DNA of 64,000 nt. It comes from Marilutibacter penaei (lineage in GTDB: Bacteria > Pseudomonadota > Gammaproteobacteria > Xanthomonadales > Xanthomonadaceae). Below are positions 1 through 64,000 of this stretch, piece after piece; position 1 is the stretch's first letter, and every line of letters starts with the position of its first letter. The notes under the pieces are model-generated. The model worked only from the letters and a program-made list of their open reading frames with translations, ran no database searches and was not told the DNA's origin. The DNA is taken from positions 62,001 through 126,000 of the forward strand of contig NZ_JACHTE010000007.1 of NCBI RefSeq assembly GCF_014145395.1, written 5' to 3'. Made by a program: the position numbers and the translations under genes.

Positions 1-628
1 CCTGCACGAGTTCGTTGGCGGCGAAATCCGCATTGACGTTGAGGATCTGCCCCCCCACGGTCTCGCCCAGGCTGGCAATCACCGGGATCGAGCCGGCCTT
101 CAGGCTGGCTTCGATCGGTGCCAGGTCGACGCGCTTGACCTCGCCCACCAGCCCGTACGTGTCGCGGTCGATGTAGTCGGCCTCGAACACCCCGGACACG
201 ATCGACGTCGCGCGCGCATCGAAGGCCTGCAGCGCCTCGACCAGCTTCAGGTTCTGCGAATGGAACACGCGTCGCACGATGGCCAGCGCCTCGGGCGAGG
301 TGACGCGCAGACCGTTGACCGTGGTCTTTTCGATACCGGCAGCGGACAGTTCCGCGTCGAGCTGCGGGCCGGCACCGTGCAGCACGATCGGCGTCAGGCC
401 GACATCCTGCAGGAACGCCAGCGACGAGGTGAGCGCGTCGAGGTCGTCGCGCAGCACGGCGCCGCCCACCTTGACCACGGCGAAGCGCTTGGCGTCGAGC
501 TGCGAGAAACGCTTGAGGTACTGGCTGATTTCTTTCGCGCTGGCCATGCTGGACAGCAGGCGCACGATGGTCTGCCGGGTCTGGATGTCGCGGCTGTCTT
601 CGCGGATGTCGTCAATGGCGATGTTCAC
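1..628 (-). CDS. argB: Bifunctional N-acetylglutamate kinase/synthase, N-terminal part (cut by window edge)
   Basis: The visible 209 residues are the amino-acid kinase (acetylglutamate kinase) domain, with the glycine-rich VVKVGGAVL phosphate-binding segment and LHGAGPQLD. They match what I recall of the Xanthomonas bifunctional NAGS/NAGK, in which a GNAT acetyltransferase domain follows the kinase; that half would lie beyond the left edge, so the fusion is inferred. The enzyme makes and phosphorylates N-acetylglutamate, the first steps of arginine synthesis. The GTG start at 628 overlaps the stop of the deacetylase gene upstream in a GTGA arrangement, which implies translational coupling inside the operon. 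Confidence 0.9.
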
Positions 629-1746
629 GCCGGCGTGCCCTGTCCAAGGATGCGGATGATGGAGTCGGTGTAGCGTTCAAGCTGGTCCAGTTCGACCCAC
701 TCGTCCGCGGTATGGGCCTGGGCAATGTCGCCGGGACCATAGACGAACGCGGTCAGTCCGGCGGCCGAGAACAGCGACGCCTCGGTCCAGAAGTCCACCG
801 CGTTGCCGATCGGCAGGCCGAGTTCGTCGGCGAGGTCGCGCGCATCCAGGCGCTTGCGCTCGGCATCGGCGACGTCACCGCCCGGCAGCGACGGCCCGCG
901 GAAGGTCTCCTCGTAGCTGTCGAGCGCGTCCGCGTCGGCAAAGCCACGGAAGTCAGCATGCAGGCCATCGATCGACATCGAGGGCAACGGACGGAAGCCG
1001 AAACGCACCTCGGCGCTCGGGGCGATCATGTTGGCCTTGATGCCCCCTTCGACACGGCCGATGTTGTAGCGCAGGCCCGTGAGGCCACCGAAACGCTGGT
1101 GTGCCTGGGCCTCGACATGGTCGAGGGCGCGACCGCCCCAGCGGATCGCCTGATGCAGCGCGCTCGCCTGCATCGCGTTCGCACCCGAGGCATGCCCTGC
1201 GATACCGCGGAACTTCATCAGCACCGAGCTGATGCCGCGATGCGCGAGCACCGCCTCGCAACGCGTCGGCTCGGCGATGATCGCTTCCTTGAACCCATGG
1301 TCGCTTGCGAGGAAGGCCGCAATGCAGCGGGCATCGTTGGCCTCCTCGTCCGTGCTGAACAGGAACGCCGCATCGCCGTCCGTCATCGACGCGGCGGTCA
1401 ACAGGCCGGCCGCCGCGCCCTTGATGTCGCAGGCGCCCAGGCCGATCGCACGGCCGTCCTCGACCCGCAGCTTGAGCGGATCGGCCGACCACGCCTCGGA
1501 CGACGGTACCGTGTCGAGGTGCACGTTGAAGACGCGTCGCGGCGTGCCGCGCATGGCGAGCATCGACACCGCACCGGCACCGTGGTCGGTGACGCGCACA
1601 TCGAAACCTGACAGCTGCGCGCGCAGGTAATCGAAGATCCCGCCGGTGGTGATCTCACGCGGCGGGTTGCGGGTGTCGAACGACACCAGCGCCTCGAGGT
1701 GACGAAGCGTGGTGGCGAGCGCCGCGGGGGATTGCAGGTCGCCCAT
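625..1746 (-). CDS. argE: N-acetylcitrulline/N-acetylornithine deacetylase (M20 family)
   Basis: 373-residue M20 metallopeptidase-fold deacetylase. HLDTVP supplies the first metal ligand and the catalytic-base region, and FSTDEEAND carries the Glu-Glu pair typical of ArgE/DapE. Because the operon encodes N-acetylornithine transcarbamylase rather than ornithine transcarbamylase, the physiological substrate is most likely N-acetyl-L-citrulline, as established for Xanthomonas; this is inferred from context. It lies 3 nt downstream of argG and overlaps the following kinase gene by 4 nt, so the four arg genes should be co-transcribed. Confidence 0.92.
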
Positions 1747-1749
1747 GCC

Positions 1750-2949
1750 TCAGTCGCCGCTCCGGTTGATCTCGGCCCACAGGGTGCTGCTCATGCCGAA
1801 CAGCTTGATGAAGCCCTCGGCCTCGGCGACGCCCCAGTCGGCCGCCTGCGCGTAGGTCGCGCCCTTGGCGTTGAGGATGTGCGGCGACGCCACCGCGACC
1901 GCGTTGACGACGCCACCGCTGGTCTCCAGCGTGACCTCGCCGTTGACGGTGGACTGGCTCGACGCCAGGAAGGCTTCGAGGTCGGTCTTCAGCGGGTCAT
2001 GGAAGAAGCCTTCGTAGACCAGCTCGACCCACTTGCGGGCCACGTCCGGCTTGAACCGGTTCTGCTGCTTGCTCAGCACCGCTTCCTCGAGCGCGCGATG
2101 CGCCGTAAGCAGTGCAAAAAGGCCCGGCGCTTCGTACACGATGCGCCCCTTCAGGCCGATCGTGGTGTCGCCGGTGTACATGCCGCGGCCCACGCCGTAC
2201 TGCGCGAACAGCCCGTTGAGCTTCGCCAGCATGAGGTGGCCCGCCATCGGCTCACCGTCGAGCGCGACCGCTTCGCCATTTTCGAAGCGGAGCGTGACCT
2301 GCAGCGATTCGGCCGGCCACTCGGCGCGCGGCTTGCACCAGCCGCGCGCACCCTCGCCCGGCGCCAGCCAGCGGTCGATCTCGCCACCGGACAGGGTCAC
2401 GCCCAGCAGGTTCTCGTTGATCGTGTAGGCCTTCTGCTTGGCGCGCACGCCGAAGCCACGCTCCTCGAGGTAGGCCTGCTCATAGGCGCGCACCTCGGTG
2501 TGCTCTTTCTGGATCTCGCGGATCGGCGCCACGATCTCGTAGTCGCCCAGCGCCTTGACCGCCAGGTCGAAGCGGACCTGGTCGTTGCCCATGCCGGTGC
2601 AACCGTGCGCGATGGCGCGGGTACCCAGCTCGGCGGCGCGCGCGAGCGCAGCCTCGACGATCAGGTAGCGGTCGGACACCAGCAGCGGGTACTGGCCCTG
2701 GTAGCCCTCGCCCGCCCAGACGAACGGCTTGACGAAACCCGACCAGATCGCCGGGCCGCCGTCGACGGTGACATGGGACGCGACGCCCAGCTCGGCGGCG
2801 CGCTGCTCGATGAACTCGCGCTCCTCGGCGTCGACGCCGCCGGTATCGGCGAACACGGTGTGGACGTTCCAGCCGCGCTCCTGCAGGTAGGGCACGCAGA
2901 AACTGGTGTCGAGGCCGCCGGAAAAGGCGAGAACGATGTCCTTGCTCAT
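1750..2949 (-). CDS. argG: Argininosuccinate synthase
   Basis: 399-residue ArgG, the usual length for the short bacterial form. The N-terminal [10 protein letters not shown] is the ATP-pyrophosphatase P-loop (SGGLDTS), and [12 protein letters not shown] is the conserved citrulline/aspartate-binding region. It condenses citrulline with aspartate using ATP. In this pathway citrulline is produced by deacetylation of acetylcitrulline, whose deacetylase is the next gene, 3 nt away. The gene follows argF' by 58 nt on the same strand. Confidence 0.97.
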
Positions 2950-3007
2950 GGGATGGGGAGTTCCGGTAAGTCGTGGGGAAGTGGGGAGTGCCGGCTTGCG
3001 CCCGGCG

Positions 3008-4012
3008 TCAGGGATGGGCCAGCGCGGCCATGATCGCCTTCTGCACGTGCAGGCGGTTCTCGGCCTCGTTGATGGCGATGCAGTTCGGCGAGTCCATCAC
3101 CGCGTCGGTCGCCTTGACGTTGCGGCGCAACGGCAGGCAATGCGAGAAGACGCCATTGTTCGTGAGGGCCATCTTGGCCTCGTCGACGATGAAGTGCTTG
3201 TACTGGTCGCGGATCGGCTTCTCGGGCGCCCAGTTGCCGAAGTACGGCAGCGCGCCCCAACTCTTGGCATAGACGACGTCGGCACCGGCATAGGCGCTCT
3301 CGATGTCATGGCTGACCTCGAGCGAACCGCCCGACTCGGCGACGTTGTCGCGCGCCCAGCCCATGTAGCGCTCGTCGAGCACGTACTCCGGGGTGGGGCA
3401 CAGCAGGGTCACGCCCATGCCCATGCGGGTCGCGATGGTGAGCGCCGAATTGGCCACCGCGGTGTTGAGCGGCTTGGGATGGTAGGTCCATGTGAGGACG
3501 TACTTCTTTCCGCGCAGATCGGTCGTGCCGAAATGCTCCTGCAACGCCAGCACGTGCGCCAGCTCCTGGCACGGGTGGGTGATCGTTTCCATGTTGATCA
3601 CCGGCACCGGCGAGTACTTCGCGAAGCTCTTGAGGACGATGTCCTCGCGGTCGTAGGCCCAGTCGACGAACTTCGGGAAGGCGCGCACGCCGATCAGGTC
3701 GACGTAGCGGCCCAGCACCTTCGCCACCTCGGCGATGTGCTCCTCGGTATCGCCGTCCATCACCGTGCCGAGGTTGAACTCGATCGGCCACGCGTCCTTG
3801 CCCGGCTGCAGGACGATGGCATGGCCGCCGAGCTGGAAGGCGCCCAGCTCGAAACTGGTCCGCGTCCGCATCGAGGGATTGAAGAACACCAGGGCAATCG
3901 ACCGCCCCTTCAACTGGTCGCCCAGCTTCTCGCGCTTGAACGCCGCGGCCTGCGCCAGCAGCGCGTCGAGATCGGGACGGGACCAGTCCTGGGTGTTCAG
4001 GAAATGCTTCAT
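3008..4012 (-). CDS. argF': N-acetylornithine carbamoyltransferase
   Basis: 334 residues from the ATG at 4012 ([10 protein letters not shown]); a TTG 12 nt upstream is possible but the ATG matches Xanthomonas AOTCase better. Carbamoyl-phosphate motif SMRTRT, then the diagnostic GDTEEH in which the Glu at residue 90 corresponds to Glu92 of the X. campestris enzyme, a specificity residue for the acetyl group, and HPCQ. It transfers a carbamoyl group to N-acetylornithine, giving N-acetylcitrulline, and replaces ordinary ornithine transcarbamylase. First gene of the visible arg operon; a strong hairpin with a T-run lies about 60 nt upstream. Confidence 0.96.
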
Positions 4013-4075
4013 CAGGGGTTCCAAGGCAGCGCACCCAGGGGTGCTCAGGTGGGTTTACCGGGCCTCGGAAACGAA

Positions 4076-4101
4076 AAAGCCCGGCGTCGAGGCCGGGCTT
4101 T
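4076..4101 (-). terminator. Intrinsic terminator or attenuator hairpin upstream of argF'
   Basis: Ten-base perfect stem AAAGCCCGGC/GCCGGGCTTT with a six-base loop. Read on the minus strand it is followed by a five-T run (4078-4074). It may end the UmoD-like gene (stop at 4295) or act as a leader hairpin for the arg operon, because only about 60 nt separate it from the argF' start and I see no convincing promoter in that space. Nothing else recognisable lies in 4102-4294. Confidence 0.75.
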
Positions 4102-4294
4102 CATGTGCCACCGTGGAGCCGGCGGCGCAGGAACAGGCGAAACCGCCTACCCGACCAGTCGTGGCGGGTACGGTCGGCGGGCACGAGACGTCATCCCAGC
4201 CGCCATCCAGGCGGAGGTCAGGATCTCGGCGTCGGCATAGCGCGTGTTCATCAGGGGGCGAATGCTCGCATGGCCCCGGGCTGGACGCAAGCGC

Positions 4295-4762
4295 TCACTG
4301 GCCGGGCACCACTGGCGTGATCGAGATCCGGATACGCAACCGGTTGCCAGGATCCTCGGGCAGTCGCGAGCGGAACTTGGCGCCCTTGTAGAGGTAGTCG
4401 ACGTCGAACGCGATCGGGCGCTGGAACTGGCGCTCGACGGAGACCGAGCGACACGCGCCGGGGCCCGGCGTTTCCGTCGCGGCGCCCCCGTCGTCCCGAT
4501 CTTCCCGGGTAAACACGTCCTTGACCGCACCCACCATGCGCGACAGGCGCGAATCCGCTTCCTCGTCCGGACGGGGCGTCTGGTCGCACTCCTGCTCCGT
4601 GCGGGTCGCCGTCAGGGTCTGGTACACGGGCGTGACGCGCAGCACCTGGGCGTAGTCATAGCGGACGTTCTCGGCCTGGATGACGACCCGGTCCTGGGCG
4701 GGAGCGGCGGCCGCGAAGGCGGCAATCGGCAGGAGGCAGGTCAGCAGGCGGGTCGGGGTCAT
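4295..4762 (-). CDS. Secreted UmoD-like protein lacking the glycine-zipper segment
   Basis: 155 residues with a signal peptide ([23 protein letters not shown]). After it comes a [14 protein letters not shown] segment followed by a Cys, and near the C-terminus [20 protein letters not shown] followed by a basic/valine strand. Both resemble the ends of UmoD/glycine-zipper-2TM envelope proteins, but the glycine-zipper between them is replaced by a charged, Asp/Glu-rich stretch. Function unknown; the location should be periplasm or outer membrane. ATG 4762 was chosen because it begins the signal peptide. It is divergent from cysS with a 166-bp gap. Confidence 0.7.
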
Positions 4763-4928
4763 CGCGCTCGCGGCTTCGGACTTGTTCAAAAATTGTAAGC
4801 GGAAGTCGCCGTACGGGCGTGAATCCCCGCTGTCACGAACGCTGCGCCACCGCCCCACCCCAACGCGAATCGCGCGGCATCCCGGACGCACCCTCGCTAG
4901 AATGGCCGCTCGCCCCGACGGACAGCCC

Positions 4929-6296
4929 ATGAGCCTGCACCTCTACAACAGCCTGACACGCCGCGTGGAGCCGTTCGCGCCCGCCGATCCGGCCCGCGCC
5001 ACGATGTACGTGTGCGGCCCCACGGTCTACAACTACGTGCACATCGGCAACGCGCGCGGCCCGGTGGTCTTCGGGGTATTGGCCGACGTCCTTCGCCGCC
5101 GTTTCGGCGCCCTCGCCTACGCACGCAACATCACCGACGTCGACGACAAGATCAATGCGTCGGCACGCGAACAGGGCGTACCGATCGGTACGATCACCGA
5201 CCGCTTCACGGCGGCCTACCGGGACGACATGGCGGCGCTCGGCGTGGCACCTCCCGACCTGGAACCCGCCGCGACCGCGCACATTCCCCAGATCGTCAGG
5301 ATGATCGGGCAGTTGATCGAGGCCGGCCATGCCTATGCTGCCGAAGGGCACGTGCTGTTCTCGGTGGAAAGCTTCAAGGGCTACGGGAAGCTCTCCCGCC
5401 GCGATCCCGACGACATGATCGCGGGCGCGCGCATCGAAGTCGCGCCGTACAAGAAGGGGCCGGGCGACTTCGTCCTGTGGAAACCCTCCTCCGACGACCT
5501 GCCGGGCTGGGACTCACCCTGGGGACGCGGACGACCCGGCTGGCACATCGAATGCTCCGCCATGGCGGCCGCGCACCTGGGCGAGACCATCGACATCCAT
5601 GCAGGCGGTGTCGACCTGCAGTTCCCCCACCACGAAAACGAAGTGGCGCAGAGCGAATGCGCACACGGTGGCAAGCCCTTCGCGCGCTTCTGGCTGCACA
5701 ACGGCATGCTCAACTTCGACGGCGCCAAGATGTCCAAGTCCATCGGCAACATCGCCCGGGTCCACGACCTCGTGCGGGACCACCCGCCGGAAGCGCTCCG
5801 CTATGCGCTGCTGTCGGCGCACTACCGGGGCCCGCTGGACTGGTCGGACGGGCTTATCGAACAGAGTGTGCGCACCCTCGACCGGCTTTACGGCACGCTG
5901 CGCGACCTGGACGACGTGACCGCGACGGCGGTCATCCCGGCAACGATCGAGGCAGCCCTGGACGACGACCTCAATACACCGCAGGCCCTGGCCACCCTGG
6001 CCGGAATCGCGGCAGAGGCACGCAAGGCCGCGGCTGCGTCGGAAAAGACCCGCCTGAAGGCGGAACTGCTCGGTGCCGGCCTGGCCCTCGGATTGCTGCA
6101 ACAGGCGCCCGCCGACTGGTTCGCGCGCGGCACATCGGGCGAGGACGACGCCCGCATCCAGGCACGGGTCGATGCGCGGGTGGCCGCCAAGCAGGCGCGG
6201 GACTTCGCCCTCGCCGATGCGATCCGTGACGAACTCGCCGCCGAGGGCATCGTGCTCGAGGACACGCCACAGGGGGTGCGATGGGTCCGCAAGTGA
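4929..6296 (+). CDS. cysS: Cysteinyl-tRNA synthetase
   Basis: 455 residues, a normal length. [16 protein letters not shown] carries the zinc-ligand Cys and the HIGH-type signature (HIGN); RPGWHIECS and HHENE hold further zinc ligands; KMSKS is the second ATP-binding signature. Charges tRNA-Cys in the cytoplasm. ATG 4929 places the canonical N-terminus ([12 protein letters not shown]) at the start, although the reading frame stays open further upstream. The last 16 nt overlap the sufE start, so the two sulfur-related genes are probably co-translated. Confidence 0.97.
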
Positions 6297-6751
6297 GCGA
6301 CGGCAACGTGCCCGCGACACCCTTCCCGCTGGAGCCGACACCGGCCGGTGCGCAGGCCGCGATCCGCGAGGAGTTCGCCTTCTTCGGCGACTGGTCCGAG
6401 CGCTACCAGTACCTGATCGACCTCGGCCGCAAGCTGCCTGGGCTCCCGGATGCATGGAAGACCGAGGAGCACCGCCTGCACGGCTGCCAGTCGATGGTGT
6501 GGATCGTGCCGGTGGGCGATGCGTCGCGCCTGGACTTCCACGCGATCAGCGACTCCGCGATCGTCTCGGGATTGATCTACCTGGCGCTGCGGGTCTATTC
6601 GGGCCGCAGCGCGGAGGAGATCGCCGCGACCGACGCCGACTACATCGCCGACATCGGCCTGGCCAAGCACCTTTCGCCGACCCGAAGCAACGGCTTGGCA
6701 TCGCTCCTGGCGTTCATACGCGCCGAGGCCGGGAAGCACCTGCCGGGCTGA
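6281..6751 (+). CDS. sufE: SufE-family cysteine desulfuration protein
   Basis: 156 residues from ATG 6281; a GTG at 6293 overlapping the cysS stop is an alternative. [10 protein letters not shown] contains the sulfur-accepting Cys (residue 69), as Cys51 of E. coli SufE in its HGCQS context. The family accepts persulfide sulfur from the desulfurase SufS for Fe-S cluster assembly. No suf genes are adjacent; the gene is coupled to cysS. A hairpin terminator follows. Confidence 0.92.
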
Positions 6752-6785
6752 GCCAACCACCGTGCCCTGTCGAGGTGGAGACGAA

Positions 6786-6809
6786 GAAGCCCCGCGTTGG
6801 CGGGGCTTC
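6786..6809. terminator. Shared terminator between convergent sufE and dksA
   Basis: Ten-base stem GAAGCCCCGC/GCGGGGCTTC with GTTG loop between two converging genes. The T-rich tail is weak on both strands (TTCTTC on the minus strand), so it probably serves both directions. Confidence 0.7.
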
Positions 6810-6848
6810 CGGGGCATGCACGGACCGGACGGTCCCTACCGCTGAACG

Positions 6849-7868
6849 TCAGTCGCCCATCTGCTTCTGCAGGTGCTCCCAACGCTCCTGGGCGTCGATG
6901 GTGCGCTCCGCCTGTGGACGGGCTTCGAGGCGATCCAGGCCGATCTCCTCGCCCGTATCGACGCAGAAGCCGTAGTCGCCACTGTCGACGCGCTTCAGCG
7001 TGCTGTCGATCTTGCTGATCAGCTTGCGGTAACGGTCACGCGTACGCAGTTCGAGCGCGTTCTCGGTCTCCCGACTGGCGCGTTCCGCCTCGTCTCCGAC
7101 GTCGCGCACTTCTTCCTTGAGGTTCTCGATCGTCTGCTTGGATTCCTCGACCAGCTCCTGCCGGCGATCCAGCAGCTTCTGGCGGAAGTACTCCAACTGG
7201 AGGAGGCTCATGTACTCCTCGTCCGCGCTGGGCTTGTAGCCGGCCGGCAGGACCGGACGGCCGCTTTCATCTGTTTTGTATTTCACGACTTTGTACTGTG
7301 TTCTGGGGGCGGGAGCCGGCGTGCGTGCCTTCACGGCGACCGCCACCTTGCCCACGGCACGCTTGGGAGCGGGCGCTGGGGCGGTGCGGGTCGCGGGGCG
7401 CGCGGCGGGCTTCTTGACCACGCCGGTACGGGACGGCGCGGTGGCCGTCTTCTTGGGTGCTGGTTTCTTGGCGGCGGCCGTCGAAGCGGGCTTTTTCGTC
7501 CCCGTCGCCGAACGGGCCGGTGCCTTGGCCGCGGGCGTCTTGCGGCTCGCAGCCTTGGCAGGCGCGGCCTTCTTCGCGACCGGAGCCTTCCTGACCGGGG
7601 CTTTCTTCGCGATCGCCTTCTTCGCCGGCGCCTTGGCCGCCGTGGCCTTCTTCGCCGAACCGCTCGCCGAGGCGGACTTGGCAGCGGTCTTCTTCGCCGG
7701 GGCCTTCTTCGCGACCGCCTTGGAAGCGGGCGCCTTCTTCGCCGGTGCCTTGGTGGCCTTCTTCGCCGGCGCCTTGCCGGCGCCGGCCTTCACCGCCTTG
7801 GCGGCTTTGGGTTTCACGGTCTTCTTGGCGGCCTTCGCGGCCTTCGCGGTTTTCTTCTTCACTGCCAC
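6849..7868 (-). CDS. dksA: DksA-type RNA polymerase-binding protein with long Lys/Ala-rich N-terminal domain and degenerate zinc site
   Basis: 339 residues, over twice the roughly 150 of E. coli DksA. Residues 1-200 are low-complexity Ala/Lys/Pro repeats (KKAPAKK-like) resembling histone H1 tails. From about 205 the DksA fold follows: a coiled coil whose tip D256-V-G-D259-E-A retains the two Asp and Ala needed for action on RNA polymerase, then a C-terminal globule. Of the four zinc Cys only C302 remains; the others are T305, T323 and A326, as in zinc-independent DksA2-type proteins. It should modulate transcription in the secondary channel together with ppGpp. The basic tail probably binds nucleic acid (inference). 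Confidence 0.93.
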   Translation of the reverse strand: MAVKKKTAKAAKAAKKTVKPKAAKAVKAGAGKAPAKKATKAPAKKAPASKAVAKKAPAKKTAAKSASASGSAKKATAAKAPAKKAIAKKAPVRKAPVAKKAAPAKAASRKTPAAKAPARSATGTKKPASTAAAKKPAPKKTATAPSRTGVVKKPAARPATRTAPAPAPKRAVGKVAVAVKARTPAPAPRTQYKVVKYKTDESGRPVLPAGYKPSADEEYMSLLQLEYFRQKLLDRRQELVEESKQTIENLKEEVRDVGDEAERASRETENALELRTRDRYRKLISKIDSTLKRVDSGDYGFCVDTGEEIGLDRLEARPQAERTIDAQERWEHLQKQMGD

Positions 7869-7966
7869 GGGCGACGTATCCTGTTCGGGTTCCCTTGTGA
7901 CGGGAAAGCGGGCTGTTATACCCTGCGACGGCCTACCGCGGCAACCGCACGCCCTGCGGCCAGAAC

Positions 7967-8242
7967 GTGATCGACCGCCTCCTCATCGCCCTGCTGCGCT
8001 TCTACAAGCGGTGGATCAGCCCACTGCTCGGACCCCGCTGCCGGTTCCATCCGAGCTGTTCCGAGTATGCAATGGAGGCGATCGGACGCTTCGGCACGCT
8101 GAAGGGCGGCTGGCTCGCGGCGCGCCGGCTCGGTCGCTGCCACCCCCTCAACCCGGGCGGATACGACCCTGTTCCGCTCGCGGCCACCCCTTCCCAGGAC
8201 GACGACCCGTGCCGATGCCCGCCTCCTCCCCCAGAACCCTGA
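7967..8242 (+). CDS. yidD: Membrane protein insertion efficiency factor YidD
   Basis: 91 residues from GTG 7967. The conserved YidD core is present: [24 protein letters not shown] with the two conserved Cys, and GGYDPVP. The C-terminus is a short proline-rich tail unlike the core. YidD is a small cytoplasmic membrane-associated protein that assists YidC-dependent insertion. It usually sits between rnpA and yidC; here it stands apart, upstream of a LytM peptidase gene. Confidence 0.93.
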
Positions 8243-8346
8243 CCGTCCATGCCCGGCGGATGAAGGAAAGGCGCGGATACAAAGGCGGGCTCCGGATCGG
8301 CAAGCGGCGCATGGAACGGACAGCGGTGGGGCCTCGTCCGCCGAGC

Positions 8347-9180
8347 ATGCGTGGGTGGCGGGGTCTGGTGGTTATCGCCGTTTCCTGGCTGGCGGCGATG
8401 CCGGCCGGCGCGGCGCTGCCGACCTTCCTGCCCACCTCCGTGCAGCAGGGTTCGCTCGTCGTCGGCCTGGCCGATCCCGACGCAAGCGTCCGCCACGACG
8501 GCCGAACCCTGCGCGTATCCCCCGAGGGCCGCTTCGCATTCGGTATTGGACGCGATGCCGCCGGCCCCGCTCGGGTCGAAGTGACGACACCCGGCCAGGC
8601 GACCGAGGTCATCGAGATCGCGGTGACGCCACGCGACTGGCCGATCGAACGCGTCGACGGCGTCCCGGCCGCGACGGTGGATCCCCCGAAAGCGATCGCC
8701 GAGCGCATCGCCCGCGAGCAGGCCGAGGTGACGCGCGCACGTACACGCGACGACGAACGAAGCGGTTTCAGCCAGCCGTTCATCTGGCCCGTGCAGGGTC
8801 GCATCAGCGGCCGGTTCGGCAACCAGCGGATCTACAACGGAACCCCGAAGTCGCCCCATTCGGGGATGGACATCACCGCCGCAAACGGGACCCCGGTCAA
8901 GGCCCCCGCGGACGGCGTGGTCAGCTACGCCAACCCCGACATGTACCTCACCGGCGGCACGCTGCTCCTCGACCACGGGCACGGCGTCAGCTCCAACTTC
9001 CTGCACCTGTCGCGACTGGACGTGAAGGTGGGCGACCGGGTCCGGCAGGGCGAGGTCATCGGTGCGGTGGGCGCCACGGGACGGGCCACGGGGCCGCACC
9101 TCCATTGGGGGATGAACTGGTTCGATACCCGGGTCGATCCGCTGCTGGTGCTGGAAAGCAGCGGCGCAGCGACCCCCTGA
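8347..9180 (+). CDS. Secreted M23 (LytM) family peptidase
   Basis: 277 residues from ATG 8347, chosen because it gives a clean signal peptide (MRGWRGLVVIAVSWLAAMPA then GA). ATGs at 8215, 8263 and 8311 are in frame and possible. An Ig-like N-terminal region leads to a LytM domain with all metal and catalytic residues: H171-S-G-M-D175, H220 and H251-L-H253. It is predicted to cleave peptidoglycan cross-bridges in the periplasm, or to activate amidases if the site is not used. It ends 12 bp from the convergent diguanylate cyclase gene. Confidence 0.88.
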   Translation: MRGWRGLVVIAVSWLAAMPAGAALPTFLPTSVQQGSLVVGLADPDASVRHDGRTLRVSPEGRFAFGIGRDAAGPARVEVTTPGQATEVIEIAVTPRDWPIERVDGVPAATVDPPKAIAERIAREQAEVTRARTRDDERSGFSQPFIWPVQGRISGRFGNQRIYNGTPKSPHSGMDITAANGTPVKAPADGVVSYANPDMYLTGGTLLLDHGHGVSSNFLHLSRLDVKVGDRVRQGEVIGAVGATGRATGPHLHWGMNWFDTRVDPLLVLESSGAATP

Positions 9181-9192
9181 CCCCGCCTGCGC

Positions 9193-10908
9193 TCAGGCCC
9201 GCTGCAGGATGCGCCTGACCTGCGCGGTCACCCGGTCGCGGCCCTGCGACTTGCTCGCGTACAGCGCCGCATCGGCCCGCTCCACCAGGTCCTCGGCACT
9301 TTCCCCCGGCACCAGTTGCGCCACCCCCAGGCTGAGGGTGATGTCCAGCGAGAGGCCGTCGATCGTGACGGGACGGCTGTTGACCGCCGAGCGCAGGTTT
9401 TCGGCGACCCCCACCGCCTCGTCCAGCGGCGTCTGCGGCAGGATCACCACCATCTCGTCCCCGCCGTAGCGGCCCAGCACGTCATAGGGCCGCAGGCGGT
9501 TGCCGGTCCGCATCGCGACCAGCTTCAGGCACTCGTCTCCCACCCGATGGCCGTGGGCGTCGTTGATGTGCTTGAAGTGGTCGACGTCGAAGAACACCAG
9601 CGACAGCGGCACGCCGCTCTTGTGCGCGTCGGCGACCCATTCGGCGAGCTGGCGCTCGATCACGGGACGGGAACTGGCACCCGTCAGGGCGTCCTGCGAG
9701 GCCATTCGACTGGCGTGGTCGCGGTCGCGGCGAAGTTGTTTCATCGTGCCCACCAGGCTGATCGTGACGATCAGGCCCGTGGCCAGGAACCCGGCCGGAT
9801 AGGCATACGACAGCCACTCCGGCGCGCTCCAGGCCCCCAGCCGGTCCAGCAGACGCATCATCACCACCACTGCGGCGGGCGACAGGGCCAGCACCCGCAG
9901 GCCGGTACCCGGCGTGCGCGCCTGGGCCGAACGGAACAGGGCAAACGCGACCACCAGCAACGAGGCCATGACCACCCCGTTGCCGACGGTGGCGATGAGC
10001 GCGCTGCCCGACGCGATCCCCATGCCGATCAGGCCCAAGGCGGACAGGCTGCACGCGAGCAGGGCCCGATGGATGCCGGGGTAGCGATGGCGGAGGTCGA
10101 GGTAGTACGCCATGAAGCTGTTGCTGGCGATCAATGCCACCAGCCCGAACAGACGGCTCCAGCGGATGTCACGGCCCAGGAACTCCGCGAGATCCGGGAA
10201 CAGGCGGAGATCGCCGCCTATCGTCGCCACGTAGAGCATCTGCGTGCACAGCGCGAGCATGAGGTACAGATAGCTTGGCTCCCGGACCGCGACCCAGAAG
10301 CCCACCACCAGCACCGCAAGCAGCAGGGTCATCGCCATCACCCCCACCCGCCAGCCCACGTAGGCCAGGTCCTTCCGGTGGGCCGTGGCCAGGGACTCGA
10401 CCCCCACCGGGATGCGCATGGGGGCCAACGTGGACAGGCGAAGGTAGACGGATTCGCCGGCGTCCAGCCCCTCCGGCAGGATCACGAACAGGGCGCGGGC
10501 GGAGTGGCTGGGATCGGCATGCAGACCGGCAACCGCCAGCCGGTGCCCCTGCCGCACGCCGGGCCGGTAGGCGTCGACGCGGTTCAGGCCCGGAAACGCC
10601 AGTACCAGGTGCGGCACCGCATCGGCGGCAATGTCGCGTCGCGCCGTGACCCGCCACCAGGCCACGCCGGCCCGGGTTTCGGTGAGCGCGACGCCCTTGG
10701 GGTCACGATAAGGAACGAAGGCCGCGTCCAGCCCACCGGACACCACGCGTGCCGGCACCGCATCCTCCGCCAGGCGGCCCACTTCCAGAAGCTCCGTGCG
10801 GTCCGCATCCCCCACCACCGGACCCGCCTCCGCCAGCACCCGTGCGGAAAACAGCACGGCGACCAGGCAGCCGACGAGAAGCGGCAGGAGCGCGAGGCGC
10901 CTTGGCAA
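9193..10908 (-). CDS. Membrane diguanylate cyclase (7TMR-DISM sensor + GGDEF)
   Basis: 571 residues: signal sequence (1-26), periplasmic 7TMR-DISM extracellular-type domain (about 35-175), a block of seven predicted membrane helices (about 185-385), a short linker, and a C-terminal GGDEF domain. The active-site loop reads GGDEM, and an RPYD inhibitory site sits five residues before it, so an active, product-inhibited cyclase is expected. The periplasmic part would sense a carbohydrate-like or envelope signal (family knowledge; ligand unknown). Convergent with the LytM gene. Confidence 0.9.
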   Translation of the reverse strand: MPRRLALLPLLVGCLVAVLFSARVLAEAGPVVGDADRTELLEVGRLAEDAVPARVVSGGLDAAFVPYRDPKGVALTETRAGVAWWRVTARRDIAADAVPHLVLAFPGLNRVDAYRPGVRQGHRLAVAGLHADPSHSARALFVILPEGLDAGESVYLRLSTLAPMRIPVGVESLATAHRKDLAYVGWRVGVMAMTLLLAVLVVGFWVAVREPSYLYLMLALCTQMLYVATIGGDLRLFPDLAEFLGRDIRWSRLFGLVALIASNSFMAYYLDLRHRYPGIHRALLACSLSALGLIGMGIASGSALIATVGNGVVMASLLVVAFALFRSAQARTPGTGLRVLALSPAAVVVMMRLLDRLGAWSAPEWLSYAYPAGFLATGLIVTISLVGTMKQLRRDRDHASRMASQDALTGASSRPVIERQLAEWVADAHKSGVPLSLVFFDVDHFKHINDAHGHRVGDECLKLVAMRTGNRLRPYDVLGRYGGDEMVVILPQTPLDEAVGVAENLRSAVNSRPVTIDGLSLDITLSLGVAQLVPGESAEDLVERADAALYASKSQGRDRVTAQVRRILQRA

Positions 10909-10990
10909 TGCTGTCCCCTGTTCGTCGCAGACGCGACGCCCAAAGGATAGCGCTCAAAGTGTGACCCAGGTCAAGTCCCGGGCTGGCGCA

Positions 10991-11926
10991 TCACACCGGT
11001 TCCGGACCGTGGCCGCTCACCCGCGCCACCGCGTCATGCGGGTGGAGGCTCTCGTAGTGCTCGACTTCAGCGTCGAAACGCTCCACGTGCGGATCCGCCG
11101 CCAGCACCGAAGCCACGCGGCGGGCCGCGTCCTCGCAGAACATGAGGTTGGCGGCGTTGAGCGCGGCGAACGCCTGTTCGTCCTCACGCTTGACCGCCGT
11201 CTGTACCGGCGTGCCCAGGACCGCTTCGAGTGCCTCGATCAGGCTGCCCAGCGGCAGCTCTTCGAACTGGGTCCGCAGCTGAACCCGCACGGACGCGCGG
11301 CTGCGCTGGGCATGCGGCGTGGCCGCCAGTCCGCGGTCCGATGCGAGCCAGTCTCCCACCACCCCGACCGAGATCGGCCGCGCATCGGCGAAGTCGGCGC
11401 TGAAGCGCTCCGCGTTGAGTTGGCGGGAAAGCGCGGCGGATGCCGGACAGGTGCTGGAATACTCGACCGAAAAGGCCAGTGCGAGCCGGAGGTGGCCGTG
11501 TTCCAGGCGCGCGTCGATCTCCACCGGATAACGCTTCCACCCCGCATTTCCGCTGGCCAGCGCCGGACGCAACAACATCTGGTCGTAACGCACCACCAGC
11601 CGCGCCGCGCCGGCGAGGCCCTTCTGCGAGTCGACCAGCGACTGCAGCACCCGGCGAAGACCGGCCGGTGTCACCGTTTCGCTCGCGAAGGCATCCTGCA
11701 GGTGCAGGTACAGGCGCGACATGTGGATGCCCCGCGCCTCGGCGTCCAGCAGGTCCACGCCCACGTCCACCGACGCCGCCACCTGCACCGGCTCGCCCCC
11801 CGGGGTGGCTACCCGGAGCGGAAGCGCGATGTTGGACATCCCCACCCAGTCGAGCGCACGCGCGGCGGCGGCGGCCTCGTGGGCGACGTCGGGCAGGGTA
11901 CGTACGTTCTTGCGGGACATGGTCAT
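10991..11926 (-). CDS. folE2: GTP cyclohydrolase IB (FolE2)
   Basis: 311 residues. EARGIHMSRLY and SSTCPASAALSR are FolE2 signatures, with C160 as the metal-ligand/active-site Cys. It converts GTP to dihydroneopterin triphosphate, the first step of folate synthesis. FolE2 can use metals other than zinc and is often Zur-controlled when a second FolE is present; I saw no clear Zur palindrome upstream, so this may be the only cyclohydrolase. Start ATG 11926, with another ATG two codons later. Confidence 0.92.
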   Translation of the reverse strand: MTMSRKNVRTLPDVAHEAAAAARALDWVGMSNIALPLRVATPGGEPVQVAASVDVGVDLLDAEARGIHMSRLYLHLQDAFASETVTPAGLRRVLQSLVDSQKGLAGAARLVVRYDQMLLRPALASGNAGWKRYPVEIDARLEHGHLRLALAFSVEYSSTCPASAALSRQLNAERFSADFADARPISVGVVGDWLASDRGLAATPHAQRSRASVRVQLRTQFEELPLGSLIEALEAVLGTPVQTAVKREDEQAFAALNAANLMFCEDAARRVASVLAADPHVERFDAEVEHYESLHPHDAVARVSGHGPEPV

Positions 11927-12025
11927 CGTCTGGAAATGGGGATGCGATCCGCCCAGGTCAAACCCCGGCGGCCGGCGCCCATTCTACCGACCCCGTCCCC
12001 GGGCCGTGGAACGGGGACGGAACAG

Positions 12026-12766
12026 TCAGTTGCGCCGCGCGCCGCGCGCCGCGCGCCAGCCCACCCAGAGTGCGACCCACGGCGAGAGTGGGCGGGCCGG
12101 GTCGCCTCGCCGCAACCGGGCCCGGGCCAGGCGCGACCAAAGGCGGCGGGGAATGCCGGTGGGACGGCCGGTCGGCCAGCGCAGGCGCAACTGGTGGGCC
12201 CAGATGCGCAACGGCTCGCCTTCCCCCGCGCGAACGAGTACCGCACGCGGGACATGGGCGTCGTCCGCGTGGAAGAAGCGCGCATGGAGCAAGGTCGCAC
12301 CGATCGCGTCCGGTGCCGCCGGGTCCGGGGCGCCCGCGCTGAACAACGCCGCTTCGATCGCCGCCGCCGCGGCGGTAAACGGCGCCAGCCGGGCATAGGC
12401 ATCCGCGGTGTCGGCCGGTCGCTCGCGCGCCGCCCGCAACACCGGAAGCTGAAGCGCCAGGGCGTTCCAGGGAGCCGCCTCCCGCTGGAGCGCGCGCCCA
12501 AGCGGATGTCGACGGCGCCCGGCGGACCAGCCCTGCAGTTCCTCGGCCCACCAGGCCAGCTTGGCCTCTCCCGGACGCGCGTCCTGGCCGCCCCAGGCCG
12601 CCTCGGTCAGTTCCTGCAGCAGGGCCGCCCAGGCCAGTGCCACGGCGCGTTGTCCTGCGGGTACGAAAATCTCCACCACCGCCCATTCCGGCCAGCGAGC
12701 GCGCCATTTGGCGAGGAAGCTGTCCAGCTCGGCCTGGGCGGTATCGAAGGGCTGCGGTTCGCTCAT
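12026..12766 (-). CDS. Squalene/phytoene synthase-like protein with degenerate active site
   Basis: 246 residues from ATG 12766. The KLAWWAEELQGW segment matches the RLxWWxxEL landmark of trans-isoprenyl (squalene/phytoene) synthases, and the surrounding all-helical composition agrees. However, neither Asp-rich DxxxD substrate motif is visible at the expected places, so it may be catalytically dead. Start and upstream stop overlap as ATGA with the HAD phosphatase, making it the last gene of mtaD-ubiG-gph. A scaffold or regulatory role is possible; I cannot assign one. Confidence 0.7.
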   Translation of the reverse strand: MSEPQPFDTAQAELDSFLAKWRARWPEWAVVEIFVPAGQRAVALAWAALLQELTEAAWGGQDARPGEAKLAWWAEELQGWSAGRRRHPLGRALQREAAPWNALALQLPVLRAARERPADTADAYARLAPFTAAAAAIEAALFSAGAPDPAAPDAIGATLLHARFFHADDAHVPRAVLVRAGEGEPLRIWAHQLRLRWPTGRPTGIPRRLWSRLARARLRRGDPARPLSPWVALWVGWRAARGARRN

Positions 12767-13458
12767 GGAACGCGCGCCATGGGCCACGCACGGGGATCGA
12801 GCAGGTCGGCGGGACACTCGACCATCACGTCCCCACCCCAATCGGCCGGTTCGTCGCCCGGAAGGCGATAGCCCCACAAGGCGACGATGGAGCGCATGCC
12901 GGCGGCGCGCGCGGCGTCGATGTCGCGGCGATCATCCCCCACGTAGACACAGTCGGCCGGGGCGATCCCCAGCCTGTCCGCGGCCGTGGTGAGGGGCAAG
13001 GGGTCGGGTTTGCGCGTCGGCAGCGTATCGCCGCCGATCAGGACGGCGCAGCGCGTTTCCCAACCCAGATGGGGCAGCAGCGCACGCGCCAGGTACTCGG
13101 GCTTGTTGGTGACGATGCCCCAGCGGGTGCCCGCGTCTTCCAGTGCGCGAAGCACGGGCTCGATGCCGTCGAACACGCCCTCATGCCGTCCGAGGTGGCG
13201 CTGGTAACTGTCCAGCAGCTCAGGCACCCAAGACTCGCGCTCGGTGTCCCCCACGTCGGGAAAGGCGGCCAGCAGCATCGCCCGGGCGCCCCTCGACACG
13301 CTCGGCCGGAACGCCTCCAGCGGCATGGCCAGCCGTCCCCGCGCGGCACGCACTTCGTTGACCGCGGCCAGCAGATCGTGCGCGCTGTCCGCCAGCGTGC
13401 CGTCCAGGTCGAACAGCACCGCCGCGGGAAACGCCGCCACCGTGTCGATCCTGCTCAT
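12763..13458 (-). CDS. gph: HAD-family phosphoglycolate phosphatase
   Basis: 231 residues. HAD motif [12 protein letters not shown], motif II VTNK, motif III Lys in TRKPDP, and motif [13 protein letters not shown] are all present, with the cap domain between motifs I and II. Gph-type enzymes dephosphorylate 2-phosphoglycolate from DNA repair. Linked to ubiG by a 4-nt ATGA overlap at its start and to the squalene-synthase-like gene by another at its end. Exact substrate is inferred from context; family members are promiscuous. Confidence 0.87.
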
Positions 13459-14171
13459 CCCGGCTTGCGCGCGCAGGCCAGGTAGTTCACGTCGGTCCGG
13501 CCCACGAGTCGCGCCGCGTTCCGCCAAGGCTCGTAGGCCAGCCCGCTGACATCCTCGAGCTGCAGGCCCGCCTGCCGCAACCATGCGGCCAGCTCGGAGG
13601 GCCTGATGAAGTCTCGGTACTGGTGCGTCCCCTTCGGCAGCAGGCGCGCGACGTACTCGGCCCCGATGATCGCCAGCGCGAACGCCGCCGGGGTCCGGTT
13701 GAGGGTCGACAGGAACAGTCGCCCACCGGGCTTCAGCGCCATCGCGCAGGCGCGGATGATGGCGCCCGGATCGGGAACGTGTTCCAGCATTTCCATGCAG
13801 GTCACGACATCGAAACTCGCCGGACGCTCGGCCGCGAGCGATTCGACCGGCTGCAGGCGATAGTCCACCTTGACCCCGCTCTCCAGGCCATGCAGCCGGG
13901 CCACCTTGACCAGTTCGGGCGCCAGGTCGAGCGCGGTGACGTCCGCCCCTGCGCGCGCCAGCGCCTCGCTCAGCAGCCCACCGCCGCAGCCGACGTCGAG
14001 TGCCGTCGCACCGGAGAGCTCGACGCGTGCGGACACATAACCGAGCCGCGCCGGGTTCAGTGCATGCAAGGCCTTCTGCGGCCCCTGCGGATCCCACCAG
14101 CGATTGGCCAGCGCTCCGAACTTGTCGAGCTCGGCCTGGCTGAAGTTGCGGTCCTCGGCGACGGTGTCCAT
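13455..14171 (-). CDS. ubiG: Ubiquinone biosynthesis O-methyltransferase UbiG
   Basis: 238 residues. [19 protein letters not shown] is the UbiG-specific N-terminus, [13 protein letters not shown] is the SAM-binding motif I, and EMLEHVPDP is the conserved post-motif. It carries out both O-methylations of ubiquinone synthesis. It starts in a TGATG overlap with mtaD and ends in an ATGA overlap with gph. The pairing with gph and mtaD is conserved in gammaproteobacteria, as far as I recall. Confidence 0.95.
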
Positions 14172-15514
14172 CAGTCGATCCTTATCCGGGCGATGCGGGC
14201 GCGCCACTCGCGCGCGTTGGCGACCAGGGCGGCGGGCTCGAGATCGGCCAGCTCGCCGGAGCGCAGCTTGTGGGCGCCGTCGATCCACACGTCGGTGACC
14301 TGGTGGCGCCCGCAGGCATAGACCAGTTGCGAGATGACGTGGTGGAGCGGCTGCGTTTCGAGCCGGTCGAGGTCCACGCAGGCCAGGTCGGCGCGCTTGC
14401 CCGGCTCGATGGAGCCGATACGGTCCTCGAAGCCGACTGCCCTCGCACCACCCAGGGTTGCCGCGCGCAGGGCGCTGGCGGCGCTGAATGCCGCCGCGTC
14501 GCCCGCGACCGCCTTCGCCAGCTGCGCCGCGGTGCGCGTCTCCCCGAACATGTCGAGGTCATTGTTGCTGGCGCAGCCGTCGGTCCCGATCGCAAGGGTG
14601 ACGCCCGCCTTCTCCAGCTTGCCGACCGGGCAGAAGCCCGAGGCCAGCTTGAGGTTGGACTCGGGGCAATGCACGACGGTGACGCCGCGCTCGGCGCACT
14701 GGGCGATCTCGGCATCGTCGAGCGCCGTCATGTGCACCGCCACCAGGCGATCGTTGACCAGCCCCAACCGGTCCAGGCGCGCGAGCGGGCGCTGGCCGTG
14801 GATCTTCCGCGACTCGTCGACCTCATGCTGCGTCTCGTGCGTGTGCAGGTGGACCGGCATGTCCAACTGGTCGGACAGCATGCGGATGCGCTCGAAGCTC
14901 GCGTCCGACACCGTGTACGGTGCATGCGGCACGAAGGCGGTGGCGATGAACGGGTCGTCGCGCCACTGGTCGTGCACTTCGATTGCGCGGTCGAAGTACT
15001 CGTCGTCGGACTGGGCCCAGGCCGTCGGGAAGTCGATGACGGGCAGGCCGACCCGGGCGCGGAAGCCCAGCTTCTTGTAGACCGCCGCCTGGACGTCCGG
15101 GAAGAAGTAATTCTCGTTGGCACAGGTGGTGCCGCCCCGGAGCATTTCCGCCACCGACAGGGCGATGCCGTCGGCGACGAACTCCGGACCGATCACCGCG
15201 CCCTCGACCGGCCAGATATGGCCCTGCAGCCACTCCATCAGCGGCAGGTCGTCGGCAACCCCGCGCATCAGGGTCATCGGGTTGTGCGTGTGGGCGTTCA
15301 CCAGGCCGGGGATCAGCGCGGAACGCGGCCGCGACACCACCTCACCGGCGGTGAAACGCTCGCGCGCCTCGCGGACCGGCAGCACCGCGACGATGGCGCC
15401 GTCGCGAACCGCCACGGCATGGTCTTCCAGCACCACGCCGTGCGGGACGACCGGCACCACCCAGCCGGCCTCGATCAGCAGGTCGCAGGGCGTGGGGCCG
15501 GCTCCGGTCGTCAT
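14171..15514 (-). CDS. mtaD: 5'-methylthioadenosine/S-adenosylhomocysteine deaminase
   Basis: 447 residues from ATG 15514, which has GGAGAC 5 nt upstream; the open frame extends 12 codons further but into the efp side. Amidohydrolase-fold metal ligands NAHTHNP and HLHTHE, and the C-terminal [10 protein letters not shown] Asp motif. It deaminates methylthioadenosine or SAH, which fits co-expression with the SAM-dependent methyltransferase UbiG that produces SAH. First gene of a four-gene overlapped operon. Confidence 0.9.
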
Positions 15515-15530
15515 GCCGTCTCCGAACGGG

Positions 15531-16097
15531 TTACTTGACGCGGCCGACATACTCGCCGGAGCGCGTATCGACCTTGACGATCTCGTCCTGGTTCACGAAC
15601 AGCGGCACGCGCACCACGGCGCCGGTCTCCAGCGTCGCCGGCTTGCCGCCGCCGCCGGAGGTGTCGCCGCGCACGCCCGGATCGGTCTCGGTGATCTTCA
15701 GCTCGACGAAGTTCGGCGGCTGGACCGCGATCGGGGTGCCGTTCCACAGCGTGACCACGCACTCCTCCTCGCCCTTGAGGAACTTGCGCGCATCGCCGAT
15801 GCCGGCCTCGTCGGCCTGCACCTGCTCGAAGTTCTCCGGGTTCATGAAATGCCAGTACTCGCCATCCGAATAGAGGAACTGCATGTCGGTGTCGACGACG
15901 TCGGCGGCCTCCAGCGAATCGGTGGCCTTCATGGTCAGCTCGACCACCCGCCCGGACTTGATGAAGCGGTACTTCACGCGGGTGAAGGCCTGGCCCTTGC
16001 CCGGCTTGACGTACTCGGTGTCGGTGATGATGCACGGCTCGTTGTTGACGAGGATCTTCATCCCGTTCTTGACGTCGTTCATGCCATAGCTGGCCAT
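15531..16097 (-). CDS. efp: Translation elongation factor P
   Basis: 188 residues. KOW-like domain I carries the KPGKGQAF loop with Lys34, the residue that is beta-lysylated in the E. coli-type pathway. C-terminal OB domains with the [14 protein letters not shown] signature. It relieves ribosome stalling at polyproline. The modification gene epmB is divergent and adjacent (109-bp gap), supporting lysylation rather than rhamnosylation (EarP). epmA is not in the window. Confidence 0.98.
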
Positions 16098-16206
16098 TGC
16101 GGAACTCCTGCGATGCAATTGGATGACAGTCGCCGCCCGGTCACGGGCTGGCGGTAGAATGTCGGGCCGCGCGACCCACCGGCCGCCCCGCTCGAAACAG
16201 TCGTAC

Positions 16207-17229
16207 ATGATACCCGCAGCCCCGCTTCCCTTGCAGCCGCCCGCCCCTGCTCCAGCCCCGCGCTGGCAGGCGCTCTGGCGCGACGCGGTGCGCGACCCGG
16301 CCGAGCTGCTCGCCCTGCTCGGACTGGACCCGGCACTGGCAGGGACCTCGGCGGAGGCGGCACGGCAGTTTTCATTGCGGGTACCGCGGGGCTTCGTCGC
16401 CCGCATGCGACCCGGCGACCCCGACGATCCGCTATTGCGGCAAGTCCTGCCGCTGGATGCCGAAATGCGGCCCATGCCGGGCTTCAGCCTGGACGCGGTG
16501 GGCGACGCGGCCGCCAAGGCGGGCGACGGGGTCATCCGCAAGTACCGCGGCCGCGCCCTGCTGGTCGCGACGGGCAGCTGCGCCATCAACTGCCGCTATT
16601 GCTTCCGGCGTCATTTCCCGTACGCCGAAGAGGCCGCCGCGGCCGCCGGGTGGCAACGCACCGTCGCGCTGGTCCGGGACGACACCTCGATCGACGAGGT
16701 CATCCTGTCGGGCGGCGACCCCTGGTCGCTCGCCACCCACAAGCTCGCCGAGCTGACCGGGGCCCTGGCCGCCATCCCCCACCTGCGGAGGCTGCGCGTC
16801 CACACGCGCTTGCCGGTGGTGTTGCCGGAGCGCGTCGACGACGCCCTGGTCGAATGGCTGGCCGCACTTCCGTGGCCGGTGACCGTGGTCCTGCACGCCA
16901 ACCACGCCCGTGAGTTCGACGCCAGCGTGGACGCGGCCCTGCACCGCCTGCGCCAGGCCGGAGCCACCCTGCTGAACCAGGCGGTCCTGCTGAAGGGGGT
17001 GAACGACTCCGTCGACGCGCTCTGCGCCCTGTCGGAACGGGGCTTCGAGGCAGGCGTGCTGCCCTACTACCTGCACCAGTTGGACCGCGTGCAGGGGGCG
17101 GCCCATTTCGAGGTGGACGACAGTCGGGCCCGGCGACTGCACGCGGCAGTGGCGGCGCGGCTGTCCGGTTACCTGGTGCCACGACTGGTGCGCGAAGTCG
17201 CGGGCGATCCCGGCAAGCGTCCGCTGTGA
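16207..17229 (+). CDS. epmB: EF-P beta-lysylation protein EpmB (radical SAM lysine 2,3-aminomutase)
   Basis: 340 residues from ATG 16207. The radical SAM cluster motif is C125-AIN-C129-RY-C132, followed by FRRHFPY and the SGGDPW segment of the aminomutase family. It converts (S)-alpha-lysine to (R)-beta-lysine, which EpmA attaches to EF-P. The divergent efp next door supports the assignment. The N-terminus is unusually rich in Pro and Ala (residues 2-18). Confidence 0.95.
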
Positions 17230-17334
17230 ACGCGGTCGCGGCCGCAACCCCGACACACTGCCCAGTCCGCCCGTGGTTGCATGGACGCGCCGCCCGCTTC
17301 ATGCCATAACGGAGATGGGGAGGAGTACCTGACT

Positions 17335-19413
17335 ATGCAATTTGGCAAAGACGTGCCGCTGCGCCTGCTCGTGGTGGATGACAGCGTGGAAGACGCCGAG
17401 GCCATCGTGAATGGCCTGCGCAACCGTGGCATCGCGGTGCGCCCGGGCCGCCCCGAGGACGTGGATGCCCTGCAGGACCTGCTCGGCAACCAGTCCTGGG
17501 ACGTGATCCTCGCCGCGCACGACGCACGCACCGTGCCCCTGGACACCCTCATGCAGCATGTCGACGCCAGCGGCAAGGACCTGCCGGTGGTCGTCCTCCA
17601 TGACGACGTGGACAGCGCCCGGCTGGTCGCCAACGCCGCCTCCGGCGCACGCGGGTTCGGCCTGCGAGGTCAGCCCGAGCACCTGCACGATTGCCTGGTC
17701 CGCGAATGGACCGACCTGAGGGCCCGGCGCGCACTGCGCAAGCTGGAGGCCCACGTCCGGGAAACCGACCGCCGCTGCGATGCCCTGATCGAGTCCTCGC
17801 GCGACCCCATCGCCTACATCCACGAAGGCATGCACATCCGGGCCAACTCGGCCTACCTCGAGATGTTCGGGTTCGAGGACTTCGACGAGATCGAGGGCAT
17901 GTCCCTGCTGGACATGGTCGCCTCGCAGGACGTGGACGCGTTCCGCGCGCTGCTGAAGGCGCTGTCCAAGGGAGAAGCGCCCCCGGAGCGCTACAAGCTC
18001 ACGGCGCAGAACCTCGACGGCGACACGTTCCCGGCGGTCATGGAGTTCACCGCCGCGACCTACGAGGGCGAAGCCTGCCAGCAGGTCGTGCTGCGCAAGC
18101 AGGACCTCAACGCCGGCATGAGCGACGAGGAACGGCGCCACCTGCTGGAGACCGACCAGGCCACCGGCCTGCTCAACCGCCAGACGTTCCTCAAGCGGCT
18201 GGAGGACAGCGTCGCCGACGTGGCCGAACACGCCGGCCAGCAGGTGCTGCTGCTGATCGAGCCGGACCACTACAACCGCATGCTGCAGGACATCGGCCTG
18301 GACGCATCGGACGAACTGCTTGCCGCCTGCGCCGAGCGCCTCCGCGCGTCCCTGGCCGAAGGCGACATCGTGGCCCGCTTCAGCGACCACCAGTTCGCCG
18401 TCCTGCGCCGGGGCAGCGACCATGCCGCCTCCATGGCGCTGGCCGAGTCCCTGCTGAAGGCATTCGCGGACGCCGTGCTGACGGCCGGGCATCGCTCGCT
18501 CAACGCCACGGTCACCATCGGCGGCGTGCAGATCGGGCAGAAGATCGCCAATGTCTCCTCGATCCTCGGCAAGGCCAACCAGGGCCTCCAGTCCGCGATG
18601 GGCGTGGGGGGCAACCGGGTGGAGCTGTTCGATCCCGGTGCCGCCGACCGCGCCGAGCTGGAACGCGTGCAGGCGTGGGTGGACCGCATCCGCGACGCGA
18701 TCGACAACGACCGTTTCCTGATGCACTACCAGCCGCTCGTAAGCCTGCACGGGGAGCCGTTGGAGATGTACGAAGCCTACCTGCGCCTGCTCAACGAGAA
18801 CGGCGAACTGGTCCAGCCGATGACCTTCCTGCAGATCGCGGAGGAACACGGCCTGCTCTGGGAGATCGACCGCTGGGTGGTCGGGCGCGCGATCGCCGTG
18901 ATCGCAGAGCGTGCCAAGGCCGGCCACGATACGACGGTGCTGGTCAAGATCACCGAGATGTCGCTCCAGGACGACACGCTGGTCAAGCACATCACCGAGC
19001 AGCTGGCCCGCCACGGCATCGACGGCAAGCGGCTGGTGGTCCAGCTGCCGGAATCCAAGGTGTCCACCCACCTGCGTGCCGCCCAGGGCTTCCAGGCGGA
19101 CGTTGCGAAACTGGGCGTGCGGGTCGGACTGGAGCAGTTCGGCAGCGGCCTGAACCCGTTCCAGCTCCTCAACCACTTCGACGCCGCGATGATCAAGCTC
19201 GACCGGGCCTTCATGGAGGACCTCGGGTCGAATCCGGACAACCAGGCGAAGATCCGCGAGATCGCGGAGAATGCCCGCACCTCCGGCAAGCAGACCATCG
19301 CGGAGTTCGTGCAGGACGCCGCCAGCATGAGCATCCTGTTCGGCGCCGGCATCGATTACGCGCAGGGCCACTTCCTCGCCCCCGCCAGTCCGGAGATGGA
19401 CTACGAGTTCTGA
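17335..19413 (+). CDS. fimX: FimX-type degenerate GGDEF-EAL c-di-GMP effector (REC-PAS-GGDEF-EAL)
   Basis: 692 residues, the FimX length. Order: REC-like domain (about 5-125) with LLVVDDS, PAS (about 145-255), GGDEF (about 285-430) and EAL (about 445-690). The cyclase motif is degraded to SDHQF, the EAL motif to EAY, and the catalytic DDFGTG loop to EQFGSG, so it should be neither cyclase nor phosphodiesterase but a c-di-GMP binder. In Pseudomonas and Xanthomonas FimX links c-di-GMP, via PilZ, to PilB and type IV pilus assembly at the pole. The start at 17335 has AGGAG nine nt upstream. A strong terminator follows. Confidence 0.88.
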   Translation: MQFGKDVPLRLLVVDDSVEDAEAIVNGLRNRGIAVRPGRPEDVDALQDLLGNQSWDVILAAHDARTVPLDTLMQHVDASGKDLPVVVLHDDVDSARLVANAASGARGFGLRGQPEHLHDCLVREWTDLRARRALRKLEAHVRETDRRCDALIESSRDPIAYIHEGMHIRANSAYLEMFGFEDFDEIEGMSLLDMVASQDVDAFRALLKALSKGEAPPERYKLTAQNLDGDTFPAVMEFTAATYEGEACQQVVLRKQDLNAGMSDEERRHLLETDQATGLLNRQTFLKRLEDSVADVAEHAGQQVLLLIEPDHYNRMLQDIGLDASDELLAACAERLRASLAEGDIVARFSDHQFAVLRRGSDHAASMALAESLLKAFADAVLTAGHRSLNATVTIGGVQIGQKIANVSSILGKANQGLQSAMGVGGNRVELFDPGAADRAELERVQAWVDRIRDAIDNDRFLMHYQPLVSLHGEPLEMYEAYLRLLNENGELVQPMTFLQIAEEHGLLWEIDRWVVGRAIAVIAERAKAGHDTTVLVKITEMSLQDDTLVKHITEQLARHGIDGKRLVVQLPESKVSTHLRAAQGFQADVAKLGVRVGLEQFGSGLNPFQLLNHFDAAMIKLDRAFMEDLGSNPDNQAKIREIAENARTSGKQTIAEFVQDAASMSILFGAGIDYAQGHFLAPASPEMDYEF

Positions 19414-19417
19414 CGAG

Positions 19418-19442
19418 AAAGCCCGCCATGGTGGCGGGCTTT
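19418..19442 (+). terminator. Intrinsic terminator after fimX
   Basis: Eleven-base perfect stem (AAAGCCCGCCA/TGGCGGGCTTT) with TGG loop, starting 4 nt after the fimX stop. Its T end is short on the plus strand; in reverse it could also end the convergent htpX transcript. Confidence 0.85.
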
Positions 19443-19469
19443 TCCGTCATGCCGGGGCGGTCGCCCGGA

Positions 19470-20387
19470 TCAGGCGTGGATCCCCGCGCTGGCCGGATCC
19501 AGCGGCGCATTGCGCAGGGCCTCGATGCGCTCTTCCAGCGGCGGGTGGCTCATCATCAGCCGCCGCAGACCATGCGCCACGCCGCCGCTGATGCCAAAGG
19601 CCGCGACCTGCTTCGGCAGGGTGCTGGCACCATAGGTCTGCGACAGCCGCTGCAGCGCAGCGACCATCTTGTCGCGCCCGGCCAGGGCCGCCCCGCCTTC
19701 GTCGGCGCGGAACTCGCGGCGCCGCGAGAACCACATCGCGATCATGCTGGCGAACAGGCCGAACACCATGTCCAGCACGAACACGATCAGGTAGTAACCG
19801 ATGCCCGGTCCGCTGTCGCGGCCACCGCTGATGAAGCCGTCGATGACCCGGCCAACCACGCGCGACAAGACGATCACGAAGGTGTTCAGCACGCCCTGGA
19901 TCAGCGCCATGGTCACCATGTCGCCATTGGCCACGTGGCTGACTTCGTGCCCCAGCACGGCTTCGGCTTCGTCGCGGCTCATCGCGCGCAGCAGGCCGGT
20001 CGAGACCGCCACCAGCGAATTGTTGCGGCTGGGACCGGTCGCGAAGGCGTTGATTTCCGGCGCATCGTAGATCGCCACCTCGGGCATCTTGATGCCGGCC
20101 CGTTCCGCCTGGCGGCGCACGGTGGCCACCAGCCATTGCTCCGCCTCGTTGCGCGGCTGTTCGATGACATGCGCGCCGGTCCCGCGCTTCGCGACCCATT
20201 TCGACATCAGCAGGGAGACGAAGGAACCGCCGAACCCGAAGAGGGCCGCGAACACCAGCAGGCCGACGTTGCCGCCCGCACCGCCGAGGTTGATGCCGAA
20301 GACACTCTGCAACACCGCCATCACGATGCTGATCAGCGCCAGCACGGCGAGGTTGGTGGCGAGGAAGAGGACGACGCGCTTGAACAT
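19470..20387 (-). CDS. htpX: Protease HtpX
   Basis: 305 residues from ATG 20387, which is preceded by GGAGGAG at six nt. Two N-terminal transmembrane helices, M48 zinc motif H147-EVS-H151 followed by NGD, two central helices, and FRADEGGA with the third zinc ligand. A heat-shock inner-membrane metalloprotease that degrades misfolded membrane proteins in parallel with FtsH. The length is normal and all catalytic residues are present. Confidence 0.96.
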
Positions 20388-20452
20388 GGAAAGCTCCTCC
20401 ACGCGGGACTGCGTGACTTCGACGAAGTGTGGCAGGCTGCGGGGAATATCAA

Positions 20453-21379
20453 GTGAACGAAACATTGAACGGGCCCGTGCCGCACAGTCCCTCCCCCGAG
20501 CCCCCGCCCTCCCCCGGCTACCGCGGTCGCTTCGCGCCCTCCCCGACCGGTGACCTGCATTTCGGCTCCCTGCTCGCCGCCTTCGGAAGCTGGCTGCTGG
20601 CGCGCCATCAAGGAGGTGAATGGTGGGTACGGATCGAGGACCTCGACCCGCCCCGCGAGGTCGCCGGCGCCGCCGACCGGCAATTGCAGGCCCTGTCCGC
20701 GTTCGGGCTGCACGCCGACGGGCCGGTGGTCCGCCAGAGCGCCCGGACCGCGTGCTACCAGGCGGCCCTGCAGCGCCTGCTCGAGTCCGGCCATGCCTTC
20801 GAGTGCCACTGCACCCGCGCCGAGCTGGCGGCCCATGCCGGCATCCATCGCGAATGCGTGGGCCGCGCCCACCGCGACCTTCCCGCGATCCGCTTCCGCG
20901 TGCCCGACGGGGCCAGCCTCGCGTTCGAGGACGGGATCCAGGGGTCGCAGGCGCAGCGCGTCGACATCGAAGCCGGGGATTTCGTCCTGCGCCGCGCCGA
21001 TGGCCTCTGGGCCTACCAGTTGGCCGTGGTCGTCGACGACGCCGCGCAAGGCATTACCGATGTCGTCCGGGGCGCCGACCTGCTCGACTCGACCCCCCGC
21101 CAGATCCTGCTGCAGCGCGCCCTCGGCCTGCCGCTACCACGTTACGCGCACCTGCCACTGGTGCGGGACGAAGCCGGGCGCAAGCTCTCGAAGTCCAGCA
21201 GCGCGTGGCCCGTCGACCCGACGACGCCCGCCGCAGGCCTGCGCGCGGCATGGCATGCGCTCGGCCAGCACGCGGACGCACTGCCCGCCGCAGGCGGCGT
21301 GGACACCGTGCTGTCCGCCGCACGGGCCGCATTCGACCCCACGCGCATCCCGCGCCGCCTGCGTCATCCCATCGTCTAG
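20453..21379 (+). CDS. gluQ: Glutamyl-Q tRNA(Asp) synthetase
   Basis: 308 residues from GTG 20453; GTG 20477 is an alternative start. Glutamyl-tRNA-synthetase catalytic domain without the anticodon-binding half: [17 protein letters not shown] includes the HIGH-like motif, ECHCTR provides zinc Cys, and RKLSKSS is the KMSKS equivalent. It glutamylates queuosine on tRNA-Asp. The start is uncertain because no strong Shine-Dalgarno site is visible; the frame also opens slightly upstream. Confidence 0.9.
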
Positions 21380-21442
21380 CGCGCGTCACATACTCCGGGG
21401 CTAAGATGGGGCGGTCGGCCCTGTTTCCAGAGGAGAGGATCC

Positions 21443-22183
21443 ATGCAGTCTCGCGTTGCGCTCGTCACCGGTGGCACCGGTGGAATCGGCACCTCGATCG
21501 TCCGGCGCCTGGCCGGCATGGGCCACAAGGTCGCCACCAATTACCGCGACGAGGCGCGCGGCCGCGCCTGGCAGGAAAAGATGCGGGCAGAAGGCATCGA
21601 CGTCGCGGTCGCCAAGGGCGACGTGACCTCGCCGGAACAGGCCGAAGCCATGGTGCGCGACATCGAATCGCAGCTCGGACCGATCGAGATCCTGGTCAAC
21701 AACGCCGGCATCACCCGCGACACCACGTTCCACAAGATGCAGTTCGACCAGTGGAACGACGTGATCTGCACCAATCTCAATTCGGTCTACAACGTCACCC
21801 GCCCGGTGATCGAGGGCATGCGCACGCGCAAGTGGGGCCGCATCATCCAGATCAGTTCGATCAACGGCCTCAAGGGGCAGTACGGCCAGGCCAACTACGC
21901 GGCGGCCAAGGCCGGCATGCACGGCTTCACCATTTCGCTGGCGCGCGAGAATGCCAAGCTGGGCATCACCGTGAACACGGTATCGCCGGGGTATGTCGCG
22001 ACCGACATGGTCATGGCGGTCCCCGAGGAAGTGCGCGCGAAGATCGCCGCGGACATTCCCACCGGTCGACTGGGCGAACCGGACGAGATCGCCTACGCAG
22101 TCGCGTTCCTGGTCGATGAGCAGGCGGGCTGGATCACCGGCTCCAACCTGGACATCAACGGCGGCCACCACATGGGCTGGTAA
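21443..22183 (+). CDS. phaB: Acetoacetyl-CoA reductase (PhaB/PhbB)
   Basis: 246-residue short-chain dehydrogenase. NADP-binding TGGTGGIG, catalytic Ser in SSINGLKGQ, YAAAKAG for Tyr-xxx-Lys, and the GYVATDM segment typical of PhaB. It reduces acetoacetyl-CoA to (R)-3-hydroxybutyryl-CoA for polyhydroxybutyrate. GAGGAGAGG precedes the ATG. The next gene is the PHA regulator phaR, 96 bp on, supporting a PHA role; no PHA synthase gene lies in this window. Confidence 0.92.
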   Translation: MQSRVALVTGGTGGIGTSIVRRLAGMGHKVATNYRDEARGRAWQEKMRAEGIDVAVAKGDVTSPEQAEAMVRDIESQLGPIEILVNNAGITRDTTFHKMQFDQWNDVICTNLNSVYNVTRPVIEGMRTRKWGRIIQISSINGLKGQYGQANYAAAKAGMHGFTISLARENAKLGITVNTVSPGYVATDMVMAVPEEVRAKIAADIPTGRLGEPDEIAYAVAFLVDEQAGWITGSNLDINGGHHMGW

Positions 22184-22279
22184 GGACGGGCCAGGCGACT
22201 CGCGCGCGACGTCCCGCAGTTGCAAGCCATGCCCTGCTGCGCCATGCTGCAGGGCACCACGAACCTGAGCTGACGTTTC

Positions 22280-22777
22280 ATGGCCGCGACCCGTGTCATC
22301 AAGAAGTACCCGAACCGCCGACTCTACGACACGGAGATTTCCAGCTACATCACGATCGAGGACGTCCGCCAGCTGATCGTCGACGGCGAGTCCTTCGAGG
22401 TGCGCGACGCACGCAGCGGCGACGACCTCACCCGCCAGGTACTGCTGCAGATCATCGCGGAGCAGGAGCAGGACGGCGAGCCGGTGCTGTCGACCCAGTT
22501 GCTGAGCCAGATCATCCGGTTCTATGGCGACTCGCTGCAGGGCTTCATGGGCAGCTACCTCGAGAAGTCCATGCAGTTGTTCCTCGACCAGCAGCAGCAG
22601 TTCCGCAAGCAGATGGGCGGCGTCATGGACCAGACCCCGTGGGCGATGATGAACCAGCTGACCGAGCGCAACCTGGCGATCTGGAAAGAGTTCCAGCAGA
22701 ACCTGTCCGGCAGCGTGGGACAGACCCCCTCTTCGTCCGCGCGCGGCAACCGCGACCCGAAACGCGGCAGCCGCTGA
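22280..22777 (+). CDS. phaR: Polyhydroxyalkanoate synthesis repressor PhaR
   Basis: 165 residues. The N-terminal DNA-binding PHB/PHA accumulation regulator domain begins RVIKKYPNRRLYDTE, the family hallmark, followed by a second helical domain and a basic, disordered tail. PhaR represses phasin genes and binds PHA granules and DNA. It stands directly downstream of phaB and is followed by a terminator. Confidence 0.95.
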   Translation: MAATRVIKKYPNRRLYDTEISSYITIEDVRQLIVDGESFEVRDARSGDDLTRQVLLQIIAEQEQDGEPVLSTQLLSQIIRFYGDSLQGFMGSYLEKSMQLFLDQQQQFRKQMGGVMDQTPWAMMNQLTERNLAIWKEFQQNLSGSVGQTPSSSARGNRDPKRGSR

Positions 22778-22802
22778 GGCCAGCAGGACTCCGAACGAAA
22801 CG

Positions 22803-22819
22803 GGCGCCCCCAGGGCGCC
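22803..22819 (+). terminator. Intrinsic terminator after phaR
   Basis: Seven-base stem GGCGCCC/GGGCGCC with a CCA loop followed by TGTTTCATTT. Confidence 0.8.
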
Positions 22820-22854
22820 TGTTTCATTTCAGGAAAACGCCGTGCGGGACGGGC

Positions 22855-23790
22855 TCAGGGAGCCGGCGAACCTGCCCCGGCCCCTGCCCCGCAGTACTTC
22901 GCCTTGAACGCCTCGGCCTGCGGCATCATCGCCTGCAGTGCGGCGATACGGTTGGCCGGATCCGGGTGCGTCGACGCGAACTCAGGCGGGCGCTGCCCCC
23001 CGCCGAGTTCGCCCATCCGCTGCCATAAGGGCACGGCTTCGTTCGGATCGAAGCAGGCCGCCGCCGCCAGCATCAGGCCCACGGCATCCGCCTGGCTTTC
23101 GTGGCTGCGGCCGTACGGGAGGATGAGCCCATACTGCGCACCGGCGCCCAGCGCGGCCATCACCGCCTGCTGCTGTTGCGGACTCATGTCGCCCACGGCG
23201 ATGCCCGCCGCCATCTGCCCCATCTGCACCAGCTTCTGCTGGGCCATGCGCTGGGAGCCGTGGCGAAGCAGCGCGTGGGCGATCTCATGCCCCATCACGA
23301 CCGCCATCGCGTCGGCGTTCTGGGCCACCGGGATCAGGCCGGTATAGACGGCCATCTTGCCGCCGGGCAGGCAGAAGGCATTGGCCTCGTCGGACTGGAT
23401 GACCGCGACGTCCCACTGGAAGTTGCGATAGCTCTCCGGCGCCGCCTGGTTGTTCGCGGCGGCGAGGTCCGCCGCCACCTGCGGCACCTTCTCCACGAGT
23501 CGCTGGGCGATACCGCGGATCTGCTGGCTGACCTGCGCGTCCGGCGGAAGCAACGCGCCCTGTGCCTGCGCGTCTCCCAGCACCTGCTGGAACGCCTGCA
23601 CGCCGAGCTGCACTTCTTCGTCCGCGCTCGCCCCGTAATGCGCGGTCTCGCCGGTGTAAGGATCGGTCTGGGCACTTCCGAACCACTGGCAGGCGGCGTA
23701 GCCGGCGAACACCAGCAGGATGAGCCAGCGCAGGTTGCCGAACCCCCGCCGACGCGGGCGACCCGTCTGGTATTGCGGCTCGACTCTCAT
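22855..23790 (-). CDS. Membrane-anchored M48 family metalloprotease
   Basis: 311 residues from ATG 23790. A basic N-terminus and one transmembrane segment (LRWLILLVFAGYAACQWFG) leave the catalytic part outside the cytoplasm. The zinc motif is GHEIAHALLRHG, and the ESQAD Glu is the third ligand. It resembles LoiP/BepA-like peptidases that tend outer-membrane proteins, but the TPR half of BepA is absent. C-terminal Gly-Ala-Pro tail. Lies 61 bp downstream of the FGE-like lipoprotein gene on the same strand. Confidence 0.85.
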   Translation of the reverse strand: MRVEPQYQTGRPRRRGFGNLRWLILLVFAGYAACQWFGSAQTDPYTGETAHYGASADEEVQLGVQAFQQVLGDAQAQGALLPPDAQVSQQIRGIAQRLVEKVPQVAADLAAANNQAAPESYRNFQWDVAVIQSDEANAFCLPGGKMAVYTGLIPVAQNADAMAVVMGHEIAHALLRHGSQRMAQQKLVQMGQMAAGIAVGDMSPQQQQAVMAALGAGAQYGLILPYGRSHESQADAVGLMLAAAACFDPNEAVPLWQRMGELGGGQRPPEFASTHPDPANRIAALQAMMPQAEAFKAKYCGAGAGAGSPAP

Positions 23791-23851
23791 GTTTCGCGTC
23801 CCCGGTTGGTCGGCGCAGCCCGCCGTCTTGGGGCGCCATCGCTGGCGCCGG

Positions 23852-25726
23852 TCATATCTCGCGCACGACCCGGAAGCCGACGCGTGCATTCGTGGTGTCC
23901 TTGCGCACCGACAACCGCCAGGCCGCACGGGTCTGCTCCGGCGAGCTCGCCCACGCCCCACCCCGCACCACGCGGTCGCGGCAGCCCGGGTTCACCCAGG
24001 CCTTGGCGTCGCGCGGGGCGCGCCGGTAATTGTCGTGCCAGCAATCGGCCACCCATTCGCTGACATTGCCAGTCATGTCGTGAAGCCCGAATGCATTGGC
24101 CGCGTAGCTCCCCGTCGCGGCCGGCCCCCATGCCCCATCGCCATAGTCCTCGAACGCGTTGCGCCAGCGCCGCCCGCTGGGCGACACGTCCGCACTCCCG
24201 GTGAAATTGCCGGTGCCATCCGGGGGGCGGCCCTCGCCCCAGGGATAGGGCGCCGTGCCCCCGGCACGCAAGGCGTACTCGAACTCGGCCTCGCTGGCCA
24301 GCCGGTAGGTCTGACCGGTCTGCTCGGACAGCCAGCGTGCGTATGCGTCGGCGTCGGAGGCGCTGACATGGATCACGGGCAGGTCATCGGCGGCGGGTTG
24401 CCCCGTGTAGTCCGACCGGGGCCCGACCCCACCGCGCCGGACCAGGTTGCCGCTGCGCTCGTCGTACGCGGTGGAGTAACCACGACGGTCCGCGCGCGAC
24501 TCGAACCCGGGGGAGGCCTCCATGAACCGCCGGAACTCGGCGACGGTGACCTCGGTCCGGCTGAACGCCAGGCCACGGTCGAAGCGGATGTTGCGCACCG
24601 GACGCTCGGCATCGCTCGAACCGGCCTCACCAACGGGTGCGCCCATGGTGAACGCGCCATGCGGAACCACCACCATCGCCGGACCGCGCCCGCCGTTCTT
24701 CAGCGCGTCGGTGAACACCTGGCCCGGCCTGAACAGGCCGTAATGGGTTGCCAGCTCGATGCGCTCGCGCAGCTCGACTGCGGCGGGGTCGGCCCCGGGG
24801 GCGATCAAAAGCAACGCCGCCAGGCGCTCGCGGGCCGCATCCAGCCCATCCGCACGGGACAGCGCCGCGATGCCCTCGTCGCGCAGCGTTCCCACGCGCG
24901 CGGCGCGCTGCGCGGCAATCCGTTGCCTGACGTGGTCGACGGTCCCCAACGCGGCCTCGGGCCGGACTTTCGCGGCGTGGTCGAGCCATTGTTCGGCGGT
25001 GGCGTACGCGTCTTCGTCGGCGGCCTCTTCCGCGCGCCGCAGCAGGGTGCTCTCGGCCGCTGCCATGCCCTGCCGGGCCCGCACGTCATCCGGGTGCAGG
25101 GCCAGCGCCTCGCGGAAACGTGCCAGCGCGCCCTCTTTCCCAGACTCACCCACGTCGCCCTCCGCCAGCGCCTCCTCGCCCAGGCGGTTGGCCTGCTGCG
25201 CACGGTCCATGACGTCAAGGCGGTCGAGATACGCCGCGGTCGCTTCGGCATCCGGTGCGACGGTGCGCGCCACCATGCCGATTTCGTGCGCGTCCCGCAG
25301 GCGCATCGGATCCGCGTCCACCGCCGCCAGTGCCGCGTCGCCTCGCGCCAGCAATGCCGCGCGCGCGCGCTCCAGCGCCGCCTCGACCCCGGCGTCGTCG
25401 GGCTGCGCGGCGGCGAGAGCGAGCAGGATCGGCAGCGCCGCATCGGCGTCCTCGTACAGGCGACCCGCCTCCAGGGCCGCGTCCGCCTGCTCGCGCAGCG
25501 CCTGGATATCGGCGGGCTCCCCGCCCACGGTCACCTCGGGCACCTTCCAGGGGGGCACCGGAGACACCGCCTGGTCGGCACTCACGGTGACCTGCGGCGA
25601 CACCACCGGCACCGGCTCGCGGCGGGGTCCGGCCGGCGCGTCGGGCGCAGCCGGCTCGCCCCCGGAGCAGGCAGACAGCAGGATCGCCAGTCCGCCGGCC
25701 AGCGCGAGGCAGGCAAGCAAGCGCAT
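23852..25726 (-). CDS. Lipoprotein with repeat-helix region and formylglycine-generating-enzyme (SUMF1) domain
   Basis: 624 residues from ATG 25726. Lipoprotein signal ending LLSAC. Residues about 95-370 are Ala-rich helical repeats with TPR-like spacing; residues about 380-624 form an FGE-sulfatase (SUMF1) domain with VPHGAFTMGAP, SRTEVTVAEFRRF, RLASEAEFEYALR, GNVSEWVADCWH and RVVRGGAW. Bacterial domains of this fold often bind ligands or act on partners without being true FGEs; I do not see the two active-site Cys arrangement clearly enough to claim catalysis. Predicted periplasmic lipoprotein of unknown role. Confidence 0.82.
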   Translation of the reverse strand: MRLLACLALAGGLAILLSACSGGEPAAPDAPAGPRREPVPVVSPQVTVSADQAVSPVPPWKVPEVTVGGEPADIQALREQADAALEAGRLYEDADAALPILLALAAAQPDDAGVEAALERARAALLARGDAALAAVDADPMRLRDAHEIGMVARTVAPDAEATAAYLDRLDVMDRAQQANRLGEEALAEGDVGESGKEGALARFREALALHPDDVRARQGMAAAESTLLRRAEEAADEDAYATAEQWLDHAAKVRPEAALGTVDHVRQRIAAQRAARVGTLRDEGIAALSRADGLDAARERLAALLLIAPGADPAAVELRERIELATHYGLFRPGQVFTDALKNGGRGPAMVVVPHGAFTMGAPVGEAGSSDAERPVRNIRFDRGLAFSRTEVTVAEFRRFMEASPGFESRADRRGYSTAYDERSGNLVRRGGVGPRSDYTGQPAADDLPVIHVSASDADAYARWLSEQTGQTYRLASEAEFEYALRAGGTAPYPWGEGRPPDGTGNFTGSADVSPSGRRWRNAFEDYGDGAWGPAATGSYAANAFGLHDMTGNVSEWVADCWHDNYRRAPRDAKAWVNPGCRDRVVRGGAWASSPEQTRAAWRLSVRKDTTNARVGFRVVREI

Positions 25727-25848
25727 GGGATGCTGAGGGGCGTACAAACGTCCTCCGTGGTGCGAAAGGCAGGGCGCGGCCGTTCTCGTGCCCGCTGAAA
25801 GTAGGCTATTGTCGCCCGCATCAGCAACTTCCGCCGCCTCCACCCTAC

Positions 25849-26946
25849 GTGCCCGACCTGATTACCGACCCCGCCGCGCTGCTGGCGCACTTCGAACCGA
25901 AGCCCCCCCGTATCGGCCTGGACACCGAGTTCATCCGCGAACGCACCTACTGGCCCCGCCTGGCGCTGGTCCAGATCTCGCTCGAACGCGACGGCGAGGT
26001 CCGGGTGCTGCTGGTCGACCCGCTGGCCCCCGGCATCTGCCAGGCGCTCGCGGGGCTGCTGGCCGACACGGCGATCCTCAAGGTCATGCACAGCCCGAGC
26101 GAGGACCTGATCGCGTTCCGCCACGCCTGCGACGCGATTCCGGCGCCCCTGTTCGACACCCAGCTGGGCGCGGCACTGGTGGGCATCGGCCAGGGCATGG
26201 GCTACCAGAAGCTGGTCGAACAGGTGACCGGGATCGTCCTGCCCAAGGGCGAGACCCGCTCGGACTGGCTCAAGCGTCCGCTCTCCGCCGCGCAGCTCGA
26301 GTACGCCGCCGACGACGTCCGCCACCTGTTCGAGCTGCATGACGTGCTCGATGCCCGCCTGGGCGAGCTGGACCGGCGCGACTGGCTGGCCGAGGACGCC
26401 CGCCGCACCGTCTCCAACGCCATCGATGACGCCCAGGACCCCTGGCCGCACCTGGCCATGCGCAGCGCGCAGTTCCTCGACGTGGACGCCCAGCGCCGGC
26501 TGCTGCGCATCCTGCGCTGGCGTGATCGTCAGGCCCGTGCGAGCGACCGGCCAAAGAGCTGGATCATCGACAACGAACTGGCCACGGCGTTGGCACGGAA
26601 CCCGCCGATCGACCTGGCGGGACTCCAGCGCGAACTGGATGCCCACCCCAAGGCCCCGCGCAAGCTGGCCGGGCCCCTGTGGGAGGCGCTGCAGACGCCG
26701 ATGGAAGACGAGGACGCCATGCCCGACGCCGGCGTCGCCGAGCGCCGCGACCGCAACCGGCTGCGCCAGCTGCAGAGCGCGGTGGCGGAACGCAGCGCCG
26801 AGCTCGGCCTGCCGGACGGCGTGCTCGCGTCCCGGCGCTGGCTGGAAGTGCTGCTGGACCACGGCATCTGGCCGGATGCGCTCTCGGGCTGGCGGCGCGA
26901 CCAGCTCGAACCCTGCCTCACGCCGCTGCTGGTCGAACCCGGCTGA
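25849..26946 (+). CDS. rnd: Ribonuclease D
   Basis: 365 residues from GTG 25849. DEDDy exonuclease motifs: GLDTEF (D25, E27), MHSPSEDL, and YAADD with the fourth metal Asp and the Tyr. A C-terminal HRDC-like region follows. It trims tRNA and other stable RNA 3' ends; two tRNA genes lie about 600-800 bp downstream, though there is no evidence of a functional link. Divergent from the FGE-like lipoprotein gene across 122 bp. Confidence 0.95.
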   Translation: MPDLITDPAALLAHFEPKPPRIGLDTEFIRERTYWPRLALVQISLERDGEVRVLLVDPLAPGICQALAGLLADTAILKVMHSPSEDLIAFRHACDAIPAPLFDTQLGAALVGIGQGMGYQKLVEQVTGIVLPKGETRSDWLKRPLSAAQLEYAADDVRHLFELHDVLDARLGELDRRDWLAEDARRTVSNAIDDAQDPWPHLAMRSAQFLDVDAQRRLLRILRWRDRQARASDRPKSWIIDNELATALARNPPIDLAGLQRELDAHPKAPRKLAGPLWEALQTPMEDEDAMPDAGVAERRDRNRLRQLQSAVAERSAELGLPDGVLASRRWLEVLLDHGIWPDALSGWRRDQLEPCLTPLLVEPG

Positions 26947-26948
26947 AC

Positions 26949-27455
26949 GTGCGTCAGACCGGGCCAGCGGGGCCGGCGCCCGCCATCGCCAGGACCGCCG
27001 GCGGGCACGACGTGATGCACGTCGAAGGCGCAACGGTGTCGCGACTCGCCCCCCTGCTCGATCCCGCCGCCGGCGGCCACGTCTGGATCTTCGGGCACTG
27101 GCCCGAGCCCGCCCTGCGCTGGTGGGAGGCGACCGTTCCGCTCGACCGCCATTCCGGCACCACCTTCACCGGGCAGGTCCGCTGCCTGCGCTATGAACTG
27201 CAGATGCCCACCGCGGCCTTCCTCGAGCAGGCCCCCGCGTTCGACCGCCACGGCCTCTACCTCGTGCAGGCCGACCGGCCCATGCCGGACACCCTGTGGC
27301 TCGATCGCATCGACCCGTCCCGTCATGACGCGGTCCTGGTGGGCAATGGTGCGGTCATGAGCCTCAGCCTGCCACACGCGGTCGAGACGGCCCAAGTGAT
27401 CGGTTTCACACCCGGCCTGCTCGCCGCCCGCGCACGCCACCTGCCCCCGGATTGA
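26949..27455 (+). CDS. Conserved-looking hypothetical protein downstream of rnd
   Basis: 168 residues from GTG 26949; the ATG at 27015 (146 residues, MHVEGATVSRLAP) may be the true start. No signal peptide or membrane helix. A Trp-rich centre (GGHVWIFGHWPEPALRWWEA) and DTLWLDRIDPSRHDAVL are the distinctive parts. Starts 2 nt after the rnd stop, so it is probably co-transcribed. I do not recognise the family. Confidence 0.6.
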   Translation: MRQTGPAGPAPAIARTAGGHDVMHVEGATVSRLAPLLDPAAGGHVWIFGHWPEPALRWWEATVPLDRHSGTTFTGQVRCLRYELQMPTAAFLEQAPAFDRHGLYLVQADRPMPDTLWLDRIDPSRHDAVLVGNGAVMSLSLPHAVETAQVIGFTPGLLAARARHLPPD

Positions 27456-27519
27456 GTCCACGCGCCGCTGCCGGGGACTTGGCGCGCACCCGTCCGGCCG
27501 TTACACTTGCCGCCTTCGT

Positions 27520-27595
<76 letters not shown>

Positions 27596-27612
27596 CTTAT
27601 TCCAGATGCGCA

Positions 27613-27633
27613 GGCCCCGGTCACCCCGGGGCC
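27613..27633 (+). terminator. Terminator after tRNA-Ala
   Basis: Eight-base stem GGCCCCGG/CCGGGGCC with a TCACC loop, followed by TTCGTGTTT, 18 bp past the tRNA. Confidence 0.75.
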
Positions 27634-27698
27634 TTCGTGTTTCCGGAGGCCGCGCATTTCCGTCGGCCCGCCCATCCGTGCGAAAATGCCCGGCTTAC

Positions 27699-27775
27699 GG
27701 CCCCGTAGCTCAGCTGGATAGAGCGTCCCCCTCCTAAGGGGAAGGTCGCACGTTCGAATCGTGCCGGGGTCGCCA
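27699..27775 (+). tRNA. tRNA-Arg(CCT)
   Basis: 77 nt including encoded CCA. Acceptor GGCCCCG pairs with CGGGGTC (one G-T), anticodon loop CTCCTAA gives anticodon CCT for AGG codons, and the T-loop is GTTCGAATC. The downstream DNA leads straight into a housekeeping ALDH gene, so this tRNA is not visibly an integration site. Confidence 0.96.
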
Positions 27776-27870
27776 CTCGCGACGCGCCTTCCGTGTCCCT
27801 TCCGCGCCGGCGACCGTGGCAGCGCATCCCCGCGTCCGCCCGGCCGGCCATCCGCACTACAGGAGTTCCC

Positions 27871-29403
27871 ATGACGCATCCCGTCCTCGCAGCACTCGGC
27901 CTTTCCGGCAGCGAATCCGGCACCTACCTCGGCAATGGCGAATGGTCCAGCACCACCGGCGCCGGCCTGCTGGAGGTGGTGAATCCGGCCTCGGGCGAGA
28001 CGCTGGCGCAGGTGCAGGCCTCGTCCAAGACCGACTACGACACCATCGTCGAGCGCGCCCAGGCTGCGTTCAAGGTGTGGCGGACCACGCCGGCCCCGCG
28101 CCGCGGCGAGGCCATCCGCCTCTGCGCCGAAGCCCTGCGCGAGAACAAGGACGCGCTGGGCTCGCTGGTCGCGCTGGAGATGGGCAAGTCCAAGCCCGAG
28201 GGCGACGGCGAAGTGCAGGAGATGATCGACATCGGCGAGTTCGCCGTCGGCCTGTCGCGCCAGCTCTACGGCCTGACCATGCACTCCGAGCGCCCCGGCC
28301 ACCGCATGTACGAGCAGTGGCACCCGCTGGGCGTGGTCGGCATCATCTCGGCGTTCAACTTCCCGGTCGCGGTGTGGGCGTGGAACGCCTTCGTCGCCGG
28401 CGTCTGCGGCGACATCTGCATCTGGAAGCCCTCGCCGAAGACCCCGCTCTCGGCGATCGCCTCGATGAAGGTCTGCAACGCGGCGCTGAAGAAGGCCGGC
28501 TTCCCGGACATCTTCTTCCTGTTCAACGACGGCGGCACCGAACTGGCGCAGCACTTCGTCGACGACAAGCGCATCGCCCTGGTCAGCTTCACCGGCAGCA
28601 CCCGCGTCGGCCGCACCGTCGGCGAGCGCGTTGCCCGCCGCATGGGCCGCAGCCTGCTCGAACTGGGCGGCAACAACGCGATGATCGTCGACCAGACCGC
28701 GGACCTGAAGCTGGCAATCCCGGCGATCGCCTTCGGCGCCGTCGGCACCGCGGGCCAGCGCTGCACCACCACCCGCCGCGCCTTCATCCACGAATCGATC
28801 TACGACGACGTGCTGGCCAAGCTGGTCGCCGCGTACAAGCAGGTCGAGAAGAAGATCGGCGACCCGACCGACCCGGCCAACCTGATGGGCCCGCTCAACA
28901 GCCAGGACGGCGTCGATGCGTACCTGCACGCCATCGAGCAGGCCAAGGCCGCCGGCGGCACCGTCGAGACCGGCGGCGCGGCGATCGACCGCAAGGGCTT
29001 CTTCGTCCAGCCGACCATCATCAGCGGCCTCGACAACGACGCCGAGGTCGTGCAGCACGAGACGTTCGCACCGATCCTCTACGTGATGAAGTTCAAGGAC
29101 CTGGACGACGCCCTCGCGATGCAGAACGACGTGCCGCAGGGCCTGTCCTCGGCGATCTTCACCGAGAGCCTGAAGGCCGCGGAGAAGTTCCTGTCGGCGG
29201 CCGGCTCGGACTGCGGCATCGCCAACGTCAACATCGGCACGTCCGGTGCCGAGATCGGCGGCGCGTTCGGCGGCGAGAAGGAAACCGGAGGCGGCCGCGA
29301 ATCCGGTTCCGACGCCTGGAAGGCCTACATGCGCCGCCAGACCAACACGATCAACTACTCCGACGCGCTGCCGCTGGCCCAGGGCATCAAGTTCGACCTC
29401 TGA
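27871..29403 (+). CDS. ALDH7-type aldehyde dehydrogenase (piperideine-6-carboxylate/aminoadipate semialdehyde dehydrogenase)
   Basis: 510 residues from ATG 27871 with AGGAG five nt upstream. Catalytic Cys in [12 protein letters not shown], general-base Glu in SLLELGGNN, and the C-terminal [19 protein letters not shown] segment diagnostic of ALDH7 (antiquitin/AmaB). It oxidises alpha-aminoadipic semialdehyde in lysine breakdown. No other lysine catabolic genes are adjacent, so the physiological substrate is inferred from the subfamily. Confidence 0.9.
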
Positions 29404-29482
29404 TCGTCGACGTTCGACGCCCACTGACCACACGGGGTCGCACCCTGCGACCCCGTACTGGGGCACAATGGACGCCTGAACC

Positions 29483-29502
29483 GGCCCCGCCCTGGCGGGG
29501 CC
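29483..29502 (+). terminator. Hairpin terminator after the ALDH7 gene
   Basis: Eight-base stem GGCCCCGC/GCGGGGCC with a CCTG loop then TTCC, 80 bp after the stop and before pyrD. The T-run is weak. Confidence 0.55.
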
Positions 29503-29568
29503 TTCCATGACCCGGCACCCCCACCGTCGCGTGCACGTCGCGCCGCCGCCGAGGAGATCCCGCTGCCG

Positions 29569-30630
29569 ATGTACGCGCTCGCCCGTCCGCTGCTGTTCCG
29601 CCTCGACCCCGAACGCGCCCACGGCCTGACCCTGCGCTCCCTCGACAGCCTGTACCGCGCCGGCATGACCGGCCTGGTCGCCCGCCCCAGCGCGCCGCTG
29701 CCGACGAAAGCCTTCGGCCTGACCTTCCCGAACCCCGTTGGCCTCGCCGCCGGCCTGGACAAGAACGGCGAACACATCGACGCCCTGTTCGAACTCGGCT
29801 TCGGCTTCGTCGAGATCGGCACGGTCACCCCACGCGCGCAGGAAGGCAATCCGAAGCCGCGCATGTTCCGCCTGCCGCGCCAGCGCGCGGTCATCAATCG
29901 CCTGGGCTTCAACAACCTCGGCGTCGACGCGCTGGTGCGCAACGTCGAGCAGGCCCGCAACCGCGACAAGGGCATCCTCGGCATCAACATCGGCAAGAAC
30001 AAGAGCACCCCGAACGAAATCGCCGATGGCGATTACATGTACGGCCTGTCGCGCGTCTATCCGCTGGCCGACTACGTCACCGTCAACATTTCCTCGCCCA
30101 ACACCGCCGGCCTGCGCGAACTGCAGGAAGAGCAGCAACTGCGACGGCTGGTCTCGATCCTGCGCGAAGAACAGGAGCGGCTCGGCGCCAAGCACGGCAA
30201 GCGCGTGCCGATGCTGGTCAAGATCGCCCCGGACCTGAGCGACGCCGACATCGACGCCTGCGCGCGGGTGCTGGCCGACCTCGAGGTCGACGGCGTGATC
30301 GCCACCAACACCACCATCTCGCGTACCGCCATCGAAGGCGCGCGCCATGCCACCGAGACCGGCGGCCTGTCCGGCAAGCCGTTGATGGGCCAGGCCACCA
30401 CCGTGCTGCGGATGATGCGCACCCGCCTGCCCGAGTCCATCCCGCTGGTCGGTGTCGGCGGCATCCTCAGCGGCGCGGACGCGGTGACCAAGACCGCCGC
30501 CGGCGCCAGCCTGGTGCAGCTCTACAGCGGCCTGGTCTACAAGGGCCCCGCCCTGGTCCACGACTGCATCGAGGCCATGCGCCGGCGCAAGGAAGCCCCC
30601 AGCAGCGGTCCGCTGAAGCCTGCACGCTGA
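29569..30630 (+). CDS. pyrD: Dihydroorotate dehydrogenase (quinone), class 2
   Basis: 353 residues. The hydrophobic N-terminal helical membrane-association segment of class 2 enzymes (about 1-40) is present. [10 protein letters not shown], the catalytic-Ser region [18 protein letters not shown], and the FMN phosphate-binding VGVGGILSG are all intact. It oxidises dihydroorotate with ubiquinone at the inner membrane for pyrimidine synthesis. GAGGAG lies about 12 nt before the ATG. Followed by murB 57 bp on. Confidence 0.97.
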
Positions 30631-30687
30631 AACCCGCACGTTGAGCCCCGCGAGCCGCCCGACGCCCCCACCCCCGCCGTTTCGACG

Positions 30688-31752
30688 ATGAGCACCCCCG
30701 TCACCTTCCACCGCGATGCGCCGCTGCGCGCGCGCAACACCTTCGGCCTCGACGTGCGTGCGCCGCTGCTGGTGGAGGTGTCCGATGCCGATGCCCTGCC
30801 GGCGTTGCTCGCATCCCCCGAGTTCAAGAATGCCCCGCCGCTGGTGCTGGGCGGCGGCAGCAACCTGCTGTTCGTCGAGCCGCCGGACCGGCCGCTGCTG
30901 GCGCTGACCGGCCGCCGGGTACGCCGCGTGGGCGAACCGGGCGACCGCCTCCGCCTGCGCGCCGAGGCCGGCGTCGACTGGCACGGCTTCGTCCTGGACA
31001 CGCTGGCTCGCGGGCTGGGCGGGCTGGAGAACCTCGCGCTGATCCCCGGCACGGTCGGCGCCGCGCCCATCCAGAACATTGGCGCCTATGGCGTGGAAGT
31101 CCGCGAGGCGGTGCGGGCCGTCGAAGCCTACGAGCCCGCGGCCGATCGCTTCCATCGGCTTTCCAGCGAGGACTGCGCCTTTGCCTACCGCGACAGCGTG
31201 TTCAAGCAGCAGCCGGGACGTTTCATCGTCACCGCGGTCGAGTTCGAGCTCTCACGCAACGCGTCACCCCGGCTCGAGTACGCCGGCATCGCCGACGAAC
31301 TCGCCGCGCGCGGCGTGGGCCTTCCCACCGCGCGCGACGTCGCCGACGCCGTCATCGCCCTGCGCCAGCGCAAGCTGCCCAACCCCGCCGTCATCGGCAA
31401 CGCCGGCAGCTTCTTCAAGAACCCCATCGTGCCGGCTGGCCGGGCCGAGGCGCTGAAAGCCGACCACCCGGCCCTGCCCCTGTTCGCCAGTGGCGATGCC
31501 GACACCCGCAAGCTCTCGGCCGCCTGGCTGATCGACGCCTGCGGCTGGAAGGGCCATCGCATCGACCACGGCTCCGGCGACGCCGGCGTGTCCGCCGCGC
31601 ACGCGCTGGTGCTGGTCAACCATGGCGGCGCCACCGGTCGCGAGCTGTTCGACCTCGCCCGCCGCATCGCCGACAGCGTGCATGCACGTTTCGGCGTCGC
31701 GCTCGAACCCGAGCCGCGCATCATCGGCGCGACCTGGACGCCCCCGGCGTGA
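30688..31752 (+). CDS. murB: UDP-N-acetylenolpyruvoylglucosamine reductase
   Basis: 354 residues, type I MurB length. FAD-binding LVLGGGSNLLF, PGTVGAAPIQNIGAYG, catalytic Ser in GNAGSFFKNP, and a C-terminal substrate-binding domain. It reduces UDP-GlcNAc-enolpyruvate to UDP-MurNAc in peptidoglycan synthesis. Its last 4 nt overlap the transporter gene start (GTGA). Confidence 0.97.
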   Translation: MSTPVTFHRDAPLRARNTFGLDVRAPLLVEVSDADALPALLASPEFKNAPPLVLGGGSNLLFVEPPDRPLLALTGRRVRRVGEPGDRLRLRAEAGVDWHGFVLDTLARGLGGLENLALIPGTVGAAPIQNIGAYGVEVREAVRAVEAYEPAADRFHRLSSEDCAFAYRDSVFKQQPGRFIVTAVEFELSRNASPRLEYAGIADELAARGVGLPTARDVADAVIALRQRKLPNPAVIGNAGSFFKNPIVPAGRAEALKADHPALPLFASGDADTRKLSAAWLIDACGWKGHRIDHGSGDAGVSAAHALVLVNHGGATGRELFDLARRIADSVHARFGVALEPEPRIIGATWTPPA

Positions 31753-32648
31753 CCACCCACGCCCGCGCCGCCTGGCTGATGGTCGGCAGCACCGTGCTGT
31801 TCGCGTGCATGGTGATCATGATCCGGCTGGCCTCGGAGACCCTGCACACCTTCGAGGTCGCGTTCTTCCGCAACTTCTTCGGCATGCTCGCCACCGCGCC
31901 GCTGCTGATGCGCCACGGCGTCGGCATCCTCAAGACCGACCAGCTGCCGCGCTACGTGTTCCGCTGCGTCATCGGCGTCATCTCGATGTTCTGCGGCTTC
32001 TGGGCCATCGGCCACCTGCCGCTCGCGCAGGCCGTCACCCTGTCGTATTCGTCGCCGCTGTTCGTCACCATCTTCGCGGTGTTCATGCTCGGCGAACACG
32101 TCCGCGCACGCCGCTGGCTCGCCGTCGCCGTCGGCTTCCTCGGCGTGCTGGTCATCGTCCGTCCCGGCACCGACAGCTTCACCGCCGGCACCCTGATCGC
32201 CGTCGCCGCCGCCGTGCTCAGCGGCATCGTCGCCATCCAGATCAAGCAACTATCGAAGACCGAGCCCGCCGACCGCATCGTCATCTACACCACCCTGCTG
32301 TGGGTGCCGATGTCGCTCGTCCCCGCCCTGTTCGTCTGGGAGTGGCCCAGCGGCACCACGTGGATCTGGGCCATCTGCGCCGGCATCTTCGGCACCGGCG
32401 GCCACATGCTCTGGACCCGCGCCCTGAAGATCGGCGAGGTCTCCGCCCTCACCCCGATCAGCTTCCTCCAGCTCCCCATCGTCGCCCTGCTCGCCTGGGT
32501 GCTGTTCGACCAGGGCATCGACCGCTGGACCCTCGCCGGCGCCCTGATCATCCTCGCCGCGAACGCCTACATCGCCCATCGCGAGGCGGTGCTCGCGCGG
32601 CGTGCGGCCACGCAGGCGCCGGTGGAAGGGGCGAAGCCGGGGTTTTGA
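31749..32648 (+). CDS. DMT-superfamily (EamA) transporter
   Basis: 299 residues with ten predicted membrane helices in two EamA repeats (about 1-135 and 145-285), for example FFRNFFGMLATAPLL in the first and GHMLWTRALKIGEVSALTP in the second. A drug/metabolite exporter of unknown substrate. GTG 31749 overlaps the murB stop, so it is translationally coupled; the murB-EamA pairing may just be transcriptional convenience. Confidence 0.88.
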   Translation: MTTHARAAWLMVGSTVLFACMVIMIRLASETLHTFEVAFFRNFFGMLATAPLLMRHGVGILKTDQLPRYVFRCVIGVISMFCGFWAIGHLPLAQAVTLSYSSPLFVTIFAVFMLGEHVRARRWLAVAVGFLGVLVIVRPGTDSFTAGTLIAVAAAVLSGIVAIQIKQLSKTEPADRIVIYTTLLWVPMSLVPALFVWEWPSGTTWIWAICAGIFGTGGHMLWTRALKIGEVSALTPISFLQLPIVALLAWVLFDQGIDRWTLAGALIILAANAYIAHREAVLARRAATQAPVEGAKPGF

Positions 32649-32681
32649 GGGGCTTGGAAGCGATCCACCCGGCGCCGATGT

Positions 32682-33023
32682 TCAGTCTTCGGCTTGGGGC
32701 AGGCCCTTCAGAAGGGTAGGCAATGCAGACTGCACCGTGTCCCAGACGACATCCAGGTTGATCTCGAAATAGCCGTGGGCAATACGGTTGCGCATGCCGC
32801 GCATGCTCCGCCACGGCACCTCCGGATGCGCGTCGGCAAACTCAGGGAACGCATCCATGATCTTGGTGGCTGCCTCGCCCACGATGACGAGATTCATGAT
32901 GACCGCTTGCTGCGTGCGACGGTCCACGAGGAACTCGGCGTGGTCCATCCCCTCGACAAAGTCGCAGGCTTCAAGTGACGCACGGCGGATATGTTCCAGG
33001 TAGTCCGCCAGGCGCTGACTCAT
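32682..33023 (-). CDS. hepT: HepT-like ribonuclease toxin (DUF86)
   Basis: 113-residue four-helix HEPN/DUF86 protein. The HEPN ribonuclease motif Rx4HxY is intact as R78-NRIA-H83-G-Y85. HepT toxins cleave RNA and are neutralised by their MntA partner, which adenylylates the Tyr of this motif (established for MntA-HepT pairs). Start ATG 33023 overlaps the mntA stop as ATGA, giving coupled translation with the antitoxin first. Confidence 0.9.
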   Translation of the reverse strand: MSQRLADYLEHIRRASLEACDFVEGMDHAEFLVDRRTQQAVIMNLVIVGEAATKIMDAFPEFADAHPEVPWRSMRGMRNRIAHGYFEINLDVVWDTVQSALPTLLKGLPQAED

Positions 33024-33310
33024 ACCGGTCGAGCCTCGGCGAGCACCTGAGCCCGGAACTTCGTCGGCAGGTCGGTCGGTGTCAGCACGTCGACCCGCAC
33101 GCCCAGCAAGCGTTCCAGTTCATCCTGGAGGCCTCCCAGATCGAACAGCGTGGCCCCGGGCAATGCATCAACCAGAAGGTCAAGATCACTGCCATCCCGG
33201 TCCGTCCCCTTCAGCACCGAACCGAACACCCTCGGGTTGGCGGCACGATGGCGTCCCGCGGCCTCGCGGACCGCGCTGCGATGGGGATCCAGTGCGATGG
33301 ATGGACGCAT
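33020..33310 (-). CDS. mntA: MntA-type nucleotidyltransferase antitoxin
   Basis: 96-residue minimal nucleotidyltransferase. GSx10DxD is complete: G30-S31 ... D42-L-D44 (VFGSVLKGTDRDGSDLDLLV). It should adenylylate and silence the downstream HepT. ATG 33310 has AGGAG seven nt upstream. The pair opens a short accessory block that is divergent from the MazG/helicase operon, sharing the 163-bp region 33311-33473. Confidence 0.9.
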   Translation of the reverse strand: MRPSIALDPHRSAVREAAGRHRAANPRVFGSVLKGTDRDGSDLDLLVDALPGATLFDLGGLQDELERLLGVRVDVLTPTDLPTKFRAQVLAEARPV

Positions 33311-33436
33311 GGGACAGCTCCTGGGGGCCTCGGCGCATGGTACACACAGGGCGGTTGCGCGGACAGGCTGGGCGCTGCGCCGACGCCAAGGCACAGCGCC
33401 CCATCCCCTGCAGACCTCCGGGCGGTCATGCTTCAA

Positions 33437-33448
33437 GTACGATCGTAC
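33437..33448. promoter_or_regulatory. 12-bp perfect palindrome upstream of the MazG-like gene
   Basis: GTACGATCGTAC, 25 bp before the ATG at 33474 and 126 bp from the mntA start. Position suits an operator in the shared intergenic region. Which protein would bind is unknown. Confidence 0.4.
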
Positions 33449-33473
33449 GCATCCAACGCAGCGGGAGAGATGC

Positions 33474-33824
33474 ATGACTGAAGCTATCCAGACCCTGCAA
33501 GACGCACTGAGCAAATTCGCGAAAGAACGGGACTGGGAGCAGTTCCACACACCGAAGAACCTGGCCATGGCGCTGTCGGTCGAGGCCGCCGAGCTGCTTG
33601 AGCATTTCCAGTGGCTTACCGCCGAGCAGAGCAAGGTGCTCCCGGTCGACACGCGTGACGAAGTATCGGCAGAGGTCGCCGACGTGTTCCTCTATCTCCT
33701 CCAGCTTTGCGCAAAGCTGGAGATCGACCCGGTCGACGCGGCTTGGAAGAAGATTGAAACCAATGCTGGAAAATATCCGGTCGAGCGGGCACGGGGCACG
33801 AGCAAGAAGTACTCTGACCTTTGA
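33474..33824 (+). CDS. MazG-like nucleotide pyrophosphohydrolase
   Basis: 116-residue all-alpha NTP pyrophosphohydrolase of the RS21-C6/dCTPase-like MazG group. The metal-binding pattern is present: E37-AA-E40 and E67-VA-D70. A hydrolase of nucleoside triphosphates, perhaps modified or deoxy forms. GGGAGAGATGC precedes the ATG. 21 bp separate it from the nuclease-helicase gene, with no terminator between, so they form an operon. In this setting a nucleotide-depleting defence role is plausible but not shown. Confidence 0.87.
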   Translation: MTEAIQTLQDALSKFAKERDWEQFHTPKNLAMALSVEAAELLEHFQWLTAEQSKVLPVDTRDEVSAEVADVFLYLLQLCAKLEIDPVDAAWKKIETNAGKYPVERARGTSKKYSDL

Positions 33825-33845
33825 CCAGCCAACCGGGGCTCTGGC

Positions 33846-35750
33846 TTGATCGTCTATCAAGGCACGAAGGCGTCGTTCATCGATGACCACGACAACTCGA
33901 GTATCGAGGACGTCATCGCGTCGCGCTATCTGCAACGGACGGGACGCTATGCGCCCACGCCCGAGATGCGCTCATGGAAGGCTTCACTTGCCGAGATGGC
34001 CAAGGTCCTGAGGGACACGGGGATTCCTGATGATATTGGTGTCGGCGTTGAGTTCGGGATCCCGCAGACCAGCAAGCGGATCGACTTCATCCTTTCTGGC
34101 CGATCCGAGGATGGCAGGCCCAAGCTGATCATCGTCGAACTGAAGCAATGGTCCGAGGCGCGGTTGACCAATAAGGACGGCATCATCATCGCCCGGCGAG
34201 GCGGCCCTGGCCGTGAGACGGAAGGCCCCCATCCCAGCTATCAGGCATGGTCCTACGCAGCTCTGCTGGAGGGCTTCAATGAAGCCGTCTACGAGGCAGG
34301 GGTCGAACTGAGTCCTTGTGCCTTCCTGCACAACTACGTCAGCGACAGCGTCATCGACAACGCCTTCTACGCGCCCTACATCGAAAAGGCGCCCCTCTTC
34401 CTGCGAGGCTCCGACGAGCTTCGGAAACTGCGTGACTTCATCAAGCAGCACGTCCGGAAGGGGGACAATGGCAACCTCATCTTCAGCATCGAGAACGGCC
34501 GGATCAGACCCTCGAAGATGCTGGCCGACAGTCTCGCTGGGATGCTCAAGGGCAACCAGGAATTCGTCCTGGTGGATGACCAGAAGACGGTGTTCGAGAC
34601 CGCCGTTGCAGCCGCTGCCAAGGCCTCCGACCAGAAGAAGCAATGCGTGATCGTTCGCGGCGGCCCCGGCACCGGCAAGTCCGTGGTCGCCGTGAACCTG
34701 CTGGTGAAGCTCTCCCGCAACGGCCTGGTCAGCAAGTACGTCTCGAAGAATGCGGCGCCCAGGACGGTCTATGCCGCGAAACTGGCGGGCACCATGAGGA
34801 GGACGGTGATCTCGAACCTCTTCTCAAGCTCCGGCGGATTCCACTCCACCGACCCCAACGCCTTCGATGCCCTCGTCGTCGACGAAGCTCATCGGCTGAA
34901 TGCAAAGTCAGGCTTCTACGGAAACTTCGGCGATAACCAGATCAGGGAGATCATCGAGAGCAGCAAGTGCGCGATCTTCTTCGTCGATGACGACCAGGTC
35001 GTGACCCTCTCCGACATTGGACGCGAGGAGGAGATCACGAGGCTGGCACGCGAGCGCGGCGCCGAAGTTGCCTCCCTGGAGCTTGCCTCCCAGTTCCGCT
35101 GCAATGGATCCGACGGCTACCTGGCGTGGCTGGACCATGTACTGGGCGTCCGGGAGACCGCCAATACATGCCTGGATGTCGATGAATTCGACTTCCGTGT
35201 CTTCGACTCGCCGGTCGAGCTGCACGATCTCGTCAGGCAACGCAACGCGCTCAACAATAAGTCGCGCGTCGTAGCCGGCTACTGCTGGGACTGGATCAGC
35301 AAGCGGAACCCGGATGCATTCGACATCACCTTCCCGGCGTTCGGTTACGCCAAGCAATGGAACCTGAGCCAGGATGGCAGCCTCTGGATCATGGCGACCA
35401 CGTCCATCGAGGAGATCGGCTGCATCCATACCTGCCAGGGTCTCGAACTCGACCATGTGGGCGTGATCATCGGGCCCGACCTGGTCGCCCGTGACGGACG
35501 GCTGATCACCAATCCGTCGGCGCGATCCCGGATGGACCGTTCCATCCGGGGATGGAAGAAGATGATGAAGTCCGACCCCAAGGGCACGCAGTCCCGCGTG
35601 GACCGCATCATCCGCAACACATATCGCACCCTCATGACCCGCGGCATGAAGGGCTGTTACATCTACTCGCCTGATGCTGAGACCCGGGACTATTTCCGAG
35701 ATCGGTTGGCCAGGCCTGCGCCCGTCGCTTCAGCGCCAAGCCAGAATTGA
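33846..35750 (+). CDS. DUF2075 nuclease-helicase (PD-(D/E)xK domain + SF1-like ATPase)
   Basis: 634 residues from TTG 33846; the MIVYQGTKASFIDD start matches how I recall these proteins beginning. The N-terminal part has a PD-(D/E)xK-like core: D80 in KRIDFIL, then E98-L-K100, and a later Gln in HPSYQAW. The C-terminal DUF2075 helicase/ATPase has Walker A GGPGTGKS (272-279), Walker B VVDEAH (344-349), a QFRC motif and TCQGLELDHVGVIIGPDL. Likely a nucleic-acid-degrading or remodelling enzyme. Base composition is less GC-rich than neighbours. It is co-directional with the MazG-like gene. Confidence 0.87.
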   Translation: MIVYQGTKASFIDDHDNSSIEDVIASRYLQRTGRYAPTPEMRSWKASLAEMAKVLRDTGIPDDIGVGVEFGIPQTSKRIDFILSGRSEDGRPKLIIVELKQWSEARLTNKDGIIIARRGGPGRETEGPHPSYQAWSYAALLEGFNEAVYEAGVELSPCAFLHNYVSDSVIDNAFYAPYIEKAPLFLRGSDELRKLRDFIKQHVRKGDNGNLIFSIENGRIRPSKMLADSLAGMLKGNQEFVLVDDQKTVFETAVAAAAKASDQKKQCVIVRGGPGTGKSVVAVNLLVKLSRNGLVSKYVSKNAAPRTVYAAKLAGTMRRTVISNLFSSSGGFHSTDPNAFDALVVDEAHRLNAKSGFYGNFGDNQIREIIESSKCAIFFVDDDQVVTLSDIGREEEITRLARERGAEVASLELASQFRCNGSDGYLAWLDHVLGVRETANTCLDVDEFDFRVFDSPVELHDLVRQRNALNNKSRVVAGYCWDWISKRNPDAFDITFPAFGYAKQWNLSQDGSLWIMATTSIEEIGCIHTCQGLELDHVGVIIGPDLVARDGRLITNPSARSRMDRSIRGWKKMMKSDPKGTQSRVDRIIRNTYRTLMTRGMKGCYIYSPDAETRDYFRDRLARPAPVASAPSQN

Positions 35751-35753
35751 AAA

Positions 35754-35775
35754 AGGGGCCCCTCAAGAGGCCCCT
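35754..35775. terminator. Bidirectional terminator between convergent genes
   Basis: Seven-base stem AGGGGCC/GGCCCCT, followed by CCCTTTC on the plus strand and preceded by an A-run that gives a T-run on the minus strand. Starts 3 nt after the helicase stop. Confidence 0.75.
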
Positions 35776-35800
35776 CCCTTTCAACCGCTTGCCATCCGCC

Positions 35801-36292
35801 TCAGCCCGGCTGGGGCCCCGGCAGTGGCGTCGGGTCGTCGCTGCGCCGGCCGCCACCATCGAACCGACGACCCAAGCTGCGCTTCAGGCCGTGCAGGCCT
35901 TCGGCCTTGCCGTTGATCTTGAGGAAGGCATAGGCCTCGAGCGAGGCGGCCATGACGTCGCTGCCCAGCGCGATCTCGGTGTCGCGCACCTGCTCGGTCA
36001 GCCGGTTCAGGCGCACCAGGCGGACGTTGTAGGCGTCGTGCGCGACCAGGTCCCGGCGCATTTCCTCGACGTCGAAGTCGCGCGGCATCAGCCCGGCGTT
36101 CTGCGCGGCGGCTTCGACCGCGGTGCGGCAGAAGGCCTCCGAGGCCTCGCCCATCTTGGGCAGGCGGCGGCGCTGGTCGTTGCTCAGCGGCACCAGCAGC
36201 GGACCGAGCGCATCCTCCAGCGCCTGCAGGGCGGTGTCGACCTGGGCCCAGGTGGCATCGTCGGGGTGGGCATTGGCAATGTTCTGACTCAT
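35801..36292 (-). CDS. Hypothetical helical protein
   Basis: 163 residues, mostly alpha-helical, no signal peptide or membrane segment. Distinctive segments are LVPLSNDQRRRLPKMGEASE and ALGSDVMAASLEAYAFLKING. The C-terminal 25 residues are Gly/Pro/Arg-rich and probably disordered. It resembles a widespread uncharacterised family I have seen in proteobacteria, but I cannot name it. It is convergent with the nuclease-helicase and not obviously part of that unit. Confidence 0.75.
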   Translation of the reverse strand: MSQNIANAHPDDATWAQVDTALQALEDALGPLLVPLSNDQRRRLPKMGEASEAFCRTAVEAAAQNAGLMPRDFDVEEMRRDLVAHDAYNVRLVRLNRLTEQVRDTEIALGSDVMAASLEAYAFLKINGKAEGLHGLKRSLGRRFDGGGRRSDDPTPLPGPQPG

Positions 36293-36454
36293 CGTTCCGT
36301 GTCTCCTTGGTCATGGATTCCTGAAGCCGGCCGCGCTTGGCCGGCCCGGGCATCCTAGCGGCCCGTTGCCGCCCGCCGCGCCTGTAGGGTCGCCCTCCTG
36401 TCGAAACTCACAGGGCTGGTCCGTCGTCGAGGACATCCCCATGGGAGTCACGCC

Positions 36455-36667
36455 ATGAGCACGGCAGAGAAGGTGAAAGGCCCGGCCTCGTACTTTCCGT
36501 CCATCGAAAAGACCTACGGCCAGCCGGTGGCGCACTGGTTCGCGCTGCTGGACACGCAGCCCGGGCTGAAGCACGGCGAACAGGTCGCGTTCCTGAAGAC
36601 CGGGCACGGGCTGGGCCACGGTCACGCCAACGCCCTGGTCGCGTATTACCGCCAGAACGCCGGCTGA
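36455..36667 (+). CDS. DUF4287 small protein
   Basis: 70 residues. EKTYGQPVAHWFALLDTQPG followed by KHGEQVAFLKTGHGLGHGHANALVAYYR matches the DUF4287 pattern (helix, then HGLGHGHANALVA). GGGAGTC lies upstream of the ATG. Function unknown; members are often stand-alone cytoplasmic proteins in stress or accessory regions. Confidence 0.82.
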   Translation: MSTAEKVKGPASYFPSIEKTYGQPVAHWFALLDTQPGLKHGEQVAFLKTGHGLGHGHANALVAYYRQNAG

Positions 36668-36750
36668 GGGCGGGCGGCGCGGACTGGCGGCGCCCAGGGC
36701 GACGGCGACGCCCTGTCCTGGGGCGCTGTCGGCGTCCGGATTGGCATTCA

Positions 36751-36921
36751 CGGAGCCCCAGGGCTCCGGCAGTGGTGATGTTTTGTCCACGCACGAGGGT
36801 CTGGACGCCGTCGACGATGAACATTTGTCCATTGACGACGCCCGGGACCGCGTCGTCGGAGACCTGGGGCTCCGTGCGTGGTGATGTTTTGTCCATTAAT
36901 GGTGAAACTTTGTCCAACGAC
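36751..36921. repeat. Two diverged tandem repeats in the gene-free stretch 36668-37066
   Basis: An 18-bp exact repeat (GTGGTGATGTTTTGTCCA) lies at 36772-36789 and 36878-36895, 106 bp apart, each preceded by a related CGGAG...GGGCTCCG segment. Further TTTGTCCA copies lie at about 36823 and 36910, and an inverted TGGACAAA at 36963. The minus strand of both units encodes a similar NGQNITT-like peptide in different frames, so this may be a decayed coding repeat. Nothing else recognisable is present here. Confidence 0.7.
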
Positions 36922-37066
36922 GCCGTCCAGGGCATCGACGACGCACCCCAGAGGTGCACGAATGGACAAACAGACGCCATCGCCGCCCTGCGGGGGCGCG
37001 ACGGCGATGCCACGGGGTGGCCCAACCCTGTCGGGACCGGCAGTTGAGGGGCACCGGGCGGAGTGA

Positions 37067-37082
37067 TATAACGTACGTTATA
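37067..37082. promoter_or_regulatory. 16-bp perfect palindrome, probable operator of the AbrB-Doc operon
   Basis: TATAACGTACGTTATA, 16 bp upstream of the AbrB ATG and overlapping where a -10 box could lie. AbrB/MazE-fold antitoxins normally autorepress by binding such palindromes, so this is the likely target; binding itself is inferred. Confidence 0.7.
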
Positions 37083-37098
37083 ACACGGAGGGCCTGCA

Positions 37099-37320
37099 AT
37101 GAAGCTCAAGATCACCACCATCGGCAATTCCGCCGGCGTCATCCTGCCCAAGGAGCTGTTGGCCCGGCTGCGGCTGGAAAAAGGCGACGCGCTCTACGCG
37201 CTGGAGACCCCGGACGGGATCCGGTTGACCACGTATGACCCGGAGCTGGCGGCACAGATGGAGGTGGCCGAAGAGGTCATGCGCCATCGCCGCACCCTGC
37301 TCCACAAGCTCGCGCAGTAA
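37099..37320 (+). CDS. AbrB/SpoVT-MazE-family antitoxin
   Basis: 73 residues. The swapped-hairpin DNA-binding domain is clear: KITTIGNSAGVILPKELL followed by LEKGDALY. The C-terminal helical tail (about 45-73) would wrap the toxin. CGGAGGGCC gives a good ribosome site. The Doc toxin gene follows 15 bp later. AbrB-fold antitoxins paired with Doc are a known alternative to Phd. Confidence 0.9.
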   Translation: MKLKITTIGNSAGVILPKELLARLRLEKGDALYALETPDGIRLTTYDPELAAQMEVAEEVMRHRRTLLHKLAQ

Positions 37321-37335
37321 CGGGAGGGATCAGGG

Positions 37336-37764
37336 ATGATCATCTGGATCCGCAAACCCCTCATCCTCGCCATCCACGAGCGCCAGCTGGCCGAACACGG
37401 CGGCGGCAGCGGCGTGCGCGACGAGGGCCTGCTCGAATCTGCACTCGCGCGGCCGCTGCAGGCGCAGGCCTATGGCGATCCGCCCCCGGACGTGGCGGAC
37501 CTGGCCGCCGCCCTCGCCCATGGGGTGGCCCGCAACCATCCGTTCGTGGACGGCAACAAGCGCACGGCGGCGGTGGCCTGCGAAACCTTCCTGCTGCTCA
37601 ACGGCGCGCGTCTCGACGCGAGCGACCTTGAGCTGTACCCGATGTACATCGCCCTCGCCGACGGCAGCCTCGACGAGGCCGGCTTCGCCGCTTGGCTGCG
37701 CGACCGGATCAAGGTCAGTGCCGCGCGGGTGCAGGAGGCGGCGGCGGAATACGGCGAGCGCTGA
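37336..37764 (+). CDS. doc: Doc (death-on-curing) Fic-family toxin
   Basis: 142 residues. The Doc-type Fic motif is H68-PFVDGNKR76; as in Doc it lacks the second Arg of canonical AMPylating Fic proteins. Doc toxins phosphorylate EF-Tu to stop translation (established for P1 Doc). GGGAGG precedes the ATG. Second gene of the operon under the palindrome at 37067. Immediately downstream begins the A/B palindromic repeat module. Confidence 0.92.
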   Translation: MIIWIRKPLILAIHERQLAEHGGGSGVRDEGLLESALARPLQAQAYGDPPPDVADLAAALAHGVARNHPFVDGNKRTAAVACETFLLLNGARLDASDLELYPMYIALADGSLDEAGFAAWLRDRIKVSAARVQEAAAEYGER

Positions 37765-37806
37765 CTCACGGCGCGTCGTCGACTAGACGTTGGGACGTCG
37801 TCGGAA

Positions 37807-37995
37807 GAAGGAGGTGGCCTTGGTCCGCCTGGACACGCCGTGGATACGTCCTTGTAGGCTCGGGCGCGGCTTGCTCGCCTGCGCAATCCTGCGCAGGCGG
37901 CAAGGCCGGGGCGGGCCATCCATGGCCCACCCGTCCGGCGCGATGCGTCGGACCCCTGCCGCGCACGGTCCAGTCGCACCAAGGCCACCCCCTTC
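37807..37995 (+). repeat. Palindromic element A, copy 1 (enlarged centre)
   Basis: 28-bp arms at 37807-37834 and 37968-37995 are complementary at 25 positions. The conserved core begins ACACGCCGTGGATACGTC and ends GCCGCGCACGG. Where other copies have a simple GCGCGGCATCC hairpin, this copy carries about 90 extra bases with three further hairpins: stems 877-884/891-898, 913-919/922-928 and 933-939/947-953 (last three digits of 37xxx positions). Confidence 0.85.
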
Positions 37996-38085
37996 CCCAA
38001 AAATGCCTGGCGCTTGCGACCAAGGTCAAAAGCAACTCGCGAGCCCGCCGAAGCGACAAAACCGCATGCCGCGACGCCGGCGGTG

Positions 38086-38182
38086 GACGGGGCGGGGGTT
38101 GCGGAGAGTGGGCCACGATGGCCCACGGCCCGATTTAGAGGCAGGACGCCGCCCATGAGGGCGGAGCAACCCCCGCCCCGTC
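38086..38182 (-). repeat. Palindromic element B, copy 1
   Basis: 17-bp perfect outer arms (GACGGGGCGGGGGTTGC and complement) at 38086-38102 and 38166-38182; inner hairpin GTGGGCCA/TGGCCCAC at about 38108-38126. Conserved core includes CTCTCCGC and a GGGCGG...CGTCCTGCC portion when read on the minus strand. Lies 90 bp after A copy 1. With it, this explains the gene-free stretch 37765-38216. Confidence 0.85.
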
Positions 38183-38216
38183 CGGCGACGACTCCGCCCG
38201 AAGCAACCCGCGGAAC

Positions 38217-40982
38217 CTACCGCCGCAATGCCGCCAACAGCGACCGTTCCTCGTCGATGCGGGCCAGATCAGCAGTGTCGTCGGCGTCGCGCTGGTCGGC
38301 GGGGAGGTCCAGCAGCCACTGCACGTCACTGGCACGAATGGCGTCAGCCTCCGCGTCGCGGCCGAGGCGGTCGAGTGCCTCGGCCAGCGCCCAGCCCATC
38401 ACCGGGTCCGGCGGCTCGTCGGGCTCTGCCTCGGCCTGCTGCAGCGTTCGGATGTCGGCCAGCGCCGCCGCCGCACGTGCGTCATGCCCCGCCTGCAGCC
38501 ACGTCAGCGCCTGGATCCGCTCCGCCGCCCGCGTCTGCGGGTGGCCCTCGCCCAGCACCTCGCGCGCCAGCGGCAGCGCCCGTGCGAGCTGCGCCTGCAC
38601 CTCGGCCGGCGGCCGGCCGGCGCGGTGCATCGTGGTGGCGTGGTTGACCTCGACGAAGGCCGTGTCCGGATGCCGCGGGCCGGGGTCGACGCGGCGCGCG
38701 GCCAGCACCTCTTCCTCCAGCACCAGCGCCTCCGCGGTGCGCCCGTCGCGCGCGAGCAGCGCGGCCAGGTTGAGGCGCGTGCGCAGCGTGGCCGGCGCGT
38801 CCTCGCCGAACTGACGGGCGCGGGCGTCCAGCACCTCGCGCATCAGCGGTTCCGCCTCGTCGATCCGGTGCGCGTTGAGCAGCATGTTGGCGAGGTTGCC
38901 GCGCTCGTTGAGGGTGAAGGGGTGCTCGGCCCCCAGCTTGCGCTCGCCCAGGGCCACGCGTTCGGTCTGCAGCGCGACGGCCTCATCGGCATCGCCGTCC
39001 ATGTCGCGCATAACCGCCAGCCGGCCCATGACGACCAGGGTGCGGTTGTCCTCGGCGCCGCGCACGTCGCGCAGGCGCGCATACAGGTCCTCGTGGATGC
39101 GCCGCGCCTCGGCGATGTCGCCCATGCGCGCCATGCTCAGGGCCAGGTCGGCCTGCACGTTGAGCAGCGCCGGGTCGCCCGGCGCGCGGACGGCGGACGC
39201 GTCGTCGTACAGGGCCTGCTGCGCGGCGCGGGCGGCCTCGCGCTCGCCGAGGTTGAACATCGCGATGGCGCGGGTGCGCGCGGCCTCCAGGCGCAGGTCG
39301 TTCCACTCGGCGGCGTCGGCGGCGTCGGGGGGCATGGACCCGGCGCGCGCCAGCACGTCCTCGGCGAGCGCGCGACCGTCGGCAAAGGCATTCGCTTCGA
39401 CGTCGGCCTGTGCCCACGCCTGGCGTGCCTGCAGGGTGTCGAGATGGTCGGCGCCCAGGCGCGCCTCGCGCTCGGTGGCGACGCGCTCGAACACGGTGGC
39501 AGCGGCCGCGGACAGGCCCAGCGCCAGTTGCACGTCGCCGACCGACAGCCGCAGGCGTTCGGCCAGCGCGGGCTGGTCGGCAAAGTCGCGGTCGATCGCG
39601 GCGAGCGCGTTGGCGAGTAGGTGGCGGTCGATCGCCGCGCGCGCGAGGTCGGCGGTGCTGGCCTTGGCGAGCACCGCGTCGAGCTGCGGCATCCGCTCGG
39701 GGGCGTGGTGCCCGATCTGTTCGCGCAGGCCGTCGGACAGGCCCAGGCCCATGCCTTCGATGTCGACGGCTTCAAGCATGGACTGCTGGAAGGCGGCGAC
39801 CTTCTCCAGTTCCGCGCTGCGCTGTTCGGCGATGCGGCGCTGCTCGGTGGCCTGCTGCAAACCATAGAGCGACAGGCCGAGGCCAGCGAGCACGGCGAGC
39901 GCTACGGCGGCGGTGGCGGCCACCGCCAGCCGGTGGCGCCCGAGGAACTTGCGCCAGACATAGCGACGCGTGGCGGGCACGGCCTCGAGCGGGCGACCAT
40001 CGAGGAAACGCTGCAGGTCGGCGGCCAGCGCGGAGGCCGACGGGTAGCGTTCGGCACGGTCGCGTCGCATGGCCCGGGCGACGACCCAGTCGAGTTCGCC
40101 GCGCATGATCCGGCGCAGGTCCCCACGCGGCGTGCCAAGCTGGCGCGCACGCAGGTCGGCGGCCTCCGGCGGCAGGGTGTCGAGGCCCTGCGACAGCGGC
40201 GTCGCGTCGCAGGTATGGATGGCGCGGTCGGTGGACAGGTCGGCCGCCGGACGGTGGCCGGCGATCAGCTCGTACAGCATGACGCCGAGCGAATAGACGT
40301 CGCTGCGGGTGTCGATTTCGACGCCGCCACCATCGAGCCCGGCCTGCTCGGGGCTCATGTAATCCGGCGTGCCGGCGCGGTCGTGGCCGTCGCTGCGCTG
40401 GCCGGCGGTGGCAATGCCGAAGTCGATGATCTTCGGCAGCGGCCGGCCGTCGACCTCGCTGACGAGGATGTTGCCGGGCTTGAGGTCGCGGTGGACGACG
40501 CCCTTCTGGTGGGCGTGCTGCACGCCTTCGCATACGCGGACGAACAGCGCCAGGCGCTCGCGCAGCGGCAGCGCGCGCGTTTCGCAATAGCGGGTCAGGG
40601 GCTCGCCTTCGATGTACTCCATGACGAAGTACGGGTGGCCGTCGCCGGTGGTGCCGGCGTCGTGGACCTGGGCGATCGCCGGGTGGCGCATCTGTGCGAG
40701 CAGCTGGCGTTCGATCTCGAAATGCGCGAGGTGGCGCGCGTCGAGGCGGCGCTGCCGGAGTCGCTTCAAGGCGACGGTGCGGTGCACCGGCTGCAACTGT
40801 TGGGCGCGGTAGACCTCGCCCATGCCACCACGCCCGAGCAGGGCTTCGATGCGGTAGTGGCCGATCATGGCGCCCGGCGGCAGCACGCCGTCGGCGCTGG
40901 CGGCGGACGGGCCGGCGCGGCCCGGCAGCCCTTCGGTCGGCGCGAGGTCGTCGCGCGGGTCTTCGTCGTGGTCGTGGCCCAT
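38217..40982 (-). CDS. Membrane Ser/Thr protein kinase with TPR-rich extracytoplasmic region
   Basis: 921 residues. Kinase domain about 40-320: LLGRGGMGEVYRA glycine loop, K73, HRDLKPGN (164-171), DFG (187-189) and YMSPEQ, all intact. A single membrane helix (about 347-368, RLAVAATAAVALAVLAGLGL) is followed by a C-terminal region of about 530 residues made of degenerate TPR repeats, of the kind seen in PknB-like kinases of this group. Divergent from an FHA-GGDEF gene with 121 bp between, suggesting phospho-dependent partnership. Confidence 0.92.
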   Translation of the reverse strand: MGHDHDEDPRDDLAPTEGLPGRAGPSAASADGVLPPGAMIGHYRIEALLGRGGMGEVYRAQQLQPVHRTVALKRLRQRRLDARHLAHFEIERQLLAQMRHPAIAQVHDAGTTGDGHPYFVMEYIEGEPLTRYCETRALPLRERLALFVRVCEGVQHAHQKGVVHRDLKPGNILVSEVDGRPLPKIIDFGIATAGQRSDGHDRAGTPDYMSPEQAGLDGGGVEIDTRSDVYSLGVMLYELIAGHRPAADLSTDRAIHTCDATPLSQGLDTLPPEAADLRARQLGTPRGDLRRIMRGELDWVVARAMRRDRAERYPSASALAADLQRFLDGRPLEAVPATRRYVWRKFLGRHRLAVAATAAVALAVLAGLGLSLYGLQQATEQRRIAEQRSAELEKVAAFQQSMLEAVDIEGMGLGLSDGLREQIGHHAPERMPQLDAVLAKASTADLARAAIDRHLLANALAAIDRDFADQPALAERLRLSVGDVQLALGLSAAAATVFERVATEREARLGADHLDTLQARQAWAQADVEANAFADGRALAEDVLARAGSMPPDAADAAEWNDLRLEAARTRAIAMFNLGEREAARAAQQALYDDASAVRAPGDPALLNVQADLALSMARMGDIAEARRIHEDLYARLRDVRGAEDNRTLVVMGRLAVMRDMDGDADEAVALQTERVALGERKLGAEHPFTLNERGNLANMLLNAHRIDEAEPLMREVLDARARQFGEDAPATLRTRLNLAALLARDGRTAEALVLEEEVLAARRVDPGPRHPDTAFVEVNHATTMHRAGRPPAEVQAQLARALPLAREVLGEGHPQTRAAERIQALTWLQAGHDARAAAALADIRTLQQAEAEPDEPPDPVMGWALAEALDRLGRDAEADAIRASDVQWLLDLPADQRDADDTADLARIDEERSLLAALRR

Positions 40983-41103
40983 CGTGTTCCCCCTGCCCTG
41001 TCCCCGTCGGTTCGCGCTCCGTGCAGGCCGATCCTACCGGATGCGCCGGGGCGGGGCCTTGCGGCCTTGGGCTACACTCGGGCGCGTTGCGACGCTGATC
41101 CCC

Positions 41104-42000
41104 ATGAGCGACCAGAACACCGACCCCACCACCCTGCAACCGACCCAGCCGAGCCCCGGTCCCCGCCGGGGCGCGCCGCGTTCGGCCTGCGTGGTGGTGA
41201 TCCACGGCGAGGGCCTGGGCAAGCGCGCGGACATCGACGGCACGCCGCTGCTGATCGGCCGCGCGCAGGAGGCCGACCTGTGCCTGCCGGGCAAGTCGGT
41301 GTCGCGCCGGCACTGTGAGATCCGTCAGTCGGGCGAGGACTACCTGCTGCGCGACCTGGGCGCGACCAACACGACGCGCCTCAACGAGCAGCCGGTCGAC
41401 GAGGCGGTGCTGGCGGACGGCGACCACGTGACGGTAGGCGAAACGATCCTGAAGTTCATCAGCGACTCCAGCGTGGAGGCCCATTACCACGAGGAGGTCT
41501 ACCAGCTGGCGACGCACGATGCGCTGACGGAGCTGTGCAACCGGCGGCACTTCATCGAGCTGGCGGACAAGGAGATCGCGCGGGCACAACGGCACGCGCG
41601 GCCGCTGGCGCTGTGCATCGTCGACGTGGATCTGTTCAAGCCGGTCAACGACCAGTACGGGCATATCGCGGGCGACGGGGTGCTGCGGCGGATCGCGATG
41701 GTGATGCGCGAGCTGGTGCGCGGCGAGGACCTGGCGGCGCGGATCGGCGGCGAGGAGTTCGCGGTGCTGTTGCCGGAGGCGGACCTGGACGCGGCGGCGC
41801 ATTTCGCGGAGCGGCTGCGGGCGGCGGTGGCGGCGGAGCCGTTCGTGCTGGGCGGTGAAGCGCGGCGGCTGACGGTCAGCATCGGGATCGCGGGGCTGTC
41901 GACGGCGCACGGGAGTCGCAGTCGCTTGATGCAGGCGGCGGACGCGGCGCTGTACCGGGCGAAGGAATCGGGTCGCGACCGGGTGTGCGTGCAGGGGTGA
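41104..42000 (+). CDS. FHA-GGDEF diguanylate cyclase
   Basis: 298 residues from ATG 41104. FHA domain about 28-120 with LIGRAQEADLCLPGKSVSRR and the phospho-Thr-binding SRRH, then GGDEF about 135-298 with an intact GGEEF and an RGED inhibitory site five residues earlier. FHA domains bind phosphothreonine, and a Ser/Thr kinase gene is divergent next door, so phospho-signal-controlled c-di-GMP synthesis is a natural reading (inference). Followed by the second repeat cluster. Confidence 0.93.
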   Translation: MSDQNTDPTTLQPTQPSPGPRRGAPRSACVVVIHGEGLGKRADIDGTPLLIGRAQEADLCLPGKSVSRRHCEIRQSGEDYLLRDLGATNTTRLNEQPVDEAVLADGDHVTVGETILKFISDSSVEAHYHEEVYQLATHDALTELCNRRHFIELADKEIARAQRHARPLALCIVDVDLFKPVNDQYGHIAGDGVLRRIAMVMRELVRGEDLAARIGGEEFAVLLPEADLDAAAHFAERLRAAVAAEPFVLGGEARRLTVSIGIAGLSTAHGSRSRLMQAADAALYRAKESGRDRVCVQG

Positions 42001-42045
42001 ATTCGGTACGGGCGAAGAGCCCTGGGCCTGCAGATACGCAGGTGT

Positions 42046-42153
42046 GAAGGGGGTGGGTAGGCCCTCCTTGGACACGCCGTAAATACATCCTTGTAGGCTC
42101 GAGCGCGGCATCCTTGCCGCGCACGGTCCAAGGACGCCCTACCCACCCCCTTC
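42046..42153 (+). repeat. Palindromic element A, copy 2
   Basis: 28-bp arms at 42046-42073 and 42126-42153 complementary at 26 positions; arm sequence differs from the other copies. Core begins ACGCCGTAAATACATCC and ends with the hairpin GCGCGGCA/TGCCGCGC. Confidence 0.87.
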
Positions 42154-42273
42154 TCCGAAGCAGTGCGGCCGTTCGCGACATAAGGCTAAGGGCGGACATC
42201 GGATGTCCGCGACACGTCCAGAAGCCGGCAGCAACAAGAAACCGCGAAACCTGACGCCGCGACGCCGGCGGTG

Positions 42274-42370
42274 GACGGGGCGGGGGTTGCGGAGAGTGGG
42301 CCACGATGGCCCACGGCCCGATTTAGAGGCAGGACGCCGACCATGAGGGCGGAGCAACCCCCGCCCCGGC
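42274..42370 (-). repeat. Palindromic element B, copy 2
   Basis: Near-identical to B copy 1: 17-bp arms at 42274-42290 and 42354-42370 (one mismatch), inner hairpin GTGGGCCA/TGGCCCAC. 120 bp after A copy 2, in the same relative orientation as A1-B1. Confidence 0.87.
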
Positions 42371-42449
42371 CGGCGACGGCCCCGCCCGAAGCGGCACGAT
42401 CTTTCCCCGGCTGCGGTCGTTGGCCTGACACGGGCCACCCACTGTCGAG

Positions 42450-42555
42450 ACGCCGGCGGGCTTGCCGTGGCGGGACCGTGCGCGGCATGGATGCCGCGCC
42501 CGAGCCTACATGGACGTATTTACGGCGTGTCCCGGCATGGCAGGCCCGCCGGCTT
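42450..42555 (-). repeat. Palindromic element A, copy 3 (inverted, no B partner)
   Basis: 27-bp arms at 42450-42476 and 42529-42555 complementary at about 23 positions, enclosing the reverse-oriented core (GTGCGCGGCATGGATGCCGC at its left). With A2 and B2 it fills the gene-free stretch 42001-42581. Confidence 0.8.
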
Positions 42556-42581
42556 CCCACGCGAACCGTGCCGACCAAGGA

Positions 42582-43298
42582 CTACGACGCCAATCGGGTA
42601 CGTCCCCACGGCAATCGCCCCCGGAACACCACCAGATAGACCGATACCGTCCACAGGCTCGCGGCGGCCCAGCCGGCCAGGATGTCGGACGGGTAATGCA
42701 CCCCAAGGTACAGCCGCGACATCCCGACCAGGAAGACGAACGGCCCGGCAACGCCCACCACCCACCATCGGGCGCGCGTCGGCCACGCCAGCAGCACCAG
42801 CACCCAGGCCAGCGTCATCGAACCCATCGCATGGCCGCTGGGGAAACTGTAGTTGTGCTCGGGTGCGATCGACTCCCACAGTGCAGGCCGCGCACGTGCG
42901 AACAACAGCTTCGTGCCCATGTTGAGCAGCCCCGAGCCCGCCAGCGCCACGCCCGCGAAGATCGCCTCCCGGTACCGGCGCGCGGTGGCCAGCCCCACCG
43001 TCAGCAGGATGTCGAACGGGACCACGAACCAGGTGTAGCCCAGCTGCGTCACCGTCACGAAGAAGCGGTCCAGGGTCGGGTGGGAGCGATCGTACAGCCA
43101 ATGCAGGATCGCATCGTCGAAGGGAATCGCTTCGTTCTCGTGGATCTCGTCGGCCAGTTCCGCAAAGCCCCACATCGGCAACAGCAGCCCGACGAACAGC
43201 AGCACCACCATCCAGGCGCGTCGGCGGACGAACGCCGCGATCGCGGCGATCGCGTCGTCGAACCTGCCGCGATCCTCGTCCGGGGTGCCCTCAGGCAT
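42582..43298 (-). CDS. PAP2-family membrane phosphatase
   Basis: 238 residues from ATG 43298 (GTG 43313 possible). Five to six membrane helices. Phosphatase motifs are complete: [17 protein letters not shown] and [12 protein letters not shown]. Probably dephosphorylates undecaprenyl-pyrophosphate or phosphatidate at the inner membrane. Its start overlaps the ispG stop by 8 nt, which would couple isoprenoid-precursor synthesis to polyprenyl-lipid recycling (inference from position). Confidence 0.88.
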
Positions 43299-44586
43299 CA
43301 AGCGACGCACCACCGAACTTGCGCTCGACGTAGCGGTCGATCAGCTCGACGAACTCGCGGGCGATGCCTTCGCCGCGCAGGGTGACGGTCTTCTCGCCGT
43401 CCTCGAACACCGGGGCGGACGGCGCTTCGCCGGTGCCCGGCAGCGAGATGCCGATGTTGGCGTGGCGCGATTCGCCCGGGCCGTTGACCACGCAGCCCAT
43501 CACCGCGAGGGTCAGGTTCTCGGCGCCCGGGTGCGTCACCTTCCACTCCGGCATCTTCGCGCGCACGTGGTTCTGCACCTGCTGCGCGAGTTCCTGGAAA
43601 AAGGTGCTGGTGGTGCGGCCGCAGCCCGGGCAGGCGGTGACCATCGGCGTGAACGCGCGCAGGCCCATGGTCTGCAACAGTTCCTGCGCGACGATCACCT
43701 CGTTGCTGCGCGCCTGGCCCGGCTCGGGCGTGAGCGAGATGCGGATGGTGTCGCCGATGCCCTCCTGCATCAGCACCGCGAGCGCGGCACTGGAGGCGAC
43801 GATGCCCTTGCTGCCGATGCCGGCTTCCGTCAGGCCCAGGTGCAGCGCATGGCGGCCGCGGCGCGCGAGTTCGCGATACACGGCGATCAGCTCCTGCACG
43901 CCGCTGACCTTGGCGCTGAGGATGATGCGGTCGGTGGGCAGGCCGATCTCCTCGGCACGTGCGGCCGAATCCAGCGCTGAGCGGATCAAAGCCTCGCGCA
44001 GGACTTCCGCGGCTTCGCGCGGCTGCGCCAGCAGGTGGTTCTCGTCCATGAGCTTCGCCGCCAGCGCCTGGTCGAGCGAGCCCCAGTTGGCGCCGATCCG
44101 GACCGGCTTGCCGTGCTGGATCGCGAGTTCGATCAGGGTCGCGAACTGGCTGTCCTTCTTCTTGCCGAAGCCGACGTTGCCGGGGTTGATGCGGTACTTG
44201 GCCAGCGCTTCGGCGCAGGCCGGCTCGGCGGTGAGCAGCTGGTGCCCGTTGTAGTGGAAGTCGCCGATGATCGGCACTTCGATCCCCATCATCGCCAGCT
44301 TGTCGACGATGCGCGGCACGGCGGCGGCGGCCTCGACGGTGTTGACGGTGACGCGGACCATCTCGGAGCCGGCGCGCCACAGCTCGGCGACCTGCTTGAC
44401 CGTCGAGGCGACGTCGGCGGTGTCGGTGTTGGTCATCGACTGCACCACCACCGGCGCACCGCCGCCCACCCGGACCTTGCCGATCTGGACACCCGTGGTG
44501 TCGCGGCGCGGCGCGGGGCCGAAAGCAGGCGTGGCGCAGGGCAGCGGAACGGGGTCGGCGGGCATGGCGGGAACGGCAGCAGGCAT
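43291..44586 (-). CDS. ispG: 4-hydroxy-3-methylbut-2-enyl-diphosphate synthase
   Basis: 431 residues from ATG 44586. [19 protein letters not shown]-terminus, [12 protein letters not shown], and the [4Fe-4S] ligands in TACPGCGRT and GCVVNGPGE. The penultimate step of the MEP isoprenoid pathway, needing reduced flavodoxin or ferredoxin. The first 25 residues are Pro/Ala-rich. Overlaps the PAP2 gene. Confidence 0.97.
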
Positions 44587-44637
44587 GGGCCCTATTCTAG
44601 GTTCTTCGCCCGCATGCGGCGAGGTGGGCATGAAAAA

Positions 44638-44665
44638 GCCCCCGCCGGCCGAAGTCGACGGGGGC
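44638..44665 (-). terminator. Intrinsic terminator of the DUF1254/DUF1214 gene
   Basis: Stem GCCCCCG/CGGGGGC extended by CG pairs past one mismatch. On the minus strand a five-T run follows (44637-44633). 40 bp after the stop of the lipoprotein gene and 52 bp ahead of the ispG start. Confidence 0.85.
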
Positions 44666-44705
44666 ACGATGACCGGCGCGCCGGGGCGCGGCATCGGACC
44701 GGTCG

Positions 44706-45935
44706 TTACTCCTTGACGACCTCGATCGCGGTGCCGTCCGCCTCGAACGCTTCGATGTACGCCAGCATCGACGGGAAGTCCGTGGGCCGGTAGAAACGGA
44801 TGGTCACGTTCCAGGCCCCCTTTTTCGTGTCGATGTTGTTGGCCATGCCCGGGCAGTTGAAACGGAAGGTCACGCTGCCGTCCGGGTTGGCCTCGGCATT
44901 GCGGCTGCTGAGCGCGTAGTTCTCGGTGGCGATGAAGGCATCAGGCCCGTACGCGGTCGCCGAGAAGAAGCCGCCCTTGTCGAAGTCCAGCGGCGGTTCC
45001 TTCAGGGTCAACTGGGAACAGGCACCCTCCAGCGCTTCCGGACCCGGCACGAACTTGGGCCAGTAGACCGCATGCTCCCTGGGCAGGCCGGCCCAGCCAC
45101 CGGCGGCCGCGATGATGAACTGCTCGGGATCGACCACGTCCTTGGTGCCGAAGGCCTCCCAGGAGTTGACCTTGGCGGCCTGGGTCAGCAACTCGGAGCG
45201 GACCGCGTCGAGGCTGGCACGGTCGAAGCCCTTGGTCGGATACGGAACCGCCGACTTGGCGTCGATGATGTAGGCATCCTGGTGGCGATGGGCATCCGCC
45301 CAGCCTTCCTCGCTGTTCGGCCGGACTTCGGTGCGGATGTTGAGCCAGACGTAGTTGCCGAAGCTGAGGTCGTCCGGGGTCAGGGTGATGGACTCACCCG
45401 GGTAGAGGTGGGCGAAGGAATACTGGTTCTCATCCATGATCTGGATGATCGAGTAGTTGGCCCATTCCGGGTTGGTGATGGTGGCGCCTTCGGACACGTC
45501 GACCACGGCATGGCTGTAGAGCGCGTCCTGGTTCTCGCGGATCACCACCTGGTTGTCGACGGTGGAGTACTCGCGGGAATGGCGGATCCTGTTGATCGGG
45601 ATCTTCTCGCTGTGCTCGGCGAAGTACTTGTCGGTCTCGGCGACGACGAAGTTCTCCTCGGTCACGATGATCTTGCCGTCGGGCGTGCGACCGGCCGACG
45701 TGACCCACTGTTCGGTGTCCGCCTGGCCCATCTCCACCAGTGGCGCGGGCTTCGGGAAGTTGCCGGACTTCTCTTCCGGGGTCTGGGCCGGGCCCGATGC
45801 GGCTTGTTCGGCCGGTGCGGCGTCGGTCGTTTCAGCGGGGGCCACCGCGGGGCCCGCGTCGGTGTCGGTATCCGTCTTTGAACAGGCGGCGAGGACGAGA
45901 CTCGCGCACAGTGCCGCCAACAAGGTCTTTTTCAT
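44706..45935 (-). CDS. DUF1254/DUF1214 lipoprotein
   Basis: 409 residues from ATG 45935. Lipoprotein signal with LVLAAC lipobox, an Asp/Thr/Ala-rich linker, then the DUF1254 part (about 75-190; [20 protein letters not shown]) and DUF1214 C-terminus (about 300-400; [11 protein letters not shown] and [17 protein letters not shown]). Family members are exported proteins of unknown biochemical role, likely periplasmic. Its own terminator follows. Confidence 0.83.
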
Positions 45936-46138
45936 GCAGGTTCTCCAATCCGGGGAGGGCAAGCGCCCGCGGCCGGCGACCCGATGCATCGGGACCTGGC
46001 TTCGTGAACGGGGCCGGGCCATGAAACGCGACGGAAGGTAAAACGGATGTGAACCCCGGCGCGCGCCCGCACATCGCGATCCCTACGTGCGACCGATTGA
46101 CGCATGGGCGGCGTATGCCGGTGGCTTAGCATGTGCGC

Positions 46139-47362
46139 ATGCCCGCGCCCGTCCCGTCCTTGCTGCGCTCCCTATGCACCCTGCGCTGGTGCGCCGTCGC
46201 CGGCCAGGCCGCCACCGTCGCCCTGGCCACCGGCCCGCTGCAGATGCCCCTGCCGGCCGCGCCCCTGTGGGGCGGGATCGCTGCGCTGGCGCTGTTCAAC
46301 CTCGCGGCAAGCGTGCATGCCCGACGGCACCCGGATGGGGTCGCGCCGGCGGCGGTCTTCCTGCACCTGCTGGTCGACATCGTGGTGCTGGCCTGGCTGA
46401 TCGCCTGGAGTGGCGGCATCGCCAATCCGTTCAGTTCCATGTTCCTGATCCCGATCGCGCTGGCCGCCCCCGCGCTGCCGCCGCGGTGGGTCTGGGCCAC
46501 CGCCGCGGCCAGCCTGGGCGGCTTCGTCCTGGCCACCCTGCTCGCGCGGCCGCTGGCGCATGCCCATGGCGACGCCTTCAACCTGCACCTGTGGGGCATG
46601 GCGGTGAACTTCGTGGTGTCGGCCGCGGTGGTGCTGTTCTTCTCGCTGCGACTGGTCGGTGCGCTGCGGCGGCGCGAGCGCGAGCTTGCGGAGCTGCGCG
46701 AGAAGTTCGCGCGCAATGAAGGCATCGTCGCGCTCGCCACGCACGCGGCGGCGGTCGCGCACGAGCTCAACACGCCACTGGCCACGATGACCCTGCTCGC
46801 CGACGAGATCGCCGAGGCGGCGCGCCCAACCCTGCCGGCCGTGGTGGAGGACGCCACGACCCTGCGGCAGCTGCTCGACCAGTGCCGTGACCGCGTACGC
46901 GCACTCGCCTCGCAGGCCGACCCGCAGCGGGTGTCTCCCGAATCGCTGGCCCAGGTGATCGAGCGCTGGCAGCTGGTGCGCCCGGAAGTGGCCTTGTCCA
47001 TCAATGACCGCCTGCCGGTGGGTTTCGCGGTCGAGCCTGCAGTCGGTCACCTGCTGCAGGCCCTGCTCAACAACGCGGCCGACGCCAGCGAGGCGGTCGA
47101 CGACCCGCGGGTGGAACTGGACCTGTCCGAGCGCGACGGCTGGCTGGTCGGCGAAGTGCGCGACCATGGCCGTGGCTTCGAGGCCGGCCTGCCCTTCGCC
47201 CCGGATGCGCTGTTCCGCAGCAGCAAGCCCGACGGACTGGGGGTGGGCCTGGCGCTCTCGCATGCGACGGTGGAGCGGCTTGGCGGACGGCTGACCTCGC
47301 GGCAGGCCGCGCCCGGCCTGCGGGTCCGCTTCGAGCTGCCGCTGGCCAGGGAGGTGCGATGA
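46139..47362 (+). CDS. regB: RegB/PrrB-type redox sensor histidine kinase
   Basis: 407 residues from ATG 46139 (GTG 46133 also possible). Six N-terminal membrane helices with the GGIANPFSS quinone-sensing loop (RegB GGxxNPF motif), a dimerisation domain with H208 in AHELNTPLATM, and C249 41 residues on, matching the spacing of H225 and the redox-active C265 in Rhodobacter RegB. The ATPase domain has NNAADAS, DHGRGF and GLGVGLALS. Should autophosphorylate when the quinone pool is reduced. It overlaps regA by ATGA. Confidence 0.9.
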   Translation: MPAPVPSLLRSLCTLRWCAVAGQAATVALATGPLQMPLPAAPLWGGIAALALFNLAASVHARRHPDGVAPAAVFLHLLVDIVVLAWLIAWSGGIANPFSSMFLIPIALAAPALPPRWVWATAAASLGGFVLATLLARPLAHAHGDAFNLHLWGMAVNFVVSAAVVLFFSLRLVGALRRRERELAELREKFARNEGIVALATHAAAVAHELNTPLATMTLLADEIAEAARPTLPAVVEDATTLRQLLDQCRDRVRALASQADPQRVSPESLAQVIERWQLVRPEVALSINDRLPVGFAVEPAVGHLLQALLNNAADASEAVDDPRVELDLSERDGWLVGEVRDHGRGFEAGLPFAPDALFRSSKPDGLGVGLALSHATVERLGGRLTSRQAAPGLRVRFELPLAREVR

Positions 47363-47931
47363 GCGACACGATCCGTGCGCACGGCCTGATCGTCGATGAC
47401 GACGTCCTCTACGCGCGCACCCTGCAGCGCGCCCTCGCGCGGCACGGCGTGGAGACACGGCTCGCGCATGATGCGGCGACGGCGCTGGTGCTGGCGCGCG
47501 AGGCGACGCCGGACTTCGCGCTCGTCGACCTGAAGCTGGGCGAGGACTCTGGGCTGGTCCTGATCGCGCCGCTGCGCGAGGTCGACGCCCACATGCGGAT
47601 CCTGCTGGTGACCGGCTATGCCAGCGTCGCCACCGCGGTGGAGTCCATCAAGCGCGGGGCCGACGATTACCTGCCCAAGCCCGCGACGGTGCCGGCGATC
47701 CTGCGTGCGCTGGGACTGGAGACGGATACCGCCGACGCCGGGAATGAACCGGCGACGCCGGAGCGGATGATCCCGCTGCAGCGCCTGGAATGGGAGCACA
47801 TACAGCAGGCGCTGCAGGAGACCGACGGCAACGTCTCCGCCGCCGCGCGCCTGCTCGGCATGCACCGGCGTTCGCTGCAGCGCAAGCTGGGCAAGCGCCC
47901 GGGTCCGGAGCGCAAACCGGACCCGGACTGA
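47359..47931 (+). CDS. regA: RegA/PrrA-type response regulator
   Basis: 190 residues. REC domain: LIVDDDV, phosphoacceptor Asp in FALVDLKLGEDSG, VTGYAS, and Lys in YLPKPA. The C-terminal Fis-type helix-turn-helix (ALQETDGNVSAAARLLGMHR, then RSLQRKL) is nearly universal in RegA. It controls redox-responsive genes with the kinase next to it. An eight-base hairpin (47901-47924) lies in its last codons and may serve as a terminator; the receptor gene converges 7 bp away. Confidence 0.92.
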   Translation: MSDTIRAHGLIVDDDVLYARTLQRALARHGVETRLAHDAATALVLAREATPDFALVDLKLGEDSGLVLIAPLREVDAHMRILLVTGYASVATAVESIKRGADDYLPKPATVPAILRALGLETDTADAGNEPATPERMIPLQRLEWEHIQQALQETDGNVSAAARLLGMHRRSLQRKLGKRPGPERKPDPD

Positions 47932-47938
47932 GGCCGGA

Positions 47939-50107
47939 TCAGAAACGTGTGTGCACCGCCACTTCCAGCGCGCGCGGCTCGCCCAGGTACACCATGCTCG
48001 CGTTGTTGGCGTAGGCGATCCAGGTCTTGTCGGTGAGGTTGCGGGCGCGCAGGGTCAGCGTGGTGTTCTCGCCCCAGGCCCACTTGAGGTTCGCGCCATA
48101 GAGCGTGTAGCCGGCGCCGCGGATCGTGTTGGCGTTGTCGGCATAGCGCGAAGATACCGAACGCAAGTCAACGCCCGCCGACCAGCCCGGTGCGAACACA
48201 TAGTCCAGCCACAGGTTGGCGACCTGCTCCGGGGTGTTGCGCGGGGTGTTGCCAGCGCGCGACACCGGCACGCCGCCGACCGTCTCGTAAAAGTCATCGA
48301 GGCTGGCGTCGACCCAGCCGAGGTTGCCCTCGACAGTCAGGCCTTCGAACGGGCGCATGCCGAAGGTCGCTTCGGCACCGGTGCTGGACTGCTGGCCCAC
48401 CGGCAAGGTCTGGCCGGCGTTGTTGGGATCAGGCGTGGACAGGTTCTCGCGGACCAGGTCGTACACCGCGAGGCTGCCCCAGTAGCGCCCATCGGCACTC
48501 TGCAGCTTGGTGCCCAGCTCGAACTGGCGGCCGGTGGTCAGGTCGAAGTCGCGCACGGCGCCGAAGCTGGCGGTGCTGAGCACGCCGGACGGCGGGTCGG
48601 CCGCGGTAGCCACCTGCAGGTAGGCGTTGAAACCCGGGGCGAAGCGGTAGTCCAGCGCCAGGCGGCCGGTCAAGGCGCTGTAGTCGTGTGCAAAGCGGGC
48701 CGGGTTGCTGGCGCTCGGTGCCTGGTGGTTCTCCAGGTCGAGCTGGATCCACTCCTGCCGCAGGGCCGACATCAGCGACCAGCGCTCGTTGAAACGGGTC
48801 AGGTTCTCGACGAACAGGGCCTGGCCGTGGACGCGGTTGGTCCGCTGCGGGACGAAGGTCTGCGATGCACCGGGATAGTCGAACCAGCTGCCGGGCGTGA
48901 CCGAATCGACCGGAACGACATCGAGGTCGCCGGACAGGGATTGCGGGAAACGGGTCTGCCGGTTGTAGTTGACGTCGAGGCCGGCGACCCACTGGGTCGG
49001 GTAGCTGCCGAGGGTGCCGTCCCAGGCCAGGTCGAGGCGATCGCCAAAGACCTGCTGGTCGTGCCGCTGCAGCAGCCCGCAGGAGCGGATCACGCCCGTC
49101 AGGTCGGCGGTGAAGCGGTAGCACTCGACGTTGCGGTAATCGCGCAGGGCGTCGTAGGTGTACGCGGTGTTACGCAGGCTGAGCGCGTCGGACAGCCGCC
49201 AGTCGAGCAGCGAGCGCGCCCACAGCACGTCCTGCTTGTAGTAACCGTCGCCGATGTTGTAGTTGCGGTCCCCGGTGCCGGGCAGCACCTTCAGTCGCAG
49301 GTCGTCGGTCAGCAGCGCGGGCGTGCCCCAGTAGATGCGGGCGCTGTCTTCCTGCTGGTACTCGACGGCCAGTGTGTGGACGGCGCGGTCGCCGATGCGC
49401 GCGGCCCATGACAGGGCCGAGGTCAGCGACTCGCGGTCGTTGCCTTCGATCCAGCCGTTGGTGTTCGACCAGCTGACGTCCCCTCGCAGCGCGTGGCGTC
49501 CGCTGGCGAAGGTCTGGTTGACGCCGGCGGCAAGCAGCACGCTGTCGTTCGACCCGTAGGACAGCTTGCCTTCGACCCGGTCGGTGTCGAGGTCGGCGAC
49601 GCGGGTGACGTAGTTGATCGAGCCGCCCACTGCGCCGGCACCGTAGAGGAAGCTGGACGGGCCGCCGATGGCTTCGACGCGCTCGTAGATCCAGGCATCG
49701 ACCGGGCGCGCGGCAATGGTGGCGTACTTCACGTCGATCCCGTTGAACAGCTGCGAGATCTGCGAGCCGGAGAAGCCGCGGTAGCTGACATTGTTGCCAT
49801 TGCCGGGCGGGGCGACGGCATCCAGCCCGGGCACCGCGCGCAGGGCTTCTGCGGTGGTGCGTACGTCGCGTGCGTCGAGCAGGTCGCGGGTCACGACGGT
49901 GACCGACGCCGGGATGTCCTGCAGGCTGAGGTCGAGGGCGGTGCCGCCACTGGCGCGAACGTCGTTGCGGCCGGACGTGCCGGTCACTTCAATCGTGTCG
50001 AGAGTGGTGGCCTGCATACCGCCTGCATCGTCGGCCTGGGCCGGCATGGACAGGATCAGCAGGAGCGCGGCGGCCAGCGGGGCGCGGTGGAGGTTGACGT
50101 GGGGCAT
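47939..50107 (-). CDS. TonB-dependent siderophore receptor
   Basis: 722 residues. Signal peptide 1-25, TonB-box-like DTIEVTG, plug domain about 55-165 (DIPASVTVVTRDLL and GGPSSFLYGAGAVGGSINYV), then a 22-strand barrel ending in VAVHTRF with the terminal aromatic residue. The plug layout is of the siderophore-receptor subfamily; the ligand is unknown. No Fur box was resolved upstream: the 800 bp before the start are filled by the repeat block. Confidence 0.92.
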   Translation of the reverse strand: MPHVNLHRAPLAAALLLILSMPAQADDAGGMQATTLDTIEVTGTSGRNDVRASGGTALDLSLQDIPASVTVVTRDLLDARDVRTTAEALRAVPGLDAVAPPGNGNNVSYRGFSGSQISQLFNGIDVKYATIAARPVDAWIYERVEAIGGPSSFLYGAGAVGGSINYVTRVADLDTDRVEGKLSYGSNDSVLLAAGVNQTFASGRHALRGDVSWSNTNGWIEGNDRESLTSALSWAARIGDRAVHTLAVEYQQEDSARIYWGTPALLTDDLRLKVLPGTGDRNYNIGDGYYKQDVLWARSLLDWRLSDALSLRNTAYTYDALRDYRNVECYRFTADLTGVIRSCGLLQRHDQQVFGDRLDLAWDGTLGSYPTQWVAGLDVNYNRQTRFPQSLSGDLDVVPVDSVTPGSWFDYPGASQTFVPQRTNRVHGQALFVENLTRFNERWSLMSALRQEWIQLDLENHQAPSASNPARFAHDYSALTGRLALDYRFAPGFNAYLQVATAADPPSGVLSTASFGAVRDFDLTTGRQFELGTKLQSADGRYWGSLAVYDLVRENLSTPDPNNAGQTLPVGQQSSTGAEATFGMRPFEGLTVEGNLGWVDASLDDFYETVGGVPVSRAGNTPRNTPEQVANLWLDYVFAPGWSAGVDLRSVSSRYADNANTIRGAGYTLYGANLKWAWGENTTLTLRARNLTDKTWIAYANNASMVYLGEPRALEVAVHTRF

Positions 50108-50130
50108 GGGGCTTCCGGGTGGGAAAAGCC

Positions 50131-50207
50131 CGCGCAGCCTAAGGATTCAGGCGCCGTTTGCCGATGCGACGCAGTGTCGCACCCTGACTGTGCGCTCGTT
50201 CCGGAAG
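50131..50207. repeat. Direct repeat C, copy 1
   Basis: 77 bp repeated, nearly exact, at 50488-50565. Contains CCTAAGGATTCAGGCGCCG and a hairpin TGCGAC-GCAGT-GTCGCA. It sits just upstream of the TonB receptor start, so copy 1 may include its leader or promoter. Confidence 0.85.
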
Positions 50208-50246
50208 AGCTCCAAATGCAACTTTCTTGCGGAGGGCCCATCGGAA

Positions 50247-50356
50247 GAAGCCGGTAGCCCAAGGCTTTGCGTGACACGCCGTAAACCCGTCCTTGGGGGC
50301 TCGGGCGCGGCATCCATGCCGCGCACGGTCACGCAAAGCCTTGGGCCACCGACTTC
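50247..50356 (+). repeat. Palindromic element A, copy 4
   Basis: 29-bp arms at 50247-50275 and 50328-50356 complementary at 27 positions; core ACGCCGTAAACCCGTCC with the GCGCGGCATCCATGCCGCGC hairpin. Confidence 0.87.
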
Positions 50357-50425
50357 CCGACAGCGAGCGGGCGCTTTGTTAAGCATCCGAAGCCCCAACC
50401 TGCGCGGTCGCAGAAAGCGCCGTTC

Positions 50426-50460
50426 GACGGGGTGGGGGTTGCGGAGAGCAGCCCATGGGT
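50426..50460 (-). repeat. Element B, truncated copy 3
   Basis: Keeps one outer arm (GACGGGGTGGGGGTTGC) and the adjacent GGAGAGCA core with a shortened hairpin CAGCCCATGGGTG, then breaks off before the second arm. 69 bp after A copy 4, in the A-then-inverted-B order. Confidence 0.75.
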
Positions 50461-50487
50461 GAACCAAGGCCGTTTGCGCGGCACTGC

Positions 50488-50565
50488 CGCGCGGCCTAAG
50501 GATTCAGGCGCCGTTTGCCGATGCGACGCAGTGTCGCACCCTGGCTGTGCGCTCTTTTCCGGAAG
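50488..50565. repeat. Direct repeat C, copy 2
   Basis: Matches copy 1 over 78 bp with a few substitutions and one inserted base near the end (CTCTTTTCC versus CTCGTTCC). Copies 1 and 2 flank A4 and truncated B3, as if duplicated by an insertion. Confidence 0.85.
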
Positions 50566-50611
50566 GAACCTCAACCAATGGAGAGCGGCTTCGGATGGAG
50601 TCGCCGCCCGC

Positions 50612-50704
50612 CGGGATGGGGGTTGCTCCGCCCTCCTGACGACGTCCTGTCGTGAAGTCGGGTCGCAGACCATCCTTGGTCTGCTCTCCGCAACCCCCAT
50701 CCCG
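50612..50704 (+). repeat. Palindromic element B, copy 4
   Basis: 15-bp perfect outer arms at 50612-50626 and 50690-50704 (CGGGATGGGGGTTGC and complement); inner hairpin GCAGACCA/TGGTCTGC. Both stems differ in sequence from B1/B2 yet stay paired. Confidence 0.87.
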
Positions 50705-50775
50705 TCGACCGGCGCCATCGGCGAGAGTGGAGGTCTGGGTTTCGGTCACTCCTGATGGCTACTGCAGAACTTCGA

Positions 50776-50884
50776 GAAGCCGGTGGCCTAGGGGATCGCG
50801 TGACCGTGCGCGGCATGGATGCCGCGCCCGAGCCCCATGGATGGGTTCACGGCGTGTCACGCGGGCCCCTAGGCCACCGGCTTC
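50776..50884 (-). repeat. Palindromic element A, copy 5 (inverted)
   Basis: 29-bp arms at 50776-50804 and 50856-50884 complementary at 27 positions. Read on the minus strand, A5 is followed 71 bp later by inverted B4, the same module order as at the other loci. Completes the 823-bp gene-free stretch 50108-50930. Confidence 0.87.
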
Positions 50885-50930
50885 CACCGATCGCTCCACG
50901 CCATTGAAACAGATGGCCTTGCAATCAACG

Positions 50931-52247
50931 TCAGTGGATACGCAGGCCGCCCAGGACGCTGCGGCCGTCGACCACGTCGGTCCACACCAGTCGCGCCTCG
51001 TCGCCTTGCACCGCGAGGCGCGGCATTCCGCTGGCGCGCCCGCGCACGGACAGCGTGGCGACCTGCGAGCGCAGGGGCTCGGCGGCCAGATCGTCGGCGT
51101 CGTACACCGCCAGCTGTAACGACTGTGTGTCCCCCTCCTCCAGCCAGGCCACCAGCAGGCGGTCGCCGGCCAGGGCCATCGCGGCGCGGCCCAGCACGGC
51201 GGGGCCACGGGCCACGGTCAGGGGCGCGGCGAAGCCATCGCCGGCATCGTCCGAGCGCGCGAGACGCACCTCGGGCTCGCCGTCGGCCATGGTGAACCAG
51301 GCCACCCAGACGGCATTGCCGCGCGCTTCGATCACGGGGCCGTTGACCGGGCAGCCGGGCATCACCCAGCCGTCGGTATGCACGTCGTGGGGTGCGGTCC
51401 AGGCGCCGTTCTCGAAACGGACGATGCGGGTGTCGCGCACCTCTTCGGCCGTACGTCCGCGATAGACCACGACCGGACCGCGGTCGGTCACGGCGGCGTC
51501 GGTGGTGCAGCAGTCGCAGGTGGACACGTCGAGCGGCCATTCGGCGGTCTGCGTCGCACCGGCGTCGTAGGTCGCGGCCCACAGCATCATCGCCGCGCCA
51601 CCGCCGTGGTGGCCGTCGTCATGCCCGGTCACGCCGGCGGCGGCCTTCTGCCGGCTGTCCAGCCAGGCGATGCCGAGGGTGTCGTCGGCCTGCGGCCACA
51701 AGCTGACGAAGCCGTGGTCGCCCAACGAGTCGGCCAGGTGCACGAGTTGCGGCGCGGACCAGGTCGCGCCGCCATCGTCCGAGCGCACCAGGTCGATGCC
51801 GTAGTCCATGCGCGAAGGCCCTGTGCTACGCAGCCAGTGCGCCCACAGCGAGCCGTCCGGCAACGCATACAGATGGGGGGTGTCGGCCCAGTTGACGAAC
51901 CAGTTGTCGCCCTCGGCGACGGTACGCGGCGCGCTCCAGTCGGCACCGGCGTCGGCCCGGCTGAAACGCAGGCGATGCGCAGGGGTTTCGTCGTCGCCGA
52001 CGGCCTCGATCCAGCTGAGCAGCCAGACGCCATCGGGCGCCGCGACCAGGTCGGGCTGGGCGGCCGGGGTGCCGGACGGCAGGACCAGGGGCTCGATGCG
52101 ATCAAAGCGCGACGCGTCCTCGACAGCGCCGGGCGTGCCATCCCCATCGACCACCGCCTCGGACGGCGCCGTCGGCCCGCTGCAGGCCATTGCGAGCGCA
52201 GCCGCACCCACCAGGCTGATCCAGGCGAGGGGTTTCAGGACGGGCAT
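50931..52247 (-). CDS. Sialidase-like (BNR-repeat beta-propeller) lipoprotein
   Basis: 438 residues from ATG 52247. Lipoprotein signal ending LAMAC. The rest has repeated Asp-box-like strands (SDDGGATWSAP, SDDAGDGFAAP, SRADAGADWSAP), the pattern of sialidase-type six-bladed propellers. A CDCC cluster sits near residue 253 and His-rich GHDDGHHGG near 226. Catalytic sialidase Arg triad and Tyr were not confirmed, so it may only bind a glycan or metal. Predicted periplasmic or outer-membrane protein; it is separated from the TonB receptor gene by the repeat block. Confidence 0.8.
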   Translation of the reverse strand: MPVLKPLAWISLVGAAALAMACSGPTAPSEAVVDGDGTPGAVEDASRFDRIEPLVLPSGTPAAQPDLVAAPDGVWLLSWIEAVGDDETPAHRLRFSRADAGADWSAPRTVAEGDNWFVNWADTPHLYALPDGSLWAHWLRSTGPSRMDYGIDLVRSDDGGATWSAPQLVHLADSLGDHGFVSLWPQADDTLGIAWLDSRQKAAAGVTGHDDGHHGGGAAMMLWAATYDAGATQTAEWPLDVSTCDCCTTDAAVTDRGPVVVYRGRTAEEVRDTRIVRFENGAWTAPHDVHTDGWVMPGCPVNGPVIEARGNAVWVAWFTMADGEPEVRLARSDDAGDGFAAPLTVARGPAVLGRAAMALAGDRLLVAWLEEGDTQSLQLAVYDADDLAAEPLRSQVATLSVRGRASGMPRLAVQGDEARLVWTDVVDGRSVLGGLRIH

Positions 52248-52379
52248 CCGGGTCTTCTCCACGAGCGGTCCGTATTGGAGCACGCACGGCCGCGCTGCCC
52301 CTGCGACATCTTGACGCACCCGTGCCACGGATGGGCATGGGTCGACGGTGCCGCGGCCCGGGTGTAGGGTGCCCCTCCC

Positions 52380-53717
52380 ATGCCGACGCCCGACACCCTT
52401 ACCCCCAGCCAGCTGAACGCGCTGGCCCGCGACCTGCTCGAAGGCAGCTTCCCGGCCATCTGGGTCGAGGGCGAACTGGGCCAGGTGGCGCGGCCGTCCT
52501 CCGGCCACCTCTACCTGACGCTGAAGGACGCGCGGGCGCAGGTGCGCTGCGCGATGTTCCGCCCCAAGGCGGGCTGGCTGAACTTCCAGCCCCGCGAGGG
52601 GATGCACGTGCGCGTGCGTGGACGCCTGACCCTGTATGAAGCGCGTGGCGAGTACCAGATGGTGCTCGACCACATGGAGGAAGCCGGCGAAGGCGCGCTG
52701 CGTCGGGCCTTCGAAGAGATGAAGGCGCGGTTGCAGGCCGAGGGCCTCTTCGACGACGCGCGCAAGCGCCCCCTGCCCCGCTTCCCTCGGCGGATCGGCG
52801 TGATCACCTCGCCCACCGGCGCGGCGGTGCGCGACGTGCTCAGCGTGCTTGGGCGGCGCTTCCCGCTGGTCGAAGTCGACGTGCTGCCGGTGCCGGTGCA
52901 AGGCGACGGCGCCGCGGCGCGGATCACCGCCATCCTGCGCGCTGCTGCCAGCGCCGGCCGTCACGACGTGCTGCTGCTGACGCGCGGCGGCGGTTCGCTC
53001 GAAGACCTCTGGGCCTTCAATGACGAAGCGCTCGCGCGCGCGGTCTCCGACTGCCCGGTGCCGGTGGTGTCGGCGGTCGGCCACGAGGTCGACTTCAGCC
53101 TGACCGACTTCGCCGCCGACCTGCGCGCGCCGACGCCCTCGGCGGCCGCGGAACTGCTGGTCCCCTCACGCGATGACCAGGCCCAGCGACTGGCCGCACT
53201 CTCGCGCAGCCTCGACCGTCAAATGGCCCTGCGCCTGCGGGATGCGGCGCAGCGCTCGGACCGCGCTGCCCTCCGCCTGAACGCCCAGCGCCCCCAGGCG
53301 CGGCTGGACGGCCTGCGCAGCCGCCAGGCCGAAGCCCTGCGCCGCTTGCAGGCGGCGTGGCGGCAACGCATGGAGCGCGAGCGCGCCACCCTGCGCCACG
53401 CGGATGCCGTCTTGCGGGCCAGTCACCCTGCACGCCGGATCGAGCGCCTGCGCGAACGCGTGGCCGCACTCGGCCCTCGTCCGCAGGCCGCCCTCGCCCG
53501 ACGCCTCTCGCACGAGGCCCTCCGCCTGCGCGGCCTCGCCCGTTCGCTCGAAGCGGTCAGTCCACTGGCGACCGTCGCCCGCGGCTACAGCATCCTCCGC
53601 CACCCGGATGGTCGCGTGGTGCGGGGAGTGGGTGATGCGCAGGTCGGTGATCGGCTGGTGGCGCGGGTGTCCGATGGCGCGCTGAGCCTTAACGTCACCG
53701 GCTCCAAGCCTGACTGA
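52380..53717 (+). CDS. xseA: Exodeoxyribonuclease VII large subunit
   Basis: 445 residues. N-terminal OB fold ([20 protein letters not shown]), then the catalytic domain with [32 protein letters not shown] and [20 protein letters not shown], followed by an Arg-rich coiled coil (about 260-400). It degrades single-stranded DNA together with XseB. xseB is not in the window. Divergent from the sialidase-like lipoprotein gene. Confidence 0.97.
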
Positions 53718-53896
53718 CCCGAACCGCGCGAGTTCCACGCGACGGGAACACGCATTGCGATAGTGTCGGGTCGATTGCGGTAGGCATTAGGTGGTGGGCC
53801 CTGGGTGCCCTGCCAATGCGTACCCACCCAGCGGCCGCTCCGACGCAAAGACGCAACGACGCACCCCGCACTGACGACAGAGAACGGAGAGGAACG

Positions 53897-55321
53897 TTGA
53901 AGAAGCGCTATCCCTACTACCTCGCCAACCGCCCCGTCGAAGGCAAAACCGAACTGGACGTCCTCGACAAGTACACCGGCAAGCGCGCCACCCGCGTCGG
54001 ATTCGCCAACGGCGCAGCCGTGCGCAAGGCCATTGTCGCCGCGCACCAGGCCCGCGACGCCATGGCGACGTTCCCCCCGGACAAGCGACGCGACGTCCTG
54101 GAACACTGCGTCAAACGCTTCACCGAGCGCAGCGAAGAACTGGCGAAAGCCCTCTGCATCGAAGCCGGCAAGCCCATCCGCGACGCGCGCGGCGAAGTCA
54201 CCCGCCTGATCGACACCTTCCGCATCGCGGCGGGCGAAGCGACGCGTATCGGCGGCGAAGTGCTCGAACTCGGCATCTCCGAACGCACGCGCGGCTACCG
54301 CGGCATGACCAAACGCGTGCCGATCGGCGTGTGCAGCTTCATCACCCCCTTCAATTTTCCGCTCAACCTCGTCGCGCACAAGGTCGCCCCGGCCATCGCC
54401 GCCGGCTGCCCCTTCATCCTCAAGCCCGCCGCGAACACGCCCGTCGGCGCGCTGATCATCGCCGAGGTGCTGGCCGAGACCGACCTGCCCAAGGGGGCGT
54501 TCTCGGTCCTGCCCTGTTCCAACGACGACGCCGCCGCGCTGGTGGAGGACGAACGCATCGCGCTGCTGAGCTTCACCGGCGGCCTGGTCGGCTGGGACCT
54601 CAAGGCCCGTGCCGGCAAGAAGAAGGTCACCCTGGAACTGGGGGGCAATGCCGCCTGTATCGTCGACGCCGACCCGGGGGCCGCGCTCGACCACGTGGTG
54701 CAGCGGCTGGCCTTCGGCGCCTATTACCAGAGCGGGCAGAGCTGCATCAGCGTGCAACGCATCTACGCGCACGTCGATGTCTACGATGCGCTGCGACGCA
54801 AGCTGAAAGCCGCCGTGCGCAAGCTCGCCATGGGAGATCCGCGCAAGGAGGATACGTTCGTCGGCCCGGTCATCGACGAGAAAGCCGCGACGCGCATCGA
54901 GGACTGGATCGCCGAGGCCCGCAAAGGTGGGGCGAAACGACTGGCCGGCGGCGATCGCGAGGGCAACATGGTGCCCGCCACGCTGCTGGAGCAGGTCCCC
55001 CGGGATTGCGAGCTGTATCGGAAGGAAGTGTTCGGGCCGGTGGCCTTCATCTCACCGTTCGACGACTTCGAAGCCGCACTCGACGCCGTCAACGACAGCG
55101 ACTTCGGCCTGCAGGCAGGCATCTTCACCGGCCGCCTGGACCACGCATTGAGGGCCTGGGACCGGCTGGACGTCGGCGGCGTGGTGGTTGGCGACGTGCC
55201 CAGCTTCCGCGTCGACAACATGCCCTACGGCGGCGTGAAGGATTCGGGCCTGGGCCGGGAGGGCATCCGCTACGCGATCGAGGACATGACCGAGCCGCGC
55301 CTGCTGGTCATTCGCGGCTGA
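53897..55321 (+). CDS. Aldehyde dehydrogenase family protein
   Basis: 474 residues from TTG 53897, chosen over ATG 53816 because GGAG lies seven nt upstream and KKRYPYYLANRP is a plausible N-terminus. ALDH fold: FITPFNFPLNLVAHK, LSFTGG, catalytic-base Glu in VTLELGGNA and nucleophile Cys in YQSGQSCISVQR. C-terminal NMPYGGVKDSGLGREG. It resembles NAD(P)-dependent lactaldehyde/glyceraldehyde-type enzymes; substrate unknown. No co-transcribed partner. Confidence 0.87.
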   Translation: MKKRYPYYLANRPVEGKTELDVLDKYTGKRATRVGFANGAAVRKAIVAAHQARDAMATFPPDKRRDVLEHCVKRFTERSEELAKALCIEAGKPIRDARGEVTRLIDTFRIAAGEATRIGGEVLELGISERTRGYRGMTKRVPIGVCSFITPFNFPLNLVAHKVAPAIAAGCPFILKPAANTPVGALIIAEVLAETDLPKGAFSVLPCSNDDAAALVEDERIALLSFTGGLVGWDLKARAGKKKVTLELGGNAACIVDADPGAALDHVVQRLAFGAYYQSGQSCISVQRIYAHVDVYDALRRKLKAAVRKLAMGDPRKEDTFVGPVIDEKAATRIEDWIAEARKGGAKRLAGGDREGNMVPATLLEQVPRDCELYRKEVFGPVAFISPFDDFEAALDAVNDSDFGLQAGIFTGRLDHALRAWDRLDVGGVVVGDVPSFRVDNMPYGGVKDSGLGREGIRYAIEDMTEPRLLVIRG

Positions 55322-55465
55322 AGCCTGCCCCGGCGGACTGCGCCGGGGCGTGGCAGGATGGGGCCGACCGTCGGCGACGGTTGGCACCCACGAGCGCCAA
55401 CCCCACTCCCCCTCGCCGTGCGTTCTGATGTCCACCACAACGGAACCACCGCAAGGGAGACTCGC

Positions 55466-57214
55466 ATGCACCGCACCGTCCGCACGGCGCCACGCGCCGC
55501 CGCCCCCCGCGCCGCCCTGGGCGCGGCCATCGCCATCGCCTGCCTCGCAGCGGCCTGCAGTTCGCACAAGGAGGCGCCCCCGGCCGGGATCGCCGAGGAG
55601 GCCGCCCGCACCCGGGCCCAGGCGCGTGCCGAGGCGGATGCATCGGCGCAAACACGCGAGCTCCACAGTCTGCAGGTCACCGCGTCCCGGGCGCCCACGT
55701 CGATGCCGGCCCCACCCCCGCCGGTCGTCTTCGATGAGCCCAGCCCCGTCCATGGGTTGGGCATGCCCCCGGTGGCCAACACCGAGAACTACGACGAGAT
55801 CGAGGACAATCCGGTCCATCGCACCGTGGAAGCACCGGTCTCCACGTTCTCGATCGACGTCGACACTGGCAGCTACACGAACGTCCGCGCGATGCTCGAC
55901 GACGGCATCCGCCCGCCCGCCGACGCCGTCCGCGCCGAGGAATTCCTCAACTACTTCGACTACGGCCATCCGGCACCCAGCGACCGTGCCCAACCCTTCC
56001 GCGTCACCACCGAGCTGGCCCCGGCGCCGTGGAACGGTAAGCGCCAGCTGCTGATGATCGGTATCAAGGGCTACGAGGTGCCGAAGGCCGAACTGCCGCC
56101 GGCGAACCTGGTGTTCCTGATCGACAGTTCCGGCTCGATGGGCATGCCGGACAAGCTCCCGCTGCTCAAGCGCGCGTTCTCCCTGCTGGTACGCGAACTG
56201 CGCCCGCAGGATCGGGTGTCGATCGTGGTCTATGCGGGTTCGGCCGGCCTGGTGCTCCCGCCCACGCCGGGCGACCGCCAGGGCGAGATCCTCGCGGCGC
56301 TGGAGCGGCTGGAGGCCGGCGGCAGCACCAATGGCGGCGAAGGCATCCAGCTCGCCTATGCGATGGCGCGGCAGGGCTACGTGGAAGGGGGCGTGAACCG
56401 GGTGATCCTGGCGACCGACGGTGACTTCAATGTCGGCACGGTGGATCAGGGCGCGCTGGAAACCCTGGTCGCCGACCAGCGCGCGTCGGGCATCGCGCTG
56501 AGCACGCTCGGATTCGGGCGCGGCAACTACAACGACGCGATGGCGGAGCAGCTGGCGAACGTCGGCAACGGCAACCATGCCTACATCGACAACGTCCATG
56601 AAGCCCGCAAGGTGCTGGTCGAGGAGATGGGTTCGACACTCATGACCATCGCCAGCGACGTCAAGATCCAGGTCGAGTTCAATCCGGCGCGGGTCGCCGA
56701 GTACAGGCTGATCGGTTACGAGAACCGCATCCTGGCCCGCGAGGACTTCGACAACGACCGGGTGGACGCCGGGGAGATCGGCGCGGGGCACGAGGTCACG
56801 GCCCTCTACGAGATCACGCCGCCGGGCTCGGGCGTGGAGCGCCTGCCGCCCCTGCGCTACGGCGAACCCGCGCGACCCGGCACCCTGCAGGGCGAAGTCG
56901 CCCACCTGCGCCTGCGCTACAAGGTACCGGGACGCAGCGACAGCACCTTGCTGGAAACCCCGGTCAACGCCGCCAGCGCACGTGCCGAAGCGAGCGACTC
57001 CCTGCGCTTCGCCGCGTCGGTCGCGGGCTTCGCCGACCTGCTCCGCGGTGGAAGCCGCTTCGACGGCTGGGACTGGCAGGCGGTGCTGGCCACCGCGCGC
57101 GGCGCGCGCGGCGAGGACCCGCGGGGCGAGCGTGCCGCGTTCGTCGGATTGGTGGAGACCGCGGGCACGCTCGTGCCCCCTGCCTCCGGCGGTCACGCCG
57201 CCATCAGCGAATAG
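55466..57214 (+). CDS. VWA-domain lipoprotein (YfbK-like, with DUF3520 C-terminus)
   Basis: 582 residues from ATG 55466, preceded by GGGAG. Lipoprotein signal with LAAACS lipobox; an Ala/Glu-rich linker; a conserved pre-VWA segment (TFSIDVDTGSYTNVRAML, FLNYFDYGHPAP); VWA domain about 210-390 with MIDAS DSSGSMG and ATDGDFNVG; and a DUF3520-like end. Family members are envelope proteins, likely binding a protein partner through a divalent metal. It converges on the GGDEF-EAL gene with an 8-bp gap. Confidence 0.9.
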   Translation: MHRTVRTAPRAAAPRAALGAAIAIACLAAACSSHKEAPPAGIAEEAARTRAQARAEADASAQTRELHSLQVTASRAPTSMPAPPPPVVFDEPSPVHGLGMPPVANTENYDEIEDNPVHRTVEAPVSTFSIDVDTGSYTNVRAMLDDGIRPPADAVRAEEFLNYFDYGHPAPSDRAQPFRVTTELAPAPWNGKRQLLMIGIKGYEVPKAELPPANLVFLIDSSGSMGMPDKLPLLKRAFSLLVRELRPQDRVSIVVYAGSAGLVLPPTPGDRQGEILAALERLEAGGSTNGGEGIQLAYAMARQGYVEGGVNRVILATDGDFNVGTVDQGALETLVADQRASGIALSTLGFGRGNYNDAMAEQLANVGNGNHAYIDNVHEARKVLVEEMGSTLMTIASDVKIQVEFNPARVAEYRLIGYENRILAREDFDNDRVDAGEIGAGHEVTALYEITPPGSGVERLPPLRYGEPARPGTLQGEVAHLRLRYKVPGRSDSTLLETPVNAASARAEASDSLRFAASVAGFADLLRGGSRFDGWDWQAVLATARGARGEDPRGERAAFVGLVETAGTLVPPASGGHAAISE

Positions 57215-57222
57215 GATCGCCG

Positions 57223-60114
57223 TCAGGCCCGCGCCCGGTAAGCCGGCGCGGGCGCGGGGCGACCGTACAGGTAGCCCTGCCCCCGTTCGCAGCCCAGGTC
57301 GCGCAGGATCGCGGCCTGGCGTTCTGTTTCGATACCCTCGCCCACCGTGTAGATGCCCAGCGTGCCCGCAAGCGCCTGGATGGCCCGGACCACGGCCACG
57401 CTCTCGTGGCCTTCGTCCTCGGAGTCGAGCCCGGCCACGAAGCTCCGGTCGATCTTCAGGCACTCCAGCGGGAACCGGTGGAGGTAGGACAGCGCGGAGT
57501 AGCCGGTCCCGAAATCGTCCAGCTGGGCCAGCACGCCGTGGGTGCGAAGCTGCTTCAGCATGCGGATCGCACGCGGCGCGTCGTCCAGCAGCGCGACCTC
57601 GGTGATCTCCACGCGGAGGCGGTTCGGATCGGCGCCGCACTTCTCGATCAGCCGAAGCAGCCGATCGGCGAAGTCGTCGGAACGGAAGTGCCGGGGCGAC
57701 ACGTTGATCGACACGTAACTGTCGCCGGGTTCGTCGGCAAGCTGCCACAGCACGCGGCGGTACATCACCCAGTCGACCTCTTCGATCAGGCCGCTGTCCT
57801 CGCCCAGGCCGATGAATTCGCCCGGCAACAGCAGGCCGCGACGCTCGTGCTTCCAGCGCAACAGGGCTTCGTGGCCGACCACCTTGCTGTCCTCCAGCCG
57901 GATGATCGGCTGGTAGAACGCCACGAAGTCGTCGCTGTTGATCGCGCGGCGCAGGTCGGCTTCCAGGTCCAGGATGCGCACCGCTTCGTCACGCATCGCC
58001 TCGTCGAACACCGCCCAGCGGTCGCGCCCGCCCGCCTTCGCGCGGTACATCGCGGCGTCCGCGTCGCGCAGCAGGCCGGCGCCGTTGCGGTAGTTGCGCG
58101 TCCAGAATGCGATCCCGATGCTCGCCGACGGGAACACCTCGCGACCGGCCACCCAGCATGGTGCGCTCAACGCGGCGAGGACGCGCTCGGCGAGGCGTTC
58201 GGCGACGCTGCGGTCCTCCAGGCTCTCGATCAGGATCGCGAATTCGTCGCCGCCGAGCCGGGCGACCACGTCTTCCTCGCGCATGGCCGACACGATCCGC
58301 CGCCCGGCCTCGACCAGCAGGTCGTCGCCGGCCGAGTGACCGGCACTGTCGTTCACCAGCTTGAAGCGATCGAGGTCCAGGAACAGGACCGCGAACACGG
58401 CGTCCGGGGCCTGCCGGGCACGGCTGATCGCCATGCCCAGGCGTTCCAGCAGCTGGCTGCGGTTGGGCAATCCCGTCAGTGCATCGTGGCGTGCCTGGTA
58501 GGTGAGTCGCTGTTCGGCACGCAGGCGCTCGCCGATCTGTTCCAGGAGTTCCGCGTTGGCCTGGGCGAGTTCGTGCGTGCGGGCTTCGACCCGCTGCTCG
58601 AGTTCGGCATGGGCGGCCACCAGGCGGTCCTGGGCCCGCTTCCGGGCCAGGCCGATGCTGATGTGGTGCGCGACGAAGGTCAGCAACGCCTGGTCGCGCT
58701 GGGTAAACGTCACCGCGGAGGAGTAGCTCTGCACCACGATGACCCCCACCACGTTGCCATCGTGAAGCAGGGGCACCCCGAGCCAGCAATGCGGCAGGGC
58801 GCCGAACAGCACCGCTTCACCGGTCTGGTTCAGGTACGCGATCTGGTTGCTGTCCGCGAGCAGCGCCTCGCCGTGGTTGATCACGTACTCGGTCAGGCCG
58901 GGGCCGAGCGGACGGCTGTCACGCCGCATGTCCCGTTCATCGACGGTGTAGGGGAAATGCAGGGTTTCGCCGTCGTCATCGACGATGGCGATGTAGAAAT
59001 TGCGCGCGTAGAGCAGTTCGCCGACCACGTCGTGGGTGCTGGCATAGAACTTCTCCAGCGTCTCGGAGGTGATCGACAGCTCGGCGATGCGGAACAGCGC
59101 CCGCTGCAGGCGCTCGCCCCGCTGGCGCTCGACGATCTCCGCCTGCAGGTCGCGGTTGCTCTGCCGCAGGGCACGGGTCCGCTCCTCGACCCGCTGTTCG
59201 AGCTGCTCGCGCGCCTTGCGACGGTCCACCGCGGTCAGCACGTGCTGGGCGACGAACTGGAGCAAGGCACGCTCTTCGTCGCCATAGAGCCCGGCATCGG
59301 TATAGGACTGCACGACGAGGGCACCGCACACCTGGCCGTCGCGACGCATGGTCACGCCCAGCCAGTCCTTGCTGTCGGGTCCGTGGCGATCGTCGCGCAG
59401 CACGCCCAGGCGACGGCGGACCTGCTCGGACGGGCCGTACTCGGCCTCGCCGTGCTTCAACAACGCGATGGTCACGCTGTTGGGCAGGTCGTCCTCGTGG
59501 ATCTCGCGCTCGGGATCCGGCTCGTAGGAGTCGCTGGAATCCGCGAAATAGAGGAACCGGACACTGCGGCGGTCCGCGTCGTACAGGACGATGTACAGGT
59601 TCTCCGCGTGCATCAGCCCGCGGACGACGCCGTGGATCCGGCCCAGCATCTCGGCCATGTCCCGGTCCGATCCGGAAAGGTCGGCGATCTCGTAGAGCGC
59701 TTGTTGCAGGCGCTCGGATTTTTCCAGCGACACCACCCGCGCACGCGCACGCTCCGTCGCGAGGTGGGCGTCCACCAGCCGCCGCGCCATGGCCTGCCAG
59801 ACCTCGCGCGCGGACTGCAGCATGGGCTCCCCGAGCTGGGCCGAGACCGCGGCGCGGATCCCATCCTCCGTCGTCCAGCTCACGCCGACATGCCGGGAGT
59901 CCTGCGTGTCGACCGTGCCTGACAGCAGGCGTTCGATCTCTTCGGGCTCCAGGGGCATGCCCGCCAGGCAAGGTCCGGGCGCACCGGGCACGTCCCAGCA
60001 GATCGTCAGGTGGGCATCGCAGAACAATGACTGCCGCAGGGCCCGGGCCAGGTCGGACGGCGTGACATGCGGGTCTTCCAGAGGCTGTACGACCTCGTTC
60101 TCGACGCTATGCAC
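57223..60114 (-). CDS. GAF-GAF-GGDEF-EAL c-di-GMP synthase/phosphodiesterase
   Basis: 963 residues. N-terminal unassigned domain (about 1-130), GAF (about 145-300), coiled coil, second GAF (about 345-500), coiled coil, GGDEF (about 540-700) with intact GGDEF, then EAL (about 715-955) with HEALLRW, INVSPRHF, VEITEVAL, LDDFGTGYS and KIDRSF. Both catalytic sets look complete, so it may be bifunctional; which activity dominates cannot be told. No membrane helix, so it is a cytosolic sensor. An RxxD inhibitory site is not visible before GGDEF. Confidence 0.93.
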   Translation of the reverse strand: MHSVENEVVQPLEDPHVTPSDLARALRQSLFCDAHLTICWDVPGAPGPCLAGMPLEPEEIERLLSGTVDTQDSRHVGVSWTTEDGIRAAVSAQLGEPMLQSAREVWQAMARRLVDAHLATERARARVVSLEKSERLQQALYEIADLSGSDRDMAEMLGRIHGVVRGLMHAENLYIVLYDADRRSVRFLYFADSSDSYEPDPEREIHEDDLPNSVTIALLKHGEAEYGPSEQVRRRLGVLRDDRHGPDSKDWLGVTMRRDGQVCGALVVQSYTDAGLYGDEERALLQFVAQHVLTAVDRRKAREQLEQRVEERTRALRQSNRDLQAEIVERQRGERLQRALFRIAELSITSETLEKFYASTHDVVGELLYARNFYIAIVDDDGETLHFPYTVDERDMRRDSRPLGPGLTEYVINHGEALLADSNQIAYLNQTGEAVLFGALPHCWLGVPLLHDGNVVGVIVVQSYSSAVTFTQRDQALLTFVAHHISIGLARKRAQDRLVAAHAELEQRVEARTHELAQANAELLEQIGERLRAEQRLTYQARHDALTGLPNRSQLLERLGMAISRARQAPDAVFAVLFLDLDRFKLVNDSAGHSAGDDLLVEAGRRIVSAMREEDVVARLGGDEFAILIESLEDRSVAERLAERVLAALSAPCWVAGREVFPSASIGIAFWTRNYRNGAGLLRDADAAMYRAKAGGRDRWAVFDEAMRDEAVRILDLEADLRRAINSDDFVAFYQPIIRLEDSKVVGHEALLRWKHERRGLLLPGEFIGLGEDSGLIEEVDWVMYRRVLWQLADEPGDSYVSINVSPRHFRSDDFADRLLRLIEKCGADPNRLRVEITEVALLDDAPRAIRMLKQLRTHGVLAQLDDFGTGYSALSYLHRFPLECLKIDRSFVAGLDSEDEGHESVAVVRAIQALAGTLGIYTVGEGIETERQAAILRDLGCERGQGYLYGRPAPAPAYRARA

Positions 60115-60320
60115 GGAAGCTCAGCCCTCTATTGCGACGCCCTGCGCCCCACCCCGCGGGCATGGGAAGGCGACACGCACAACCCCGAACCGGACCCGTG
60201 TGCGTTCGGTCTTCCATGAACCTCGTTGTCCCCATGCCCAGGCAGCCGCTGCTGCCTCCCTCCGTCACACAATGCACGAGCTTCTTCCCGACGGCAACGC
60301 CTCCACGTACCCTTCACGGG

Positions 60321-60890
60321 ATGGATGCCGGGGCCCCGCCAGAAGCTGAACAGGACAACGACGCCACCCTCATGGCGGCCTGGGTGCGCGGTGACGATGC
60401 AGCGTTCGACCGCCTCTACGCGCGGCATCGCGGGCCCCTGTTCCGGTTCATGGTTCAACAGTTGCGCAACCGGGCGCTGGCCGAGGAATGTTTCCAGGAC
60501 GTCTGGCAACGGGTGATTGGAGCGCGCGCGCGTTGGACGCCGGATGCCGCATTCAGCACCTGGCTGTACCGCATCGCCCACAATAGGTTGAACGATCACT
60601 GGCGTGCCCAGAAGCACCGCCCCCCCGCCCCGGACGATGCCGACCTCCGTGCCGCGCGCATTCCCGACCCCGTCACGCCGGAGCGCCAGCTGTCCGAGTT
60701 CGAACAGCGACGCGAACTGCAACGGGCGATCGATGCGCTGCCGGAAGAGCAGCGCGAAGTCGTCCTGCTACGCCTCGGCCGTGAGCTGAGTCTCGAGGAA
60801 ATCGGCGAGATCACGGGGGCCGGCCGGGAAACCGTCAAATCGCGGCTGCGCTACGCCATGGCGAAGCTGCGCGAGAGCCTGAACCCATGA
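60321..60890 (+). CDS. ECF RNA polymerase sigma factor
   Basis: 189 residues from ATG 60321. Region 2 (RHRGPLFRFMVQQL, AEECFQDVWQRV and STWLYRIAHNRLND), a Pro-rich linker, and region 4 (ALPEEQREVVLLRL, SLEEIGEITG and TVKSRLRYAMAKLRE). Directs RNA polymerase to stress promoters. It overlaps the next gene, a probable anti-sigma factor, by ATGA. The 206 bp between this gene and the GGDEF-EAL gene should hold both promoters; no autoregulated ECF-type box was identified with confidence. Confidence 0.93.
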   Translation: MDAGAPPEAEQDNDATLMAAWVRGDDAAFDRLYARHRGPLFRFMVQQLRNRALAEECFQDVWQRVIGARARWTPDAAFSTWLYRIAHNRLNDHWRAQKHRPPAPDDADLRAARIPDPVTPERQLSEFEQRRELQRAIDALPEEQREVVLLRLGRELSLEEIGEITGAGRETVKSRLRYAMAKLRESLNP

Positions 60891-61897
60891 ACCGCTTCCC
60901 GAACGATCCACTGACCCCCGAAGAGCGCGCGCTGGCCGCACGCCTCGGGGCGATGGGTCCACATGAGGGCCCGCCCCCGGAACTCGACGCGCGCATCCGC
61001 TCGGCGGCGCGCGCGGCGACCCGCGCCCGCCCGCACGCGCGGCGCCGTCGCTGGCTCGGGCTCAGTGGCGGCGCCGGCGGACTGGTGACCGGCCTGGGCA
61101 TGGCCGCCTCGTTGACGCTCGTGCTGGGCGTGGTCTGGCAACTGCGACCGATGGAGAGCACCGTCCCGGTCCCCCGGGAATCGACCGACGGAGCTGCCGT
61201 GATGGTGGAGCACCTGCCGCGTGCGCCGTCGCGCTTGCGGCAACCGCCCCCGCCGCCTGCCGAGCCCACGGCTTTGCCCCCCGCCGCCCTGCCCTCCGGT
61301 GCGCCGGCAACCGACGAGACCGTGACCGCCATTGCGGACGACGTAGCGGCGGCGACGGCCGAGGCCGAGGGCGCCGCCAAGGCGGCACGGGAGGCCGAGC
61401 GGCAGGCGGCCGACGCGCGCAGCGCGATGCGCGATGCGGACATCGCTCGCCAGCAGGCGGTCGAGCGGGCGCACGCAGGACAACGCGCTCAACGCGAGGC
61501 AGGCGCCGCCGAGGACATGGCGGGGGTGGCCGAGGCCGCGGCGGCCGAGGACAGTCCTGCACCTGAATCTGCACCTGCCCCGGCGCGCCGAGCGACCTAC
61601 ACCCGCTCCGCGCGTGCGACGGCTGACGCCGCCGTGCGCCCCTTGAAGAACGTCGGGAGCGCCCCGCAGGCCGCTGCCGCATCCGCCCCCCTGGCTGCGA
61701 CGGATGCCGCCTCCCTGCCCGACGTGGGCCTGGACCGCGACCTGGACGTGGACGATTGGCTGCAACGCATCCGTGACCGCCGCGACGCAGGCCAGACCGA
61801 GGCGGCGCGGGAGAGCCTCGATGCGTTCGTGCATGCCCATCCGGGGGTCACCCTCCCCGATGACCTCCAGGCCCTCGTCGACCCCGGCGCCCGATGA
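60887..61897 (+). CDS. Probable membrane anti-sigma factor with Ala/Glu-rich coiled coil
   Basis: 336 residues. Cytosolic N-terminal part (1-65) that would hold the sigma factor, one membrane helix (about 66-85, GGLVTGLGMAASLTLVLGVV), a Pro-rich stretch, an Ala-rich coiled coil (about 145-210; AAKAAREAERQAADARSA) and a conserved-looking C-terminus (DVDDWLQRIRDRRDAGQTEA). I see no zinc anti-sigma HxxxCxxC motif. Assigned from its overlap with the ECF gene and from topology rather than homology. Confidence 0.7.
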   Translation: MNRFPNDPLTPEERALAARLGAMGPHEGPPPELDARIRSAARAATRARPHARRRRWLGLSGGAGGLVTGLGMAASLTLVLGVVWQLRPMESTVPVPRESTDGAAVMVEHLPRAPSRLRQPPPPPAEPTALPPAALPSGAPATDETVTAIADDVAAATAEAEGAAKAAREAERQAADARSAMRDADIARQQAVERAHAGQRAQREAGAAEDMAGVAEAAAAEDSPAPESAPAPARRATYTRSARATADAAVRPLKNVGSAPQAAAASAPLAATDAASLPDVGLDRDLDVDDWLQRIRDRRDAGQTEAARESLDAFVHAHPGVTLPDDLQALVDPGAR

Positions 61898-62493
61898 CCC
61901 GGGACACGCTGGTGGCACGCGTCGAGCACGCGATCGAGGTCAAGCACAGTCGCTTCCTCGCGCAGGCGGCACCGGTGGCGTCACCCGAGGCGGCCACGGC
62001 GTTCTTCGAGGACGCCGGCGACCCGGCGGCCACGCATAACTGCTGGGCGTGGCGCATCGATGGCGAATACCGGTTCAACGACGACGGCGAACCCGCGTCG
62101 ACGGCGGGACGCCCCATCCTCGCCGCCATCGAGGGCCAGGGGCTCGACCGCGTGGCCGTGGTGGTGACGCGCTGGTACGGCGGCATCAAGCTCGGCGCCG
62201 GTGGACTCGTCCGTGCCTATGGCGGTTGCGCGTCCGAATGCCTGCGCACCGCCGCGCGCGTGCCACTGGTCAGGATGGCGAAAGTGGACGTGCGCTTCGG
62301 CTTCGAGCACACCGGCGCGGTCCATGGCGTGCTCGCGCAGATGCCGGTCGACAAGGAGGCGGAATCGTTCGATGCAGGCGGGGCGCGCCTTCGGCTCCAG
62401 CTCCCGGCCGACGCCATGGAGACCTTGAAAGCACGCCTGCGCGACGCCACCCGGGACCGGGTACGCCTGGAGAACCTGGAACACGATGACTGA
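61894..62493 (+). CDS. yigZ: YigZ/IMPACT family protein
   Basis: 199 residues. N-terminal IMPACT (UPF0029) domain with KHSRFLAQ, HNCWAWRI, DDGEPASTAGRPIL and VVVTRWYGGIKLGAGGLVRAYG, and a ferredoxin-like C-terminal DUF1949-type domain. The biochemical role is not settled. ATGA overlap with the anti-sigma-like gene upstream and an 8-nt overlap with the ABC exporter downstream make this a coupled run. Confidence 0.93.
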   Translation: MTRDTLVARVEHAIEVKHSRFLAQAAPVASPEAATAFFEDAGDPAATHNCWAWRIDGEYRFNDDGEPASTAGRPILAAIEGQGLDRVAVVVTRWYGGIKLGAGGLVRAYGGCASECLRTAARVPLVRMAKVDVRFGFEHTGAVHGVLAQMPVDKEAESFDAGGARLRLQLPADAMETLKARLRDATRDRVRLENLEHDD

Positions 62494-64000
62494 GTCCAAG
62501 ACGCGCGATGCCGTGCGTGAGAAAGCACCGGTGGGCCAGCTGCGCACCCTGTGGCCATTCGTCGTCCGCCACAGGGGCCTGTTCGGCGCGTGGCTGCTCG
62601 CGCTCGCCGCCTCGTCGGCAGCCACGCTCAGCCTGCCTCCGGCCTTCCGCACCGTCATCGACCACGGCTTCGCCTCCGGCGGCGACGGCATCGATCGTGC
62701 GTTCGGCCTGCTGTTCCTGGTGGCCATCGCCCTGGCCTTCGCCACCGCCGCGCGCTTCTTCTTCGTCTCGCTGCTCGGCGAACGCGTCGTCGCCGATCTC
62801 CGCCAGCGGCTCTACGGCCACTTGATGGGTCTGGATGCGGCTTTCCACGACGCGAACCGCAGCGGCGAGCTGGTCTCGCGGCTGACCGCCGACGCCGAGC
62901 TGCTGCGCAGCGTCGTGGCCACCAGCATGTCGGTCGCCCTGCGCAGTACCGTCACCTTCCTCGGCAGCATCGCGATGCTGTTCGTGACCAGTCCGCGACT
63001 GGCGGCGTACGCGGTCATCGGCATTCCATTGGCGGTCCTGCCGATCGTCATGGGCGCACGTCGCCTGCAGAAGATCTCGCGCACCGCGCAGGACCGGATC
63101 GCCGATGCCAATGCGCTGGCGACGGAGACCCTGGGCGCGGTGCGCACGGTGCAGGCCCATGCACGCGAACCCTGGGAGCGCGGACGCTTCGGCGAGGCCG
63201 TGGCCCAGGCCGTGGCGACCGCACGGCGTCGCATACGGGTGCAGGCGATGGTGACGGCGATCGCGATCAGCCTGGTGTTCGGCGCGATCACCCTGGTGCT
63301 GTGGTCGGGCGCGCATGACGTCGCCGCGGGCCGCATGAGCGCGGGGACCCTGGGGCAGTTCGTGCTGTATGCGTTGATCGGTGGCGGCTCCGTGGGCGCC
63401 TTGGCCGAAGTCTGGAACGAACTGCAGCGGGCCGCGGGTGGCATGGGCCGGATCGGCGAACTCCTCGACGCCCGGCCCCGTATCCTCGCGCCCGATCCAC
63501 CCGAGCCGCTGCCGACACCGGTTCGCGGCGAGATCCGCTTCGAAGGCGTCACCTTCCATTACCCCAACCGCCCTGACCTCCCCGCACTCGAACATTTCGA
63601 CCTGCACGTCGCCCCCGGCGAAACCGTCGCGCTGGTCGGTCCGTCCGGGGCGGGCAAGAGCACGGTACTCTCGCTGCTGCTGCGCTTCCACGATCCCGAC
63701 GCCGGGGCGATCCGCATCGACGACGTCGACATCCGCCGGCTCGACCCGGCTGGACTGCGCGATGCAATCGCACTGGTACCGCAACAGCCGACCCTGTTCG
63801 CGACCAGCGCACGCGAGAACATCCGCTACGGGCGCCTGGAGGCCAGCGACCAGGACATCGACGCCGCGGCGACCGCGGCGCATGCGGCCGAGTTCCTGGA
63901 CGCGCTTCCCGAAGGACTGGACACCGAACTCGGTGAACGCGGCGCACGCCTGTCCGGCGGCCAGCAGCAGCGCGTGGTCATCGCGCGTGCCCTGCTGAAG
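62486..64000 (+). CDS. ABC exporter, fused permease-ATPase (cut by window edge)
   Basis: 505 residues visible from ATG 62486, open to the right edge. Six-helix ABC membrane domain (about 20-310), then the ATPase with Walker A GPSGAGKS, Q-loop LVPQQPTLFA and signature LSGGQQQR; the Walker B and later motifs lie past the edge. MsbA/MDR-like half-transporter expected to work as a homodimer. Substrate unknown. It overlaps yigZ by 8 nt. Confidence 0.93.
   Translation, partial: MTESKTRDAVREKAPVGQLRTLWPFVVRHRGLFGAWLLALAASSAATLSLPPAFRTVIDHGFASGGDGIDRAFGLLFLVAIALAFATAARFFFVSLLGERVVADLRQRLYGHLMGLDAAFHDANRSGELVSRLTADAELLRSVVATSMSVALRSTVTFLGSIAMLFVTSPRLAAYAVIGIPLAVLPIVMGARRLQKISRTAQDRIADANALATETLGAVRTVQAHAREPWERGRFGEAVAQAVATARRRIRVQAMVTAIAISLVFGAITLVLWSGAHDVAAGRMSAGTLGQFVLYALIGGGSVGALAEVWNELQRAAGGMGRIGELLDARPRILAPDPPEPLPTPVRGEIRFEGVTFHYPNRPDLPALEHFDLHVAPGETVALVGPSGAGKSTVLSLLLRFHDPDAGAIRIDDVDIRRLDPAGLRDAIALVPQQPTLFATSARENIRYGRLEASDQDIDAAATAAHAAEFLDALPEGLDTELGERGARLSGGQQQRVVIARALLK

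Follow-up and report, generated by a model that had tools for sequence, protein, structure and literature searches.

Dispersed three-way-junction modules with GGA-loop hairpins in gammaproteobacterial genomes: candidate CsrA/RsmA-binding RNA elements

Two kinds of structured module, A and B, recur in a window of 64,000 nucleotides of Marilutibacter penaei, and we propose, at a probability of roughly one half, that they are dispersing, probably CsrA/RsmA-binding RNA modules, the transcribed GGA strand of which serves as a decoy or as a local mark on mRNA. Element A is an RNA module built on a conserved three-way junction, from which extend a variable stem, about 27 bp long, and two hairpins with ANGGAY loops. 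Element B is a second module laid out as A is, and the two are best explained as two forms of a single type of structured RNA module. The modules keep a common fold, are selected on one strand, pair divergently, spread patchily in many copies, and, in the case of A, are carried by a MITE of G660, a different genome in the class.

An earlier, sequence-only reading of the window had described A followed by an inverted B at four places, plus a fifth A, with arms that are specific to each locus yet complementary. All of these were recovered at the places described, and the description was confirmed by arm pairing and by R1, a covariance model of A, which matched at 50249-50354(-), 42047-42152(-), 42450-42555(+) and 50778-50882(+) and, weakly (35.5 bits), at 37816-37907(-). 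In four copies (I15, I16, I21 and I22), the arms are paired over 28-29 bp, are 89-93% complementary and differ from copy to copy. The weak score belongs to A copy 1 (37807..37995; GGA strand, minus) and is due to an 87-nt insertion in that copy: the 133-nt loop at 37850 contains a nested hairpin module (37871..37957, minus; boundaries by eye) that sits within the P2 loop of A, enlarges it, and has two further GGA-loop hairpins, ATGGAT and AGGATT. The layout of this nested module resembles that of insertions in two other loci (L238 and L241). Divergent to A copy 1 is B copy 1 (38077..38192, plus), in which the P2 loop reads CACGATG and the GGA is lost. A copy 2 (42046..42153, minus) is followed by B copy 2 (42265..42380, plus), which shares 93% identity with B copy 1 across 155 bp, and by A copy 3 (42447..42560, plus; L003). 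This third copy had been taken as unpaired; it in fact lies head-to-head with A copy 2, with B copy 2 between them. A copy 4 (50247..50356, minus) is likewise accompanied by B at the place described, but the B at 50418 is a 5' half only (50416..50459, plus), broken in its P2 loop by REP-like sequence (ATGG, then GTGA...; compare L014). The complete B copy 4 (50604..50715, minus; P2 loop AAGGAT; L007) is divergent to A copy 5 (50776..50884, plus), for which a fold of -87 kcal/mol was predicted (z -9.6). Three window copies of A each fold better than all 200 of their shuffles (z -9.6 to -10.3). The window's genome contains 27 A cores by pattern, and none by the reversed pattern; the copy at 50830 was missed by the core pattern and is additional to the 27.

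A strict unit in which A and B stand in fixed order is not supported. Each occurs without the other, and A-A pairs, B-B pairs and single modules exist. Among A neighbours less than 600 bp apart (from 224 pattern hits, with no arm filter), 38 of 53 pairs are divergent, eight convergent and seven tandem; A-B and B-B neighbours also mostly point away from each other. The divergent orientation of two modules is a steadier rule than strict A-B order.

A and B each have a stem of about 27-28 bp, a three-way junction and two short hairpins, with loops that are typically ANGGAN and closed by C-G. For A, 223 candidate rows were reduced to 119 with at least 85% pairing and then to 78 that were less than 80% identical. 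In those 78 rows, 95.0% of cells are paired, double changes occur at 41 of 43 pairs, and the covariation is 0.867, compared with 0.192±0.008 in shuffled and 0.11-0.15 in slid alignments. When the pairing filter is dropped (152 of 219 rows), 74.5% are paired versus 38-46% when slid, with double changes at 42 of 43 pairs. The P2 loop, a part of A absent from every search pattern, reads ANGGA in 118, and is closed by C-G in 110, of the 119 rows with at least 85% pairing, and the loops and junction are conserved across genera. R1 does not detect B. Among 22 copies of B, as read here, six have lost GGA from the P2 loop (one of them through a deletion) and three have lost it from P3.

The mismatches in the stem point to one strand. 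In 182 A elements whose stems have 18 or more Watson-Crick pairs out of 28, G·U outnumbers A·C on one strand by 318 to 102 (p 6e-27), and by 264 to 30 at the innermost 23 stem positions; with one element taken per named locus, the latter positions give 144 to 20 in 97 elements. The ratio is similar whichever way the host genes run, being 83:27 where both genes run against A and 71:16 where both run with it. Arm covariation and the excess of G·U over A·C thus indicate that the folded strand is under selection, and since the stem mismatches are G·U on that strand, the selected strand of A is the GGA-showing strand, opposite to the core written down in the earlier reading. That reading's suggestion of DNA encoding a folded RNA has support in these values. 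In B, the strand bias is weak (29:16, p 0.07; 28:8 after dropping two rows seen as mis-anchored). Folded single-stranded DNA also tolerates G·T better than A·C, so the bias alone is no proof that the GGA strand acts as RNA.

The A model matches in 74 of 369 genomes of the class, and among 40 relatives the copy number ranges from 0 to 74, with the maximum in G023 (74 A cores). Among 72,556 plasmid and 50,697 phage records, A copy 5 had no BLAST match. G660 has a 165-bp MITE whose body is the A module and whose ends are inverted over 17 bp; the end pattern has 371 matches there, versus 50 for a control pattern. All 29 complete elements contain A, and 21 of the 29 are flanked by 9-10-bp target duplications (swapped-flank control, 0 of 812). 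These copies are nearly identical and show both features by which MITEs are defined, terminal inverted repeats and target-site duplications. No autonomous partner was found in nine loci. In two further genomes (G447 and G479), A is carried between unrelated inverted repeats. The idea of a non-autonomous mobile element thus has support from G660; in the window's genome, no sign of insertion was seen. Inverted repeats beside the stems, at a score of at least 10, were found in 0 of 22 copies (control 6 of 462, chance level), and duplications in the flanks of these 22 single copies and in the outer flanks of seven A-B composites, a check proposed in the earlier reading, were at chance. The modules may have been mobile in this genome as well.

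Much of this would be expected if the modules were purely the structural body of mobile elements, with hairpins that serve transposition or render gene-adjacent insertions harmless, and with no role for CsrA. The near-identical G660 copies with their terminal repeats and duplications, the unrelated repeats around A in G447 and G479, and the range of copy number among relatives all suit such an explanation. A transposase, however, should select the ends rather than the letters of loop and junction, and here the ends vary, whereas the core is shared between genera; moreover, the loop consensus matches the CsrA site position by position. We consider a purely structural role unlikely, if still worth keeping in mind.

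The genomic setting bears on another possibility. Modules adjoin gene 3' ends more than gaps between divergent genes: with gene calls from a simple codon-usage script, not an annotation, divergent gaps are rarer with A (9 of 88) than without it (41 of 149; p 0.0016), and convergent gaps are commoner (31 of 88 versus 33 of 149; p 0.034). Such a distribution favors 3'-UTR elements, namely two-way terminators, stabilizers of mRNA 3' ends, or RNase III substrates by way of the 27-bp stem. Yet the only terminator-like site in 37700-42700, where one is expected by chance, falls outside the modules, a terminator needs no conserved GGA loops or junction, and the strand bias is independent of host gene direction, which together make this role doubtful. 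No sigma-70-like site was found in a scan of the same interval.

Quite improbable, too, is an action of the folded strand as single-stranded DNA, with hairpins that a recombinase or HUH transposase would use much as attC or REP sites are used. A folded DNA strand would favor G·T mispairs as well, and the modules do lie within mobile elements; but the terminal inverted repeats and 9-10-bp duplications of the G660 copies are typical of DDE transposition of duplex DNA. Nor did the suggested link to a RAYT-type transposase hold: no recognizable A was present at 19 Y1_Tnp loci in seven of eight genomes searched, within the flanks examined, where matches at four mismatches were chance-like only, and G003 has A cores and no Y1_Tnp match. 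Mobilization by RAYT or TIRYT was rejected on these grounds; the arrangement that marks REP and RAYT, a short GTAG- or CGTC-tagged palindrome flanking a Y1 transposase gene, was seen for the modules at 0 of the 19 loci. Neutral palindromes, functionless and with arms that template-switch repair keeps complementary, might account for one locus at which entire blocks of the arms differ from species to species, and for hybrids with unmatched arms at L232 and L236 (all by eye), but repair predicts equal G·T and A·C, so that the observed 264:30, which needs selection on one strand, already disfavors this very improbable explanation, as do loops and a junction conserved across genera.

An ANGGAN loop closed by C-G is the form recognized by the RNA-binding protein CsrA/RsmA. 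In the CsrA/RsmA reading, the modules would spread as, or within, non-autonomous mobile elements; two modules pointing apart would ensure that a transcript from either direction contains one sense module; and the transcribed GGA strand would most likely bind CsrA/RsmA dimers and so act as a decoy or a local mRNA mark. We infer that the GGA strand is transcribed and acts as RNA, that CsrA binds the modules, and that they affect the host or the element. The window's genome has a csrA gene, as have 61 of the 62 checked genomes that bear modules and 16 of 18 in which the model has no match; since csrA is nearly universal in the class, its presence says little for this reading. A range of 0 to 74 copies among 40 relatives speaks against a needed sponge RNA. 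More tentatively, a CsrA-binding RNA domain could be a recurrent cargo of unrelated gammaproteobacterial MITEs, which would carry it for the capture of CsrA by their transcripts, with head-to-head modules supplying a sense module whichever way an insertion is transcribed; this would amount to a transposon-borne CsrA sponge network, varying from 0 to 74 copies between related species. If CsrA does bind the modules, mobile elements would be spreading the binding sites of a global regulator across genomes, and sequence alone would suffice to count the sponge load.

Several known systems invite comparison. CsrB, RsmX, RsmY, RsmZ and RsmU, the CsrA-sequestering small RNAs, have one or few genes per genome. 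Like them, the modules have several GGA motifs in hairpin loops (B with losses) and occur in a csrA-bearing genome; no sigma-70-like promoter was found for the modules in 37700-42700, and their binding of CsrA is putative. Bacterial MITEs such as NEMIS/Correia, ERIC and RUP are also short, non-coding, intergenic and hairpin-forming, and the G660 copies share their inverted repeats and target duplications. In contrast to these families, the modules have a conserved three-way-junction body common to elements with unrelated ends, and in copies from the window's genome, inverted repeats and duplications do not exceed chance. In the passages covered of Di Nocera 2013 (PMC3733652), REP/GTAG sequences with RAYT and TIR with TIRYT are, like the modules, palindromic, located at gene 3' ends and arranged as head-to-head dimers, the REPs there being 20-40 bp long with a GTAG or CGTC tag. 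In three S. maltophilia genomes, the inverted repeats beside Y1 transposases are sequences other than the modules.

The closest likeness is to TwoAYGGAY (RF01731), of which A, judged by its sequence and layout, appears to be a divergent relative; this kinship speaks against the impression of a composite form with no described relative. TwoAYGGAY is listed for gammaproteobacteria (PMC2864571, in the part covered), and passages of Gardner and Eldai (PMC4333381) propose that it binds CsrA. A and TwoAYGGAY both have a long, poorly conserved outer stem, a three-way junction and two C-G-closed GGA hexaloop hairpins, with AG before P3 and CGG after it in the alignment. A differs in that the second loop letter may be any base (ANGGAY) and in a short P3 with a UUYAC bulge, and the Rfam model (cut-off 43 bits) misses most A copies of the window's genome. 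The single match in that genome (C16:67179-67300, 44.3 bits) did not appear in cmscan output for that locus (L198); a same-genus copy (L197) scored 46.0 bits in both the genome search and cmscan. In G005, eight of nine matches fall on A cores, two of those eight over the cut-off, and in G023 there was no match. RF01731 scans of the window, gathering and permissive, did not find its A copies. An Rfam gathering scan of the window returned two tRNAs only, and permissive matches (microRNA, Ysr224 and one PhotoRC-I) were far below cut-offs and judged to be chance. With E allowed up to 10, RF01731 still did not match B copy 4, and it missed the A copies in the same stretch as well; B shares only its layout with TwoAYGGAY and is not assigned as a member. 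In the titles, abstract openings and passages covered, no link of TwoAYGGAY to MITEs was found, and TwoAYGGAY is not described as a dispersed repeat, in head-to-head pairs or as MITE cargo. Since 2010, TwoAYGGAY has stood in lists of structured RNAs with no known role; a close relative that is a dispersed, strand-selected repeat, often head-to-head and serving as the body of a transposing MITE in one genome or more, gives it a biology.

At 37807-50884 of the window, A (five copies) and B were found at the positions that the sequence-only reading had given them. On the opposite strand to that of the core used there, A runs as follows: the first arm of a stem of some 27 bp, GAC, P2 (a 10-bp hairpin with the loop ATGGAT), AGCC, P3 (a 3-bp hairpin with the loop ANGGAY), a bulge TTYAC, GGC, GT, GTC and the second stem arm; P2 and P3 are the inner hairpins of a three-way junction, and the strand showing their GGA loops is called the GGA strand here. 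The outer stem and the inner hairpins carry compensating changes from copy to copy; for example, P3 is TAC/GTA, CCC/GGG or TCC/GGA, and P2 is CGTGCGCGGC/GCCGCGCCCG (with one T·C mismatch) or TTTCCGCAAC/GTTGCGGAAA. A pattern search of the window's genome returned 27 A cores (none with the reversed pattern), a count that misses the copy at 50830, the core of which is one base short. B has the same layout, with a stem of up to 28 bp, GGAGAG, P2, CGACCCGACTT and P3, and is represented by 22 copies, 16 of which come from the window's genome; of the 41 pattern matches, 19 were discarded by eye as chance.

Several sequences lie within or beside these modules. A nested unit that has further hairpins with AGGAC, AGGACA or AGGATT loops and ends in GAGCAAG or GAGCAA occupies the P2 loop of A at 37871-37957 of the window and at loci L238, L241, L155 and L168 (the window's genome and Stenotrophomonas-like loci). 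A REP-like palindrome beginning ATGG|GTGA lies inside the GGA hexaloop of a hairpin, either P2 of B or P3 of A, at L014 (G000:C9:257803 region), at L236 and at 50455-50461 of the window, as if these hexaloops were its insertion targets. In addition, a 71-bp direct repeat (96% identity) occurs at 50130-50200, just upstream of a TonB receptor gene, and at 50487-50557, within the A-B cluster beside the REP-like sequence that breaks B.

The fold of A is under selection on one strand. Arms that differ between loci and match within each copy had been seen in the window, and this covariation extended to an ungapped alignment of 78 copies, in which 95.0% of cells were paired, double changes occurred in 41 of 43 pairs (35.1 expected from shuffles), and the covariation score was 0.867 versus 0.192 in shuffles. 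Since these rows had been preselected for pairing (223 candidates, 119 with at least 85% pairing, 78 under 80% identical), the count was repeated without that filter on 152 of 219 rows; 74.5% of cells were paired versus 38-46% for slid partners, with double changes in 42 of 43 pairs. A functional RNA tolerates G·U and not A·C, and the two interchange on the opposite strand. Stem mismatches on the GGA strand comprised 318 G·U versus 102 A·C across the 182 copies that have 18 or more of 28 Watson-Crick pairs. The A·C excess is located at the outer end, past the stem of many copies, and the innermost 23 positions give 264 versus 30 (our sum of the printed table). The bias is present whether the neighbouring genes both oppose A (83:27) or both share its direction (71:16), and is thus not a by-product of host transcription. 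Taking one copy per named locus gave 144:20 (97 loci), and B gave 29:16 raw (p 0.07), or 28:8 after removal of two mis-anchored rows. Because a GGA strand folding as DNA would give the same bias, action of this strand as RNA is favoured rather than proved.

A modules mostly pair divergently. Among 53 neighbour pairs of A less than 600 bp apart at the loci sampled, 38 were divergent, 8 convergent and 7 in the same direction; the pairs counted in other genera were A-A. Of 16 B copies in the window's genome, seven have an upstream A core in the opposite sense, a further four (L002, L004, L006 and L039) adjoin an A that BLAST recognises, likewise divergent, and L008 has a 3-mismatch core match in the other sense, probably by chance. 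All four B copies adjoining A in genomes G003 and G005 (L049, L054, L055 and L061) are divergent as well. The A-B spacers are alike across copies by eye, so the proposed A-B unit stands as a real composite in the window's genus; the fixed partnership does not extend to L038, which carries two divergent B modules. In named loci, by script gene calls, divergent gaps made up 9 of 88 gaps with A versus 41 of 149 without (p 0.0016), and convergent gaps 31 of 88 versus 33 of 149 (p 0.034). In the window, the group at 37807-38192 lies between convergent Fic family and kinase-TPR genes, that at 42046-42560 between convergent FHA-GGDEF and PAP2 genes, and the third 3' of a BNR-repeat gene and upstream of a TonB receptor gene. 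Elsewhere, four tandem A modules lie in one direction about 180 bp apart in an uncultured Saccharophagus (L086, 3159-3697), and at L140 and its Stenotrophomonas orthologues a GTAG-type REP lies between paired A modules, with a variable TTTGGC repeat outside.

A is multicopy and patchily spread. A search of 40 genomes that allowed two mismatches detected its core in 7 (the window's own among them), copy numbers ranging from 0 to 74; our covariance model of A, under stricter filters, matched 74 of 369 genomes of the class (again including the window's own) and 66 of 272 genera. The exact pattern hit at least 120 stretches in named genomes, the matches listed including Xanthomonas, Stenotrophomonas, Microbulbifer, Marinobacter, Cellvibrio, Alcanivorax, Zobellella, Oceanisphaera, Alteromonas, Halopseudomonas and others. 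One convergent-gene gap was compared at 31 loci, mostly from one genus, taken to be Stenotrophomonas; 11 gaps measure 73-151 bp and lack the element, and the other 20 measure 261-640 bp, the pattern finding A in 17. The arms here differ among species as entire matching blocks, and L232 and L236 are hybrid-like, with unmatched arms (by eye). Thus, A copies seem to exchange halves through their common core, from which part of the arm variety between loci may derive.

The mobile element offered as one option by the sequence-only reading has support from another genome. The link to a RAYT-type transposase failed: the Y1 transposase genes, 19 in seven genomes, have no recognisable A within about 1.5 kb, and in three S. 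maltophilia genomes the inverted repeats next to them differ from A in sequence. In the window's genome, flank repeats of 22 single copies and seven A-B composites, sought as target-site duplications, were at chance, as were inverted repeats beside the stem (score at least 10; 0 of 22 versus 6 of 462 in the control), so mobility is not demonstrated there. In named loci, a minority had inverted repeats just outside the stem (score at least 11; 11 of 137 versus 0 of 677 in the control). In genome G660, A is carried by a miniature inverted-repeat element (MITE). A 97-100% identical unit of about 165 bp is common to five equal-score copies whose surroundings are unrelated; it has the termini CAGCAATTCCCARTTTG and its inverse, with 9-10-bp direct repeats on either side. 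Its end sequence, with up to three mismatches, matched 371 times versus 50 for a control pattern, pointing to roughly 150 elements or more. The 35 loci sampled (those five and the first 30 exact end matches listed) yielded 29 distinct complete elements, all with an A core (up to four substitutions) and 21 with 9-10-bp duplications, versus 0 of 812 swapped flanks; four of six single-end loci also had the core. Elements longer than 165 bp carry additional hairpin units inside the P2 loop; all 19 of them, and none of the 10 basic elements, have GGA hairpins on the strand opposite A. A modules are flanked by CTAAATACGTGTTCCGAAT repeats in G447 and by CGTTTTCAATRAGG repeats in G479, with no target duplication evident at either; the same core therefore travels with unrelated ends. 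The ends of the G447 element (L286/L287), CTA...TAG, would be consistent with insertion at CTAG and a duplicated TA, which differs from the 9-10-bp duplications in G660.

We infer that RNA is made from the GGA strand and binds CsrA, and give a probability of about one half to a dispersing module whose transcribed GGA strand would bind this global regulator (CsrA/RsmA) as a decoy or a local mRNA mark. On these two premises, a divergent pair would ensure that a transcript through the insertion from either direction contains one sense module. A selfish or neutral role is favoured by the loss of GGA in several B copies, the lack of a promoter match in a scan of 37700-42700 and the loose copy number, and for these reasons our confidence in the CsrA-binding module goes no higher. 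There is one csrA in the window's genome and csrA is present in nearly all genomes checked, so that it could have borne on the idea only by its absence, and then against it.

A is akin to the RNA family TwoAYGGAY (RF01731). In the window's genome one A copy (L198) exceeds the family cut-off (44.3 versus 43 bits) and is lost by cmscan with fast filters. Eight of nine matches in G005 fall on A cores, two of the eight above cut-off; one copy there (L197) is kept under fast filters at 46.0 bits, its alignment covering P1, P2, the AG preceding P3 and the CGG after it. RF01731 had no match in G023, with its 74 A cores, and its best matches in G029 and G039 lie off A cores. Neither RF01731 nor our A model finds B, which is therefore not filed as a member. 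In two same-order genomes (L196 and L199, both 1501-1607), a TwoAYGGAY match is also present some 365 nt downstream of the RNase P RNA gene. The family's 2010 listing gives human gut, gammaproteobacteria and Clostridiales as its sources (PMC2864571), and it was later proposed, from a motif scan, as a CsrA binder (PMC4333381). Among the 119 well-paired rows of A, the P2 loop, which formed part of no search pattern, is ANGGA in 118, and a C-G pair closes it in 110, the remainder of the P2 stem being variable. The consensus of CsrA sites is CANGGANG.
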